Positions 1-64,000 of a DNA stretch of 64,000 nucleotides are shown piece by piece; positions within the stretch are counted from its first letter, which is position 1; each line of letters starts with the position of its first letter. The DNA is from Photobacterium sp. CCB-ST2H9 (GTDB taxonomy: Bacteria; Pseudomonadota; Gammaproteobacteria; Enterobacterales; Vibrionaceae): the NCBI RefSeq assembly GCF_023151555.2, contig NZ_CP100425.1, positions 2,852,001 to 2,916,000 of the forward strand, read 5' to 3'. The position numbers and the translations under genes are program-made. A model generated the notes under the pieces. The model did no database searches, was not told the DNA's origin, and saw nothing but the letters and a program-made list of their open reading frames with translations.

Positions 1-108
1 GATTTGTGCAGTCAGTAGTGCAACCTGAACTTCAGGAGAACCAGTGTCGTTTGCGCCTTGCGCGTATTCAGCAACGATAGCTGCTTTAGTTTCTGCATTC
101 AGAGACAT
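1..108 (-). CDS. rpsO: 30S ribosomal protein S15 (partial, 5' end only)
   Basis: The first 36 codons of ribosomal protein S15 are present; the rest lies beyond the left edge. The reading begins [18 protein letters not shown], the typical N-terminus of bacterial S15, a primary 16S rRNA-binding protein of the small-subunit platform. The ATG is preceded by a GGAATGA stretch that can serve as ribosome binding site. It is the last visible gene of the nusA operon; pnp usually follows in gammaproteobacteria but is outside the window. Confidence 0.95.
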
Positions 109-193
109 AACTCATTCCTAATACAAAAAGGTTAAATTTGCGTCAGCCAATCTCTGATTCAGCCGACGCCCGAGCCGCGAATTATACGCACCC

Positions 194-237
194 GCCAGAC
201 AGGCCGCAAGCGGAATCTTCCCGCGGGTCTGCCTGGC
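194..237 (-). other. Imperfect stem-loop between truB and rpsO
   Basis: A nine-base stem (194-202 with 229-237) forms in the minus-strand transcript, with one G-U pair and a GC-rich inner loop. No U-run follows, so it is more likely an intercistronic processing or stabilising hairpin than a terminator. An rpsO promoter is expected near here from E. coli, but I could not pick one out. Confidence 0.3.
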
Positions 238-252
238 CATGCTGAACGCGTA

Positions 253-1200
253 TCAGTCTTTCGGTTTGTTCGCCAGAACCCGCTTCGGTGCAACCATATT
301 ATCTGCATCGATTTCACCGATACCGATAAAATCACGTTGCTCACCTGCTGTCAGCCGGACCAGCGTACCGGTTTCCGGTACACGCCCCGCCTGCACCGGC
401 TGACCATTCAGCACATAACTGGCGACGCCCGGCAGCAAGTTTACTTCAGGCAAATCCTGAACCGCACTATCCGTCGGCAGCAACAGTGGATCCAGCAACT
501 CTTTCGGCTGAATCTCCTGCGACTGGGCTTCATCAAGCAGCGCTTCAAGCTGCTCAAGTGTTACCATTTTATCCAGCGGATATTTAGATACCCCGATACG
601 ACGCAGGTAAGTGACATGCGCGCCACAGCCAAGCATTTCACCCAGATCATCAACAATCGTCCGGATGTAAGTCCCTTTGGAGCAATGAACTTCCATCTCA
701 ACTTCATTGTCACTGAAGCGCAGCAGGCTGATTTCATACACGGTAATGTCACGGGCTTCACGCGGTACTTCTTTCCCTTCACGGGCATATTCGTACAGCG
801 GGCGTCCCTGATATTTCAGGGCTGAAAACATGGACGGGATCTGCTTGGTCGTGCCACGAAACTTCGCAATGCAACGCTCAAGCTGGCCGCGGTCCACTTT
901 CACCTCACGGGTTTCGACAACCTCACCATCCGAATCGGAGGTGTTGGTCCGCTCACCGAGTTTGGCAATCACACGGTAACGCTTGTCAGAATCCAGCAGG
1001 AACTGGGAAAACTTGGTCGCTTCCCCCAGACAAATCGGCAACATGCCCGTCGCCAGCGGATCCAGCGCACCGGTATGGCCTGCTTTTTCCGCAAAGAAAA
1101 TGCGTTTTACTTTTTGCAGCGCGTCATTGGAAGTAATACCGCCGGGTTTATCCAGCAGCAGTACCCCATCAACCGGACGCCCTTTACGACGACGAGCCAT
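253..1200 (-). CDS. truB: tRNA pseudouridine(55) synthase
   Basis: TruB isomerises U55 to pseudouridine in the T-loop of nearly all tRNAs. The 315-residue product matches the family length. The catalytic motif [12 protein letters not shown] is at residues 41-52 with the nucleophilic Asp at 47, and [13 protein letters not shown], a second conserved block, lies mid-protein. The C-terminal part contains the PUA-like domain. The start codon overlaps the rbfA stop by one base (TGATG), indicating translational coupling in the nusA operon. Confidence 0.97.
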
Positions 1201-1601
1201 CAGTTGCCCTCACCTTCGTCCTCAGGTTCATCACCACGGCGTGCTTCATCATCTCGTACAACCTGGCTGACCAGGTTAGAAATGCGCATGCCTTCCGTCA
1301 GAGACTGATCGAAAATAAAGTTCAGCTCTGGCGTAACACGCAAACGGATTTGCTTGCCCAGTAACGAACGGATGTAAGGTGCCATTTCGCGCAAGGCTTC
1401 CAGGCTACCTTCCGGAGTCTGCTCACCCACGGTCAGGAAAGTGACATAGACTTTGGCGTAACCCATATCCCGGGAAACTTCCACGCTGGAAATGGTCGCC
1501 ATGCCCAGACGCGGATCTTTAATTTCGCGTTGCAGAATCACAGCCAGCTCTTTTTGCAGCTGCTGAGCAACACGTTGTGTACGGCTGAATTCTTTCGCCA
1601 T
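1200..1601 (-). CDS. rbfA: 30S ribosome-binding factor A
   Basis: A 133-residue KH-fold protein that binds immature 30S subunits and helps maturation of the 5' end of 16S rRNA; also important in cold adaptation in E. coli. The N-terminus [20 protein letters not shown] and the segment [18 protein letters not shown] are characteristic. It sits between infB and truB, the conserved position. The acidic C-terminal tail (DEPEDEGEG) is typical of longer family members. Confidence 0.96.
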
Positions 1602-1641
1602 TTGATTCTCTCTCTAAACGTCGGCTGCTATCTCGACACAA

Positions 1642-1661
1642 AGGGGAGCCGAAGCTCCCCT
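1642..1661 (-). other. UUCG-loop hairpin in the infB-rbfA gap
   Basis: A perfect 8-bp stem (AGGGGAGC with GCTCCCCT) closes a TTCG tetraloop on the minus strand, flanked by a further GACAC/GTGTC pairing (1635-1639 with 1668-1672). Only two U residues follow, so termination would be weak; it may stall polymerase, limit read-through or protect mRNA ends between infB and rbfA. Confidence 0.45.
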
Positions 1662-1691
1662 GTATTCGTGTCAGGTTCACGAGCAACCTGA

Positions 1692-4448
1692 TTAATCCAG
1701 TGTACGCTGGATTTCGATGATTTCGTAAACTTCGATCTGGTCACCAACGCGAACATCATTATAGTTCTTCACGCCGATACCACATTCGTAGCCATTCTTC
1801 ACTTCTTGTACGTCATCTTTAAAGCGACGCAGCGATTCCAGTTCACCTTCGTAGATAACCACGTTGTCACGCAGGACGCGGATTGGGTTGCTACGCTTTA
1901 TCACACCTTCTGTGACCATACAGCCGGCAATCGCACCCAGCTTCGGTGACTTGAACACGTCACGTACTTCAGCCAGACCAATGATTTCCTGCTTGAACTC
2001 AGGAGACAGCATACCGCCCATTGCGGCTTTCACTTCATCAATCAGCTGATAGATGATGGAGTAGTAACGCAGATCCAGGTTCTCGTTTTCAATCGTCTTA
2101 CGTGCAGATGCATCCGCACGGACGTTGAAGCCCAGAATAATTGCGTTCGATGCTGCAGCCAGCACTGCATCTGTCTCGGTGATACCACCAACGCCGGAAC
2201 CTACGATGTTCACTTTCACTTCGTCAGTTGACAGCTTACGCAGAGAGTCGGCAATCGCTTCCACAGAACCCTGTACGTCTGCTTTCAGAACGACGTTCAG
2301 TTCAGCCACTTCACCGGCAGTCATGTTCGAGAACATGTTTTCCAGTTTCGCTTTCTGCTGGCGGGCCAGTTTCACTTCACGGAATTTACCCTGACGGTAC
2401 AGTGCAACTTCACGGGCTTTACGCTCGTCACGAACGACAGTCGCTTCGTCACCAGAAGAAGGCACACCAGACAGACCCAGGATTTCTACCGGGATAGACG
2501 GGCCAGCTTCTTCGATTTCACGACCCAGTTCGTCACGCATTGCACGAACACGACCGTATTCCAGACCACACAGAACGATGTCGCCCTTACGCAGCGTACC
2601 TTCCTGAACCAGAACCGTTGCAACCGGGCCACGGCCTTTATCCAGACGTGATTCAACAACCACACCTTTCGCCATACCTTCAGAAACAGCTTCCAGTTCC
2701 AGAACTTCAGCTTGCAGCAGAATGGCTTCCAGCAGACCGTCGATGTTGGTTCCCTGCTTCGCAGAAATATGAACGAACATGTTCTCGCCACCCCATTCTT
2801 CAGGGATAACGTCATACTGAGCCAGCTCGTTCTTCACGTTGTCTGGGTTCGCGTCTTCTTTATCGATCTTGTTCACAGCAACGATCAGCGGTACACCTGC
2901 AGCTTTCGCGTGCTGGATCGCTTCAATCGTCTGTGGCATCACGCCATCATCCGCTGCAACAACCAGAATCACGATATCCGTTGCCTGAGCACCACGTGCA
3001 CGCATCGCAGTAAACGCGGCGTGTCCCGGAGTATCCAGGAAGGTGATCATACCGTTGTCTGTTTCAACGTGGTAAGCACCAATGTGCTGGGTAATACCAC
3101 CGGCTTCGCCCGCTGCAACGTGTGCTTTACGGATGTAGTCCAGCGTCGATGTTTTACCGTGGTCAACGTGGCCCATGATGGTTACAACCGGCGCACGTGG
3201 TACGGCAGTCAGGTTTTCATCACGATCAGACAGTACCGCTTCTTCCAGCTCGTTTTCTTTGCGCAGAATAACTTTGTGGCCCATCTCTTCCGCAACCAGC
3301 TGAGCAGTTTCCTGATCAATCACCTGGTTAATGGTTGCCATCGCACCCAGTTTCATCATCACTTTGATGACTTCAGCGGCCTTCACTGACATTTTGTTTG
3401 CCAGTTCAGAAACGATGATGGTCTCGCCAATCACAACATCTTGCTTCGCTACAGTTGCGGTTTTATCGAAACCATGACGCATGGATGTTGGCTTGCTCAG
3501 CTGCTGCTTGCCGCGGCCACGCTGATTACGGCCGCCACGTGCCGCCATTGGACGTTCGCGCGTCTCGCGCTCTTCGCTCTTAGGACCAGCAGCCTTTTTC
3601 TTCTTGTTACGGCGGCGAGTTGCTTCCTCGCGACGGTCTTGTTCATCTTCCGCCGCACGGGCATAGGTGGAAGTGGTCGTGTGGTAGTCTTCTCGTTCCA
3701 TATCACCTGCATCCTGGCCTTTTTCAGACCAGTTTTTCTCATTCATTTCTGCCATTTTGCGTGCCTCTTCTAGCTGACGCTCACTTGCTTCTTCGGCTTT
3801 ACGCTTGGCTTCCTCTTCCCGGCGACGTTGCAGTGCCTCAGCTTCTTTCTTAGCTTCCAGCTCAGCGGCGGCGCGTTTTGCTTTGTCTTCAGCTTGACGC
3901 TTTTCATCAGCTTCGCGTTGGCTTGCATCCACTGCTGCACCCTGCTCAGACTGTTCTTCCAACTGCTTTGCTTTCTCTTCCGCTAAGCGCTTCTCTTCTG
4001 CCAAGCGCTTCTCTTCAGCTTCACGCTTGGCTTCCGCCTCGCGCTTCACCTGCTCTTCTGCATCACGTTTCGCTGCTTCTTCCGCAGCACGTTTTGCAGC
4101 CTCTTCAGCCTGACGTGCTTCTTCCGCACGTTGCTCTTCTTCAAGGGCAGAGCGTTTTACATAGGTGCGCTTTTTGCGCACCTCAACTTGGATATTTTTA
4201 CTCTTGCCGCCAGAACCCGACACACTCAGGGTGCTGCGGGTCTTACGTTGCAGAGTCAGGCGGGTCGGCGCCTCGTCAGTGTTACCACCGTGTTCTTTCT
4301 TCAGGTGGGTCAACAGAGACTCTTTTTCCTGTTGGTTGACACTGTCTTCAGCTTTCTTGCTGATACCAGCATCGGCAAACTGTTGAAGCAACCGATCAAT
4401 CGGGGTACCGATTTCTTCGGCAAGTGCCTTAACTGTAACCTCTGACAT
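1692..4448 (-). CDS. infB: Translation initiation factor IF-2
   Basis: IF-2 is the GTPase that recruits fMet-tRNA to the 30S subunit and promotes subunit joining. The 918-residue product has the gammaproteobacterial form: an N-terminal IF2_N domain, a long Lys/Glu/Ala/Arg-rich helical linker with short internal repeats (EEKRLA units), then the G domain with GHVDHGKT at about residue 425, DTPGH and NKID motifs, and the C-terminal fMet-tRNA-binding domains. A strong GGGAGGAG precedes the ATG. It lies 24 bases downstream of nusA. Shorter isoforms from internal starts are known in E. coli; I did not identify them here. Confidence 0.98.
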
Positions 4449-4472
4449 GCTGCTCCTCCCTTGCTAATTGAA

Positions 4473-5960
4473 TTATGCTTCGTCGCTGAACCAGCAGATA
4501 TTACGGGCAGCCATGATCAGTTCACCCGCTCTGGTCTCGTCCAGGCCTTCGATATCCAGTAGATCATCCGTCCCCTGGTCGGCCAGATCTTCCAGCGTAC
4601 TAATACCCTTCGCAGCCAGTTTGAACGCCAGCTCGCGCTCCATACCGTCCAGGTTCAGCAGATCTTCAGCAGGCTCAACACCGTCAAAAGACTCTTCCTG
4701 CGCAAGGGCAATCGTGGTCAGGGCTTCTTTGGCACGATTACGCAGCTCATTCACTGTGTCTTCATCCAGATCTTCGATAGACATCAGTTCCTGAACCGGC
4801 ACATAGGCCACTTCTTCAAGGCTGGTAAAGCCTTCTTCTACCAGAACAACAGCGAAATCTTCATCGATGTCCAGGTATTTCACAAACAATTCGATGGATG
4901 CCTGCGCTTCAGCCTGATGCTTGTTCTGCAGGTCTTCAACCGTCATCACGTTCAGTTCCCAGCCAGTTAGTACAGACGCCAGACGCACGTTCTGACCGCT
5001 GCGGCCAATTGCCTGAGCCAGGTTGTCTTTCTCAACTGCGATGTCCATGGTGTGGTTGTCTTCATCCACAATGATGGAGCTGACTTCAGCAGGGGCCATC
5101 GCATTGATGACGTACTGTGCAGGGTTTTCGTCCCACAGCACGATATCGATACGCTCGCCGCCCAGTTCACCGGAGACCGCCTGAACACGCGCACCACGCA
5201 TCCCAACACAAGCACCGACAGGGTCAATACGCTTGTCGTTTGTCTTCACGGCAATCTTGGCACGAGAACCCGGATCGCGGGCAGCACCCATCAGTTCGAT
5301 CATCTCTTCACCGATTTCCGGTACTTCGATGCGGAACAGTTCTGACAGCATTTCAGGCTTAGAACGGGTCATGAACAGCTGGAAGCCACGCGCTTCAGGG
5401 CGCACAGCATACAACAGACCACGGACGCGGTCACCTGGACGGAAGTTTTCACGCGGCAGCTGGTCTTCACGCAGGATGACTGCTTCAGCATTGTTACCCA
5501 GATCAACGATCACGGCATCACGGTTCACTTTCTTCACGACACCCGTGATCAGCTCGCCTTCATTGTCGATAAACTGTTCAACAATTTGCGCACGCTCAGC
5601 TTCACGAACTTTCTGGACGATGACCTGCTTCGCCGTTTGAGTCGTGATACGGTCGAATGTCACAGACTCGATCTGCTCTTCAACAAAGTCACCCAGCTCG
5701 ATGCTCTCGTCATCATACTGAGCAGCTTCCAGAGTGATTTCCAGCGTCGGTGCAGTCACTTCTTCAACGGCTTTCCAGCGACGGAAAGTTTCGAAGTCGC
5801 CCGTTTTGCGATCGATTGCAACGCGTACGTCAATTTCCGCTTCGTATTTTTTCTTTGTCGCTGTTGCCAGTGCGATCTCCAGTGCTTCGAAGATACGCTC
5901 GCGCGGAACAGCTTTCTCGTTGGATACCGCTTCAACGACAGCCAAGATTTCTTTGTTCAT
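4473..5960 (-). CDS. nusA: Transcription termination/antitermination protein NusA
   Basis: NusA binds RNA polymerase and modulates pausing, intrinsic termination and N/rrn antitermination. The 495-residue length equals the E. coli protein. Visible order: N-terminal polymerase-binding domain ([20 protein letters not shown]), S1 domain, two KH domains (conserved [13 protein letters not shown] and [13 protein letters not shown]), then two acidic C-terminal AR repeats. It is translated 22 bases after rimP. In E. coli NusA autoregulates this operon; the hairpins upstream of rimP are compatible with that. Confidence 0.98.
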
Positions 5961-5982
5961 TTCTAATGCCCCAATTTAGCGG

Positions 5983-6438
5983 TCAGAATTTTGGAACCAG
6001 GTTGGCTTTCGCAATATTGCTCAGCGCAAAGGTTTCTTCATCGCCATTCACGTTCAACGTGACCAGCTCACCGTCAACGGCAACAATGTCACCTTTCCAC
6101 TTACGGCGATTATTCATCGCCATTTTCAGGACCAGGCTGACCTCGTGGCCAATAAACTGTTGATAATGTTCCGCTTTAAACAGCGGACGCTCCAAACCAG
6201 GGGACGAAACCTCCAGGTTATAGGCAACAGTGATCGGATCTTCAACGTCCATCACTGCACTGATCTGACGGCTCACATCGGCACAATCATCGACTGTGAT
6301 GCCGTTTTCGTGGTCAATGAACACACGTAGTGTCGAATGTTCACCCGCACGGATAAACTCCAGACCCACCAATTCATAGCCCAAAGCTGTCACTGGCGAC
6401 TCAAGCAGTTCGGTTAATTGCATTTCTAAAGCGGTCAA
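5983..6438 (-). CDS. rimP: Ribosome maturation factor RimP
   Basis: RimP assists early 30S assembly. The body ([37 protein letters not shown]) is unmistakable. I place the start at a TTG (6436-6438), giving 151 residues beginning (M)[15 protein letters not shown]; this matches the usual family start, and a GGGGG lies five to nine bases upstream. A longer frame beginning at 6468 would add ten residues unlike the family, and its SD is poor. First protein gene of the nusA operon, downstream of tRNA-fMet. Confidence 0.93.
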
Positions 6439-6501
6439 GACAACCCCCTGGAAACAAAAAAAGGGCATTGAAGCCCAGTAGATACCTGAATGGTCATGTT
6501 T

Positions 6502-6540
6502 CAGATAATAAAAAACCCCGAATTACGGGGTTTATTATCT
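6502..6540 (-). terminator. Intrinsic terminator upstream of rimP
   Basis: A long AT-flanked hairpin with CCCCG/CGGGG core and a TAATT loop, followed on the minus strand by TTTTTTATTATCT. It lies after tRNA-fMet and about 60 bases before rimP, so operon transcripts must read through it or start from a nearby promoter. Regulation of nusA-operon read-through is the natural inference. Confidence 0.75.
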
Positions 6541-6579
6541 CTGGACCCTGATAGCTTAAACCTCTGAAGATTCAAGCAG

Positions 6580-6617
6580 AAAAACGAAAGCGATTCAGTT
6601 CCAGGAATCGTCGCTTT
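6580..6617 (-). terminator. Possible terminator after tRNA-fMet
   Basis: Minus-strand arms at 6605-6617 and 6587-6596 (AAAGCG...CGCTTT with a three-base bulge) form a hairpin followed by CGTTTTT. A second simple hairpin (AACTCGG/CCGAGTT, 6622-6643) sits just before it. Together they may process or terminate the tRNA transcript. Confidence 0.4.
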
Positions 6618-6701
6618 TCAAAACTCGGAGGCGGAACCGAGTTCAATCAACCCGGTAAATCCACTGATAACTAAGAGTATACACTCAATTATCGTCCAAG
6701 T

Positions 6702-6778
<77 letters not shown>

Positions 6779-6838
6779 TCCGTAATTCTGAGGGCGATTA
6801 TATCCCTCACTTGTTACTCTTTCAAGTAACTGAATCAA

Positions 6839-6923
6839 TGGTGCCGAGAAGGGGACTTGAACCCCTACACCTTGCGGCACTAGCACCTCATGCTAGCGTG
6901 TCTACCAATTTCACCATCTCGGC
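6839..6923 (-). tRNA. leuU: tRNA-Leu (GAG)
   Basis: An 85-base class II tRNA with encoded CCA, acceptor GCCGAGA/TCTCGGC, long variable arm and anticodon loop ATGAGGT, giving anticodon GAG for CUC/CUU codons. It lies just downstream of secG, as leuU does in E. coli. Confidence 0.95.
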
Positions 6924-6934
6924 AAATCTGTTTA

Positions 6935-7270
6935 TTACTGAGGAATATCGCTGTTTACAGGCGCTTTCTCAGTTTTTTCAACAGGTTGTTCTTGCTGTGC
7001 TGGGGCACTTAAGTTTTCCCAGCCACTGGTTGTATCCGCTTTTTTCGAGCTCATGTTGCCCAGAATCAAGCTGATAACAAAAAATACGGTTGCAAAAATT
7101 GCAGTCATTCGGGTCAGAAAGTTTCCAGAGCCGCTGGCACCAAACAGTGTTCCTGATGCACCAGCCCCAAATGAGGCTCCCATATCTGCGCCTTTACCTT
7201 GTTGAACCAGAACCAGGCCAATTACACCAAGCGCAGCCAACAGATAAATCACAAGTAGAATTTCGTACAT
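6935..7270 (-). CDS. secG: Protein translocase subunit SecG
   Basis: SecG is the small two-helix subunit of the SecYEG channel in the inner membrane. The product (111 residues) shows the first helix, the conserved loop QQGKGADMGASFGAGASGT, the GSGNFLTR segment and the second helix, followed by a charged tail ending in SDIPQ. I start at the ATG at 7268-7270 (MYEILLVIY), which has an AGGTGGA ribosome site; an in-frame GTG three codons upstream lies within that site. Downstream are tRNA-Leu and tRNA-fMet. Confidence 0.95.
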   Translation of the reverse strand: MYEILLVIYLLAALGVIGLVLVQQGKGADMGASFGAGASGTLFGASGSGNFLTRMTAIFATVFFVISLILGNMSSKKADTTSGWENLSAPAQQEQPVEKTEKAPVNSDIPQ

Positions 7271-7494
7271 GGGTTCCACCTATGTTCCATATTGTTGTGC
7301 CGGCTATGCGATAGCAGTGCCAGCGCACCCCTTCGTCAGGAGCGAGGGAATACTAGCGAATGCCGACATGTGTGACAAGTGATTTTTCCAAGAATGTAGC
7401 AATTGATGAATTGCTTGGGCAAGAAATAATCAGTTTTGCAGTTCAGGACTCCGGCTCAGCCTCTGCTGGCCGGAATCCCTTTCAGAGCAGCATC

Positions 7495-8832
7495 TTAGCA
7501 GTTGTCTTTCACTGCCTGTGCAATCGCCAATGCAGATTCGCGCACCAGCGCATCGTCTTCACCTTCAACCATCACTCGGATCAACGGCTCAGTACCTGAT
7601 TTACGCAGCAGAACCCGGCCACGTTCACCCAGCTTGGCTTCAGCAGCTTTTTGAGCGGCAAGTACCACATCAGATTCCAGCGGGTTGGTCTCTCCTGAGA
7701 ACCGGACATTCTCCAGTACCTGAGGGAACATTGTCAGACCTTCACACAGTTGCTTCAGCGACTGCTGGCTGCTGACCATCGCTTCCATGACCTGCAATCC
7801 GGCCACAATACCATCACCCGTCGTCACCTTATCCAGTACAATGACATGGCCAGAGTTCTCTGCACCGATATTCCAGTTGTTCTTGATCAGCTCTTCCATC
7901 ACATAACGGTCGCCGACTTTCGCACGAACAAACGGAATATCCAGCGATTTTAACGCCAGCTCCATGCCCAGGTTGGTCATCAGGGTACCAACCACGCCGC
8001 CTTTCAATTCACCACGACGCTGCGCGTGACGGGCAATAATGTAGGCAATCTGATCACCGTCAACTTTGTTGCCTTCACCATCGACCATGATGACACGGTC
8101 ACCGTCGCCATCCAGCGCAATCCCGAAATGAGCTTTTTCCTCAACTACTTTCGCCTGCAACGCACGGACATCCGTCGCACCAACCTCAGCGTTAATGTTG
8201 ATCCCGTCAGGTGCACAACCAATCGTTACAACTTCTGCGCCCAGTTCACGGAAGACATTCGGGGCAATGTGATACGTTGCTCCATGTGCACAGTCCACAA
8301 TAATTTTGTAGCCCGCAAGGCTCAGGTGTGACGGGAACGTTCCTTTACAGAACTCGATGTAACGACCGGCAGCGTCGTTGATTCGCGTTGCTTTTCCCAA
8401 ACTGGCTGATTCAACGCACACCAGTTCTTTATCCAGTTCCGCTTCAATTGCAGCTTCAACTTCATCTGGCAGTTTCGTGCCTTCAGAAGAGAAAAACTTA
8501 ATCCCGTTATCATAATAAGGGTTGTGTGATGCAGAAATGACAATACCAGCTTCTGCACGAAAAGTGCGCGTCAGATAAGCTACCGCCGGGGTTGGCATCG
8601 GACCGGTAAAAGCAGCCTGTAATCCGGCAGCCGCCAAACCCGCTTCCAACGCTGATTCCAGCATATAACCTGAAATCCGGGTGTCTTTACCGATAATCAC
8701 TTTTTTGGTGCCTTGCTGAGACAGCACCCGTCCGGCAGCCCAGCCCAGTTTCAGTACAAACTCAGGGGTGATCGGTGACTGGCCAACACGGCCACGGACA
8801 CCGTCGGTGCCGAAATATTTACGTTCAGCCAT
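7495..8832 (-). CDS. glmM: Phosphoglucosamine mutase
   Basis: GlmM converts glucosamine-6-phosphate to glucosamine-1-phosphate, feeding UDP-GlcNAc for peptidoglycan and LPS. The 445-residue product carries the phosphoserine loop ISASHNP (Ser at residue 102), the metal loop DGDGDR, and the C-terminal phosphate-binding [23 protein letters not shown] ribosome site precedes the ATG, 20 bases after folP, so folP-glmM are one unit as in E. coli. Confidence 0.97.
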
Positions 8833-8852
8833 GAAAAATAGCTCCTAGCTCT

Positions 8853-9686
8853 TTATTTTGCCTGTTCCAGCGTCATGCGACAGATCGCCAGTACATCCTG
8901 CGTTTCACGCGTATCATGAACCCGAATAATCTGAGCTCCCTTCATTGCGGCAATGGATGCACAAGCCAAGCTCCCGGACAACGCTTCTGCAGGCGATTTA
9001 TTTAATTGTTTACAGATCATGGACTTTCTGGACATCCCAACCAGCAGTGGTAATCCAAACCGGTGAAATTTTTCCAAATGTGCCAGCAACTGATAGTTAT
9101 GTTCCAGGCTTTTACCAAAGCCAAATCCCGGATCCAAGATCAGCTGTTCGCGATGGATACCAGCCGCTTCGCAGGCCTGAATTCGCTCTGCAAGAAAATC
9201 TTCCACATCTGCGAACAGATCATCATAGTGTGGTTGCTGCTGCATTGTACGCGGTTGCCCCTGCATATGCATTAAGCAAATTGGTACCCCTGCTTTCGCT
9301 GCAGCTGCCATGGCACCAGGCTCACGCAGTGCACGGATATCATTGATCAGATCAGCGCCCGCTTTTACCGACTCCGTCATCACTTCAGCTTTACTGGTAT
9401 CGACTGAGATCCAGCAATCAAAACGCTGACGGATGGCTTCTACTACAGGCACCACACGTTCGAGCTCTTCCTGCACAGAAACTTCAGCAGCTCCCGGACG
9501 CGTCGATTCACCCCCAATATCAATAAAACTGGTTCCGACTGCCAGCATCTCTTCCACATGACGCAGTGCACTGTCTAATTGATTAAACTGGCCACCATCA
9601 GAAAAAGAATCCGGCGTGAAGTTCAGTATACCCATGGTATGCGGGTAAGAAAGATCCAGTATTTTCTCTTTGCTTTTCAGTAACAA
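8853..9686 (-). CDS. folP: Dihydropteroate synthase
   Basis: FolP joins p-aminobenzoate to dihydropterin pyrophosphate in folate synthesis and is the sulfonamide target. Motifs: MGILNFTPDSFSDGG at the N-terminus, GGESTRPGAAEVS, LDPGFGFGKS and LLVGMSRKSM. The 277-residue length is normal. The start codon is TTG (9684-9686), with AGGAG nine bases upstream; no in-frame ATG gives a sensible N-terminus. A terminator separates it from ftsH, so a promoter in 9690-9765 is expected. Confidence 0.95.
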   Translation of the reverse strand: MLLKSKEKILDLSYPHTMGILNFTPDSFSDGGQFNQLDSALRHVEEMLAVGTSFIDIGGESTRPGAAEVSVQEELERVVPVVEAIRQRFDCWISVDTSKAEVMTESVKAGADLINDIRALREPGAMAAAAKAGVPICLMHMQGQPRTMQQQPHYDDLFADVEDFLAERIQACEAAGIHREQLILDPGFGFGKSLEHNYQLLAHLEKFHRFGLPLLVGMSRKSMICKQLNKSPAEALSGSLACASIAAMKGAQIIRVHDTRETQDVLAICRMTLEQAK

Positions 9687-9766
9687 GGTTCATCACTCCT
9701 GACAGAATAAGCCCGGCGGCAACAGCACGGGCTCACAGATTTCCATAGACATTGTGGCGCAGAAAC

Positions 9767-9794
9767 AAAAAACCCCGAGTTACCCCGGGGTTTT
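9767..9794 (-). terminator. Terminator downstream of ftsH
   Basis: AAAACCCCG/CGGGGTTTT stem with an eight-base loop; the minus-strand transcript ends in TTTTTT. It directly follows the ftsH stop and separates rlmE-ftsH from folP-glmM. Confidence 0.85.
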
Positions 9795-9811
9795 GGACTC
9801 ACCGTCAGACA

Positions 9812-11776
9812 TTATGCCTGCGGTTTATCATTTTCTTCACTGTGATGCGGCTGTACCTGCTCAGGTTTCTCAGCTGGTTTGTCAGCATCTTTAAAGTCAA
9901 CACTTGCTGGTTTCTCGCTTTCCAGCGTATCAGCTTTCAGTGTGTCGTCTTTATCACCCCAGCCTTTGGGCGCACGAATCTCAGACTTACGTCCCATCAG
10001 ATCATCCAGCTGGCCTGCATCAATGGTTTCATATTTCATCAATGCATCTTTCATTGAATGAAGAATATCCATGTTGCCGACCAGAATCTCTCTGGCACGC
10101 TCATAGTTACGATCGATAATGGCACGCACTTCTTCATCAATGGCACGTGCCGTATCATCAGACATGTGCTTGGTCTTGGTCACAGAACGACCCAGGAAAA
10201 CTTCGCCTTCATCTTCTGCATACAGCAGCGGACCCAGTTTTTCTGAGAAGCCCCACTGCGTCACCATCTTACGTGCAATGTCTGTTGCTCGCTCGATATC
10301 GTTTGACGCACCCGTTGACACTTTCTCTACCCCGTAGATCAGTTCTTCGGCAAGACGGCCACCGTACAGGCTGGAAATCATAGACTCCAGATATTCTTTC
10401 GAGTGGCTGACACGATCCTGCTCAGGCAGGTACATGGTCACACCCAACGCACGGCCGCGCGGAATGATCGATACCTTATAAACCGGGTCATGATCCGGAA
10501 CCAGACGACCAATAATGGCATGACCTGCTTCATGGTAAGCCGTTGATTCTTTCTGTTCTTCAGACATCACCATCGATTTACGCTCTGCGCCCATCATGAT
10601 TTTGTCTTTCGCCAGTTCGAATTCCACCATTGATACTGTACGTTTGTTACCACGTGCAGCAAACAATGCAGCTTCGTTCACCAGGTTTGCCAGATCAGCA
10701 CCAGAGAAGCCAGGTGTACCACGGGCAATCAGAGACGGTTCAACATCACCATCCAGTGGCACTTTACGCATATGCACTTTCAGGATTTGCTCACGGCCAC
10801 GGACATCCGGGAGACCCACAACGACCTGACGGTCAAAACGGCCAGGACGCAACAGTGCCGGGTCCAGAACATCAGGACGGTTCGTTGCAGCGATCACGAT
10901 GATACCTTCGTGGCCTTCGAAACCATCCATTTCAACCAGCATCTGGTTCAGGGTCTGTTCACGTTCATCGTGACCACCACCCACACCGGCACCACGCTGA
11001 CGACCTACGGCATCAATCTCATCGATGAAGATAATACAAGGCGCCGCTTTCTTCGCCTGATCAAACATGTCACGGACACGGGATGCACCCACACCGACAA
11101 ACATTTCAACGAAGTCAGAACCGGAGATGGTAAAGAAAGGCACTTTCGCTTCACCTGCGATGGCTTTCGCCAACAGGGTTTTACCTGTACCCGGAGGACC
11201 AACCATCAGAACACCTGTCGGAATTTTACCGCCCAGTTTCTGGAAACGACTTGGATCACGCAGGTAATCGACCAGCTCTTTCACGTCTTCTTTGGCTTCA
11301 TCACAGCCAGCAACGTCGTTGAAGGTCGTTTTAATTTGATCTTCACTCATCATGCGCGCTTTGGATTTACCGAACGACATGGCGCCTTTGCCACCGCCGC
11401 CCTGCATCTGGCGCATAAAGAATATCCATACCCCGATCAGCAACAGCATCGGGAACCATGAAATAAAGATAGAAGCCAGCAGACTTGGTTCTTCCGGTGG
11501 TGTCCCAACCACTTTCACATTTGCATTGATCAAGTCGTCCAGCAATTTCTGGTCGTTCAGGACAGGCAAGTAAGTCACATAACGGGTGTTATCACGCTTG
11601 AACACCGTGATCTCACGATCATTGAATCGTACTTCCCTAATCTGATCCTGACCGATTTCCCGGACAAAAGTCGTATAGTCGACTTGACGGCCAGCACTAT
11701 CTCCCGGACCGAAGCTCTGAAAAACAGACATCAGCACCACGGCGATGACTAACCACAAAATCAAGTTTTTTGCCAT
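9812..11776 (-). CDS. ftsH: ATP-dependent zinc metalloprotease FtsH
   Basis: FtsH is the hexameric inner-membrane AAA protease that degrades misassembled membrane proteins and regulators such as LpxC. Domains in order: N-terminal membrane helix, periplasmic domain, second helix near residues 100-120, AAA domain with GPPGTGKT at 193-200 and [13 protein letters not shown], then the M41 protease with HEAGH. The Gln/Glu/Lys-rich tail is variable in the family. I start at ATG 11774-11776 (MAKNLILWL); a TTG three codons upstream also has a GAGG in front and the same ambiguity exists in E. coli. Follows rlmE by 50 bases. Confidence 0.97.
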
Positions 11777-11826
11777 GTCACTCAAGGTGTTAACCTCGCG
11801 ATAACTTTAAAGATGAATGTAGAGTA

Positions 11827-12456
11827 CTACAGTTTATAACCTGTAGCCACAATATAGACTTCCCGGGAACGATCCCTGGATGAGTCTGGTTTACGGATTT
11901 TGACCACCTTGAACATACTGCGCACTTCGGCCAGATACTGATCAAAGCCCTCACCCTGAAAGACTTTTACTGCAAAGCTTCCATTCGGTGCAAGTACCTG
12001 CCTGCACATATCTAATGCTAGTTCAACAAGATACATTGCTCTAGGTTGATCCGAGGCTAGGTTTCCGCTCATGTTGGGGGCCATATCAGACAGGACAACA
12101 TCAACCATATCCGGCTGAATCCGCTCAAGTAATGCATCCAGCACTGCTTCTTCACGGAAGTCACCCTGCAGGAAACTGACCCCGGGTAAGGAGTCCATCG
12201 GCAGGATATCACAGGCAATTACCTGCCCGGTATCTCCGACGACGTCAGCTGCGTACTGTGACCAACCACCAGGGGCAGCACCCAGGTCAACCACAGTCAT
12301 TCCCGGTTTTAACAACTTATCTTTGTTCTGGATTTCCTCCAGTTTAAAAATAGCTCGGGAGCGAAAGCCCTTCTTTTGAGCTTCCAGGACATACTTATCA
12401 TCAAAATGTTCTTTCAGCCAGCGTCCGGAGCTGGCTGAATGTTTCTTTTTACTCAT
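11827..12456 (-). CDS. rlmE: 23S rRNA 2'-O-ribose U2552 methyltransferase
   Basis: RlmE (FtsJ/RrmJ) methylates U2552 in the ribosomal A-loop late in 50S assembly. The 209-residue protein keeps the SAM motif [15 protein letters not shown] and the catalytic residues Lys38, Asp124 and Lys164 at the same positions as in E. coli. The pairing rlmE-ftsH on one transcript is conserved. I looked for a heat-shock (sigma-32) promoter upstream and did not find a convincing match. Confidence 0.96.
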
Positions 12457-12568
12457 GCATTACCCAATGCGATTACACTCAGCGACCGATAGTTCCCGTT
12501 CTGGTTCCGCTGTACTACTTTTACTGTGGCCCAGAGTTGGCAGGAACACCAGCGTAACGAAACAACGT

Positions 12569-12583
12569 TAGTCATATTGACTA
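12569..12583. promoter_or_regulatory. Palindrome in the rlmE/yhbY divergent region
   Basis: TAGTCA-TAT-TGACTA, a perfect 6-3-6 inverted repeat, lies in the 179-base divergent gap between rlmE (minus) and yhbY (plus). Its second arm also contains a TTGACT that resembles a -35. It could be a regulator site or chance; no regulator is assigned. Confidence 0.25.
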
Positions 12584-12635
12584 GATGGCGTTAGAATACC
12601 CTGTTTTCAACCCTTGTTATAGATATTGAGTCACC

Positions 12636-12932
12636 ATGAATCTAAGCACCAAACAGAAGCAATACCTCAAAGGCCTTGCTCACAGCCTGAAGCCAGTTGT
12701 CCTGATGGGGGCAAACGGCCTGACTGAAGCCGTGCTGTCAGAAATCGAACTGGCCCTGGGCCATCACGAGCTGATCAAAGTCAAAGTTGCTGCTGAAGAA
12801 CGTGAAACCAAGCAACTGATCATCGAAGCGATTGTTCGTGAAACTCAGGCGGAAAAAGTACAGGTCATCGGTAATATTCTGGTGCTGTACCGTCAGTCTG
12901 AAGATCGTAAAATCGAACTTCCGCGCAAATAA
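12636..12932 (+). CDS. yhbY: CRM-domain ribosome assembly protein YhbY
   Basis: A 98-residue single CRM (KH-like) domain protein associated with pre-50S particles. Signature MNLSTKQKQYLKGLAHSLKP, the GxxG-like loop MGANGLTE, and the C-terminal IGNILVLYRQSE. Encoded divergently from rlmE and convergently with greA, the usual gammaproteobacterial arrangement. A strong terminator overlaps its stop codon. Confidence 0.95.
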   Translation: MNLSTKQKQYLKGLAHSLKPVVLMGANGLTEAVLSEIELALGHHELIKVKVAAEERETKQLIIEAIVRETQAEKVQVIGNILVLYRQSEDRKIELPRK

Positions 12933-12958
12933 AAAAGGCCGCCAATGCGGCCTTTTTT
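12931..12958 (+). terminator. Bidirectional terminator yhbY/greA
   Basis: GGCCGC/GCGGCC stem with CAAT loop, flanked by six A and six T. It can end yhbY on the plus strand and greA, about 60 bases away, on the minus strand. Confidence 0.9.
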
Positions 12959-13017
12959 ATCACTCAAGGCCCGGTAACTGTTACATTTCTTAACAATAAA
13001 CCTGCCGGCCCTGCTCC

Positions 13018-13491
13018 TTAAATGTACTCGACCTTCTCGATCTCGAACTCTTTATTGCCGCCTGGGGTCACAATACTGACTTCGTCGCCTTCCTGTTTGC
13101 CGATTAAGCCACGGGCAATTGGTGAATTCACAGAAATCAGACCACGTTTAATATTGGCTTCGTCATCACCAACGATACAGTAAGTCACTTCCTCATCTGT
13201 ATTGACGTCAAACAGAGTTACGGTCGCGCCAAAAATGACTTTACCGTGGTTTGTCATCTTGGTGACATCAATCACCTGAGCCACAGACAGTTTATATTCG
13301 ATATCACGAATCTGGGCTTCGCAGATCCCCTGCTCTTCTCGAGCAGCATGGTATTCAGCATTTTCTTTCAGATCGCCCAGCTCACGAGCTTCAGCGATGG
13401 CCTCAGAAATCAGTGGACGACGTTTCATCAAGGCGTCCAGCTCTTGACGCAGCTGCTGTTCGCCGCGGACTGTCATTGGGATCTTTTCCAT
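13018..13491 (-). CDS. greA: Transcription elongation factor GreA
   Basis: GreA inserts its coiled coil into the RNA polymerase secondary channel and stimulates cleavage of backtracked RNA. The 157-residue product shows the N-terminal antiparallel coiled coil with the acidic tip ([19 protein letters not shown]) and the FKBP-like C-terminal domain ([19 protein letters not shown]). The start [10 protein letters not shown] matches the family; the in-frame upstream extension is the leader RNA, which contains a terminator (13540-13571). Confidence 0.96.
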
Positions 13492-13539
13492 AAAATTATC
13501 TACCTCGAAACGCCAGAAAAGCGGGATTGCTTTTCGGAC

Positions 13540-13571
13540 AAAAAAAAGCCAGCCCAGCACAAGTCTGGGCT
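13540..13571 (-). terminator. Terminator in the greA leader (GraL-like)
   Basis: On the minus strand a 9-bp stem (TTAGCCCAG with CTGGGCTGG, two G-U pairs) with a 7-base loop is followed by C and eight U residues: a textbook intrinsic terminator lying about 50 bases upstream of the greA ATG. E. coli greA has an analogous leader terminator that yields the GraL short RNAs. The functional equivalence is inference from position and structure. Confidence 0.8.
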
Positions 13572-13844
13572 AACACATGAATAGAAGAAACTGCTTTTCT
13601 GCCTCACAAGATACCTAATACTCTGCCCCGGATGCAACCTCTGTATCGCGGTTCTGGCGAAGACTTCGTAAAAGTCACTTTTTCTGTGTCGCGCTCGGCA
13701 CAACAAGCCTGAATCTGCCAATCTTTCTTTGATTGCTTTCTCGACAACTGGTCAGTTCTTGCAAGATATTAACGAACTTTTATTGCGGCCTGCCCCTCTT
13801 ACTTCCTATGATTCCCAGTTCAATTTCTCAATAGCTCAACCAAG

Positions 13845-15257
13845 ATGAAAAAAATAACAGGCTTTTTATTAGCTTCACTCGCATTCAGTCATCCGGTCTG
13901 GGCCGATTTTACTCCCCGCACCGCCATTGAAGCTTTACCCCAGGGTCACGATCTGGCTTTAATCATTACAGATCCGGCAAGCGGGAAAACTGTCTTCAGC
14001 CAGCGTGCCGAACAGCTGCAGGCCCCAGCCAGCACCCAAAAATTGCTGACGGCTCTCGCTGCCAAATTATATCTGGGCAACGATTTTCGGTTTACTACCC
14101 GGGTTGAACAACAGGGTCAGGATTTGATCTTCAGATTCAGCGGTGATCCGACCCTGTCCCGCAACGATCTGGCTGCGATACTGAAACAGCTGAAAACTAA
14201 AGGGATTCGTCGTATCACCGGAAATATTTATCTCAACGGCAGCCAGTTCACTGGCTATGAGCAGGCGCCAGGATGGCCCTGGGACAGCCTGGGAGTCTGC
14301 TACAGCGCGCCTTCCAGCAGCATCACGCTGGAACACAACTGCGTTCAGGCAGCCCTTTACAGCGATCAATCACTGGGCCAAATCACCCGGCTGCACATAC
14401 CATCCCACCAGCCGATTACCGCGACCAGTCTGGCGAAAGTCGTCAGCAAATCCCAGCAACAAGTGGAATTCTGTACTCTGGAACTTCAGACCCGCCCTGG
14501 CAACCACTACCAGCTCAGCGGCTGTCTGCCACAGCGGGATAAACCATTGCCGCTGAATTTCGCGGTGGTCGATACAGAAGCCTATGTTCGAAGCGTCCTG
14601 CAACTGGAACTGGAACGAGCCGGAATCAGCCTCAAAGGCGACATCATCCGCAACGACACTTCGCACGGCGAAGTCCTTGTCACCCACCACTCAGAAAAAC
14701 TGCCAGCCCTGCTCCAGGTGATGCTGGAAGATTCAGATAACCTGATCGCCGACAACCTGGCCAAAACCCTGGGACAGCGCTACTACGAACAACCCGGCAG
14801 TTTCCGCAATGGTACTGAGGCCATTAAGGCGATTATCGGGGAACATACCGGGATTGATCTGAGTCTGGCGGTTCTGGCTGATGGTTCAGGTTTATCACGG
14901 GACAACCGGATTATGGCCAGCGACATGATGAAAGTGATCACTTACATCTATCAGCATGATGACAACCTCGGACTGATGAAAGATCTACCGGTTGCCGGAT
15001 TAACCGGCACGCTGCGTTATCGCCAGAGTGTCCGGCAGGAACCGATAAAACAGCACCTGGCCGCAAAATCCGGTTCGTTGTATGGCACCTTTAACCTGGT
15101 TGGTGTCATGACGAGCAAATCCGGCAAACCCTTCCTGGTGGTCCAGTTTGTTACCAACTATCTGCCGCCTGAAAAACCGGACAATGCCCCGGCCGTTGAT
15201 TCGGAGATTACCCAATTCGAGCGCAAGCTCTATACCGAACTGTACAATGCCTTTTAG
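13845..15257 (+). CDS. dacB: D-Ala-D-Ala carboxypeptidase/endopeptidase PBP4
   Basis: A periplasmic class C penicillin-binding protein that trims and cleaves peptidoglycan cross-links. A signal peptide (MKKITGFLLASLAFSHPVWA) is followed by the S13 peptidase domain: SxxK as Ser63-Thr-Gln-Lys66, SDN in EDSDNLIADN, and KSG in AAKSGSLYG. The 470-residue length matches PBP4. It diverges from greA across about 350 bases that hold the greA leader and unassigned promoters. Confidence 0.93.
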   Translation: MKKITGFLLASLAFSHPVWADFTPRTAIEALPQGHDLALIITDPASGKTVFSQRAEQLQAPASTQKLLTALAAKLYLGNDFRFTTRVEQQGQDLIFRFSGDPTLSRNDLAAILKQLKTKGIRRITGNIYLNGSQFTGYEQAPGWPWDSLGVCYSAPSSSITLEHNCVQAALYSDQSLGQITRLHIPSHQPITATSLAKVVSKSQQQVEFCTLELQTRPGNHYQLSGCLPQRDKPLPLNFAVVDTEAYVRSVLQLELERAGISLKGDIIRNDTSHGEVLVTHHSEKLPALLQVMLEDSDNLIADNLAKTLGQRYYEQPGSFRNGTEAIKAIIGEHTGIDLSLAVLADGSGLSRDNRIMASDMMKVITYIYQHDDNLGLMKDLPVAGLTGTLRYRQSVRQEPIKQHLAAKSGSLYGTFNLVGVMTSKSGKPFLVVQFVTNYLPPEKPDNAPAVDSEITQFERKLYTELYNAF

Positions 15258-15280
15258 AACATAAAAAAGTCTGTAAGTAA

Positions 15281-15309
15281 GCAGCCACTCAGGAAAACCG
15301 AGTGGCTGC
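15281..15309. terminator. Convergent hairpin after dacB and the accessory cluster
   Basis: A perfect 10-bp stem (GCAGCCACTC/GAGTGGCTGC) with a nine-base loop between convergent dacB and the accessory gene ending at 15364. No U-run follows on the plus strand; on the minus strand a TTTTTT begins about 13 bases later, so it is at best a weak terminator. Confidence 0.45.
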
Positions 15310-15363
15310 CTGGCATTTGGGCGCTGGACAACCCTTTTCATCAGGTTGCTTCATCGCCTGTCC

Positions 15364-15909
15364 TCAGAAAGGCGGTTCACCGGATTCCGGTAACGGCACA
15401 TCAAATGAGAACACCACGGCAGAAATCATACGGTACATGCCACAGGCAATCACTAAATCCAGCAACCCTTTCACACCGATTTCTTCAATCAGTGCCTGCT
15501 GTGTTTTCTCTGCAATACTTCGTTGATACACCACATCCTGAGCAACCTGCCAGACATAAAGATAAACAGGTTTCATCTCAGCTGTCGCCACATCGCCTTC
15601 CAGGATCTGCTGAATCACATGGCCGGGTAATCCGGCACGCTCTGCGGGCGCAATATGCTTTTCCCACACGAACGGTGCTCCCAGACAACGTGCCGTGGCA
15701 AGTATGCCCAACTCCCGGATATCACCGGACAGTTCACTTTGATAGCGAACATAGGTTCCAAGCACTCCCAGATGCTGCGCCAGAGCCGGATGATTCATTA
15801 AAGTTCGGTACATTCCGGATAATCCGTCCCGGGGGCCAATCAGAGTATCGTAGATAGCCTTTCCCTGTGCATCCAGATCAGCTCTTTCTATCAGCGGTAG
15901 CTTCGCCAT
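15364..15909 (-). CDS. AhpD/carboxymuconolactone decarboxylase-fold protein
   Basis: A 181-residue protein of the CMD/AhpD-like superfamily (PF02627-type). The core helix pair ELGILATARCLGAPFVWEKHIAPAERAG fits the family, but the redox CxxC of AhpD is absent; only one Cys is in that helix, so peroxidase-partner activity by disulfide chemistry is unlikely from sequence alone. Start ATG 15907-15909 is preceded by GGAGAACAAC. Last gene of the five-gene accessory unit, 41 bases after the ThDP enzyme. Substrate unknown; a ring-opening lactone decarboxylase or a structural role are both possible. Confidence 0.75.
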   Translation of the reverse strand: MAKLPLIERADLDAQGKAIYDTLIGPRDGLSGMYRTLMNHPALAQHLGVLGTYVRYQSELSGDIRELGILATARCLGAPFVWEKHIAPAERAGLPGHVIQQILEGDVATAEMKPVYLYVWQVAQDVVYQRSIAEKTQQALIEEIGVKGLLDLVIACGMYRMISAVVFSFDVPLPESGEPPF

Positions 15910-15950
15910 GTTGTTCTCCGTTTCCTGCGAAACAAATGTCGGGGCAAATA

Positions 15951-17741
15951 TCAGGCTTCCGCCCAATCAGGATGGTCCAGTTCCTGCCGCCACGGGTTGA
16001 CGGGCGTCGGAATGTTCGGGTCGCACCGCGCATCAATCACGAAAGGCCCTTGGGCTGCAAAAGCCTGCTCAAAGGCATTTGCCAGTTCCCCCGGGTGTTC
16101 AACCACAATGCCTTCGCCCCCTAATGAGCGGGAAAATGCCGCCCAGTCGTGCGTACTCAGGGATGTCAGTTCCTTTGCATTAGCCGTTTCAGCCCGGAGA
16201 AAAACGTTCCCCAAAGCACTGTTATTGATCACCAGAACTATCAATGGCAGCTGATGACGGGCTGCCGTCTGAATTTCTATCCCATTCATCAGCATGCAGC
16301 CATCCCCCGTGATCACAACACACGGATGGTCCGGATTGGCAACCTTGGCTCCAACACCTGCCGGAATCGCCCACCCCATGGGGGCAAGCGCCGTCGCGGT
16401 CAGATACTGTCTTGGACCATGTGACTGCCAGTAATGTCCGGCAAATGCCCGGTGGGCACCGGAGTCACCAATGATCACAGTATCTTCCGGCGCGACTTTC
16501 TGGAGCTCAGCGATCACCCGGGCCGGGTTCATGGGGCTCGCGTCACTGGTTAAATATTCCGGTTCATAAAAGCGGGGCTGAGAGACAATGGATGTCAGCC
16601 ACTGATGACGTTGCTGATTCATTTCCCGCAGTGGCAGCAGCCGTGTTTCCTGTTCTTTCGCCAGCAGCCATTTTAAAACAGCGGTCACATCCCCCTGAAC
16701 CGGCACATCGACCGGAAAGTTCTTTCCAAACATGCTGATATCGAGATCAACCTGATAGATCCCGGCCTCTGGCTGCAACCCTTGATCCCAGCGCATGGTA
16801 TCCCGCTGATTCATGCTCGAACCCAGCACGAGCAGCAATTGGTTCCCCTCCGCCGGTTGGGCGGAGGCTTCCGAGGCATGCTGATGCAGCAATGCCAGTG
16901 TCGAATGCCGCGTTCCTGAATAACCAAACACCCCCAGGGATAACGGATGATTTTCCGGAAACACCCCTTTGGCTTTCAGCGTGGTGGCAACCGGGATCTG
17001 ATACCTTTCTGCAAACTGGATGAGCGCCTGAGTCGCTTCCGACCGGACGGCGCCGCTGCCCACTAAAATCGTGATATTCGCCATGCCTGCCTGACTCGCC
17101 TGAATCAATCCCTGACAGAGCATTTCGGCCCCGGCCAAGTCCAGAGCCCGGGGTGTACGGGTCGCTTCTTGCAAAGCTGCGACCGGATGGGCCTGAGTGT
17201 CGATATCCTGGGTCTGAATTTGTTTCGGAAAACTCAGACTCACGGGTTTGAACTCCTGCCCCAGCATGGTTCTGAGCGCTCGGTCCAGCAAATGCGGTAC
17301 CATCGGTGCTTCCGGGACTTTCATCGCCATTTCCGTGACCGAACTCAGCATCCGGACATCATTTAATCCGGCTTCACTGGCATCCTGAAAACCGCCCCGG
17401 CCACTCCATTCGGTCGGCACTTCACCGGCCAGCACCAGCACAGGCGACTCATCGGTGCAGGCCGCTGCCAGAGGGCCAATCATATTGGCCGTCCCCGGAC
17501 CGCCAATCCCCATACACACGCCAAACTGGCCACTGGCTCTGGCATAACCATCAGCCATATAAGCAGCACCGGCTTCACTCGCTGCCACGATGGCCTTCAC
17601 ATCCTCTTTGCCCGTCCCAAACTGATTCAGGAACGGGTCAATCACTCCACCAGGTACCATAAAGACATGGTCGACCCCATTCGCCCGGATCGTATTGAGG
17701 ACATACTTTGCGACGGGGATTTTCTGCTGTTCGTTTTGCAT
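15951..17741 (-). CDS. Thiamine-diphosphate enzyme, acetolactate-synthase-like
   Basis: A 596-residue ThDP-dependent enzyme of the acetolactate synthase/benzoylformate decarboxylase superfamily. The N-terminal Pyr domain has the catalytic Glu at residue 56 (AASEAGAAYMADGYAR), a central Rossmann domain follows, and the C-terminal PP domain has the ThDP/Mg motif GDG at 479-481 with NN at 506-507. It is unlikely to be the housekeeping IlvB/IlvI: no small subunit gene is adjacent, and the neighbours are oxidases. A role in decarboxylating or carboligating a 2-oxo acid made by the upstream amine oxidase is inference. The ATG has GGAGG five bases upstream, 10 bases after the DyP stop. Confidence 0.85.
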   Translation of the reverse strand: MQNEQQKIPVAKYVLNTIRANGVDHVFMVPGGVIDPFLNQFGTGKEDVKAIVAASEAGAAYMADGYARASGQFGVCMGIGGPGTANMIGPLAAACTDESPVLVLAGEVPTEWSGRGGFQDASEAGLNDVRMLSSVTEMAMKVPEAPMVPHLLDRALRTMLGQEFKPVSLSFPKQIQTQDIDTQAHPVAALQEATRTPRALDLAGAEMLCQGLIQASQAGMANITILVGSGAVRSEATQALIQFAERYQIPVATTLKAKGVFPENHPLSLGVFGYSGTRHSTLALLHQHASEASAQPAEGNQLLLVLGSSMNQRDTMRWDQGLQPEAGIYQVDLDISMFGKNFPVDVPVQGDVTAVLKWLLAKEQETRLLPLREMNQQRHQWLTSIVSQPRFYEPEYLTSDASPMNPARVIAELQKVAPEDTVIIGDSGAHRAFAGHYWQSHGPRQYLTATALAPMGWAIPAGVGAKVANPDHPCVVITGDGCMLMNGIEIQTAARHQLPLIVLVINNSALGNVFLRAETANAKELTSLSTHDWAAFSRSLGGEGIVVEHPGELANAFEQAFAAQGPFVIDARCDPNIPTPVNPWRQELDHPDWAEA

Positions 17742-17751
17742 CTGGCCTCCG

Positions 17752-19203
17752 TCACACCGGTAAGTTTTTCAGAAAATGAAGACTGGGCATAAAGAAGTAT
17801 TCGCCCCCCTTCATCCGGACAAACCCGGAAAAACTGAAGGAAACCTGTTCTGCTGTCGGGCTTCCCCAACCTTTTGACCAGGATTGCGGTTTCGGGGACT
17901 CATTCTCTTTCAGTTGTCCGACTAAAGGGTCCAATCCCACGTCGCCATGCAGAAAATCTTCGTTATTGCACCAGGTGTGCTGCATGAAAATAAACTGATC
18001 GACAATACTGGCCTGAAAACTCAGGAACAGCAGACCGGCCTCGGTCCACTCCTGCGACGGTTGCAACTCAGCCTCACCGAAACTGATGCCCCTGCGAACA
18101 ATGCGGCGGCTCCGCTCAATGGTGGGTGGCGAATTGAACTGGCGCACCGTATCGCCTCTGGGGTTGGTTTTTCTGACATGAGCATGCAGCGGGCACTTCA
18201 GCCCACCAGCATCATCATTAAAGTTGAAATTATTAAACAGATTGGTCCAGCCGTCTCCGGACTGCTCGCTGATCGGCGTCCCATCCTGAAATCGCCCGAC
18301 ACACAGGGCACCGGCATATTTCGCCGAAATGGTCCGGCCGGTATTCTCAGACAACGTATTGGCAAGCATATCCGCCCGCTGCCAGAACCCTTTGATATTT
18401 TGCTGCAACTTCCGGTACACAACGTAGGTACCAAAACTGGCGTGATCCCCGCCCGGGTCCGGCACCATCACCAGGTTCAGCGGCGCACTGGGATCATTGT
18501 TGCGGTACCCGCCATTGCGGAATTCTTCCGTGAGCTCGGAAAAAAGAAACTTAGGATTACTCACGCCATCGGTAAAACCAAAATGCTCAATCACTTGCTG
18601 CTTGTCATTTCGCATGACATGCCCGTGCTGCACCACAACGATATGCCCGATGCCATTGAGGGAGTCTTTCATTTCCCGCACTAAATCGTTCAGGGTCTTT
18701 TCAACATCATCCGACTGTCCGCTGAGCGCAAAAATCAGCATTCCGTCCATGTCCTGAGAAAATGCCGGTTCCCACTGAGACAGATCATCATTGAGCGGAT
18801 TGGCCGTCGGCTTGTGATTACCGCGCGGCGAGGTGTCATAAGACTGGTCTAAGTCTTTCATTCCGGCGAGAAACGCTGAATCATCCGGCCATTGCTCGCG
18901 GGGAATGCCAAGCTTGCGATACCCGGTCGCGCTCAGCATCAGGTTCACGAACAGATGATCCTGCTTGCCAAATTGTTTGAATGCCTGATGCTGCCGCCCC
19001 TGTTCAAGCATTGACGTCACTTTTTCCGACATCTGCCGTACCCAGCGCCGGTTTGCAACTTCATCCTGCCCCAGGCAGAAAAAAACATGGCGCGCATAAT
19101 CCCGGCCATGCCCTTTCAGAATATTGCCCTGTAAATTAGCGAAAACGGTCTGAAAATTCGGATCGTCTAAGTCAATATTGGTCTGATTTAAATTCACTGA
19201 CAT
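17752..19203 (-). CDS. Dyp-type heme peroxidase
   Basis: A 483-residue DyP-type peroxidase. Diagnostic features: the GxxDG motif as GFTDG at 209-213 with the distal Asp212, the proximal heme ligand His342 in AHVRKTNPRG, and the downstream arginine cluster RSRRIVRRG (364-372). The length and inserts resemble the larger fungal-like/class V members rather than the compact encapsulin-associated type. No Tat or Sec signal is seen, so it is probably cytoplasmic. Such enzymes oxidise dyes, phenolics or other donors with hydrogen peroxide. It follows an intrinsic terminator (19259-19289), so it may be attenuated relative to the first two cluster genes. Confidence 0.92.
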   Translation of the reverse strand: MSVNLNQTNIDLDDPNFQTVFANLQGNILKGHGRDYARHVFFCLGQDEVANRRWVRQMSEKVTSMLEQGRQHQAFKQFGKQDHLFVNLMLSATGYRKLGIPREQWPDDSAFLAGMKDLDQSYDTSPRGNHKPTANPLNDDLSQWEPAFSQDMDGMLIFALSGQSDDVEKTLNDLVREMKDSLNGIGHIVVVQHGHVMRNDKQQVIEHFGFTDGVSNPKFLFSELTEEFRNGGYRNNDPSAPLNLVMVPDPGGDHASFGTYVVYRKLQQNIKGFWQRADMLANTLSENTGRTISAKYAGALCVGRFQDGTPISEQSGDGWTNLFNNFNFNDDAGGLKCPLHAHVRKTNPRGDTVRQFNSPPTIERSRRIVRRGISFGEAELQPSQEWTEAGLLFLSFQASIVDQFIFMQHTWCNNEDFLHGDVGLDPLVGQLKENESPKPQSWSKGWGSPTAEQVSFSFSGFVRMKGGEYFFMPSLHFLKNLPV

Positions 19204-19258
19204 TGCTCATCTCCCCGTATGTCTGATACCACTCAGCTTTCGCCAAATCAGAGACAGC

Positions 19259-19289
19259 AAAAAAGAAGCCGATGCGGTCCACATCGGCT
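19259..19289 (-). terminator. Terminator inside the accessory cluster
   Basis: AGCCGATG/CATCGGCT 8-bp stem, seven-base loop, followed on the minus strand by TC and six U. It lies just after the CMD-fold gene stop (19304) and before DyP (19203), so the cluster is probably expressed with a step-down or from a second promoter. Confidence 0.75.
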
Positions 19290-19303
19290 GGGTATCAACA
19301 CAA

Positions 19304-19888
19304 TCACTCCGGATGCGCGCTGAACGTATCCGGTTCAGGTAAGGTCGGATTGCCCGGCGCGGCCTGAATGTTTCCGATATTCAGCAAACTGGCAACCATG
19401 GCGTAATAACCGGCAGTTAAGGTGATTTCAGTGATTTCCTGAGCGCTGAATCTGGCCTGAATGCCCCCGAACAGCGCATCACTGACCCGTTTACGCACCA
19501 GCAAATGCCGAACATAGGTCACCAAATCCCGCTCGTTTTGACTGACTTCAGGTTCATTGTCCGGTAAGCGCCGGTTGCGAATCATCTCAATCACCTGCGG
19601 CGATACGCCTGCTTTCCGGGCAAATTTTTCATGAAATCCCCATTCAAACTGACAGGCGTTTTCACTCAGTGCCGTCAGAATGACCAACTCTTTCACCCCG
19701 GGGTTCAGACAGGAATCAAAGCGCAAAAATGCCCCGAGATCGGCCACCAGTTCTGCCGCCTTCGGTGAATTTAAAAGCAAAGCAAACACGCCGGAGACAT
19801 GCCCTCTACTGGCCGCAATATGCTCATAGGCTGCCAGCGTTTCGGCGGATAAGCCTGCCGAATCATCGAGATAAGGAAGTCGTGTCAT
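19304..19888 (-). CDS. Second AhpD/carboxymuconolactone decarboxylase-fold protein
   Basis: A 194-residue CMD-like protein with the family core VKELVILTALSENACQFEWGFHEKFARKAG. As in the other cluster member there is no CxxC, only a single Cys preceding the conserved ExxxH (EWGFH). It is paralogous in fold to the protein at 15364-15909 but divergent in sequence. The ATG follows AAGGTGGTGG and the gene begins nine bases after the amine oxidase stop, so the two are very likely cotranscribed. Activity unknown. Confidence 0.78.
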   Translation of the reverse strand: MTRLPYLDDSAGLSAETLAAYEHIAASRGHVSGVFALLLNSPKAAELVADLGAFLRFDSCLNPGVKELVILTALSENACQFEWGFHEKFARKAGVSPQVIEMIRNRRLPDNEPEVSQNERDLVTYVRHLLVRKRVSDALFGGIQARFSAQEITEITLTAGYYAMVASLLNIGNIQAAPGNPTLPEPDTFSAHPE

Positions 19889-19897
19889 ACCACCACC

Positions 19898-21712
19898 TTA
19901 AACATGCTTCAGTGTCGGCAGCTCATTTTCATTGACCAGCAATGCTGCATTGACTGCTGATTCAATAGCCCCCTCAATCCAGGCATGCTTGAGTGAGGCA
20001 TGCTCTCCGGCAAAATGAAGCCGCGCTTTACCGGTTTCCGTGCTCGGCCATTCCGACCGGATAATGGCTTTATGAAGCAAATTCAGCTGACCCGGATAGA
20101 AAATTGCCGCTTCACCAAAAGCGTAGGGATCATTCATCCAGCTCACGGTCGCAGCGCCGACGATATTGTCCTGGTCATCTCTGTATTTATTCGGATCAAA
20201 CACGCAGAGATCCCGGATTTTCTGCTGGGCCGCTTCCCTGATGGCGTAATCTGCGCCCGGTTCATGATCCGCATGGACGATCGCGACATTATTGAGGGCG
20301 TAACAGTAGCGTTCGTAATCAGACATGGAATCCCACTTCCGCGCATCGTCCGCCCAGGAATAACTCGCCAGCATCACACCGCCTTTGCTGGAGCCCATCC
20401 GCTCACTCGGGTAATACATGAAACGGTTGGGCAAATCGGTCACGGAGCCGCCGCCATAAATATCATTTCTGGTTTCCCAGAATCGCTCCCTGAACTCAAG
20501 CAGCACTTTCGTGGCGGCATCGTAATGGAGTTCACGCACCGCTTTTCGTTTCTCCTGACTGATTTCCGGCCAGACCTGAACCATGCGGAAACTGGAAAAC
20601 GGAATGGTGACGATGGCTTCATCCCAACTGCGCTCAGACAGCAGCCTGGCAATGGCGGTATCCTGCTCGAGACGGGATTCAATATCGTGCGACACTTCGG
20701 TTCTAATTCTGACTTTTCCGGTTGTCTCACACAGATACAGTTCATTGACGGTCTGATTGAGGTAAGTGACATCGTCCAGGTTTTCTTTCTCATAAAATGC
20801 CTGGGTAAATTTATCGGTACCGCCTTTAATCAACCAGAAAGCCGTGTCGGGACGGATAATGGCCAGTTCAATAAAACTCTGGATGAAGGAATAGGACATT
20901 CGGGATTCAAGATTCTCTATGACGCCAATCATCTCCAGCGCATTTTCCGACAAGTGTTCCTCCCCGCTGAGTTCGACAATTGCCTCTTTCAGGAACCGCC
21001 GCATGGAATACTCGCCGTATTGCTCAATAATTTTGGGCCATGCTGTTTTCGGGTCGGCCTGAACTTGATTCACCAGATCGCCAATGGCTTTTTCCAGTAA
21101 TTCAGATGCCGTTGAGTATTTTTCCCGCGCCTTCAGATCGTAATTCAACAATTCATTGATATCGGAACCTTCATGTTCATAATTTTTCTGCAAAACATGA
21201 CGACGATTCACATGAACGAGGTTATTTCCGGTTGCTGCAAGATCAGACAAATCAACATTGCCCTGTGCATCCCGGTTCGGATGCTGAATTTTTTCGGACA
21301 ACGCATCTTTTCTCGAAACACTTTTATTCAGGAAAAGTTGTTTCTCAACGCCCGTGTAATCAATCAGATACTGCACCAGCTTGTGCTTGTCCGGAATACG
21401 CATGGCTCCGGCCTCAGCAGACAGATGATCATCTTCAAAATAACGTTTCTGAGGTGAGTTCCGAAAGGTTCGGATCCGGCCGCCAACCCGGGTATTGGCC
21501 TCGACAATCGTGACTTTGTGGCCTGCTTTGCGTAACAGCGCAGCGGAGACCATTCCCGCAATCCCACAACCGATAATCAGGATATCTTTCGGCTCGGTCT
21601 GACTTTCCGGTAATCCATTTTTCAGACAGGCCATATAAGATTGAGCAACTTCATCCTGCTCATAAGGTAACAGACCGTGAAATTCATCCTCTAAGAAGCT
21701 GACCTCTGACAT
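19898..21712 (-). CDS. Flavin amine oxidase, L-amino-acid-oxidase-like
   Basis: A 604-residue FAD-dependent amine oxidase. After about 40 residues comes the dinucleotide-binding fold IIGCGIAGMVSAALLRKAG with the ribose-binding Glu and RVGGRIRT, then the block AEAGAMRIP typical of L-amino acid oxidases, and the C-terminal FAD contact FAGEHASLKHAWIEGAIESA. The family oxidises amino acids or amines to the imino/oxo product with release of ammonia and hydrogen peroxide. No signal peptide. Start chosen at ATG 21710-21712 because AAGGGATGG precedes it at proper distance; an ATG two codons upstream abuts the GGG. First gene of the accessory cluster. Substrate cannot be told from sequence. Confidence 0.87.
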   Translation of the reverse strand: MSEVSFLEDEFHGLLPYEQDEVAQSYMACLKNGLPESQTEPKDILIIGCGIAGMVSAALLRKAGHKVTIVEANTRVGGRIRTFRNSPQKRYFEDDHLSAEAGAMRIPDKHKLVQYLIDYTGVEKQLFLNKSVSRKDALSEKIQHPNRDAQGNVDLSDLAATGNNLVHVNRRHVLQKNYEHEGSDINELLNYDLKAREKYSTASELLEKAIGDLVNQVQADPKTAWPKIIEQYGEYSMRRFLKEAIVELSGEEHLSENALEMIGVIENLESRMSYSFIQSFIELAIIRPDTAFWLIKGGTDKFTQAFYEKENLDDVTYLNQTVNELYLCETTGKVRIRTEVSHDIESRLEQDTAIARLLSERSWDEAIVTIPFSSFRMVQVWPEISQEKRKAVRELHYDAATKVLLEFRERFWETRNDIYGGGSVTDLPNRFMYYPSERMGSSKGGVMLASYSWADDARKWDSMSDYERYCYALNNVAIVHADHEPGADYAIREAAQQKIRDLCVFDPNKYRDDQDNIVGAATVSWMNDPYAFGEAAIFYPGQLNLLHKAIIRSEWPSTETGKARLHFAGEHASLKHAWIEGAIESAVNAALLVNENELPTLKHV

Positions 21713-22004
21713 AACCATCCCTTATTTTTGTATGTGTTGCCTGCCTCTCCCCTCAATGATGAAACAAGGCGGCACAGTGCAAGACGGACTGACTTCTGAA
21801 AAGCCAGCCGGAGAAAACTGCTTACTGTGTTCAAAACTAGGTCAGATTGATTCAGATACAAAAAAAGGCGGCATGGAGCAAAGAAAGTCTAACCTCCCTC
21901 TCATTTACATTGTGGAACGATGCAAATATTCGGTTTTGACTATTAATACGATCATGACTGAACAAGATTGATCAGTGCCTGATTCCGGGGGTGATCCTGG
22001 CGTC
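21713..22004. other. Gene-free leader/promoter region of the accessory cluster
   Basis: Between the amine oxidase start and the carB terminator. It must contain the cluster promoter on the minus strand; the best hexamers I see (TTGCAC with TCATTG, 17-base spacing, near 21760-21790) are weak. A short plus-strand open frame here lacks a ribosome site and family resemblance. No clear operator was recognised. Confidence 0.4.
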
Positions 22005-22034
22005 AAAAAAAATAGCCCCGACTTATGCCGGGGC
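22005..22034 (-). terminator. Terminator of the car operon
   Basis: GCCCCG/CGGGGC stem with an eight-base loop, followed on the minus strand by ATTTTTTTT. It lies about 40 bases beyond the carB stop. Confidence 0.85.
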
Positions 22035-22075
22035 CATTCTCAGTCTGTCATCCAATGCAACACTGCATCTTCTGA

Positions 22076-25000
22076 TTAGTCTTGATTTAAACGCGCATGC
22101 AGTTCCTGAACTGAAGTCACCGTGTGACGGTCATCAGCAGTCAGTGCCATACAGGTTGCAAAAGCAGCATTCAGCGTTGTGGTGTAGTTTACCTTCTCAG
22201 CAAGCGCACCACGGCGCAGGACTTTTGAGTCTTCAATCGCCTGACGGCCTTCCGCGGTGTTGATGATGTAGCTGTACTCATTGTTCTTGATTCGGTCAAG
22301 AATGTGAGGACGGCCTTCATGCACCTTGTTCACCAGACGCGGGTTAATGCCCGCTTCGCCCAGAATCACCGCAGTACCATGCGTCGCATCCAGCTCGTAA
22401 CCCAGTTTCACCAGCTTGGCAGCCAGGTCAACCACACGACGCTTGTCGTTGTTACGGACAGACAGCAGCGCACGGCCCGCATTCTCACGGCTGTGTTCCT
22501 TCCCACAACCCAGCTCAGCTTTTGCAAAGGCTTCGGCGAAGGTATCGCCTACCCCCATGACTTCACCGGTAGAGCGCATTTCAGGACCAAGCAGCGGGTC
22601 AACACCCGGGAACTTGTTGAATGGCAGCACCACTTCTTTCACTGAGTAATACGGCGGAATGATTTCCTTGGTAAAGCCCTGTTGTTCCAGTGACTGTCCG
22701 GCCATCACACGTGCCGCAATTTTCGCCAGCGGTGCACCGGTCGCTTTAGAAACGAAAGGTACAGTACGCGCAGCACGCGGGTTCACCTCAATCAGGTAAA
22801 CTTCGTTGTCTTTCACGGCAAACTGCGTATTCATCAGACCGCGGACACCCAGTTCGAATGCCAGCTTCTCTACCTGACGGCGCATTTCGTCCTGAATTTC
22901 CTGGCTCAGGGTATAAGCCGGTAGCGAACACGCCGAGTCACCAGAGTGAACACCCGCTTGTTCGATATGCTCCATGATACCGCCAATGACAACACGCTCA
23001 CCGTCGCAGATCGCATCGACATCAACTTCGGTTGCGTCATCCAGGAAACGGTCCAGCAGTACCGGTGATTCGTTCGATACGCTCACGGCTTCGTTGAAGT
23101 AACGACGCAGGTCCGCTTCGTCGTAGACGATTTCCATCGCACGACCACCCAGTACATACGAAGGACGAACCACCAGCGGGAAACCAATTTCTTTTGATTT
23201 CTCAACCGCCTGCTCCATGGTTGTCACGGTCGCATTTTCAGGCTGTTTCAGGCCAAGACGCTCAACAGCAGCCTGAAAACGCTCACGGTCTTCTGCACGG
23301 TCAATTGCATCCGGGCTGGTACCGATAATCGGCACACCGGCTGCTTCCAGTGCACGGGCCAGTTTCAGCGGCGTCTGGCCACCGTACTGAACAATCACAC
23401 CTTTTGGTTTCTCAACACGAACAATCGACAGTACGTCTTCCAGGGTGACCGGTTCAAAGTACAGACGGTCTGACGTGTCATAATCGGTTGATACAGTCTC
23501 CGGGTTACAGTTAACCATAATGGTTTCGTAACCGTCTTCGCGCAGTGCCAGAGAGGCGTGCACACAACAGTAATCGAATTCAATTCCCTGACCGATACGG
23601 TTCGGACCACCGCCCAGGACCATGATCTTGTCACGATCAGTCGGGTTCGCTTCACACTCTTCATCGTAAGATGAGTACATGTAAGCAGTATCAGAAGAGA
23701 ACTCAGCCGCACAGGTATCCACACGCTTATAAACCGGGTGGATGTTGTGGCGGTCACGCTCTTTACGAATTTCCAGTTCCGCCACACCCAGCAGTTTTGC
23801 CAGACGGGCATCGGAGAAACCTTTACGCTTCAGCTGACGCAGGAAGTCACCCGTCAAACCGGCAAAACCACCTTCTTTCACCTTGGCTTCCAGCTTCACC
23901 AGCTCTTCAATCTGAACCAGGAACCAGCGGTCGATGTTCGTCAGGTTGAAAACACCATCAACAGACAGACCGGCACGGAAAGCATCCGCGATGTACCAGA
24001 TACGCTCAGCACCAGCTTCTTTCAGCTCGTGGCGGATCTTGGTCAGCGCTTCGGGATCGTCCAGATCGACCATCTCATCGAAACCATTGGCACCGACTTC
24101 CAGGCCGCGCAGTGCTTTTTGCAGCGATTCCTGCTGGTTACGGCCAATAGCCATCACTTCACCCACAGACTTCATCTGTGTAGTCAGGCGATCGTTGGCG
24201 CCGGCAAATTTTTCAAAGTTGAAGCGAGGAATCTTCGTTACAACGTAGTCGATAGTCGGCTCGAATGAAGCCGGTGTCGCACCACCGGTGATGTCGTTCA
24301 TCAGCTCATCCAGCGTGAAGCCGATGGCCAGTTTGGCTGCCACTTTCGCAATCGGGAAGCCGGTTGCTTTAGATGCCAGTGCAGACGAGCGGGAAACACG
24401 CGGGTTCATCTCGATGATCACCATCCGGCCATCTTTCGGGTTAATCCCGAACTGAACGTTGGAACCACCGGTTTCTACACCGATTTCGCGCAGAACAGCC
24501 AGAGATGCATTTCGCATCAGCTGGTATTCTTTGTCCGTCAGAGTCTGCGCCGGCGCAACCGTGATGGAGTCACCGGTGTGAATGCCCATCGGGTCAAAGT
24601 TTTCGATGGCACACACGATGATGCAGTTGTCGTTCTTATCACGAACCACTTCCATCTCGTATTCTTTCCAGCCAATCAGCGACTCATCAATCAGCAGCTC
24701 ATTGGTTGGTGACAGATCCAGACCGCGACGGCAGATCTCTTCAAATTCTTCTTTGTTATAAGCGATACCACCGCCGGTACCACCCATGGTGAAGGATGGA
24801 CGGATAATACAAGGGAAGCCGACCATATCGAGGACTTTGTAGGCTTCTTCCATGTTTTTCGCTGTATCTGCGCGCGGACACGCCAGACCAATCGATTTCA
24901 TCGCTTTATCAAAGCGTGAACGGTCTTCTGCTTTGTCGATAGCATCAGCAGTCGCACCAATCATCTCGACGCCGAACTCTTCCAGCACGCCATGCTTTTC

Positions 25001-25306
25001 CAGCGCCAGTGCACAGTTCAGTGCAGTCTGGCCGCCCATGGTTGGCAGTATCGCGTCCGGACGTTCTTTTTCGATGATTTTACGAACAACTTCCCAGTGA
25101 ATCGGCTCAATATAAGTTGCGTCCGCCATTTCCGGATCGGTCATGATGGTGGCCGGATTCGAGTTCACCAGAATGACGCGGTAGCCTTCTTCACGCAGCG
25201 CTTTACAGGCCTGAGCACCTGAGTAGTCAAACTCACAGGCCTGACCAATCACGATTGGACCGGCACCCAGAATCAGAACACTTTGTATGTCAGTACGTTT
25301 TGGCAT
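22076..25306 (-). CDS. carB: Carbamoyl-phosphate synthase large subunit
   Basis: CarB makes carbamoyl phosphate from bicarbonate, ammonia and two ATP for arginine and pyrimidine synthesis. The 1076-residue product contains two homologous ATP-grasp halves: the first begins near [20 protein letters not shown], the second near [19 protein letters not shown]. The last 140 residues form the allosteric (MGS-like) domain. ATG preceded by GGAG, 17 bases after carA. Confidence 0.98.
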
Positions 25307-25323
25307 CGTTTTACTACTCCGGC

Positions 25324-26463
25324 TTAGGCGCTGTGCTGTTTAATCAGTTCGATAAAGTGGTCAAAAAGTGGTGCCGCATCATGCGGACCCGGGCTGGCTT
25401 CAGGGTGTCCCTGGAAGCTGAAAGCCGGTTTGTCGGTACGGTGAATCCCTTGCAGAGAGCCATCGAACAGCGATTTGTGCGTGGCACGCAGATTTTCAGG
25501 CAGGGTGTCTTCATCTGCCGCAAAACCGTGGTTCTGACTGGTGATCATCACCACATCACGCTCGAGATCTTTGACCGGGTGGTTGGCACCATGGTGACCG
25601 AATTTCATTTTCACGGTCTTCGCACCGCTGGCTAGTGCTAGAATCTGGTGACCAAGACAGATACCGAAAATTGGCAGACCTTTGTCCAGGAAGGTTTGGG
25701 TCGCTTCAATGGCGTAAGTACATGGCTCAGGGTCACCCGGGCCGTTTGACAGAAAAACACCGTCCGGATTCATCGCCAGGACTTCTTCGGCTGAAGTTTC
25801 AGCCGGTACCACCGTCAGACGGCAGCCACGGTCGACCAGCATGCGCAGGATATTACGCTTGGCACCAAAATCGTATGCCACAACGTGGTATGGCAGTTCG
25901 CTCGCATCTTTCGCTTCCGGCAGACCATTCTCCAGCGTCCAAGAGCCTTGCGTCCAGCTGTAGCTTTCTTTAGTCGTCACCACTTTCGCCAGATCCATGC
26001 CTTTCAGACCCGGGAACGCTTTTGCTTTTTCCAGCGCCAGAGCCGGGTCCAGATTATCACCAGCCATAATGCAGCCGTTCTGTGCACCTTTTTCGCGCAG
26101 CAGTCGGGTCAGTTTACGGGTATCAATATCAGCAATGCCGACAATGTTCTGGGATTTCAGATAATCAGACAGGGTCTGCTGGGAACGGAAATTTGAAGCA
26201 ATCAGAGGGAGGTCGCGAATCACCAGGCCTTGCGCATGGATTGAAGTTGATTCTTCGTCTTCGGAATTAGTACCGGTGTTGCCAATGTGGGGATAGGTAA
26301 GAGTAACGATCTGTTGCGAATAAGAGGGGTCAGTGAGAATTTCCTGATACCCCGTCATCGAGGTATTGAAAACAACTTCACCAACGGCCGAACCATCTGC
26401 ACCGATGGATACGCCGTGGAATACAGTCCCGTCTTCAAGGACTAACAGCGCCGATTTGCTCAA
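25324..26463 (-). CDS. carA: Carbamoyl-phosphate synthase small (glutaminase) subunit
   Basis: CarA hydrolyses glutamine and channels ammonia to CarB. The N-terminal domain ([32 protein letters not shown]) is followed by the class I amidotransferase domain with the nucleophile in [15 protein letters not shown] and the His/Glu in [13 protein letters not shown]. The start is a TTG (26461-26463) with GGAGG five bases upstream, giving 379 residues beginning (M)[10 protein letters not shown]; the frame can be read upstream but that stretch is the ribosome site itself. Confidence 0.95.
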
Positions 26464-26519
26464 GACAACCTCCAATCTTCATAAAAACGCAAATAAAACA
26501 GATAAAATTGCATTTACCT

Positions 26520-26548
26520 ATTCCATAGAAAGTCATAAACCGAGTCAA
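26520..26548 (-). promoter_or_regulatory. Proximal car promoter candidate
   Basis: Minus-strand TTGACT, 17-base spacer, TGGAAT. It lies about 60 bases upstream of the carA start. E. coli carAB has tandem promoters with the proximal one arginine-repressed; I did not find a good ARG box overlapping this one. Confidence 0.6.
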
Positions 26549-26572
26549 GCCGATTTTTGACAAATTGCGCGC

Positions 26573-26601
26573 ATTCTAGAGATCCACGTCCAAGGTGTCA
26601 A
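26573..26601 (-). promoter_or_regulatory. Distal car promoter, near-consensus sigma-70
   Basis: Minus-strand TTGACA, 17-base spacer, TAGAAT: five or six matches in each hexamer with optimal spacing. It lies about 110 bases upstream of carA and is the strongest promoter seen in the window. Confidence 0.8.
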
Positions 26602-26959
26602 CAAATGGATAAAATTAAATTTAAAATATCGACTGAACAGACCGCTTATTCAGCCAAACCCACGAAAGCATACCTTTTCCTGCCAATTTTCACCGGAAAG
26701 TTGAGATGCATGTTCAGGCAACCGTTTGCAGCAGATCGGGTAAACAGACAGAACAAAAAAGTCATATCAAATCCCTCAAAATGACGAGGATAACTCAAAC
26801 TTTCCGCACCAATAGACCAAAACACCCTAGCAAACCATTAAAACAACACCTAAACTCAGCAACACTCAAAGAATGCCCGCACAAGAATTCATGCCCACTC
26901 AAATTGAAAATTTATGCAGAATGAACAAATTCAACGACAACTCATCCTGACATCCGGCG
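26602..26959. other. AT-rich non-coding region upstream of carAB
   Basis: About 360 bases of AT-rich DNA between the car promoters and the dapB terminator. Only short open frames without ribosome sites occur. One imperfect dyad (CTGAA...TTCAG near 26633-26653) is visible. In E. coli the region upstream of carAB binds several regulators, so control sites are likely, but none is identified. Confidence 0.4.
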
Positions 26960-26960
26960 A

Positions 26961-26990
26961 AAAAAAAGCGGCCATCCTAATAGCCGCTTT
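26961..26990 (-). terminator. Terminator downstream of dapB
   Basis: AAAGCGGC/GCCGCTTT stem with a ten-base loop, followed on the minus strand by a run of U; it starts six bases after the dapB stop. Confidence 0.85.
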
Positions 26991-26995
26991 TTCTG

Positions 26996-28073
<1,078 letters not shown>

Positions 28074-28100
28074 AAAAAAAACCCCGGCATGACCGGGGTT
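28074..28100 (-). terminator. Terminator of the ribF-ileS-lspA-fkpB-ispH operon
   Basis: AACCCCGG/CCGGGGTT stem with a five-base loop and eight U on the minus strand, about 30 bases after the ispH stop. Confidence 0.9.
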
Positions 28101-28128
28101 CCAGAAATAATGATTCTTCACAGCTGAC

Positions 28129-29079
28129 TTAGCCGACGTTCTTCACCTGAAGCTCACGAGGCACTTCAAAGAACATATTCTCTTCACGGCCGCTCAGTTC
28201 TTCAACCTCACCGCCAGCCAGCGTCTGAATACGCGCGATAATCTGATTCACCAGCGCTTCCGGTGCAGAAGCCCCTGCAGTCACACCCACACTTTGGGTG
28301 CCCGTGAACCAGTTTGCATCAACATCTTCTTCACAGTCAGTCAGATAACTTGGTGTCCCTAGTTTTTCAGCCAGCTCACGGAGACGGTTGGAATTTGAGG
28401 AATTCTTCGACCCCACCACAATCATCACGTCAACACTGGCGGCCATCTCACGCACAGCATCCTGACGATTCTGGGTGGCATAGCAAATATCGTCTTTGCG
28501 CGGTCCCTGAATATCCGGGAAAACTTCCCGCAAACGGTCAATGACGTCCGCCGTTTCATCTACCGACAGGGTCGTCTGGCTGACATAGTGCAAATTGCCC
28601 GGCTCTTTCACTACGCCGGTCAGCTTGTCGACATCAGCCGGCGTCTCAACCAGATACATCCCGCCCGTTTCACTGGCGTACTGACCCATGGTGCCTTCCA
28701 CTTCCGGATGACCGGCATGGCCAATCAGCACGACTTCCATATCCCGGCGGCTGGCACGCGCGACTTCCATATGGACTTTGGTGACCAGCGGACAAGTGGC
28801 ATCAAATACGGTAAGTTTACGGGCTTTCGCTTCATTGCGAACAGCCTGAGAAACACCATGCGCCGAGAAAATAACGATGTTGTCATCCGGTACTTCGCTC
28901 AGCTCTTCCACGAAGATCGCACCGCGTTGTTTCAGTCCTTCCACGACAAATCGGTTGTGAACCACCTCGTGCCGAACGTAAATTGGCGGCTGATACAGTT
29001 CCAGCGCCCGCTCAACAATACTGATGGCGCGGTCAACACCAGCACAAAAGCCACGAGGGTTAGCAAGTAAGATTTTCAT
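28129..29079 (-). CDS. ispH: 4-hydroxy-3-methylbut-2-enyl diphosphate reductase
   Basis: IspH is the last enzyme of the MEP isoprenoid pathway, producing IPP and DMAPP with a [4Fe-4S] cluster. The three ligand cysteines are present: Cys12 ([11 protein letters not shown]), Cys96 (FDATCPLV) and Cys199 (DDICYATQ). The 316-residue length matches E. coli. It is the last gene of the ileS operon and ends at a strong terminator. Confidence 0.97.
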
Positions 29080-29138
29080 ATCTGGGACTCTTTTTCTGCA
29101 ATCCTTCCAACCCGGTTCCGGACCGGGTCGGTCATGGT

Positions 29139-29573
29139 TTAGCCTTCGATGCCGACAACTTCAACATCAAAGGTAACCCGCTGACCAGCCAGCGGATGAT
29201 TAAAATCAACGGTCACGGAATCACCGACAACGGCCGTAATCACACCGGGAATATCCTGCCCGTCCGGGCCGCTAAAGGCAATAATTGTTCCGACCTCAGC
29301 CGGTGCTTCAGCACCAAAACGTGCCAAATCAACATGATGAATGTTATCCGGATTCGGCAGACCGAATGCGTCTTCAGGCTCAAGGACAAACTGGCTTTTC
29401 TCGCCTTCAGCAAGACCCAGCAGGCAACGCTCAAAGTTGTCGGTCAGACTGCCATCACCCATGCGAAATTTGGCGGGTTTTCCCATCGCTTGCGTCGATT
29501 CAGCAACCGAACCGTCTTCCAGCTTGATGGAAAAATGCATTAAAACTTCACTGTTTTCTGTAATTACCAACAT
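29139..29573 (-). CDS. fkpB: FKBP-type peptidyl-prolyl isomerase FkpB (SlpA)
   Basis: A 144-residue SlyD-like cis-trans prolyl isomerase and chaperone of the cytoplasm. The FKBP core ([15 protein letters not shown]) is interrupted by the insert-in-flap domain ([15 protein letters not shown]), ending [17 protein letters not shown]. The position between lspA and ispH is the family hallmark. No His-rich metal tail, which separates it from SlyD. Confidence 0.95.
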
Positions 29574-29655
29574 GTGTACATCCTGATTTCGAGTTGCGGC
29601 AAAGTGCAGAACATCGCCTCTGCACTTCTTCCTGATGCAACGCTTTTACAATAAA

Positions 29656-29681
29656 GCGCCGCCCGTCGCAACGGGCAGCGC
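29656..29681 (-). other. GC-rich hairpin between lspA and fkpB
   Basis: GCCCGT/ACGGGC with a four-base loop, extended by GCGC pairing on both sides. On the minus strand only TTTATTGT follows, so it may attenuate rather than fully terminate; fkpB and ispH have no other evident promoter. Confidence 0.45.
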
Positions 29682-29705
29682 CTGCTTCGTGAGCTCGCAC
29701 CGAAT

Positions 29706-30224
29706 TTACCGGCTGCTTTCTTTGGTCTTACTTTTCCCGGCCAGAAAACCTTCCAGGATGATCAAAGCGGCACCAATGCAGATCGCTGAATCAGCGATAT
29801 TAAACGCAGGCCAGTGTTTCTGCCCGATATAGAAATCCAGAAAGTCCACCACAAAGCCGTGGTACAGACGATCAAACAGATTTCCAAGTGCGCCGCCAAT
29901 GATCAGTGCGTAAGCACTATTGGCCACCCCATGGCTGGCTGGCGTGCGACGCATCCAGAGCAGCAGCAACCCGGTTACACCCAGAGCAATCGCAGTAAAC
30001 AGCCAGCGCTGCCAACCACTTGCATCACTCAGGAAACTGAAGGCTGCGCCATAGTTGTGAACATACAGCAGGTTAAAAAATGGCAAGACCTCAATGCGAT
30101 TCGGCCAGCCATATCCCATGGTATCCATCACCAGCAGCTTGCTGCCAATATCGATCGCAAAGACCAGAACCGCCAGCCACAGCCAGCGGATTCCGGATTG
30201 CTTCAGAGTCGGTAAACTACTCAT
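29706..30224 (-). CDS. lspA: Lipoprotein signal peptidase II
   Basis: LspA cleaves signal peptides from diacylglyceryl-modified prolipoproteins in the inner membrane. Four hydrophobic helices are visible in 172 residues. The two catalytic aspartates lie in [14 protein letters not shown] and [10 protein letters not shown]. The ATG overlaps the ileS stop by one base, a tight coupling seen in many gammaproteobacteria. Confidence 0.96.
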
Positions 30225-33055
30225 CAGGCAAACTTACGCTCTTCGCCCTGACCATCAATGTTGGTCACACAACGGCCACAGATTTTCTCGTGTCCGGCGA
30301 TAGTGCCAACATCGGCCACATGGTGCCAGCAGCGATCACATTTCTCTGCTTCTGCCGGAGTCACCAGGACAGACAGACCCGCAACATCCGTTGCTTTCGC
30401 TTCTGCAGGCTTATTGTCAGTCAGTGCGACTTTCGCTTTAGACGTCAGCAGCACGAAACGCAGTTCATCTTCCAGACGGTTCAGTTTGGCCGCCAGTTCA
30501 GAATCAGCATACAGAGTCACTTCTGCCTGCAGGGCACCGCCGATGCGTTTCTCATTCCGAGCTTCTTCCAGCAGTTTATTCACGGCACCGCGCACGGCCT
30601 GAACTTCAGTCCAGAACTCATTGCTGAAAGCTTCATCGTCAGCCTGACCAAACAGACCTTCGAACCACTCACCAGTGAAGACAAAGGTGTCGCGCTCACC
30701 CGGCATTTCATTCCAGATTTCATCTGCCGTGAAAGACATGATTGGTGCCATCCAGCGAACCAGTGCTTCCACAATGTAGTACAGAGCCGTCTGACAACTC
30801 CGCTGGGCATGGCCACCACGTTTCGCTGTGTACTGACGGTCTTTGATGACATCCAGATAGAAAGAGCCCATCTCAATGGAGCAGAAGTGCATCAGACGCT
30901 GTGTCACCGCATGCAGGTTGTATTCATCATAAGCTGTGATGATTTCTTCCTGAGCAGCTTTCGCCTGAGCCACCGCCCAGCGATCCAGTGCCACCATCTC
31001 TTCTGCCGGTACGCAATCCGTCGCCGGGTTGAAACCACTCAGGTTCGCCAGCAGGAATCGCGCGGTGTTCCGGATACGACGGTAAGCATCGGCGCTGCGC
31101 TTCAGGATCTCGTCAGATACAGCCACTTCGCCAGTGTAATCAGTCGAGGCCACCCACAGACGCAGAATATCGGCACCCAGCTTGTTGGTCACATCTTTCG
31201 GTGCAACCACGTTGCCGATCGATTTAGACATCTTACGGCCCTGGCCATCCACCACGAAGCCGTGCGTCAGTACCTGACGGTAAGGCGCTTTGTTTTTCAT
31301 CGCAACAGACGAGATCAAAGAAGACTGGAACCAGCCACGGTGCTGGTCTGAACCTTCCAGATACAGGTCAGCTGCGTTGCCGTGAAACTCTTCACGGGTA
31401 TCGACCACTGCATAGTGGGTCACACCTGAGTCAAACCAGACATCCAGTGTATCCAGTACTTTCTCGTACTGTTCAGCGTCGGCTTCACCCATGAGCTCAG
31501 CAGGATTCACATCCCACCACGCCTGAATTCCTTTTTCTTCCACCAGCTGAGCGACTTTTTCGATCAGTTCAGCGGTATTCGGATGCAGATCCTGTGTTTC
31601 TTTATGAACAAAGAGCGCAATCGGCACACCCCAGGTCCGCTGACGGGAGATACACCACTCCGGACGGCCTTCAACCATGCTTTCAATCCGGCTTTGGCCC
31701 CACTCCGGCATCCACTGGACGCCTTTGATTTCTTCCAGCGCTTTCGCACGCAGACCATTTTGATCCATCGAAACGAACCACTGCGGGGTTGCACGAAAGA
31801 TAATTGGCGTTTTATGACGCCAGCAGTGCGGGTAGCTGTGCTCGTAAGCATGATGATGCAGCAGCGCACCATGTTCTTTCAGCGTTTCAACCACTGCATC
31901 ATTTGCCTTAAATACGTGCTGTCCGGCAAACAGTTCTGTGTCTGGCAGATAAACACCGTTGCTGCCAACCGGGTTGGCGACTTCCAGACCATATTTCTGA
32001 CCAACCGCGAAGTCTTCCTGACCGTGGCCAGGAGCCGTGTGTACACAGCCTGTACCGGATTCAGTGGTCACGTGATCGCCCAGAATCACTGGCACATCAA
32101 AGCTGTAGAACGGATGGTTGAAACGCAGCAGATCCAGTGATGCACCTTTGGCAAAACCAAGGTTGTGATAATGCTCGATACCGGCACGATCCATCACATC
32201 TTTGGCCAGCTCAGCGGCCATGATCAGACGCTCAGGCTTATCACCTTCGACCTGAATCAGCACATATTCCAGATCATCACGCACAGCCACAGCACGGTTG
32301 GCAGGCAGTGTCCAAGGCGTCGTGGTCCAGATCACGATAGAAACGTCGCCCCGGCCCTGATGGCCCTCAGTCATCTGAAACTTGCTCAGAACCTCAGATT
32401 CATCAGCGGCTTTAAATTTCACATCGATCGAAGGTGAAACTTTGTTTTTGTACTCAACTTCGGCTTCCGCAAGTGCAGAACCGCAGTCGGTACACCAGTG
32501 AACAGGCTTGAAGCCTTTCAGCAGGTGGCCGTTGTCAGCAATTTTGCCCAGCGCACGGATAATGTTGGCTTCAGTGCCGAAATCCATCGTGCGGTATGGC
32601 TTGTCCCACTCACCCAGAACACCCAGGCGAATAAAACTTTCTTTCTGACCTTCAACCTGACCGGCTGCATAAGTACGGCACTTTTCACGAAACTCGGCTG
32701 CGGTCACTTTTTGTCCCGGCTTACCGACTTTCTTCTCAACCATCAGTTCAATCGGCAGACCATGACAGTCCCAGCCCGGTACATACGGCGCATCAAAACC
32801 CGACAGGGTTTTCGACTTAATAATAATGTCTTTGAGAATCTTATTCAGTGCGTGACCAATATGAATATCACCATTGGCATAAGGAGGGCCGTCATGCAGC
32901 ACGAAAGACTTTTTACCTTTCTTGGCTTTACGGATTTCACCGTAAAGATCCTCATCATACCAACGCTTCAGCATGGCAGGCTCGCGCTGGGCCAGGTTGC
33001 CTCGCATCGGAAACCCTGTTTCAGGCAGGTTCAGGGTATCTTTATAGTCGCTCAT
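30224..33055 (-). CDS. ileS: Isoleucyl-tRNA synthetase
   Basis: A class I aminoacyl-tRNA synthetase of 943 residues. Motifs: HIGH-type [14 protein letters not shown] near the N-terminus, the CP1 editing domain ([15 protein letters not shown]), KMSKS in [12 protein letters not shown], and a C-terminal zinc site with two Cys pairs (CDRCWHH and CGRCV). It overlaps the ribF stop by four bases (ATGA) and lspA by one, so ribF-ileS-lspA is one tightly coupled operon. Confidence 0.98.
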
Positions 33056-34026
33056 TGATTCTCAATTCCGTTACTTGGGCGAAGTTGGACATGTTGACGA
33101 TGCTCAGACAGCCACACCCGCGCTGTCTGGGCATCACGCTCGATTTGCGCTTTCAGCGCATCAAAGGAGGCGAATTTAATTTCATCTCTTAATTTGTGGT
33201 GCAGAACCACTTCAATCTGACAACCATAGATATCAGACTGATAATCAAATACATGGACTTCCAGTTGCTGGCGCTCACCGTTCACCGTCGGGCGTCTGCC
33301 GACATTGGCAACTCCGGGCAGCGGCTGTTCAGCCACACCCAGTACCTCGACAGCATACACACCGGAAACCGGTGACACACGGCGCTTGAGCGGCACATTT
33401 GCCGTCGGAAAACCAATCGTACGGCCCAGTTTCCGGCCATGAGAGACACGGCCACTGATACTGTACGGCCGACCCAGCATGATTTCCGCTGCGGCCAGAT
33501 CGTCCCGGGCCAGCGCTTCACGAATCGCAGTACTGCTGACCCGCTGCGTTTCAACACAAAAACTCTGCGTGCTGACCACTTCAAAGCCGAACTCACGTCC
33601 GGCAGCTTCCAGCATGGCAAAATCACCGCTGCGGCCTTTACCGAAGCAGAAATCATCGCCAACCACCAGAAACTTAACACCCAATTGTTCCACCAACAAG
33701 CGGCGAACGAAATCATGCGGCGACATGTTCGCAAATCGGGTATTGAAGTTGACGCACAGCAGGCGATCGATACCCGCTTTTCTCAGTTGCTGATACTTAT
33801 CGCGAAAACGGGTTAACCGGGCCGGAGCTTTGTCTTTGGCAAACAGCTCCATCGGCTGCGGCTCAAAGGTCATGACCGTCGCAGGAACCCCTAACCGCCG
33901 GGCCTGCTCACGCACCTGAGACAATACCGCCAGATGGCCCAGATGGACCCCATCAAAATTACCTATCGTCAGAACACAGCCATGATGGCCGGGCCGGATA
34001 TTGTGGATTCCTCGGATCAATTCCAT
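33052..34026 (-). CDS. ribF: Bifunctional riboflavin kinase/FMN adenylyltransferase
   Basis: RibF phosphorylates riboflavin and adenylylates FMN to FAD. The N-terminal nucleotidyltransferase has [12 protein letters not shown] and the C-terminal kinase has [12 protein letters not shown] start at ATG 34024-34026 ([10 protein letters not shown]), which matches the family N-terminus and gives 324 residues; the frame stays open upstream but that part has no resemblance to RibF. The Shine-Dalgarno at this start is weak. Located between murJ and ileS, the conserved order. Confidence 0.94.
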
Positions 34027-34153
34027 CTGCAGCTTATCATTACCAAAGTCAAAAACTGACGGATTATATACCAGAGCGCAAGGGTGTTTAAACCATCCGC
34101 CCCGGAAGATATCTTTTTTGCCCCATTCAGGGCAAGTTGCGCTCACCCGGATG

Positions 34154-35713
34154 TCAGCCTTCTGTGCGAAGATGGTGCAGACGCACCCCGCTCACACCCA
34201 GCGTCAACAGATAGCTGACAGCCCCAACGCCAATCAGACCGGTTAGCCAGTAAACACGCTGCAAGAAATTCATCGACAGCCATTCAGCCATGTCTGGTGA
34301 AAGCCACAGCAAAGCTGCAACCATCGCACCACCAGCAATCACTAAGCGGATCACAAAGCCTATGGTAGTACGTGACACCTGATAAACCCCGGCACGGTGC
34401 AGGCCACGATACAAGAGTGCAGCATTTACCAGTGCAGACAATGCGGTCGCCAGTGCCAAGCCCACATAACCGAACAGATAGGCAAATATGGCGTTAAACA
34501 CCATATTGCTCACCATAGCGACAATACCGTAACGCACCGGTGTTTTGGTATCCTGTCGGGCATAGTAACCGGGGGCCAGCACTTTAATCAGCATAAAGTT
34601 CAGCAAACCGGATGCATAGGCCAGTAATGAGAGTCCGGCCTGCTCAACATCGTTCGGCGTAAATTCACCCCGCATGAAGAGCACCATCAGCATAGGTTTT
34701 GCCAGCACCATCAAGCCCAGCATAGCAGGCAAACCCAGCAGCAGTACCATACGCACGCCCCAGTCCATAGTCTGCGCAAAATGCTCCCGGTTCTGATCCA
34801 CATGTTTGCGTGACAGCGCCGGCAAAATTACCGTAGCGATTGCAATCCCAAACAGCCCTAACGGAAATTCCAGCAACCGGTCCGAGTAATACAGCCAGCT
34901 GATCGATCCCGTCATCAGGAAGCTGGCAATAAAGGTATCAAACAACAGGTTAATCTGACTCACCGAAACGCCAAACAACGCCGGAATCATCAGTGTCCGG
35001 ATTTTCACCACCCCGGGATCCCGCCATCCCCAGCGAGGCCGCACCAGTACACCGGCCCGGTACAGGAACGGCAGCTGAAACAGAAACTGCACCAGCCCCC
35101 CCAGAAACACCCCCAGCGCCAGTCCGATTTCAGGCTGTGTCAGGTTCGGGGATACCCACCAGGCACACAGAATGATCGAAATATTGAGGAACACCGGTGT
35201 AAACGAAGACACCGCGAATTTCCCCAGGGTATTGAGGATCGCCCCGGACAACGCCACAAAGGTTATGAACCATAAATAAGGAAACGTGATTTTGAGCAGC
35301 AGGCTGGCCAGCTCAAACTTGGGGGCTGCCGGACCGTCATTCAGCCAGTCCACAAACCAGCCTGCACCAAACAGAGCGGTAATGACACCTGACCCCAGCA
35401 CCCCTAATAAGGTCACCACCGTCACGATGCCCCCCAGCGTACCAGCGGCCCTGGCAATCAGGGCTCGGGTTTTGTCCATATCGCCCCCCGCATGGCTTTC
35501 CGTCAGGACCGGTACAAAGGCCTGAGAAAATGCCCCCTCAGCAAAAAGCCGGCGGAGAAAGTTAGGAATCTTGTTGGCAAAGAAAAAAACATCGGCGGCC
35601 GCTCCGGCCCCCATCAGGTTAGCAACGACCACATCCCGGACTAAGCCCATGACGCGGGAAACGAAAGTCATACTGCTGACAATCAGCCCTGAGCGCAAAA
35701 GACGCTTACTCAC
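34154..35713 (-). CDS. murJ: Lipid II flippase MurJ
   Basis: MurJ moves lipid II across the inner membrane for peptidoglycan synthesis. The 519-residue protein is almost wholly hydrophobic with about 14 helices and begins SKRLLRSGLIVSSMTFVSRV, the family signature; FFANKIPNFLRRLFAEGAFS is the conserved first cytoplasmic-facing loop. The start is GTG with GAGG seven bases upstream. Diverges from rpsT, as in Vibrio. Confidence 0.96.
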   Translation of the reverse strand: MSKRLLRSGLIVSSMTFVSRVMGLVRDVVVANLMGAGAAADVFFFANKIPNFLRRLFAEGAFSQAFVPVLTESHAGGDMDKTRALIARAAGTLGGIVTVVTLLGVLGSGVITALFGAGWFVDWLNDGPAAPKFELASLLLKITFPYLWFITFVALSGAILNTLGKFAVSSFTPVFLNISIILCAWWVSPNLTQPEIGLALGVFLGGLVQFLFQLPFLYRAGVLVRPRWGWRDPGVVKIRTLMIPALFGVSVSQINLLFDTFIASFLMTGSISWLYYSDRLLEFPLGLFGIAIATVILPALSRKHVDQNREHFAQTMDWGVRMVLLLGLPAMLGLMVLAKPMLMVLFMRGEFTPNDVEQAGLSLLAYASGLLNFMLIKVLAPGYYARQDTKTPVRYGIVAMVSNMVFNAIFAYLFGYVGLALATALSALVNAALLYRGLHRAGVYQVSRTTIGFVIRLVIAGGAMVAALLWLSPDMAEWLSMNFLQRVYWLTGLIGVGAVSYLLTLGVSGVRLHHLRTEG

Positions 35714-35805
35714 AAAAAAACCTCACAAAAGATGGTCCAGAAAGGTGACTTGCAGGACCAAAAGCTGATAGAATCTGCCGCCATATTAACCGTGTTAATG
35801 CACAA

Positions 35806-35824
35806 GTGCCAAATTGATTGGCAC
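35806..35824. promoter_or_regulatory. Inverted repeat between murJ and rpsT
   Basis: GTGCCAA-ATTGA-TTGGCAC, a perfect 7-bp dyad in the 209-base divergent gap, about 25 bases upstream of the rpsT promoter. It could be an operator for either gene or an RNA hairpin in a longer rpsT leader. No regulator is recognised. Confidence 0.35.
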
Positions 35825-35846
35825 GGCTGTTATTTGCACAAATCAT

Positions 35847-35875
35847 TTGACAATCTTTGGTTTTAGAGGCATATT
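35847..35875 (+). promoter_or_regulatory. rpsT promoter
   Basis: TTGACA, 17-base spacer, CATATT, about 50 bases upstream of the rpsT start. A weaker second set (TGACTT, 17, TAGAAT; around 35747-35775) lies upstream, resembling the tandem arrangement of E. coli rpsT. Confidence 0.7.
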
Positions 35876-35922
35876 CCTCGGCCTTAAATTGTCACCGTAC
35901 CAAGAATTTGGGAGTTACACCC

Positions 35923-36183
35923 TTGGCAAATATCAAATCTGCTAAGAAACGTGCAATCACTTCTGAAAAACGTCGTCAGCACAACGCTAGCCGTCGTTCT
36001 ATGATGCGCACTTTCTTCAAAAAAGTTGTTGCTGCTGTTGAAGCAGGCGACAAAGAAGCTGCTGTTAAAGCCTTCACTGACATGCAACCTGTTATGGACC
36101 GTATGGCTACTAAAGGCCTGATCCACAAAAACAAGGCTGCTCGTCATAAAGCTCGTCTGGCTGCAAAAATCAAAGCTCTGTAA
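35923..36183 (+). CDS. rpsT: 30S ribosomal protein S20
   Basis: The 86-residue primary 16S-binding protein: [33 protein letters not shown] and [15 protein letters not shown]. The start is TTG with GGAG eight bases upstream. E. coli rpsT also starts with a rare UUG, which is linked to its autoregulation, so the choice is well supported; the ATG 22 codons upstream is not in the protein family. Ends at a strong terminator. Confidence 0.96.
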
Positions 36184-36206
36184 TTCAGTGCATTGATTAG
36201 ACAGCA

Positions 36207-36238
36207 ATAAAAAAACCGGCTCAGGCCGGTTTTTTTAT
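36207..36238 (+). terminator. rpsT terminator
   Basis: ACCGGC/GCCGGT stem, TCAG loop, flanked by seven A and seven T. Probably bidirectional, also serving hlyU on the minus strand. Confidence 0.92.
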
Positions 36239-36290
36239 TGCTGCAATTCAGGTCATCCCGTCAGTTCCGATGCTGTGCAACAGGCACGGA

Positions 36291-36584
36291 TTACGGACAG
36301 TACATCTCTTGCAGTAATTCGATCATCGATTTCACTTCCTGACTCTTCAGGCGATAGTAAACCGTCTGTGATTCTTTACGTGTTGCAACCAGGCCATCAC
36401 GTCTGAGCCAGGCTAAATGCTGCGACAAGGCCGACTGGCTCAGGTCCAAACGGTCACTCATCGTTCCAACCGACAATTCCCCCTCCAGCAAATAGCATAA
36501 AATCAATAACCTCCGCTCATTGGCCATGGCCTTAAGCAAAGACACAGCCTGAGGAGCACTGTGATGTAACGTTATGGCTTCCAT
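36291..36584 (-). CDS. hlyU: ArsR-family regulator HlyU
   Basis: A winged-helix ArsR/SmtB-type regulator, very like Vibrio HlyU, which relieves silencing of hemolysin/RTX genes. The 97-residue form has ERRLLILCYLLEGELSVG and the recognition helix region LSQSALSQHLAWLRRDGLV. Two Cys (30 and 96) correspond to the redox-active pair of V. cholerae HlyU; there is no metal-binding CxC. I start at ATG 36582-36584 with GGTGG upstream; an ATG 19 codons earlier overlaps the nhaR stop (ATGA) and is the alternative. Location next to rpsT matches V. cholerae. No hemolysin gene is in the window. Confidence 0.88.
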   Translation of the reverse strand: MEAITLHHSAPQAVSLLKAMANERRLLILCYLLEGELSVGTMSDRLDLSQSALSQHLAWLRRDGLVATRKESQTVYYRLKSQEVKSMIELLQEMYCP

Positions 36585-36637
36585 CTTTCCACCGACTTCA
36601 GTGATTTGTTCGATACCTCTATCACTGAAAAAGGCGG

Positions 36638-37525
36638 TCATTTGAACAGTTTTCTGAAATCAGCCTCGCAAATTTTCTTCACTGCCGGGTGCATGATCAT
36701 GCGTTCCGCGAAAATCACATAATACTCTTCCCGGATGGCCCGTACCCTTTTCACCTCACGGACAGCGTGCGACTGTTCAATTTCAGACGCATAAATAGAA
36801 GGGGCAACGAACATAGATTTTCGATACGCACCAAAGGCTTTCATCAGAGCAGCATCATCAAACTCCCCCAGGATATTCGGGGTGATACCCTGCTGATCAA
36901 ACCAATGATGCAGCTTACGGCCCATGGCAGTACGACGGCCGGGAACAAGCAATTTGTAATCTTCCAGACAAGCAGGAAAACTCAGGGGTTTGTCTGTATT
37001 CGAGCAAAAAAAGCTCATCCCGGACTCCCCCAGCTTTTTACTGAACAGGCCCGGACTTTGCGTGGAGTCAACCGGACAATCGGATAAGATCATATCCAGC
37101 TTGTGCTGAGATAGCTGTTCGAGCAGCATTTCATGTGTCGATTCGTAGCAGCGCAGATGAATCCGCTCATCTTCAGGAATTCCCGCCATCAGGATTTTAC
37201 TGACCAGACGTTTAGAGAGCGCGTCAGCGACCCCAACCTCAAGCAGCTGATTCTCACGTTGCGTATAATTGATGATATCCAGCATTTCGTAGCTGAGATC
37301 GAACATCTTGTCCGCATATTTAAAAACCAGTTGCCCCAGCTCCGTCGGTTCGATATGACGGCCAACCCGTTTGGTCAGCTTCCCCTTCAACCGCTCTTCC
37401 AGCGCCCGGATCTGCCCCGTCACTGTTTGCGGTGCCAGAAATAAAGCATCAGCCGCTTTGGTTACTGATCCTTGTTTGCAAACCATCCAAAAATAATACA
37501 AGTGATTGTAATTCAGGTGCGACAC
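36638..37525 (-). CDS. nhaR: LysR-family Na+-responsive activator NhaR
   Basis: NhaR activates nhaA in response to sodium. The N-terminal helix-turn-helix ([36 protein letters not shown]) and the highly conserved [20 protein letters not shown] and [14 protein letters not shown] blocks identify it. I place the start at GTG 37523-37525 (SHLNYNHL), giving 295 residues with a distant GAGG; the frame continues upstream into a terminator hairpin, which argues against a longer protein. Located downstream of nhaA, as in E. coli, but with an 86-residue gene and a terminator in between. Confidence 0.92.
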
Positions 37526-37551
37526 AGCTACCGGCCTCAACGCTCGCGAAT

Positions 37552-37580
37552 AAAAAACCCCAGGCTCTCGCCTGGGGTTT
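37552..37580 (-). terminator. Strong terminator between the nha small gene and nhaR
   Basis: A perfect 11-bp stem AAACCCCAGGC/GCCTGGGGTTT with a four-base loop and six U on the minus strand. It ends only 27 bases before the nhaR GTG, so nhaR needs read-through or a promoter within or just before this hairpin. Confidence 0.88.
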
Positions 37581-37638
37581 ATCCTAAGTGTTTTTCTATC
37601 CAAACACACGAATATCCGGAATTTGAAGTGGAAAGTGC

Positions 37639-37899
37639 TTATTCAGTCTTCACTTCCGGCTCTTTTTCTGCCGTCAGTGGATGGCGGTAACGCTCACCGG
37701 CTCGTTGCTCCAGAGCCCTGGAGACAAAATTACCGGAAGCTTCCTCCTGCTGAGTCCGGGCACTTGCCTGTCCATGCTTGTACCCCGCCTGATAAGCTTT
37801 GCAGATCTCACTGTCACTCTGCTGCTGGCAATGGCTGTAGTCCTCCGCCATTACGCCGCTCGCCATCAGGCCAATTGTCAGAACGATCAATGGTCTCAT
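37639..37899 (-). CDS. Small exported protein of unknown function
   Basis: An 86-residue product with a clear signal peptide ([18 protein letters not shown], cut before EDYS). The mature part is about 68 residues, polar, with two Cys ten residues apart ([11 protein letters not shown]) that could form a periplasmic disulfide, then a charged tail. GGGAGG lies five bases before the ATG 37897-37899. It sits between nhaA and nhaR, 19 bases after the nhaA stop, and precedes a terminator, so it is probably cotranscribed with nhaA. I do not recognise the family. Confidence 0.7.
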
Positions 37900-37918
37900 A
37901 CACACCTCCCTGTCCCGT

Positions 37919-39100
37919 TTATGATGATGTTTGGCTGTCCTTCACGACTTTTGCTGCTGGTAACGAGCGGGAAAGTAAGACATAACCCACAACCGCCGCA
38001 GTCGTAGAACCAATCAGAATGCCCAGCTTCGAATAAGTGATCATCTCTGCATCAAGGCCAGCGAATGCGAGCATTGAGATGAAGATTGACATCGTAAATC
38101 CGATACCGCACAGCACAGAGACTGCAAAGATCTGACCAAATCCAGTGCCTTCCGGCAAACGGGCGATCCCTGTTTTTACCGCCAGCCAGCTCGCGATAAA
38201 GATTCCCAGCGGTTTACCGACAAACAGACCCAGTGCAATTCCCAGTGGCAGCATTGCCGTCAGGCCATCAACAGAAACACCGGCCAGCGAAATACCTGCG
38301 TTAGCGAAAGCAAAAATTGGCAAAATCAAATACGCTACATAAGGGTGCAATGCATGCTCCATAGTCTTCAGCGGCGAAATGTCCTGCCCCTGCTTGTTCT
38401 GACCCTGAAGCGGGATTGCAAAGCCCAGCACAACACCCGCCAATGTCGCATGCACACCTGACTTCAGTACGCTTACCCAAAGCACAGCACCAACCAGAAT
38501 GTACCAGAATAAGTTGGCCACATTACGGGCGTGCATGATAAAGAGCACAGCAGTTGCGGCAAAGGCAATTCCCAGGGCCATCGCAGACAAGTCACTGCTA
38601 TAGAAAAGGGCAATAATGACAATCACCCCCAGGTCATCAATAATCGCCAGAGCAAGCAAGAAGACTTTCAGGCTGACCGGCACCCGGTTACCCAGCAATG
38701 CCATGATACCCAATGCGAATGCAATATCTGTCGCAGCAGGGATCGCCCAGCCGCCAATCGCAACAGGATCAGCAAAATTGAATAGCACATAAATTAATGC
38801 CGGTGCGACCATGCCACCTAAAGCAGCCACTGCTGGGAAAATCGCTTTCTCTTTGGTATTCAGCGCACCTTCGATCAGCTCACGCTTGACCTCAAGGCCG
38901 ATCACCAGAAAGAAAATCGCCATCAGACCGTCATTAATCCAGTGCTCAACTGACAGGCCAGCAATATAGCTATGAAGAGCCCCTTCATAAACGGACTGTA
39001 ACGGAGAGTTTGCAATCGTCATGGCAAGGGCAGCAGCAATTATCAACAAAATGCCGCCAGCAGACTCTAATTTAAAGAATTTCAGAATTACATCGGTCAT
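37919..39100 (-). CDS. nhaA: Na+/H+ antiporter NhaA
   Basis: NhaA exports sodium for protons, giving salt and alkaline pH tolerance. The 393-residue protein has about 12 helices. The ion-binding aspartates are Asp125 ([10 protein letters not shown]), Asp155 and Asp156 ([11 protein letters not shown]). I start at ATG 39098-39100 ([16 protein letters not shown]), consistent with the family, with GGAG upstream; a GTG eight codons earlier lies across that site. Regulated by NhaR in E. coli. Confidence 0.96.
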
Positions 39101-39503
39101 TGACCGCAGCTCCTTACTACTCACTGTAAAATCACACTTTTATGTCAATGCGTGGTAAAAACAGTGTAGACGTCGACAGACACCTCTGTGAAATCGTTTG
39201 TTTAGAGCGAACAGCTCGGAAAAACCGATCTATCAGAAACAAAACACCGTAATACCCGCAGTATTTACTTACCTGCTCCCGCTCATCAGCGAATTATTTC
39301 AGGAAAACTACGGCTACAGAAATAGCGTTGTCGCATCTGTTCACAATTTTTCTCTCTGATGCTGAAGCAAGGAATACTTCTTATATCTGACTGGCGATCC
39401 CCATCTTTATCAATGCTTTATCGCATTTTTACAAGAATATGATCCTCCTCCCAGCTTGCCCTCAGCAACTCAAAGAACGGATAATCTTGTGAATGACTTT
39501 TTT
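39101..39503. other. Divergent promoter region nhaA/nptA
   Basis: About 400 non-coding bases upstream of both nhaA (minus) and nptA (plus). NhaR sites are expected here but I cannot define them. AT-rich stretches lie near 39290-39420. Nothing encoding a protein or stable RNA is apparent. Confidence 0.4.
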
Positions 39504-39521
39504 GTGTCATATTTCTGAAAT
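39504..39521 (+). promoter_or_regulatory. Possible Pho box upstream of nptA
   Basis: GTGTCAT-ATTT-CTGAAAT fits the direct-repeat layout of a PhoB site (two 7-mers close to CTGTCAT with a 4-base gap), 11 of 14 positions. It lies about 75 bases before the start of a phosphate transporter gene. Inference from sequence only. Confidence 0.4.
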
Positions 39522-39568
39522 ATTCGTTCTCTACCATCGCGGCAACTTTCAAGAAACTGAAACCAAAA

Positions 39569-39584
39569 TGACATCACAATGTCA
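39569..39584. promoter_or_regulatory. Palindrome in the nptA leader
   Basis: TGACAT-CACA-ATGTCA, a perfect 6-bp dyad, lies 13 bases before the nptA start codon and immediately upstream of its GGAGA ribosome site. Suitable as an operator or as a small RNA hairpin. Confidence 0.35.
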
Positions 39585-39597
39585 CGGAGAACAGATT

Positions 39598-40740
39598 ATG
39601 ACTACCCAAGCCACCACAGCTGAGCCAATGCAAAGCTCCATGCGATGGGTTCGCTGGGCCAACCTGGTTTTCATGCTGTACCTGCTGCTTGTTGCCGTAT
39701 CCATGGTCAGTAGCGGCTTCAAATGGTCCGTCGGTGAACAAGCCAAAACCCTGTTTGAATTTGCCTCACACCCAATTGCAGGCCTGATGATCGGTCTGGT
39801 AGCCACCTCTCTAATCCAGTCTTCCAGTACCGTCACTTCCATCATTGTGGGCCTGGTTGCCGGTGGTTTACCGGTGGAAACCGCAATCCCGATGATCATG
39901 GGTGCCAATATTGGTACGACCATGACCAACACACTGGTCAGCCTGGGTCATGCCCGCTGCAAAGAAGAGTTTCAGCGTGCTTTTTCTGCCGCGACTGTCC
40001 ACGATTTCTTTAACCTGCTCGCCGTCTTGATCTTCCTGCCTCTGGAAATGATGTTTGGTCTGCTGGAAAAAGTCTCAGCCTGGCTGGTATCGCCGCTGAT
40101 GTCGACTGGCGACATGAGCATGAAAGGCCTGAACTTTATCAAGCCACTGACCAAACCCGTAGTCCATGCAGTGCAAGCACCGCTGGAATCTTTGGGAACC
40201 ATGGGCGGTATCGTGATGATCGCTCTGGGTATTGCCCTGATCTTTCTGGCAATCACCGTTATGGGTAAACTGATGCGCAGCCTGATGGTCGGCCGTGCCC
40301 GTGAAATCCTGAAAAGTGCGATCGGCCGTGGCCCGGTGCACGGTATCGTGTCAGGCACAGTCGTCACCGTCCTGGTACAGTCGTCTTCAACCACCACCAG
40401 CCTGATGGTGCCGCTGGTTGGCACCGGGGTGCTGAAGGTCCGTGATGTATATCCTTTTACACTGGGCGCAAACATCGGCACCTGCATCACGGCCCTGCTG
40501 GCTGCTACGGCGATTTCCGGTGACCACGCTGTATTTGCCCTGCAAATTGCACTGGTGCACCTGAGCTTCAACGTGATGGCAACCCTGCTGATTTTCGGCC
40601 TGCCGTTCCTGCGCGAACTGCCACTCAAATGTGCTTTCTTCCTGGGCGAGATGGCCGTAAAGAGCAAAGCAGCAGTTGCAGCCTATCTGGGACTGGTCTT
40701 TATCCTGATTCCAGGCGGTATTCTGGCTTTCACCGCCTGA
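39598..40740 (+). CDS. nptA: Na+/phosphate cotransporter, NptA type
   Basis: A 380-residue PNaS-family transporter. The two inverted halves each carry the QSSS signature: LIQSSSTVTSIIVG in the first and VLVQSSSTTTSLMVP in the second, followed in each by a GANIGT motif. About eight membrane helices. The length and motifs agree with V. cholerae NptA, a Na+-driven phosphate importer. I start at ATG 39598-39600 with GGAGA nine bases upstream; in-frame ATGs further up lack ribosome sites. Adjacent to nhaA, so both sodium-coupled systems share one divergent control region. Confidence 0.9.
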   Translation: MTTQATTAEPMQSSMRWVRWANLVFMLYLLLVAVSMVSSGFKWSVGEQAKTLFEFASHPIAGLMIGLVATSLIQSSSTVTSIIVGLVAGGLPVETAIPMIMGANIGTTMTNTLVSLGHARCKEEFQRAFSAATVHDFFNLLAVLIFLPLEMMFGLLEKVSAWLVSPLMSTGDMSMKGLNFIKPLTKPVVHAVQAPLESLGTMGGIVMIALGIALIFLAITVMGKLMRSLMVGRAREILKSAIGRGPVHGIVSGTVVTVLVQSSSTTTSLMVPLVGTGVLKVRDVYPFTLGANIGTCITALLAATAISGDHAVFALQIALVHLSFNVMATLLIFGLPFLRELPLKCAFFLGEMAVKSKAAVAAYLGLVFILIPGGILAFTA

Positions 40741-40765
40741 ACCATTGCACACAGACCATCGCAAC

Positions 40766-40800
40766 AAAAAAGCCCCGTCTCGAAAGAGCGGGGCTTTTTT
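40766..40800 (+). terminator. Bidirectional terminator nptA/thyA
   Basis: GCCCCG/CGGGGC stem, further paired by TCT/AGA, flanked by A and T runs; ends nptA on plus and thyA on minus. Confidence 0.9.
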
Positions 40801-40818
40801 ATCACTTGAACTGTTCAA

Positions 40819-41670
40819 TCACACCGAGAAAGGATACTGGATCGGATCGTGGTACTGATAGCCTTCCACTTGAAAATCATCCAGCGTAACCCAGGTTTCC
40901 AGATCTTCCAGCGTCTGAATCTCCGGGTTGATGATCAGGCGTGGTGACGGGAAAGGCTCACGCTTCAGCTGTACATCACGCATCAGTGCCAGCTGATCTT
41001 CATAAATATGTGCATTCACAATCTTGTGATACGCCTTACCCGCCTTATGGCCAGTAATCTGCGCCATCAGTGCCAGCAATGTAAAGACCTGAATCTGATT
41101 AAAGTTCAGTCCTAAAGGCACGTCACAGGATCGCTGGTAGCTAGTCAGATAAAGCGTATCGCCCAGCAGCGAAAATGTGTGTGTGTGCATACACGGACGC
41201 AGACAGCCCATCTCAAACTCACCCGGGTTGTAAAAGGTCAGGATTTCACCGCGATCATCGATACCGCGACTCAGGTTCTCTGCAATTTTTCGCAATTGGT
41301 CTAATGTACTGCCATCAGGTTTACGCCAGCTGCGCCCCTGCACACCATAGACACGTCCCATATCATCCGTACCTTTTCGGTGCTGATTATTCAGCCAGGC
41401 CTGATTATCATTGGCATTGGCATCCCAGGTTTTGGTACCCAGTGCGCGGAAATCCGCCGCATTGTCATAGCCGCGAATATAACCGAGCAATTCAGCAATT
41501 GCCGCTTTCCAGAAGCTTTTCCGGGTCGTGATCAGGGGAAACTGATTATTGGCTACATCATAGGTCAGATCGGCATTGATCAGTGTCAGACAACGTTTAC
41601 CGGTACGTTCATTTTCAACCCACTCGCCCTCGTCAATAATCCGCTGGCATAAATCTAAATACTGTTTCAT
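40819..41670 (-). CDS. thyA: Thymidylate synthase
   Basis: ThyA methylates dUMP to dTMP with methylene-tetrahydrofolate. The 283-residue product contains the catalytic Cys160 in [12 protein letters not shown] and the dUMP-binding [15 protein letters not shown] start at ATG 41668-41670 ([11 protein letters not shown]), the family N-terminus; the upstream in-frame extension is unlike ThyA. Downstream of lgt but separated by a terminator. Confidence 0.96.
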
Positions 41671-41722
41671 TGACTCTCTTGACCTGAATTGGCAGGAAAT
41701 ACTCTGGCGGCAAGCATAACAC

Positions 41723-41746
41723 AAAAAAGGCAGCCTTTTGGCTGCC
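41723..41746 (-). terminator. lgt terminator
   Basis: GGCAGCC/GGCTGCC stem with a four-base loop and six U on the minus strand, 20 bases after the lgt stop and about 50 before thyA. Confidence 0.88.
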
Positions 41747-41766
41747 TGTTCATGTCTTCAATGCGG

Positions 41767-42573
41767 TTAAGCGGTGCGATGGTGGCCAGCCCTTTTGTAG
41801 GCCCAGACCATCAACAGAATACCGCCAAACACCATCGGCAGAGACAGTATTTGTCCCATGCTGATCCAGCCCCCAAACAGGCCGAGTTGTGCATCCGGCT
41901 CGCGGCAGTATTCCACCAGGAAACGGAAGCTCCCGTATCCCAGCAGGAACAGACCAGATACCGCTCCGGCCGGACGCGGTTTCCGAATGAAGATATTAAG
42001 GATAATCAGCAGGACCACCCCTTCCAGGAAAAACTCGTATAACTGAGACGGATGACGCGGCAGCGGTCCGCCAGTCGGGAACACCATGGCCCAGGGGACA
42101 TCCGTAACACGGCCCCAGAGTTCTCCGTTGATAAAATTCCCCAGCCGGCCTGCGCCCAATCCGAACGGTACCAACGGTGCAACAAAATCAGCCACATCAA
42201 AGAAACGGCGGCCATTTCTGTGGGCATACCAGAGCATGGCTGTCATCACACCCAGCAATCCGCCGTGGAAGGACATCCCGCCGGTCCATACTTTGAAAAG
42301 ATACAGCGGGTCAGCCAGAAACATCTCGAAGTTATAAAACAGTACGTAGCCAACCCGGCCACCAATCACAACCCCTAAGAAACCGAAAAACAGCAGGTCA
42401 CTCACCTGATCACGTGTCCAGCCGCTGCCGGATTTATCTGCCCGGCGGTTCGCCAGCCAGAGCGCAAACATGAAACCCAGCAGGTACATCAGACCGTACC
42501 AGCGTACAGCCAGCGGGCCGATTTCAATCAGAACCGGATCAAAATTAGGAAACGTCAGATAGCCTTGACTCAT
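41767..42573 (-). CDS. lgt: Phosphatidylglycerol-prolipoprotein diacylglyceryl transferase
   Basis: Lgt adds diacylglycerol to the lipobox Cys of prolipoproteins, the step before LspA. The 268-residue membrane protein has seven helices; the conserved HGGLLGVM (SFHGGLLG) and the Lgt signature [14 protein letters not shown] are both visible. It follows the TSUP permease by 92 bases at the end of the rppH-ptsP unit. Confidence 0.96.
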
Positions 42574-42665
42574 TCAAAACATACTCTTGGTTAATCAATG
42601 AAAGCAGCACTCGTGAACGGTCATGCTCGCGGGTGCTCTCACGCCAATCCACAGACAGGCTTACT

Positions 42666-43463
42666 CTAAAACAACATCTTGCCGCCAATAAATAACAAGA
42701 AGATGGCAAATATTTTCTTCAGGGTCTGCGTCGGTAAACTGCTGACCATTCGGGCGCCGAACCGGGTTGTCAGCACCGAGGTACACACCACCCCCAGCAG
42801 CGCAGGCAAATACACATACCCCACACTATAAGGCGGCAAAGAGGAATCTCCGCTGCCGGCGACAATAAAGCCAGCCATACCGGCTACCGCTATAATGGAG
42901 CCGCAAAACGCCGCCGTCCCGATAGCACGCCGCATTTCCACACCATACCAGCTCAGATATGGCACGGTCAGCGAGCCACCGCCAATCCCGGCCAGACTGG
43001 CAACCAATCCAATGATGCTGCCACTGCCGACAATTTTTGTCCCACCAGGTAAAGGATGACGTCCTGAAACTTTCAGCGATAACAGCATTTGCAACGCTAA
43101 CAGCAGCACAATACCAGCAAATATCTTTGGCAGCCAAACTGTTGGTACCCATTCCGCGACTGCGCTGCCAGCCAGTCCGCCCAAAATCATCCCCGGTGCC
43201 AGTAATTTGACCAGTGAAATATCCACATTTCCCAACCGGAGGTGGCTTCGGGCTGAAGAACCTGAAGTCAGTACGATACAGGCCAGTGAGGTCGCCAGTG
43301 CAATATGCATGACTAACTCTGTGTCAATCCCGATATGAGGCAGTAACCAGACCAATGCAGGTACAATCAGCAAACCTCCGCCTATCCCCAGCAACCCGGC
43401 CAGAAGACCAACCACAGCTCCCAACCCCAAACACATCAGGATCAGCCACAACATCTCTGGCAT
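42666..43463 (-). CDS. TSUP-family permease (TauE/SafE)
   Basis: A 265-residue membrane protein with about eight helices. Two related halves carry the family glycine motif: GLLAGLLGIGGGLLIVPAL and GLVASLAGIGGGSLTVPYL. The family moves sulfur-containing or other organic anions; the substrate here is unknown. ATG 43461-43463 is three bases after the ptsP stop, so it is translationally coupled to ptsP. In V. cholerae and E. coli a gene of this kind is often between ptsP and lgt. Confidence 0.87.
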   Translation of the reverse strand: MPEMLWLILMCLGLGAVVGLLAGLLGIGGGLLIVPALVWLLPHIGIDTELVMHIALATSLACIVLTSGSSARSHLRLGNVDISLVKLLAPGMILGGLAGSAVAEWVPTVWLPKIFAGIVLLLALQMLLSLKVSGRHPLPGGTKIVGSGSIIGLVASLAGIGGGSLTVPYLSWYGVEMRRAIGTAAFCGSIIAVAGMAGFIVAGSGDSSLPPYSVGYVYLPALLGVVCTSVLTTRFGARMVSSLPTQTLKKIFAIFLLFIGGKMLF

Positions 43464-43466
43464 CAA

Positions 43467-45728
43467 TTATTTCCCTGCACGGATAAAACCACCCATACCA
43501 CGCTGTTCAACGAAGGATGTCGCCATCTTACGCACATCCTGACCAAAGGTCGCCGTCAGTGCCTGAGCTGCCAGTTGCTCCATATCACTGAGTGCCGTAT
43601 GACGCAGAACATATTTAATTTTGGCAACGTTCCGGGTATTCATACTCAGAGAGCGGTACCCCATACCAACCAGCAACAACGCACCAAGCGGGTCCCCCGC
43701 CAGCTCACCACAGACACTCACAGGCATGGCCAGCGACTCGCTGACGCTCTGAATATGTTTCAGTGCCTGCATGACAGCAGGGTGGAAAGCATCATAGACA
43801 TTCGCGACCCGTGAATTGTTCCGGTCAACGGCCAATAAATACTGAGTTAAGTCATTACTGCCCACCGAAATAAAATCCACCCGGTCTTTCAAAGCCGGCA
43901 GCTGATAGAGAATGGAAGGGACTTCAATCATGATCCCCAGCTTCGGTCTGCGCAAACTTTTTCCCTGACTTTCAGCAAACGCGGACACTTCTTCAAACGC
44001 TCTCTCAATCAAGGCTTTGGATTCATCCAGCTCCGGGATCCCGGAGATCATGGGCAACAGGATATCCATGTTGTCGAGACCAATACTCGCCTTGAGCATC
44101 GCTCTGACCTGCATCAGAAAAATTTCCGGGTGATCCAGCGTGAAGCGGATGCCACGCCATCCCAGAAAAGGATTGTCTTCTTCAATGGTGAGATAAGGGA
44201 GCGGCTTGTCACCACCAATATCCAGTGTACGCATCACCACGGATTTATTCGGGTAAGACGTCAGGATGGCACGGTACTGAGCCGCCTGTTCTTCTTCGGA
44301 AGGAAAACTGCGCTGCAGCAGAAACGGCACTTCAGTCCGGTAGAGACCGACCCCATCCACGCCCTTATTCACCGCAATATTGGTATCAGCACTCAGCCCG
44401 GCGTTGAGATACAGAAAAATTCTTTCCTGATCTGCCGTGACTGCCGCTTTATCGAGATCCTGCTCGACCAGTGCGGTCAGCTCGTTTTCTTCTCGCAGTA
44501 GTCGTTTGTACTCGGCCAGAACCTGCCTGTTCGGCTCGATCAGCAGGTCGCCCCGGTAGCCATCCACAACCACCAGCGTGTTATGAACTTTTTCAGGAAT
44601 AAAATCGACCCCCATGATCGCCGGAATCCCCAGGGCACGGGATAATATTGCGGCATGGGAGTTTGCAGCACCTTCCTGCGCCACCACGGCAGCCAGCTTG
44701 TCTCTTGGAATGCTGGCCAGCATGGCGGCTGTCAGCTCTCGGGTAAGCAGAACAATCGGCGCATCCCACTGATGCTCGATCCCTTCCTCATTATGCAGAA
44801 AGAACAGTAAACGCTGCCCCAGCTCCCGGATATCATGCGCACGTTCCCGCAGATAATCATCTTTCATATTGGCAAAACGTGCGGAATACGTTTCCACGGT
44901 CTGCCGGACAGCCCACTCTGCCTGATCACCGCCTGCAACTTTGGAGAAAAGATCTTTCCGCAGCATCGGATCGTTCAGCAAGTGGCTGAACAGATCAAAA
45001 ATCGCCAGAGTTTCTTTGTGAAGTTCACTATCGAAGCGTTTGCGCAGGCGACGAAATTCATTGCTGGCCATCTCAATGGCAATGCTCAATCGTTCCTGCT
45101 CGGCTTCCCGGTCCAGACAGGATGCCGGGCTCACCACTTCCAATCTTGGCTGGTTGTCGTCCCACCAGGCTTTTGCAACCGCAACGCCTGTGGATGCAGC
45201 GGATCCGGTCAGATGCAGGCCATCCCGTTGATCCGGCCACATCCCCTGTGCTTTTGCATGCGCCAGAATGACCGCCAGCTGTGCCGCCAGCGTCACCATA
45301 AAGGACTCTTCGCTTTCCGTGAATTCACGCTTTTCGCGCTGCTGAATCACCAGTACGCCAAGAACTTTACGCTGATGAATAATCGGTGTGCCAAAAAAGG
45401 AGCGGAAGGATTCTTCGTTGGTACCGGGGATATGCTTAAAATTGGGATGACTGCTGGCATCAGCCACGTTGACGGGTTCCGCCTGGCGGCCGACCAGACC
45501 GACCAGACCTTCATTAAAACTGAGCCCAACCTGATATGAGGGTTTGGTTAACCCTTGGGTCGCCATCAGCATATATTGCTGCCGATGCTCATCCACAATG
45601 TAGACAGAGCAACACTCCGTCTTCATTGCATCACAAATACTGACCACCAAGACATCCAACGCTTCGAGCAAGGTCGGCGCGCTGGCAACTTTCTCTACGA
45701 TTTCTCTGAGCTGGGTCAGCATAAGCAT
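43467..45728 (-). CDS. ptsP: Nitrogen PTS enzyme I (EI-Ntr)
   Basis: PtsP starts the nitrogen-related phosphotransfer chain from PEP to NPr and EIIA-Ntr. The 753-residue protein has an N-terminal GAF domain (glutamine-sensing in E. coli), the phospho-histidine domain with GAANSHAAILSRALGIP, and the PEP-binding barrel ending ISVGSNDLTQYLLAVDRNN and SVCGELAGDP. The first of two nearby ATGs has AAGGGA at good spacing; the second (two codons later) corresponds to the E. coli start. 14 bases after rppH. Confidence 0.95.
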   Translation of the reverse strand: MLMLTQLREIVEKVASAPTLLEALDVLVVSICDAMKTECCSVYIVDEHRQQYMLMATQGLTKPSYQVGLSFNEGLVGLVGRQAEPVNVADASSHPNFKHIPGTNEESFRSFFGTPIIHQRKVLGVLVIQQREKREFTESEESFMVTLAAQLAVILAHAKAQGMWPDQRDGLHLTGSAASTGVAVAKAWWDDNQPRLEVVSPASCLDREAEQERLSIAIEMASNEFRRLRKRFDSELHKETLAIFDLFSHLLNDPMLRKDLFSKVAGGDQAEWAVRQTVETYSARFANMKDDYLRERAHDIRELGQRLLFFLHNEEGIEHQWDAPIVLLTRELTAAMLASIPRDKLAAVVAQEGAANSHAAILSRALGIPAIMGVDFIPEKVHNTLVVVDGYRGDLLIEPNRQVLAEYKRLLREENELTALVEQDLDKAAVTADQERIFLYLNAGLSADTNIAVNKGVDGVGLYRTEVPFLLQRSFPSEEEQAAQYRAILTSYPNKSVVMRTLDIGGDKPLPYLTIEEDNPFLGWRGIRFTLDHPEIFLMQVRAMLKASIGLDNMDILLPMISGIPELDESKALIERAFEEVSAFAESQGKSLRRPKLGIMIEVPSILYQLPALKDRVDFISVGSNDLTQYLLAVDRNNSRVANVYDAFHPAVMQALKHIQSVSESLAMPVSVCGELAGDPLGALLLVGMGYRSLSMNTRNVAKIKYVLRHTALSDMEQLAAQALTATFGQDVRKMATSFVEQRGMGGFIRAGK

Positions 45729-45742
45729 TATGATCCCTTGGG

Positions 45743-46264
45743 TTAACCTCGCCTGTTTTTACGTTTCGATTTCCGTTCCTTACGTTCCTTAAACGGCATC
45801 GCCATCGCCGCGAATTCTTTCAGCGCCCGGCGATATACATCCCGTTTGAAGGACACAACCTGACGTACCGGATACCAGTAACTGACCCAACGCCAGCCAT
45901 CAAATTCCGGGGTGGTGCCACGCTGCATGTTCACCTTAGACTCATCGCACTCCAGACTCAGCAAAAACCACTTTTGCTTTTGCCCGATACAAACCGGTTT
46001 GGAGTCCCACCGGACCAGACGCTTCGGTAACTTGTATCTCAGCCAATGGCGGCTGGATGCCAAAATCCTGACGTCCTTTTTGGTCAGACCCACTTCCTCA
46101 TACAGTTCACGGTACATGGCCTGTTCAGGAGTTTCCCCCTCATCGATACCGCCTTGCGGAAACTGCCAAGAGTGTTGTCCATATCGTCGAGCCCAAAATA
46201 CCTGGCCATGGCTGTTACAGATAACTATCCCCACATTAGGGCGGTATCCATCGCCATCAATCAC
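45743..46264 (-). CDS. rppH: RNA pyrophosphohydrolase RppH
   Basis: RppH removes pyrophosphate from mRNA 5' ends, starting RNase E-dependent decay. The Nudix box [27 protein letters not shown] motif begins near residue 38 with the expected Gly, Glu and REUxEExG residues. The start is GTG with GAGG seven bases upstream ([14 protein letters not shown] follows). The Lys/Arg-rich tail is typical. First gene of rppH-ptsP-TSUP-lgt. Confidence 0.95.
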
Positions 46265-46894
46265 TGGACGACCTCAAGTAAAAATATCAATTAACAGTGA
46301 TTTTTTCACAGAAATAGGCTCAGGGTAAACATTCATTGTCATCAATCACTGTTTTTTCCTACCTGGCACTCACTTTATGGATAACTTCTCACTGAACAGG
46401 AGGTTATAAACAGAGAAATGAGACCTCTCCCACATTTATTCACGCTTTCTGTGGATAGTTTTGTGTAGAAACTCTGTTATTGCTGATTTAATCAACAAAA
46501 CCAAAACAAGCGGTTTCTTATTTCGGATATGAACAGAATAAATAATCACTTAAAAACCATTAACTTAAAATCAATTATTACGTATATCTATGAGAATAGA
46601 TTCAATCTTATTCAGCGGATCTTCAGCGGTGGTCAAAGATCAACCAACTTTACATTTATCCACAACTCAGGGAGGTGCCTGGTGAAATAAACACCAGACC
46701 GTCGTTCAAATTCCACGCAATACCCTGTAAATCCATCCAGCTCAGAGAATGTGCACTTTGTTCGAAAAATTACCTGTGGATATCTTTGGAGAAGATCTCC
46801 ACCGTCGGGCTGATCTTTATCGCAAGCTCTCCCGGATCCTGATGATTGTGTTACCATACGCTGTTCTCTGATTGCCTGTACGACATACCTGCTA
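46265..46894. other. Non-coding region with DnaA-box-like and GATC clusters
   Basis: This 630-base AT-rich gap between rppH and mutH has one perfect DnaA box, TTATCCACA (46656-46664), and four single-mismatch ones: 46376-46384, 46436-46444 (TTATTCACG), 46450-46458 and 46775-46783. Five GATC sites occur within 46618-46838. A very AT-rich stretch lies at 46530-46600, and a long-range 10-bp inverted repeat (AACAGTGATT, 46293-46302 with 46344-46353) near rppH. The combination resembles replication-control DNA but oriC is not expected here. Promoters for mutH and rppH must also lie in it. Confidence 0.5.
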
Positions 46895-47575
46895 ATGACG
46901 ATGCCCCAAAATTCTCCCCCAACCTCTGAATCCGAGCTGCTGGCGCGGGCACAGGCACTTGCTGGTTACACGCTGGGAGAACTGGCCGAGCAGGCAGGAC
47001 AAGTCACCCCACCGGATCTGCGTCGTGATAAAGGCTGGGTCGGCCAGCTTCTGGAATGGCATTTGGGTGCCACAGCCGGCAGTCAGCCTGTCCCCGACTT
47101 TACCGAGCTTGGTATTGAACTGAAAACGATCCCGATCAGTCACCAGGGGAAACCTCTGGAAACCACCTTTGTCTGCGTCGCCCCCCTGACGGGCCTGCAT
47201 GGCGTCAGTTGGGAAAACAGCCATATCAGACACAAACTGGCGCGGGTACTGTGGATTCCAGTCGAAGGTGAACGCGAAATTCCGCTGGCTGAACGCCATG
47301 TCGGCTCTCCTTTGCTCTGGAGCCCTTCAGCAGATGAAGAAGCTCGCCTGCGGCGCGACTGGGAAGAACTGATGGATCTGATCGTTCTGGGCAAAGTGGA
47401 ACAAATCACCGCCCGGCATGGTGAAGTCCTGCAACTCCGGCCGAAAGCGGCCAACAGCAAAGCCCTGACAGAAGCCTATGGGGCCAACGGCCAGCCCATC
47501 AAAACCCTGCCACGCGGCTTTTATCTCAAAACACAATTTACTGCCGAACTGCTGGCCCGCCATTTCATGCTCTGA
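46895..47575 (+). CDS. mutH: DNA mismatch repair endonuclease MutH
   Basis: MutH nicks the unmethylated strand at hemimethylated GATC, directed by MutS-MutL. The 226-residue product has the PD-(D/E)xK active site as Asp68, Glu75 and Lys77 ([14 protein letters not shown]), plus [12 protein letters not shown] and PLLWSP blocks of the family. Its presence implies Dam methylation. A second ATG two codons downstream is an alternative start. Confidence 0.96.
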
Positions 47576-47585
47576 CAGCCCGGAA

Positions 47586-47888
47586 TTACAGTGGAATTGT
47601 CATCTCGTCCTGACAGCATTGTGGTTTGCCGTCCGGGGAAAATTCGTCATGCGGGTCGATCATTCGCAGCGTGATCGATTTCACGCCCAGCGGCCTCAAG
47701 AACTCCCTCACCTGCTCCATATTCTGAAAGTGCAGTGTATTATCGTCGTCATCTTTCAACGGCTCAAGGTGGTGCCTGTACTCGACTTCCATCAAATAAG
47801 CCGCCTGACCGGCATAACTGGTCAGCACACATCTCGGCACATCCTCACCGGGCGACTTCACCCAGTGCTTGAATTGGGACAATTTCAT
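47586..47888 (-). CDS. Conserved small cytoplasmic protein (DUF6482-like)
   Basis: A 100-residue protein without signal peptide or membrane helix. It begins MKLSQFKHWVKSP and contains YLMEVEYRHHLEPL, an acidic DDDD stretch and two adjacent Cys near the end. It resembles small proteins common in Vibrio and Shewanella assigned to DUF6482; that family name is from memory. GAGGAG lies upstream of ATG 47886-47888. Convergent with mutH, 10 bases apart. Function unknown. Confidence 0.7.
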   Translation of the reverse strand: MKLSQFKHWVKSPGEDVPRCVLTSYAGQAAYLMEVEYRHHLEPLKDDDDNTLHFQNMEQVREFLRPLGVKSITLRMIDPHDEFSPDGKPQCCQDEMTIPL

Positions 47889-48104
47889 GGCCACTCCTCA
47901 GTCAGGGAACTGATTTAACTATGTGCGAACATTGTCCGTTCAGCAAGGCGGCCACTTTGTTCCCGGCGCTCTAAGGTCAGGCTTGCATTATTGTCGCAAC
48001 AAAACGACCGGCACATTTTGTGCTAACCCCCTATTTTCCTGCCGCTTTTCAGCCGCTACATCCTAGGTTATAGTCAAAGTGAATTTGCGGTCCAAGGAGG
48101 GCAA

Positions 48105-49139
48105 ATGAAATACCATAAGATCCCCCATTCATCTCTCGAAGTCAGTCAGATTGGTCTGGGTACCATGACATTTGGTGAACAGAATACCGAAGCCGAAGCC
48201 CACAGCCAGCTCGACTTCGCTCTGGAGCGCGGTGTCAACCTGATCGATACTGCTGAAATGTATCCGGTACCGCCCAAAGCAGAAACACAGGGACTGACAG
48301 AATCCTATATTGGCAGCTGGCTGAAAAAATCCGGCAAGCGAGACAAAGTCATTCTTGCAACCAAGGTTGCGGGGCCGCGTAATGTGCCGCATATCCGAAA
48401 TCAGATGGCGCTGGACTGGCGGAACATTCATGAAGCCGTTGAAAACAGCCTGGAACGACTGCAAACTGATTATATCGATCTCTATCAGTTACACTGGCCG
48501 CAGCGCGAAACAAACTGTTTTGGCAAGCTGAATTATCCTTACCCGGATGAAAATACTGGCGTCACTTTAACGGATTCACTGGAAGCACTGGCCGAACTGG
48601 TGCGTGCCGGTAAAATCCGTTACATCGGACTGTCAAATGAAACCCCGTGGGGCGTGATGTCCTTTTTACGTCTGGCAGAAAAACATGACCTGCCGCGGGT
48701 AGTCACCATACAAAACCCATATAACTTGCTCAATCGCAGCTTTGAGGTCGGTCTTTCGGAAATCAGCCATTATGAGGGCGTGAAATTACTGGCTTATTCT
48801 CCGATGGCATTCGGAATTCTCAGTGGTAAATACCTCAATGGTCAAAAACCTGCAGGCGCCCGCTGTACGCTGTTCGAGCGCTTCGTCCGCTACTTTACCC
48901 CCCAAGGTGTTGCAGCAACGGAAGCTTATGTGAAAGTAGCGAAAAAGCATGGACTGGATCCGGCACAAATGGCGTTGGCTTTTGTGAATCAGCAACCGTT
49001 CAATGCGTCAACCCTGATTGGCGCGACGAATCTGACTCAGCTGGAGGCGAATATCGACAGTCTGTCGGTAGAACTCAATGCTGAAATTCTGGCAGATCTT
49101 GAGCAAGTTGGGCTCACTTATTCAAATCCTTGTCCGTAA
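48105..49139 (+). CDS. tas: Aldo/keto reductase Tas
   Basis: A 344-residue NADP-dependent aldo-keto reductase. The catalytic tetrad is visible: Asp and Tyr in LIDTAEMYPVPP, Lys in LATKVAGP and His in YQLHWPQR. Overall sequence is close to E. coli Tas, whose physiological substrate is unclear. AAGGAGGG precedes the ATG. Also next to mutH in E. coli, and near vpsR in V. cholerae. Confidence 0.92.
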   Translation: MKYHKIPHSSLEVSQIGLGTMTFGEQNTEAEAHSQLDFALERGVNLIDTAEMYPVPPKAETQGLTESYIGSWLKKSGKRDKVILATKVAGPRNVPHIRNQMALDWRNIHEAVENSLERLQTDYIDLYQLHWPQRETNCFGKLNYPYPDENTGVTLTDSLEALAELVRAGKIRYIGLSNETPWGVMSFLRLAEKHDLPRVVTIQNPYNLLNRSFEVGLSEISHYEGVKLLAYSPMAFGILSGKYLNGQKPAGARCTLFERFVRYFTPQGVAATEAYVKVAKKHGLDPAQMALAFVNQQPFNASTLIGATNLTQLEANIDSLSVELNAEILADLEQVGLTYSNPCP

Positions 49140-49162
49140 TTCCACTGAAGCTGAAAACAAAA

Positions 49163-49182
49163 GCCCCCGCTAAAACGGGGGC
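49163..49182. terminator. Terminator between tas and the DUF1127 gene
   Basis: GCCCCCG/CGGGGGC stem with a six-base loop. The minus-strand transcript is followed by TTTTGTTTT; the plus side has only scattered T. It mainly serves the DUF1127 gene and possibly tas. Confidence 0.75.
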
Positions 49183-49195
49183 CGTTGGGTTCTTT

Positions 49196-49223
49196 CTGGC
49201 CTTACTCCGCAGAGTAAGGCCAG
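49196..49223 (-). other. Perfect 12-bp hairpin after the DUF1127 stop
   Basis: CTGGCCTTACTC/GAGTAAGGCCAG with a four-base loop, four bases from the stop codon at 49227. No U-run follows, so it probably protects the mRNA 3' end or assists the following terminator. Confidence 0.6.
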
Positions 49224-49226
49224 CGA

Positions 49227-49472
49227 TTACGTCAGACTTCGCGACCGAAATGCTCGCCTGAGGTGACGGCTCTTACGCATGGCTCGTTGACCGGCCAGCG
49301 CTGAATCGACGCGCATATCTTTGTCAATTCCCATATCTTTCAGAATATGTGAAGACAGTTGAGGTAAATGAAACTGCATCCGTCGGTATTCGCGACGCCA
49401 TGCTTCTTCTTCACGATGAAGATCAAGACGAATAAGTAAAACAGCAAAACGTAAATAGACTGATTGGCGCAT
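49227..49472 (-). CDS. Small basic DUF1127-like protein
   Basis: An 81-residue Arg-rich protein. The segment LIRLDLHREEEAWRREYRRMQFHLPQLSSHILKDMGI has the aromatic/Arg pattern and the L-x-D-M/I-G-I end of the DUF1127 (YjiS-like) family; other members affect RNA or phosphate metabolism in alphaproteobacteria, which may not apply here. I start at ATG 49470-49472 with GGAG nine bases upstream; an ATG nine codons earlier is possible. Downstream of a 22-codon ORF, followed by two hairpins. Confidence 0.68.
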   Translation of the reverse strand: MRQSVYLRFAVLLIRLDLHREEEAWRREYRRMQFHLPQLSSHILKDMGIDKDMRVDSALAGQRAMRKSRHLRRAFRSRSLT

Positions 49473-49626
49473 GAGAGTGCTCTCCGTTGAATAAAACATG
49501 GAGGGACGCAAATACGACCGTTTTCAGGCTGACAACTGACTAGCCGCGACAGACGTATCCGCGGCCCATTTACACAGTGAATTACTGTAGAAAGTATTTA
49601 AGATCAGTGACCAGAGGTCAGTGAGC

Positions 49627-49695
49627 TTAATGCTGATGGGAATTTCGATCCGAATCACCAGCAGGACGCAGACATTTTGTGTTGAATGTGCTCAT
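49627..49695 (-). CDS. 22-codon small ORF with strong ribosome site
   Basis: ATG at 49693-49695 followed by 21 further sense codons and TAA. The ribosome site AGGAGG sits eight bases before the ATG, among the best in the window. The peptide is polar (MSTFNTKCLRPAGDSDRNSH then QH), with one Cys, no membrane segment and no attenuator-like run of identical residues. It lies 154 bases upstream of the DUF1127 gene on the same strand. It may be a small protein or leader peptide; I do not recognise it. Confidence 0.5.
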   Translation of the reverse strand: MSTFNTKCLRPAGDSDRNSHQH

Positions 49696-49737
49696 TGTAT
49701 GTTCCTCCTGGTTATAAGGTAGAATGATGTGATATGA

Positions 49738-49765
49738 AGCATATTCTTGCCCGATAATGCATCAA
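49738..49765 (-). promoter_or_regulatory. Candidate promoter for the small ORF
   Basis: Minus-strand TTGATG, 16-base spacer, TATGCT, ending about 40 bases upstream of the 22-codon ORF. Moderate match only. Confidence 0.4.
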
Positions 49766-49920
49766 AAACAAGAAGTTATTTTGTTTTCTCTGATAAAAAG
49801 CCAAATAGTCGGATAATTATGCAATCTATCGCTGAGAATCAGAGGGAAACAACAGCGATAGATAAATTTTCAGGGTTTTCCTCTTACCGCAAATGATCTG
49901 CAACAACACCGAACCTGTTG

Positions 49921-50802
49921 TCAGGAAAGCACCATCGATTTCAGCATCGTACACAGCAATTTCCCGGCCGGACCAAGTGCATACCGGCTGCTCCAGGCGA
50001 GATCCACGGGCTGCTTCCATGCCTGCGCTTCAAATGCCGGTTCCAGCCGGACCAGCTGTCCGGTCAGCACTTTATCCCTGACAGTTTCTGCCGGCAGTAC
50101 CGTCCAGCCAATCCCGCGCTGAATCAGCTCAATCGCCGACAGAATATGCTCGGTTCGCCAAATCGTATCAGAGACTCGCCACCCTTCGCTGTCCTGCCCG
50201 TAACGGCCCGTCAGCAACACCTGACGGTGCTGCCGGAGATCAGCCCAGTCGACGGTCTTGAGCGCAGCAAGCGGATGGTCGCTGGCTGCCACACACCAGA
50301 CCTCCACCTGCCCGAGGCCATGCACCGTGATCTCCGGATTCAGAAAAGCCAGCTGTACCATGAGCGCCAGCTGAACCCTGCCGTCATGCAGTAACTTCAT
50401 GACATCGCCTGTCCCAACCGTCAGGATTTCAACTTCCACCAGCGGATACCTGATCTCAAACGCCTTCAGCACATCCGCCAGAGCCGGCAGCAATGCCATC
50501 GACTCCACACCCAGCGTTAATTTCGGTTCCACTCCCTGCTGGAAGCTATCGGCGGCCACTTGCAGCTCACCGCACTGCGCCAGTACCCGACGGGCTTTCA
50601 TCAACAACGCTTGCCCCTCAGAGGTCAGAACCGGCTTTTTGCCACTTCGGTCAAACAGTGCCAAGTGAAAGTCTGTCTCCAGATTTGAAATGGCCGTACT
50701 GATAACGGACTGCGCCTTGCCCATCTGCCGTGCTGCTGCCGAAAATGATCCGGTTTCTGCTGCGGCGACAAAAGCTCTGAGCTGTTCGAGTGAAAAATGC
50801 AT
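49921..50802 (-). CDS. LysR-family regulator
   Basis: A 293-residue LysR regulator: helix-turn-helix at residues 4-60 (LEQLRAFVAAAETGSFSAAARQMG, SVISTAISNLE) and a type 2 periplasmic-binding-like effector domain. It is divergent from the PACE efflux gene with 104 bases between them, the standard arrangement for a LysR protein controlling its neighbour (as AceR does for AceI in Acinetobacter). Effector unknown. The ATG is preceded by GGGGCGGAG. Confidence 0.88.
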   Translation of the reverse strand: MHFSLEQLRAFVAAAETGSFSAAARQMGKAQSVISTAISNLETDFHLALFDRSGKKPVLTSEGQALLMKARRVLAQCGELQVAADSFQQGVEPKLTLGVESMALLPALADVLKAFEIRYPLVEVEILTVGTGDVMKLLHDGRVQLALMVQLAFLNPEITVHGLGQVEVWCVAASDHPLAALKTVDWADLRQHRQVLLTGRYGQDSEGWRVSDTIWRTEHILSAIELIQRGIGWTVLPAETVRDKVLTGQLVRLEPAFEAQAWKQPVDLAWSSRYALGPAGKLLCTMLKSMVLS

Positions 50803-50827
50803 CTCCGCCCCATCTATCTTTAAAAAC

Positions 50828-50851
50828 GATAGTTACTAACTTTTATCTATC
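50828..50851. promoter_or_regulatory. Candidate LysR operator
   Basis: GATAG at 50828-50832 and CTATC at 50847-50851 form a dyad, with a nested GTTACTAAC palindrome (50832-50840), in the divergent LysR/PACE gap. Placement upstream of both genes fits a LysR site; assignment is inference. Confidence 0.4.
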
Positions 50852-50906
50852 AATATTCTGATTAGTATACGCATCAGAACGGTGATTCAAAATTGAGGTA
50901 ACACAC

Positions 50907-51338
50907 ATGCGTACACATTGGGACAGAGTCCGCCACGCGATCGGATTTGAAGGCATCGCCCTGGTGCTGATCACTTTGGTACTCAGCTACGGATTCGGCT
51001 TTGAGATGGCCCATATCGGGATTCTGGGCGTTGTTTTTTCGGTCATTGCAACGGTCTGGAACTATGCCTATAACCTGTTGTTTGATCATGCCATGCTCAG
51101 ATACAGCGGCCAGTTGCAGAAAAATACGAAACACCGCTTCGTGCATGCATTAGGATTTGAGCTCAGCCTGCTGTGGATCACCCTGCCCATCATGGCCTGG
51201 TGGCTGGACATCAGCCCCTGGGCGGCCCTGGTCATGGATCTGGGTTTGGTCGTGTTCTATCTGATTTATGCCTACCTCTACAACCTGGCATACGACAGAG
51301 TGTTCCCGTTACCAGAAACAGTCGGCACCTCTGCCTAG
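50907..51338 (+). CDS. PACE-family multidrug efflux pump (AceI-like)
   Basis: A 143-residue protein with four membrane helices in two tandem BTP-type halves. The essential membrane Glu of AceI is at the same place, residue 15 (RHAIGFEGIALVL), with the second half matching at HALGFELSLLW. VWNYAYNLLFDH and YLYNLAYDRVFP are the paired signature loops. Family members export chlorhexidine, other biocides and probably short diamines. The stop codon abuts the vpsR stop on the other strand with no bases between. Confidence 0.9.
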   Translation: MRTHWDRVRHAIGFEGIALVLITLVLSYGFGFEMAHIGILGVVFSVIATVWNYAYNLLFDHAMLRYSGQLQKNTKHRFVHALGFELSLLWITLPIMAWWLDISPWAALVMDLGLVVFYLIYAYLYNLAYDRVFPLPETVGTSA

Positions 51339-52667
51339 TCAGGAATTCTGACCCAGATCCCGCGGCGGCGGGATCAGGTCATGTTTATTCAGCAACCGGT
51401 ACATCGTCGCCCGGGAAACCCCGAGTTCGCGGGCTGCCGCCGTGATCTGACCCCGGTTGTTTTCCAGAACGCTCAGCAGTGCGCTGCGCTCCGACTCTTC
51501 ACGGATTTTCTTGAGGCTTTGTTTATCATCTGACTGCCGGGGCAGTTCAAGGTGATCCGCTTCAATATTCTTTTGCTCGGTCAGCAATACGGCCCTTTTG
51601 ATACGGCCGATCAGTTCCTGAACATTGCCCGGCCAGTTGTAGGTCATAATCGCCTGTCGGGCATCATCAGAAAAAGCTTTCACCCCGCAGTTATACTGCC
51701 GGGCATATTTCAGCAACAGCGCATTGGCCAGGGACAGTAAGTCATCACCGCGTTCCCGCAGTGGCGGGACAGCCAGACTGAGTACATTCAAACGATAAAA
51801 CAGCTCCTTATTGAGCTGTCCTTCACTGACCAGTGTATCGAGCGGGTAATGCGTGGCGACAATGAGTCTGGGTTCAGCGGACACCACAGTGCCATTTTCT
51901 TTCGTGAAACGCCCTTCCTGAAGCCATTGCAATAATTCCTGCTGCCGGGCAGGTGCCAGCGAGGTCACCTCATTCAGAAACAGAACACCATCCTGTGCGG
52001 TAACGAAACAACATTCGGCAGGCAAACCATTGAGTGTCCAGTTCGCATTCACACCGGAACAGTTCACGGTCACAAACCGGCCCTTGGCCCGGGTCGAAGC
52101 CTGGAAGATGGCCTCCGCTACCATTTCCTTACCCGTTCCAATTTCACCCTGAATCAGCACCGGCATATCGGCAGCTGCCAGACGTTTGACGTGCTGCAGC
52201 AACTTTTTCATCACCGGCGTATCACCCTGCACGCCCTGCTGACTGAACTGGCCGAGTTTGGGCCAGACTTTTCGCTCAAGCGTTAACATGCCGCGCTGAT
52301 GGCCAAGAGTTTTTAACAGTTGCGCTTCAGGAATGGGGGAAGTGAAGTAATCGAGACAGAAACTGACGATAAACTGGCAGACCGATTCAATATTCAGTTG
52401 TTCATCACGAACCAGCGCCAGCCAGCGTACCTGTTTATGGCGGTTCACCAGACCGGCGATGGCATTCAGGCTGAAATCATCGTGACTGAGGTCGACCACC
52501 CCGAGACACGGGCCGGTTTCGAGCAACAGCGTTTCGGCTGCCCTTAAGTCATGGCAATGGTGGCAAATCCACCCGACCTGCTCCAGAGCATGTAGCCAGG
52601 GAATTGTCTGCCCGCCAAGCAGGACTAACTCCCCGTGCCAGATTTCTTTGCTTGCACCCTGTCCCAT
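51339..52667 (-). CDS. vpsR: VpsR-like response-regulator/bEBP transcription factor
   Basis: A 442-residue regulator close to V. cholerae VpsR, the c-di-GMP-responsive activator of biofilm polysaccharide genes. Domains: receiver-like with Asp59 (CLGVVDLSHDDF, same position as in V. cholerae), an AAA domain with Walker A GEIGTGKE, and a C-terminal Fis-type helix-turn-helix (ITAAARELGVSRATMYRLL). The GAFTGA loop that contacts sigma-54 is missing and the Walker B reads LFLNE, so it should not act as a classical sigma-54 activator. Start ATG 52665-52667 with AGGTGA. Located beside lysS as in V. cholerae; no vps genes are in the window. Confidence 0.9.
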   Translation of the reverse strand: MGQGASKEIWHGELVLLGGQTIPWLHALEQVGWICHHCHDLRAAETLLLETGPCLGVVDLSHDDFSLNAIAGLVNRHKQVRWLALVRDEQLNIESVCQFIVSFCLDYFTSPIPEAQLLKTLGHQRGMLTLERKVWPKLGQFSQQGVQGDTPVMKKLLQHVKRLAAADMPVLIQGEIGTGKEMVAEAIFQASTRAKGRFVTVNCSGVNANWTLNGLPAECCFVTAQDGVLFLNEVTSLAPARQQELLQWLQEGRFTKENGTVVSAEPRLIVATHYPLDTLVSEGQLNKELFYRLNVLSLAVPPLRERGDDLLSLANALLLKYARQYNCGVKAFSDDARQAIMTYNWPGNVQELIGRIKRAVLLTEQKNIEADHLELPRQSDDKQSLKKIREESERSALLSVLENNRGQITAAARELGVSRATMYRLLNKHDLIPPPRDLGQNS

Positions 52668-52772
52668 TCGATCACCTATTCTGCCGAACACCGTACGAAC
52701 ACTGCGATGCTTTTTTCATCAAAAATGCAATTCGGTATTTCACAAGTATATGTGACGAAAACCTCACATAAC

Positions 52773-52813
52773 AAAAATATCACCTTTTGCCTGAGCATCC
52801 GGTGATATTTTTT
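52773..52813 (-). terminator. Terminator of the lipoprotein gene
   Basis: AATATCACC/GGTGATATT long stem with a 16-base loop and T runs on both sides; lies about 40 bases after the lipoprotein stop on the minus strand. Confidence 0.75.
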
Positions 52814-52850
52814 GGCTTTTCTTCAATCAGGTATGGGCAAGTGCCGTAAA

Positions 52851-53258
52851 TCAGGATTTATTTGCGGCGCAGGTTTCCCGGGACACAGGGTCACTGACAA
52901 AACCACCAGCTCCCGTATACCAGAAGCGAACGCCCAGTCCCTGTTCAATGGCTTCTGCAAATTGCTCACACGCAGTATCCATCAATTCCGGCTTCACCTT
53001 GGACTGATCCATTCGCCATTGCCAGCGGGTACTGCGCAGCTGATGAATAACTGTTAACAACGAACGCTCGCTGTCAAAATGGAAAGTGCGGACTTCACCT
53101 CGGCTCCCTTCCGGCGGCCAATCATTGAGTGTTGCAAATCTCTCTTTCAGTTCTTCAGGCAAATTGCCTGAAAAATCTGTCGGAGGAGGCGTCAGTTCCG
53201 TCGAAACACAGCCACTGAGCATCAATCCAGCCAACACAGCGCATGCTACTTTTTTCAT
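52851..53258 (-). CDS. Putative outer-membrane or periplasmic lipoprotein
   Basis: A 135-residue prolipoprotein: MKKVACAVLAGLMLSGCVST has a lipobox LSGC with Cys17 as the lipidated residue; position +2 is Val, so outer-membrane sorting is expected. The mature part has no recognised domain; two more Cys are near residue 96 and the C-terminus (CEQFAEAIEQG, RETCAANKS). Lies between lysS and vpsR on the minus strand with its own terminator. Function unknown. Confidence 0.75.
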   Translation of the reverse strand: MKKVACAVLAGLMLSGCVSTELTPPPTDFSGNLPEELKERFATLNDWPPEGSRGEVRTFHFDSERSLLTVIHQLRSTRWQWRMDQSKVKPELMDTACEQFAEAIEQGLGVRFWYTGAGGFVSDPVSRETCAANKS

Positions 53259-53398
53259 TCTTTTTCCTAAGGATTGTCCATCACCACAAAGGCTGAATTA
53301 TGACATTAATTCCATAATTGATGCTATGTCTTCAGATAAAAAATGTTATATAAAACAGAAGTATGCTTGCCGGACTCAGATCATGTTCTGGCTGAGAC

Positions 53399-53425
53399 AA
53401 AAAAAGCCACTTCCGGGGAAGTGGC
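53399..53425 (-). terminator. lysS terminator
   Basis: GCCACTTCC/GGAAGTGGC stem with a two-base spacing in the loop and seven U on the minus strand, about 25 bases after the lysS stop. Confidence 0.9.
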
Positions 53426-53450
53426 TTTTCAGATTCAGAGCGATTCGCTA

Positions 53451-54959
53451 TTACTGATTGTTCTGCGGGCGCATGGCCGGGAACAGAATCACATCACGAA
53501 TCGTGTGGCTGTTGGTAAACAGCATCACCAGACGGTCAATCCCGATGCCCTGGCCAGCTGTTGGTGGCAGGCCATGCTCCAGCGCCGTAATGTAGTCAGC
53601 GTCATAGAACATCGCTTCATCATCACCGGCGTCTTTCGCATCCACCTGCGCTTTGAAGCGCTGGTCCTGATCTTCTGCATCGTTCAGCTCCGAGAAGCCG
53701 TTTGCCACTTCGCGGCCACCGATGAAGAACTCAAAACGGTCAGTGATGAACGGGTTTTCATCATTACGACGCGCCAGCGGAGAAATGTCTGCAGGATATT
53801 CTGTGATGAATGTTGGCTGCAGCAGTTTCGGCTCAGCAGTTTCACCGAAGATTTCTTCCAGCAGCTGACCACAAGTCCAGAACGACTCCACCTCAATGTG
53901 CAGCGATTTCGCAATGCTCACCATCAGGTCACGATCCTGAACCTGCTCATAAGTCAGACCCTGAATGGTTTCGTTGTTCGGGTTGTAGTGCTTGATCGCT
54001 TCCAGCATGCTCATGCGAGGATATGGACCTTTGAACTCAATGGTCTCATCACCGTATGGCAGACCTGTCGTACCGCACAGATCCAGCGCAATGGAGCTCA
54101 GCATCTCTTCGGTCAGGTCCATCAGATCACGATAGTCCGCATACGCCATATAGAATTCCATCATGGTGAATTCCGGGTTGTGGCGTGGAGACAGACCTTC
54201 GTTACGGAAGTTACGGTTGATTTCGAACACACGCTCAAAGCCACCCACAACCAGACGCTTGAGGTACAGCTCAGGCGCAACACGCAGGTACATGTCGATG
54301 TCCAGCGCATTGTGATGCGTGATGAAAGGACGTGCAGTCGCACCGCCCGGGATCACGTGCATCATCGGCGTTTCCACTTCCATGAAGCCTTTGGTGGTCA
54401 TGAACTGACGAATCGCGTTCACCACTTTCGAGCGCATCAGCATGGTGTTACGGGATTCTTCATTCACGATCAGATCCACATAACGCTGACGGTAGCGCAT
54501 TTCCTGGTCGGTCAGACCGTGGAATTTTTCCGGCAGCGGACGCAGTGCTTTCGTCAGCAGCTGGTACTCATCCATATTGACGTACAGGTCGCCTTTACCG
54601 GATTTATGCAGCACACCTTTGATACCGATGATGTCACCGATATCCAGACCTGAATATTTTTCCTTCAGCTCTTTTTGTACATCTTTCGAAGCGTAAGCCT
54701 GAATACGGCCGGATACATCCTGAATGGCCAGGAATGGACCACGTTTGGCCATGATACGGCCAGCAATCGCAACCACTTGACCTGCTTCTTCCAGCTCTTC
54801 CTTGGTCTTTTCACCAAAAGCAGTCTGAAGATCGGCAGCCAGGCTGTCGCGGCGAAAATCGTTCGGGTGGCCGTTTGCTTTGCAATCCTGACGAATCTGT
54901 TCCAGTTTCGCGCGGCGCTCAGCAATCAGTTTGTTCTCGTCTTGTACTAGTTCAGTCAT
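53451..54959 (-). CDS. lysS: Lysyl-tRNA synthetase (class II)
   Basis: A 502-residue class II synthetase. The N-terminal OB-fold binds the anticodon; class II motif 2 is [21 protein letters not shown] and motif 3 is [13 protein letters not shown] start at ATG 54957-54959 ([11 protein letters not shown]) with AAGG upstream. It follows prfB by about 30 bases, the conserved prfB-lysS operon. Confidence 0.97.
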
Positions 54960-54990
54960 GGTTAACCTTAACAACAGTTCAGGGCCGGTA

Positions 54991-56089
54991 TTACAGACCG
55001 GATTTCAGGCTTGCTTCAATGAAGCGGTCCAGGTCGCCGTCCAGCACCGCCTGGGTGTTGCGGTTTTCGACACCGGTACGCAGATCTTTGATTCGGGAAT
55101 CATCCAGCACATAAGAGCGGATCTGGCTTCCCCAGCCGATATCAGACTTCGCATCTTCATTCGCCTGTTTCTCGGCGTTCTGCTTTTGCATTTCCAGTTC
55201 AAACAGCTTCGCTTTCAGCTGTTTCATGGCCTGATCTTTGTTCTTGTGCTGAGAACGGTCATTCTGGCACTGAACCACAGTATTGGTTGGTACGTGCGTA
55301 ATCCGTACCGCAGATTCCGTGGTGTTAACATGCTGACCACCCGCACCGGACGCACGGTAAACGTCGATACGCAGATCGGATGGATTGATATCGATATCAA
55401 TATTGTCATCCACTTCCGGGTACACGAAAGCAGACGCAAAAGACGTATGACGACGGCCGCCTGAGTCAAACGGTGACTTACGGACCAGACGATGAACACC
55501 GGTTTCGGTGCGCAGCCAGCCGTATGCATATTCGCCGGTGATTTTCACCGTTGCCGATTTCAGACCCGCAACATCACCTTCAGAGACTTCAATCACTTCT
55601 GTCTTGAAACCCTTGGCTTCTGCCCAGCGCAGGTACATGCGCAGCATCATTGACGTCCAATCCTGTGCTTCGGTACCGCCTGAACCTGCCTGCAGGTCCA
55701 CGTAACAGTCGGACGAATCGTGATCGCCAGCGAACATGCGGCGGAATTCCAGCTGCTCCAGCTTGGTGACCAGCTCATCTAGCTCAGGACCAATTTCGTC
55801 AAAAGTTTCCTGATCGTTCTCCTCAATCGCCAGCTCCAGCAGACCTTCAACGTCTTCCACGCCCTGGTCCAGCTGGTCGATGGTTTCTACCACCGCTTCC
55901 AGCGCTGCACGCTCTTTACCCAATGCCTGAGCACGCTCTGGCTCATTCCATACATCAGGTTGTTCTAATTCTGCATTGACTTCTTCCAGACGCTCTTTCT
56001 TAGCATCGTAGTCAAAGGTACCCCCTAAGGATGTCAGTCCGTGCAGACACATCCTCAAGACGGTTTTTAATTGGATTAACTTCGAACAT
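54991..56089 (-). CDS. prfB: Peptide chain release factor RF2, programmed +1 frameshift
   Basis: RF2 terminates at UGA and UAA. The gene is read in two frames: 25 codons from ATG 56087-56089 ([20 protein letters not shown], ending LRGYL), then an in-frame UGA at 56012-56014. A +1 shift skips one base and continues [12 protein letters not shown] to the stop at 54991, giving 365 residues as in E. coli. The SPF codon-recognition motif (RKSPFDSGG) and the catalytic GGQ ([11 protein letters not shown]) are present. The shift makes synthesis depend on low RF2, an autoregulatory loop known from E. coli. Upstream of lysS. Confidence 0.97.
56011..56026 (-). promoter_or_regulatory. RF2 +1 frameshift signal
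   Basis: Shine-Dalgarno-like AGGGGG (56021-56026), then TAC, the slippery CTT codon and TGA C. The elements and spacing match the classical prfB site. Slippage of peptidyl-tRNA-Leu from CUU to UUU then decodes GAC. Confidence 0.93.
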
Positions 56090-56225
56090 TGCCACTCTTC
56101 TTAGCCTTTTCGCCGAAACGGACACAACCGGGGGATTTTAGCGAATTGCGGCAAGAATAAACAGAGGATCACAAAACTTATCCTTTATTTCCACCTCAGG
56201 ATTGACAGCCGGAAATTCAGGACGG

Positions 56226-56256
56226 CAAAAAGAAAACGGAGCCCAAGGCTCCGTTT
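56226..56256 (-). terminator. recJ terminator
   Basis: AAACGGAGCC/GGCTCCGTTT stem with a three-base loop, followed by TTTC and TTTTT on the minus strand; ten bases after the recJ stop. Confidence 0.88.
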
Positions 56257-56265
56257 CGAAAAAAT

Positions 56266-57993
56266 TCATACGGCTTCAAGGTGTTCCACCATCAGCTGAA
56301 CACTGCGGTTACCCCTGAATTCGTTCACATCCAGACGATAAACCAAATCCACCTGCTGTACCGACGCATCCGGCCAGCGCCTCACATCAATGTTAAAGGC
56401 AATCGCATCAATCATGCTGCCGCCGTCAATTGGTTCCAGAATCATTTTCAGGTGTTTACTGCCGACCAGCCGCTGCTGCAGCAGGCGAAACCGGCCATCA
56501 AAACTGGGCTCCGGAAATTGCTGTCCCCAGGGGCCGGCACCACGCAGCAGTTCCGCGGTTTCCAGATTCATATCCCGGCCCGCGAGTTCACCATCGGTCA
56601 GTAACACCCCTTTGAGCGCCGATTCATCAAGCTCTTCACGTACCGCCTGATCAAAAGCAGCACTGAAGGCCTCATACTGAGAAGTTTTCAGTGTCAGGCC
56701 CGCTGCCATTGCATGACCGCCAAATTTCAGGATCATCCCCGGCTGGCGCGTATCAATCCGATCCAGTACATCCCGCATGTGCAACCCCGGAATGGAACGG
56801 CAGGACCCCTTCATTTCGCCTTCACCCGCCGACGCAAAAGCAATCACCGGGCGGTGATACAGTTCTTTAATCCGTGAAGCCAGAATTCCGATGACGCCCT
56901 GATGCCAGTCCGCCTGATACAAAGCCAGACCGTAAGGCATGTCTTTCTGGTTGAACTTCAAGCGCTCACAAATCGCCAGCGCTTCTTCTTTCATGCCCTG
57001 CTCGATTTCTTTGCGGGTCTGATTCAGGCCATCCAGCTCAACGGCCATCCGCCGCGCTGTTTGCATTTCCTCACAAAGCAGCAGCTCAACCCCGAAAGAC
57101 ATGTCATCCAACCGGCCGGCTGCGTTAATACGCGGGCCGAGTGCGAATCCCAGATCGCTGGCAACCAGCCGTGAAACATCACGGTTCGCCACTTCAATCA
57201 GAGCCCGAATCCCCGGTCGGCATTGTCCGGCCCGGATACGTTGCAGTCCCTGGTGCACCAAAATTCGGTTGTTCCCGTCCAGTGCCACCACATCCGCCAC
57301 GGTTCCCAGCGCAACCAGATCCAATAATCCGGCCAGATTGGGCTCGGGAATGCCCTGCTCTGTAAACCAGTTCAGCCTGCGCAGCTCTGCACGCAGCGCG
57401 AGCATCAGATAAAATGCCACACCGACGCCGCACAACGCCTTCGACGGAAAATTACACTGGTGCAGGTTCGGATTCACAATCGCATCTGCTGCGGGCAAAA
57501 TCTCCCCCGGCAAATGGTGATCGGTCACCAGCACCTGAATGCCTTTCTCTTTCGCAGCGGCAACACCGGATACGGAAGAGACACCATTATCCACCGTCAT
57601 AATCATTTCAGCGCCCCGGGCTTGCGCCTGCTCCACAACTTCCGGGCTCAGGCCATAGCCGTCATCAAAGCGGTTGGGGACCAGATAATCCACGTTGCGG
57701 CATCCCAGCTGGCGCAGCGCCAGCACCGACAAGGCCGAACTCGTTGCCCCGTCGGCATCGAAATCTCCCACAATGATGATCCGCTGGTGCGTCTGCAAGG
57801 CATGGACAAGCAGGCTGACTGCCGCATCAATCCCGTTCAGCTGGTCGTAACTGTGCAGCCCTCTGGCGCCGCGTTCTAAATCTGTGTCTGTGCGCAGGCC
57901 GCGACTGGCATAAATACGCTTTAACAACGGGTGAACCGAAGACGAAAAACCTGAGGTGTCTGCTTCCGGGCGACGTTTGATTTCGATTTTCAT
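56266..57993 (-). CDS. recJ: Single-strand-specific 5'-3' exonuclease RecJ
   Basis: RecJ degrades single-stranded DNA 5' to 3' in recombination (RecF pathway) and mismatch repair. The 575-residue protein has the DHH-family metal motifs: VGDFDADGATSSA, TVDNGVSS, VTDHHLPGE and DLVALGTVADV, then the DHHA1 motif GGHAMAAGLTL and an OB-fold. Last gene of xerD-dsbC-recJ, ending at a terminator. Confidence 0.96.
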   Translation of the reverse strand: MKIEIKRRPEADTSGFSSSVHPLLKRIYASRGLRTDTDLERGARGLHSYDQLNGIDAAVSLLVHALQTHQRIIIVGDFDADGATSSALSVLALRQLGCRNVDYLVPNRFDDGYGLSPEVVEQAQARGAEMIMTVDNGVSSVSGVAAAKEKGIQVLVTDHHLPGEILPAADAIVNPNLHQCNFPSKALCGVGVAFYLMLALRAELRRLNWFTEQGIPEPNLAGLLDLVALGTVADVVALDGNNRILVHQGLQRIRAGQCRPGIRALIEVANRDVSRLVASDLGFALGPRINAAGRLDDMSFGVELLLCEEMQTARRMAVELDGLNQTRKEIEQGMKEEALAICERLKFNQKDMPYGLALYQADWHQGVIGILASRIKELYHRPVIAFASAGEGEMKGSCRSIPGLHMRDVLDRIDTRQPGMILKFGGHAMAAGLTLKTSQYEAFSAAFDQAVREELDESALKGVLLTDGELAGRDMNLETAELLRGAGPWGQQFPEPSFDGRFRLLQQRLVGSKHLKMILEPIDGGSMIDAIAFNIDVRRWPDASVQQVDLVYRLDVNEFRGNRSVQLMVEHLEAV

Positions 57994-58132
57994 GCAATTT
58001 CTTGTTGGTGTTGTGCAGGCTGAAATGATGGAGAGCTGTTATACCAAAAAACCGCCATGGCGGGTACCCGGGCACGATCCGCCGGGCAGTTGATTCACAG
58101 TTTTATATCCGTCAGGGCAGGTAGAATAAACA

Positions 58133-58158
58133 ACAGCCCGCATATGATTGCGGGCTGT
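58133..58158 (-). terminator. Possible terminator after dsbC
   Basis: ACAGCCCGC/GCGGGCTGT 9-bp stem with an eight-base loop, then TGTTTATT on the minus strand. The weak U-run suggests partial termination between dsbC and recJ. Confidence 0.6.
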
Positions 58159-58176
58159 GGGCTGGACATGACGCCG

Positions 58177-58899
58177 TTAACTGCGGCTGTTGAGAAATTG
58201 CAGCAGGCGGCTCGGCGGCTGATAACCCGGCAGCATGGTGCCATCTTGCAGCACCAGTGCAGGCGTGCCTGATACACCCATTGCAACACCCAGCTGATAA
58301 TGCTTCATCACCAGATCATCGTTGTGCGGGCTGTGTTCGATATCCAGTTTGCCTTTTTTGGCTTCGTCCATCGCTTTGACACGATCTTTGGCAGCCCAGA
58401 TGGCGCTCATCTCGCCAAAGTTCTGCGAACGCTCACCGCCACGCGGGAATGCCAGATAACGGATGGTAATCCCGGCATCATTATAGGCCTGCATTTCACT
58501 GTGTAACTTCCGGCAGTAACCGCAGCTGGTGTCGGTAAACACGGTGACGACGTATTTTTCATCTTTGGCCGGATAGACAATCATCTCGCCTTCCATGCCT
58601 TTCAGTTTGTCTTTATTGATAGATGCCAGTTTCTGTTCCGTCAGGTTGACCGGCTCACCATTGACCGACTGATAAAGGTGGCCTGCCAGAAAGTACTGGC
58701 CATCATCAGACATATAGATAATGCCGCGCTCAGTAACCACCTCACTCATTCCCTGAATGGGTGACGGCTTAACCGATGCAGCGGTCAGACCCAGTGGGGA
58801 CAGCGTAGCTTCAATGGCACGGGCGTTCGGTTCTGCACTGGCAGAAAAAGCCGTGAACGCAGCCAGCGCAACAAGCAGGGGACGGCAGGAAAATGGCAT
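58177..58899 (-). CDS. dsbC: Thiol:disulfide interchange protein DsbC
   Basis: A periplasmic disulfide isomerase/proofreading protein. The 240-residue precursor has a signal peptide (MPFSCRPLLVALAAFTAFSASA), an N-terminal dimerisation domain, and a thioredoxin domain with the active CGYC at 126-129 and the cis-Pro loop GVSGTPALVL. The mature protein has no other Cys; the second, structural disulfide of E. coli DsbC is absent. Start ATG 58897-58899 with AAGGATG. Between xerD and recJ as in E. coli. Confidence 0.95.
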   Translation of the reverse strand: MPFSCRPLLVALAAFTAFSASAEPNARAIEATLSPLGLTAASVKPSPIQGMSEVVTERGIIYMSDDGQYFLAGHLYQSVNGEPVNLTEQKLASINKDKLKGMEGEMIVYPAKDEKYVVTVFTDTSCGYCRKLHSEMQAYNDAGITIRYLAFPRGGERSQNFGEMSAIWAAKDRVKAMDEAKKGKLDIEHSPHNDDLVMKHYQLGVAMGVSGTPALVLQDGTMLPGYQPPSRLLQFLNSRS

Positions 58900-59121
58900 G
58901 AAAACATCCTTAACAAAACGTGTGTGATAAAGGTACGGACCGTTAGAGTCCGCCCATCTTTCAAAGTTCAGCGCCAAAAGGCAAGTCATTTCATATCCAG
59001 CTGAGTTTCACTGGACATGATTGGGATCTCAGCCCCACTTCACAGTATGGTCTGCTTCTCTGTAACAAGGTGCATCATTTTCTGGATCATCGTTACCCGA
59101 ATACGCCGGAGTTATCAGAAA

Positions 59122-60024
59122 TTAAGCCCGGGGATGATGCTCCTGATGCAGTTGTTTCAGGCGTTCCGTTGCTACGTGAGTATAGATCTGAGTCGTGGAT
59201 AAATCACTGTGTCCCAGCAGCATCTGGACCACACGCAAGTCCGCTCCATAATTCAGCAAATGGGTTGCAAAGGCATGGCGCATCACATGCGGCGACAAAG
59301 TATCGGCATCAATGCCGGCGATCACCGCATAATGTTTAATCCGGTGCCAGAACGTCTGGCGGGTCATCTGCCGGGCACGTTTGCTCGGAAACAGGACATC
59401 GGAGCTGACCTCGCCCAACAGTTGCGGACGCCCGTGGCTCAGGAAGGTCTCAATCCATTCCAGCGCCTCTTCTCCCATCGGAACCAGCCGCTCTTTGTCC
59501 CCTTTACCGGTCACCCGCACGACGCCCTGACGCAGGCTGACATTATCCATTCTCAGACTGACCAGTTCGGTCACACGCAAACCCGTCGCGTACAGCAATT
59601 CCAGCATGGCTTTATCGCGCAGTTCCAGCGGATCGTTAACATCCGGCGCGTTCAGCAAATCACTGACCTGCGCTTCAGTGATATCTTTCGGCAGACGCTT
59701 CGGGAGACGCGGGCTGTGCAGCAGCGCACTCGGATCATCATCGCGCAGCTTCTCGCGGTGCAAATACTGGAACAATCTGCGGAGTGCAGAGGTCATCCTG
59801 GCCCGTGAGCTTTGCTTGAAATCTTCATCAAACAACCACTGCTGATAATTCTGTAAATCGCTCGACTGAAGCGTGAGCAGATCGCGGCTACGATCAGCCA
59901 GCCACTGCTGTAACTTCATCAAATCGTTCCGGTAGGAAGACAAGGTATTTTCCGACAGCCCCCGCTCCATCCACATCGCATCTAAAAAGCGTTCGATCAG
60001 GGTGATGTCATTGTTATTGTCCAC
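59122..60024 (-). CDS. xerD: Site-specific tyrosine recombinase XerD
   Basis: XerD with XerC resolves chromosome dimers at dif under FtsK control, and in vibrios is also used by integrating dif-targeting phages. The 300-residue product keeps the catalytic set Arg150, Lys174, His246, Arg249, His272 and Tyr281. The N-terminal core-binding domain precedes it. The start is GTG with GGAG upstream. First gene of the xerD-dsbC-recJ unit, divergent from fldB. Confidence 0.97.
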   Translation of the reverse strand: MDNNNDITLIERFLDAMWMERGLSENTLSSYRNDLMKLQQWLADRSRDLLTLQSSDLQNYQQWLFDEDFKQSSRARMTSALRRLFQYLHREKLRDDDPSALLHSPRLPKRLPKDITEAQVSDLLNAPDVNDPLELRDKAMLELLYATGLRVTELVSLRMDNVSLRQGVVRVTGKGDKERLVPMGEEALEWIETFLSHGRPQLLGEVSSDVLFPSKRARQMTRQTFWHRIKHYAVIAGIDADTLSPHVMRHAFATHLLNYGADLRVVQMLLGHSDLSTTQIYTHVATERLKQLHQEHHPRA

Positions 60025-60186
60025 GTCACACCGCTCCTAAAACATCTGGATATAAATACAGTATTTTGAAGCATAGTACTGAATTTCACAGGCAATGTAA
60101 CTAGCTGGTGGGTAAGGAAGGGTGCACCGAAGCGCCTGAGAGGGTAAAATCAGCGCAAATTTGTTGCCACCCCAGGAATTATCAGT

Positions 60187-60705
60187 ATGAAAATCGGCCT
60201 GTTTTACGGCTCGACCACCTGCTATACCGAAATGACCGCGGAAAAAATCCGCGATTGCATCGGCGAAGATCTGGTGGATCTGCACAATATCAAAGATGCC
60301 AACCTCAGCGACATGAACCAGTATGACCTGCTGATCCTGGGGATCTCAACCTGGGATTTCGGCGAACTGCAGGAAGACTGGGAAGCGGTCTGGGAACAGC
60401 TCGACGGCCTGACGCTGACCGGGAAAACCATTGCGCTGTTCGGACTGGGCGATCAGGAAGGCTATACCGAATGGTATCTGGACGCCATGGGCATGCTGCA
60501 CGATAAACTGCTGCCAACCGGCGCTCAGTTTGTCGGCTACTGGCCAAATCAGGGCTACAACTTTGAAGCGTCAAAAGCACTGACTGAAGACAAGTCTCTG
60601 TTTGTCGGCCTGGCGCTGGATGAAGACAGCCAGTATGAATTCAGTGATGAGCGTATCGAGCAATGGTGCGAGCAGGTACTGACAGAATACGGTGATTCCC
60701 TTTAA
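60187..60705 (+). CDS. fldB: Flavodoxin FldB
   Basis: A 172-residue FMN flavodoxin. The phosphate loop is [13 protein letters not shown] and the flavin-contact loops are [14 protein letters not shown] and [13 protein letters not shown]. FldB-type rather than FldA from the sequence and from its place beside xerD, which is conserved in gammaproteobacteria. Electron carrier of low potential in the cytoplasm. AGGAA precedes the ATG. Confidence 0.93.
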
Positions 60706-60731
60706 GGCCTCATAAATCAGGCATCACCAAC

Positions 60732-60762
60732 AAAAACGCCCCGCATCTGCGGGGCGTTTTTT
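60732..60762 (+). terminator. Bidirectional terminator fldB/brnQ
   Basis: ACGCCCCGC/GCGGGGCGT 9-bp stem, ATCT loop, flanked by A and T runs between convergent fldB and brnQ. Confidence 0.92.
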
Positions 60763-60775
60763 CAGGAAACCGAAG

Positions 60776-62086
60776 TTAAGCCTGTTGTACTTCCGGTTCG
60801 CGGATATCCGCACGGATAAAGCGGGTCACTACCAGAGCCAGCAGCGTCGGCATCGTCCACGCCATGCCGTACTCAAACAACGGCAGGAAGTTCAGGAAAG
60901 ATACGTTCAGACCAACAACTTTCGCCGCATCGATCAGGCTGAAGACCAGAGAGACCAACAGCACCACACGGTACGCCAGACGCGGATTCGGCAGGAAACG
61001 ACGTACAAAAGTCAGCAGTACCAGTGCCACAGCGACCGGATACAGGGCAAACAGGACAGGAACAGACAGACTAATCAGCTGATTCAGACCCACATTTGCC
61101 ACCACACCGCAGATCACAGCAAGAATCACAGCCCAAGCCTCATAAGACAGGCGGGTCAGTGAACTGAAGTAATCCGAACAGGCGCTGATCAGGCCAATCG
61201 CTGTGGTCAGACAGGCCAGCATCACAATGGCAGACAGAATGTACTGTCCAACCGGACCGAACAGTGCCAGAACATAGCCAGCCAGGATCGCACCGCCATT
61301 GCTGGCACCTTCAGCAACTGTTGCGCTGGTCGCACCCAGGTAGAACAGAGAAACATAAACGAATGCCAGACCTGCTGCTGCAATCACACCCGCCATCATC
61401 AGGTATTTGCAGGTCGCTTTCTCATCTTTGATCCCTTTGCTGCGGATCACGTCCACAATCAGCATACCGAACATCAGCGCCGCGAAGGTATCCATGGTGT
61501 TATAACCTTCCAGGAAACCTTTCGTGAACGCCATGTTGGCGTAATCACCCTGCGCCGACAGAATCTCACTTTGCGGGTTCATGAAAACAGCCACAGCCAG
61601 AATTGCCAGCACCGCAAACAGTGCAGGTGTCAGCAGTTTACCAATCGAATCAATCAGTTTGCCGCGAGACCAGGCAAAGAACAGAGCCAGCGCAAAAAAG
61701 ACAACAGAAAAAATGGTCAGGCTGGTTTGTCCGGCATCTTCAAGAAACGGTTTGACTGCCATTTCATACGCCACCAGACCGGTACGCGGTGCAGCAAATG
61801 CAGGGCCGATAATGATAAAAATCAGGACTGCCATCAGAGTCGCCATAAATGGCGGCAAATCGCGGGTCAGGCCTTTCCAGCCACCACCGGCAACCGCAAC
61901 GGCGATAATGCCGATCAGCGGCAGACCCACAGCGGTCGACAGAAAGCCGAACATGGCCGGCAGCAGGTTATCCCCCGCACTCAGACCGGCTTGTGGCGGG
62001 AAAATAATATTCCCGGCTCCCAGGAAAAACGCGAAGGTCATGAAACCAATCGCTAATATATCTGAAACTTTGAGTGTGTCTTTCAA
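60776..62086 (-). CDS. brnQ: Branched-chain amino acid transporter BrnQ
   Basis: A 436-residue LIVCS-family cation-coupled importer of leucine, isoleucine and valine, with about 12 helices. The N-terminus DILAIGFMTFAFFLGAGNII and the AAPRTGLVAYEMAVKPFL region are family signatures. The start is TTG (62084-62086) preceded by GGAAGGTG; no in-frame ATG fits. Convergent with fldB; monocistronic. Confidence 0.93.
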   Translation of the reverse strand: MKDTLKVSDILAIGFMTFAFFLGAGNIIFPPQAGLSAGDNLLPAMFGFLSTAVGLPLIGIIAVAVAGGGWKGLTRDLPPFMATLMAVLIFIIIGPAFAAPRTGLVAYEMAVKPFLEDAGQTSLTIFSVVFFALALFFAWSRGKLIDSIGKLLTPALFAVLAILAVAVFMNPQSEILSAQGDYANMAFTKGFLEGYNTMDTFAALMFGMLIVDVIRSKGIKDEKATCKYLMMAGVIAAAGLAFVYVSLFYLGATSATVAEGASNGGAILAGYVLALFGPVGQYILSAIVMLACLTTAIGLISACSDYFSSLTRLSYEAWAVILAVICGVVANVGLNQLISLSVPVLFALYPVAVALVLLTFVRRFLPNPRLAYRVVLLVSLVFSLIDAAKVVGLNVSFLNFLPLFEYGMAWTMPTLLALVVTRFIRADIREPEVQQA

Positions 62087-62441
62087 ACTGCACCTTCCAC
62101 TCGTCTGTTGTTTAGTTGTATTTGCATATAAAAGTTATAGCGCTGGCATATATCACTATACGCAGCAAAAGAGGCAGCATAATGAAGCAAAAGAACGCCA
62201 GTGGCAACCTCGCAGCCAAAAACACCACTTTCTTTGGCCTATCGATGAAATTAACGGAATATTACACCAAATAACGGCAAGAATTCAGAAATCATCACCA
62301 TAGCGATACGTGGTCACAAAACATCCAAAACAGAGGATTTAACCAGGATAAGGCCTGAGTTTACAGTGTCAGCATAGATTTACCGGGCCTTCGGGTATAA
62401 TAGCGATCCGATTTTCTTAACCGACGTCCGCGAATCATTCG
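62087..62441. other. Divergent promoter region brnQ/trmN6
   Basis: About 355 non-coding bases. A perfect TATAAT occurs on the plus strand at 62396-62401, about 40 bases before trmN6, but no convincing -35 stands 16-18 bases upstream. Nothing else recognised. Confidence 0.4.
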
Positions 62442-63176
62442 ATGAAAAAAGGTTTTACGTTTAAACAATTCCACGTGGATGACCACGGTTGCGGGATGCC
62501 CGTCAGTACCGACGGCGTGTTACTGGGTGCCTGGGCACAGCTCCCGCAATCCGCGATAACGCCCGGCCGCAACGCCCTGCTCGACATCGGTTGCGGCAGC
62601 GGTCTGCTGGCGCTGATGGCGGCACAACGCACTCAGGCCAGTGCCCCGAAGATCCTTGCCGTTGATATTGATCCGGCAGCTGTGGCGGCAGCCCGTCAGA
62701 ACTTTGCCGCTTCACCGTGGCACAACCGCCTTCAGGCCGAACAACAGGACATCCGGGAGTGGGCAGCCGCACAAGCCGCAGGTTCTTTCAGCGCGATCTG
62801 GTGTAATCCGCCTTATTTCAACAGTGGTGAACAGGCCAGCTGCCAGCGCCGGGCAACCGCACGTCATACTGATACCCTGTCTCATCAGGCGCTGCTGACC
62901 GGTCTCAGACATCTGCTGGCCGCAGACGGATGCGCCAGTCTGATCCTGCCACTGACCGAAGGGGAAGCTTTATTGACGATGCTGGCTGATCATCAGCTGC
63001 ACTGTCGCCGGTTGTGTCAGGTCCGGAGCACAAACGCCAAACCAGTTTCCCGTCTTTTAATCGAACTCATGCACCAGCCCGGTGACCACGAGCAGACAAC
63101 GCTGACCATCCATCAGAACGGCCAGTACTCACCGGAATTCACCGAGCTGACCCGGGCCTTCTACCTCAAACTCTGA
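62442..63176 (+). CDS. trmN6: tRNA1(Val) (adenine(37)-N6)-methyltransferase
   Basis: TrmN6 (YfiC) makes m6A37 in tRNA-Val(UAC). The 244-residue protein has the SAM-binding LLDIGCGSGLLALMAA followed by the acidic VDIDPAAV and the N6-adenine methylase motif CNPPYFNSG. N-terminal FTFKQFHVDDHGCGMPVSTD is characteristic. Encoded upstream of srmB with its own reading; the 160-base gap holds an srmB promoter. Confidence 0.93.
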   Translation: MKKGFTFKQFHVDDHGCGMPVSTDGVLLGAWAQLPQSAITPGRNALLDIGCGSGLLALMAAQRTQASAPKILAVDIDPAAVAAARQNFAASPWHNRLQAEQQDIREWAAAQAAGSFSAIWCNPPYFNSGEQASCQRRATARHTDTLSHQALLTGLRHLLAADGCASLILPLTEGEALLTMLADHQLHCRRLCQVRSTNAKPVSRLLIELMHQPGDHEQTTLTIHQNGQYSPEFTELTRAFYLKL

Positions 63177-63224
63177 GTAAAATGGTATCCGGCAACGGCT
63201 GGCTAAGTTTTTGTGCTTTAATCG

Positions 63225-63253
63225 GTGATACTTGCATCAATTCACACTATAAT
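63225..63253 (+). promoter_or_regulatory. srmB promoter
   Basis: GTGATA, 17-base spacer, perfect TATAAT, about 85 bases before the srmB start. Confidence 0.6.
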
Positions 63254-63337
63254 GCCGCCCCTTAACTGAATCACAGCAGTGCTCTGCCCGCCTCCAAGAC
63301 ATGAACGCGGGCCGCAAGCGACCGAGGAGTAAGACAG

Positions 63338-64000
63338 GTGAGAGATTTTTCCGAATTAGAGTTAGATGGCCAGCTGCTACAGGCGATTGAAGACATGGGC
63401 TTTTCCCGTCCGACCGTTGTACAGGCTGAAGCTATCCCTCATGCCCTGGATGGCCGTGACGTACTGGCTTCCGCCCCGACGGGTACCGGAAAAACTGCAG
63501 CCTTTGTGCTGCCAATGATTCAGCACCTGCAGGACTTCCCGCGCCGCAAGCCGGGTCCGGCCCGGGTTCTGATCCTGACGCCAACCCGTGAACTGGCGAT
63601 TCAGGTCGCCGAGCAGGCGAAAGCACTGGCCGCACATACCGATTTAAAGATCTTCACCATTACCGGCGGGATCTCTTACGACGAACACGCAGAGTATCTG
63701 GGCAAAACGCAGGACATCGTGGTCGCCACACCGGGCCGTCTGATGGAATACATCGAAGGGGAAAAATTCGATTGCCGCGCCATTGAATGTCTGATCCTGG
63801 ATGAAGCTGACCGCATGCTGGACATGGGCTTCGGATCTGTGGTGAAACGCGTGCATGATGAATGCCGCTGGCGCCGTCAGAGCCTGTTGTTCTCGGCAAC
63901 GCTGGAAGGCAAAGGGGTCCGTGAGTTTTCCCACACCATTTTGAATGAGCCGGTTGAAGTCAACGCCGAGCCGCCTCGTCGCGAGCGCAAGAAGATTCAG
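63338..64000 (+). CDS. srmB: DEAD-box RNA helicase SrmB (partial, 3' end cut)
   Basis: 221 codons of the helicase that acts early in 50S ribosome assembly. Motifs in order: Q motif (RPTVVQAEAIP), Walker A APTGTGKTAAF, PTRELAIQ, TPGRLMEYI, the DEAD box LDEADRMLDMG and SAT (LFSATLEG). The N-terminus RDFSELELDGQLLQAIEDMG agrees with E. coli SrmB rather than other DEAD proteins. The start is GTG with GAGGAG nine bases upstream. The C-terminal RecA domain lies beyond the window. Confidence 0.94.
   Translation, partial: MRDFSELELDGQLLQAIEDMGFSRPTVVQAEAIPHALDGRDVLASAPTGTGKTAAFVLPMIQHLQDFPRRKPGPARVLILTPTRELAIQVAEQAKALAAHTDLKIFTITGGISYDEHAEYLGKTQDIVVATPGRLMEYIEGEKFDCRAIECLILDEADRMLDMGFGSVVKRVHDECRWRRQSLLFSATLEGKGVREFSHTILNEPVEVNAEPPRRERKKIQ

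Follow-up and report, generated by a model that had tools for sequence, protein, structure and literature searches.

The five-gene block and its products

The window, meaning here the whole stretch of 64,000 nucleotides analysed from Photobacterium sp. CCB-ST2H9, contains between carB and dacB a run of five minus-strand genes; their order had been noted in a first-pass annotation of the DNA and is confirmed as LAAO-CMD1-DyP-ThDP-CMD2. The features of the region are the following:

21719..22075, minus strand: gap of 357 bases upstream of LAAO, with a GC stem and T-run after carB seen by eye
19898..21718, minus strand: LAAO-like flavoprotein oxidase (LAAO) of 606 aa, closest to L-glutamate oxidase
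19304..19888, minus strand: CMD-fold protein 1 (CMD1), 194 aa; PF02627 38 bits against a cut-off of 23; PDB 3lvy and 6e8l
19204..19303, minus strand: CMD1-DyP gap of 100 bases, with a terminator-like hairpin of 10 pairs, then a T-run
17752..19203, minus strand: DyP-type peroxidase, 483 aa, class V (former C) from its nearest structures
15951..17741, minus strand: ThDP-dependent enzyme, 596 aa, related to acetolactate synthase and to an "HKA synthase"
15364..15909, minus strand: CMD-fold protein 2 (CMD2), 181 aa from an ATG start, with no CxxC

The block (0.525) and the window (0.517) are similar in GC content. Its members come from large known families and the gene set is new in its combination; no description of it was found in the literature searched, which lay mostly outside subscription journals.

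The oxidase is recognized by PF01593 with 167.9 bits against a cut-off of 19.8 (E 6e-49), and the earlier assignment to the amino-acid oxidases holds in a refined form, the best PDB match being the L-glutamate oxidase (LGOX) 7e0c with 307 bits; the Streptomyces LGOX structures (7e0c and 8jpw) are the closest solved relatives. The LGOX substrate-site positions R124, R305, Y562, and W653 are kept in the window LAAO as R107, R273, Y453, and W580, whereas H312 is changed to Q280 and an LGOX insertion of about 75 residues is missing, the alignment jumping from 437 to 513 of the LGOX chain at residue 418. Because of the Arg at the R305 position, the substrate is probably an L-amino acid with an anionic side chain, Glu-like; the R305E variant of LGOX accepts L-arginine, according to the available part of the report (PMC10694123). 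An Arg occupies this position in 122/122 aligned LAAOs (118 of the best 120 of 1057 matches, plus four) and, being invariant in these nearest relatives, is a trait of the group that does not separate cluster members from the others. No signal peptide was seen by eye on LAAO.

The peroxidase is identified by TIGR01413 (106.9 against a cut-off of 100.5), and its best PDB matches, nearly full length, are 5c2i (Alr1585, presumably the protein also named AnaPX; 306 bits) and 4g2c (DyP2; 214 bits). D212, which we take to be the aspartate of the GxxDG motif, G213, and H342, presumably the proximal His, are invariant in 20 aligned sequences, and no Tat signal was seen by eye. The window DyP carries PF21105; a search of its own genome with PF04261 (Dyp_perox_N) found only another DyP (C1:857668). 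AnaPX and DyP2 are tabulated as class V DyPs, with dyes and Mn as substrates, in the available part of PMC8197335, which does not use the name Alr1585; the window DyP, in contrast, has a gene context that names candidate partners.

The ThDP-dependent enzyme appears nearest to acetolactate and HKA synthases, i.e., carboligases, HKA presumably standing for alpha-hydroxy-beta-keto acid. It stays under the cut-offs of the acetolactate synthase equivalogs (TIGR00118, 319.7 against 538.35; NF004919, 324.2 against 866), and its match to BbmA, a "ThDP-dependent HKA synthase" (8x3x, 8xod), has AHAS and glyoxylate carboligase within 2 Z units. E56, which we take to be catalytic, is invariant in 61 sequences. 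No paper on BbmA/CsmA or on an "HKA synthase" was found in the literature searched, mostly outside subscription journals, and PMC12247030 does not mention them.

CMD1 and CMD2 both belong to the CMD/AhpD superfamily by fold or domain. The hallmark of AhpD peroxidases is a CxxC motif, which is absent from 18/18 CMD1 and CMD2 sequences; peroxide reduction by either protein is therefore unlikely, and their candidacy as AhpD peroxidases was given up. Both keep E66, W82, and H85 (CMD2 numbering). CMD1 has one Cys, C79, located just before the FEWxxH-like stretch and present in 9/9 orthologues, which is a candidate for thiol chemistry without CxxC, while in CMD2 Cys75 occurs in 4/9 sequences and Cys156 in 9/9. 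The Bmp8 debrominase (6ohi) is only 10% identical to CMD2.

Linkage, chromosomal sites and transcription signals

In a sample of 296 Vibrionaceae genomes, the source genome included, LAAO (matches at E <= 1e-50) is present in seven. DyP matches occur in nine, and the seven with at least 66% identity are the same LAAO-bearing genomes; the other two (G665 and G684) have DyPs of only 36–37% identity and are both outside the LAAO list. The five genes are kept together as a unit: the order LAAO-CMD1-DyP-ThDP-CMD2 is intact in all seven genomes, and the scattering in close relatives, which had been named beforehand as speaking against one co-inherited unit, was not seen. The five genes also agree in their pairwise distance matrices, with correlations (r) of 0.735–0.964 (permutation p <= 0.002), calculated on 8 clusters for LAAO and 11 for the other genes with the shared species history left in. 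One LAAO copy, in G489 (L031:7489-9299), has a frame break with one internal TGA and is matched by two overlapping tblastn pieces, possibly a decaying oxidase or an assembly error.

A class-wide DyP search of 369 genomes gave, besides the window, five remote DyPs (30–36% identity). For the ThDP enzyme, 398 genomes of the phylum were searched at E <= 1e-100, which yielded a single other match (41%, G1233), with DyP, LAAO, and CMD matches absent from the 17.7 kb around it. A profile search of viral contigs with the ThDP enzyme found no relative.

carB and dacB flank the block in the window, in P. galatheae (genome G019, locus L007), and in G489 (L031), while no carB or dacB match was found within about 20 kb of it in P. 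sanctipauli (G021, L009), Vibrio sp. Of7-15 (G433, L008), G004 (L032), and G033 (L033). In the genus, 38 of the 40 genomes have a dacB match, and 30 dacB loci were examined; the block adjoins dacB in three, carB lies within about 1.5 kb with no block in eight, and the remaining 19 have neither in the flank. Empty sites occur in the nearest block-free relatives G011, G472, and G032 (dacB 76%), with gaps of 114, 99, and 98 bases between the ends of carB and dacB; even in G004 and G033 the two genes are adjacent (147 and 181 bases), although the block sits elsewhere in the genome. Because of these empty sites, an ancestral origin of the block between dacB and carB was rejected. From its occurrence as a unit at different chromosomal sites, the block seems to move horizontally.

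The hairpin in the CMD1-DyP gap has its stem at 19289-19267, with 10 pairs followed by a T-run, in a region where 11 terminator-like sites were counted against 6.8 +- 3.0 in shuffles. This terminator-like element implies that the run may not be one transcript, and the genes may be expressed as two transcripts or in a graded manner. With changed stem bases, the hairpin is kept in six of 11 clusters; a T-run comes after it solely at the carB-dacB site, in three clusters (the window, L007, and L031), and L008, L032, and L033 have the hairpin without a T-run. In the same gap of the five other clusters weaker or different stems were seen by eye. Promoter-like sites numbered 2 against 5.1 in shuffles, none of them upstream of LAAO, and the terminator scan listed no stem in 21719..22075 despite the GC stem seen there by eye.

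Oxidase exchange and recurrence in other lineages

In a sample of 196 genomes from the family of Thalassomonas sp. RHCl1 (G686), DyP matches were found in nine, four of which are close (65–66%) and five remote (30–40%). The core CMD1-DyP-ThDP-CMD2 is kept in all four genomes with the close DyP. In G782 it belongs to a longer run on one strand, in the order ferritin-like PF12902, LodA, LodB, LAAO, CMD1, DyP, ThDP, and CMD2, whereas LAAO is missing from the otherwise unchanged run of G686, G700, and G748; thus, LodA and LodB accompany LAAO in one of the four clusters and occur without it in three. No true LAAO was found in the whole genome of G686, where the best match reached 24.6 bits. The LodA-type gene has both the LodA_N and LodA_C Pfam domains, and its Cys565 aligns with the cofactor Cys of LodA, which is Cys 516 in the available text of PMC4417212; the same text had already pointed out that in fungi PF12902 genes occur close to lodA. 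With respect to the LodA lysine oxidase and the GoxA glycine oxidase, the Thalassomonas gene remains under both equivalog cut-offs (NF038172, 272.6 against 600; NF038173, 187.8 against 750), and the type is absent from the window. The predicted oxidase is hence the exchangeable part of the set, with a putative quinoprotein of LodA type beside or replacing the flavin-dependent LAAO, and the relatives offer a natural experiment on the requirements of the pathway.

A comparable association is found on Streptomyces plasmids, in which 10 records have DyP, LAAO, and ThDP matches at adjoining coordinates; several of them are near-identical, so they represent few independent events. The triad DyP-LAAO-ThDP is directly adjacent in the three records that were opened (L026, L027, and L111), and, compared with the window proteins, its DyP is 25% identical, its LAAO 35% (longest piece), and its ThDP 23%; for this ThDP protein the best NCBIfam model is the indolepyruvate decarboxylase TIGR03393 (203 bits, under the cut-off of 946). 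The combination of a predicted H2O2-making amino-acid oxidase with DyP and ThDP proteins is thus recurrent in an unrelated lineage, although LAAO relatives also stand alone. In particular, all three plasmid loci opened (S. cattleyicolor, Peribacillus, and Streptomyces NBC_00060) lack DyP and ThDP matches in the roughly 13 kb covered, and for the LAAO of Vibrio nigripulchritudo (P0013, 70%) no DyP of that species is among the best 120 of 2959 matches.

The pairing was also evaluated on 34 LAAO, 50 DyP, and 40 ThDP rows from the 120 matches listed for each, contigs of equal size being presumed to be the same contig. DyP-ThDP pairs numbered 13, LAAO-DyP pairs 6, and LAAO-ThDP pairs 4, where chance would give means of 0.07, 0.07, and 0.04, respectively; the two members of one LAAO-DyP pair (size 4415) have different sources, and this pair could be a coincidence. 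Seven DyP-ThDP pairs have just 49–58% identity to the window proteins, which extends this pairing past the Vibrionaceae block.

The plasmid DyPs of Gloeothece (39%) and Nonomuraea (32%) have no LAAO or ThDP partner by tblastn, barring a short 29% stretch in a Gloeothece GMC gene; for the Nostoc plasmid DyP (32%) no such partner is in its incomplete gene table, and the ThDP relatives on plasmids of Aquicella, Pandoraea, and Serratia have annotated neighbours of other kinds. DyP and ThDP relatives exist in Solirubrobacteraceae and Spartinivicinus too, and Tenacibaculum also has a relative. On the Gloeothece plasmid (L016:4187-13249), the neighbours of DyP are annotated as a galactose-oxidase-like protein, a GMC oxidoreductase, and a ferritin-like protein of PF12902, a family that is also present in the Thalassomonas clusters. 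On a symbiotic plasmid of Paraburkholderia (L025:11624-13719), a CMD-family gene directly precedes a ThDP enzyme that is 42% identical to that of the window, and the pair adjoins genes of a 4-hydroxy-2-oxovalerate aldolase and an acylating aldehyde dehydrogenase.

A putative pathway and its alternatives

What is shown is the linkage; the following chemistry we infer from the relationships and kept residues of the proteins. LAAO would convert an L-amino acid to a 2-oxo acid, NH3, and H2O2; the ThDP enzyme would decarboxylate the 2-oxo acid and ligate the acyl unit to an acceptor, forming an acyloin or an alpha-hydroxy-beta-keto acid; one or both CMD proteins would process this product by decarboxylation or tautomerisation, with CMD1 possibly using its Cys for thiol chemistry; and DyP would spend the H2O2 in the oxidation of the product, thereby also removing peroxide. 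In Thalassomonas, oxidation would be carried out by the LodA/LodB pair, either together with LAAO or in its place. The block would then encode a horizontally moving and probably cytoplasmic small-molecule pathway, a reading that is preferred here in a tentative way. The first-pass annotation had already suggested that the oxidase feeds both oxo acid and peroxide to its partners; co-inheritance as a unit and the pairing of an amino-acid oxidase with DyP and ThDP in an unrelated lineage support this idea in part, and the LAAO relatives without DyP or ThDP count against a strict coupling. Q280 and the missing insertion of LAAO, the hairpin within the run, and the scores of the LodA-type gene under both cut-offs also weigh against the pathway reading. 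In a broader and more speculative form, the block could exemplify a general, undescribed biosynthetic logic, in which an interchangeable flavin- or quinone-dependent amino-acid oxidase supplies a ThDP enzyme with its 2-oxo-acid donor and a product-finishing DyP with H2O2, assembled independently in Gammaproteobacteria and in Streptomyces and spread horizontally.

The genes could instead serve plain amino-acid catabolism, with deamination by LAAO, decarboxylation of the oxo acid by the ThDP enzyme, and a DyP that merely scavenges the H2O2 of the oxidase. This is rather unlikely, even if it agrees with the best model of the Streptomyces ThDP protein, which is of a 2-oxo-acid decarboxylase family, and with the reported precedent of Streptomyces, in which the DyP DtpA uses the H2O2 of the copper oxidase GlxA and is thought to protect the hyphal tip (available part of PMC4736821). 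The latter is likewise a partnership of a DyP with an oxidase; however, GlxA-DtpA is Tat-exported, the oxidase is of the carbohydrate/aldehyde type, and that part of the source mentions no ThDP or CMD partner, unlike the window set. Moreover, the closest relatives of the ThDP enzyme in the window appear to be carboligases (acetolactate/HKA synthases), and a scavenger role leaves two conserved CMD proteins unexplained.

An improbable alternative is a LodA-like system that releases H2O2 as an antimicrobial or in biofilms, with DyP for self-protection. LodA and AlpP, which act in biofilms, were initially reported as antimicrobial proteins (available text of PMC4417212), and a LodA-type gene is present in the Thalassomonas clusters, but inspection by eye showed no export signal on either LAAO or DyP, and such a system would leave the ThDP and CMD genes unexplained.

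No more probable than the latter is a pathway consisting of DyP and ThDP, with or without CMD, to which the oxidase would be an exchangeable source of H2O2 and the 2-oxo acid waste. The core stays in the three Thalassomonas clusters from which LAAO is missing, the Gloeothece DyP lies beside genes annotated as oxidases of other types (galactose-oxidase-like and GMC), and the 13 DyP-ThDP pairs lend slight weight, two having an LAAO row on an equal-sized contig, three being LAAO-carrying Photobacterium, and eight lacking LAAO among the 34 rows compared. On the other hand, LAAO is retained in 7/7 Vibrionaceae blocks, with one copy frame-broken, and the sole replacement seen belongs to another amino-acid-oxidase family, which suggests that the oxo acid matters as well. 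Finally, a chance collection of unrelated neighbours, conceivable since all five genes are from large families with many roles, is hardly credible, being already contradicted by the same order at different sites, by the replacement with another oxidase, and by the recurrence in Streptomyces.

For the peroxidase, the preferred pathway reading would give a poorly understood class a testable job: a class-V-like DyP is co-inherited with a putative peroxide maker and a putative co-product enzyme, and being tied in this way to both, its substrate can be sought directly. Among the remote DyPs a different association was observed, in which two small genes (218–231 aa, one starting MSNIAGK) come before a DyP of 533–541 aa as a separate conserved set; the small genes are alike by eye in four genomes:

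L034:8974-11942, three-gene remote DyP set
L063:6508-9516, three-gene remote DyP set
L065:8968-11978, three-gene remote DyP set
L067:7506-10516, three-gene remote DyP set

In L034, neither small protein has a Pfam match over the cut-off. In L066:1-10407, the surroundings of a further remote DyP (8974-10407) include genes that resemble, by eye only, contractile tail sheath and baseplate proteins.
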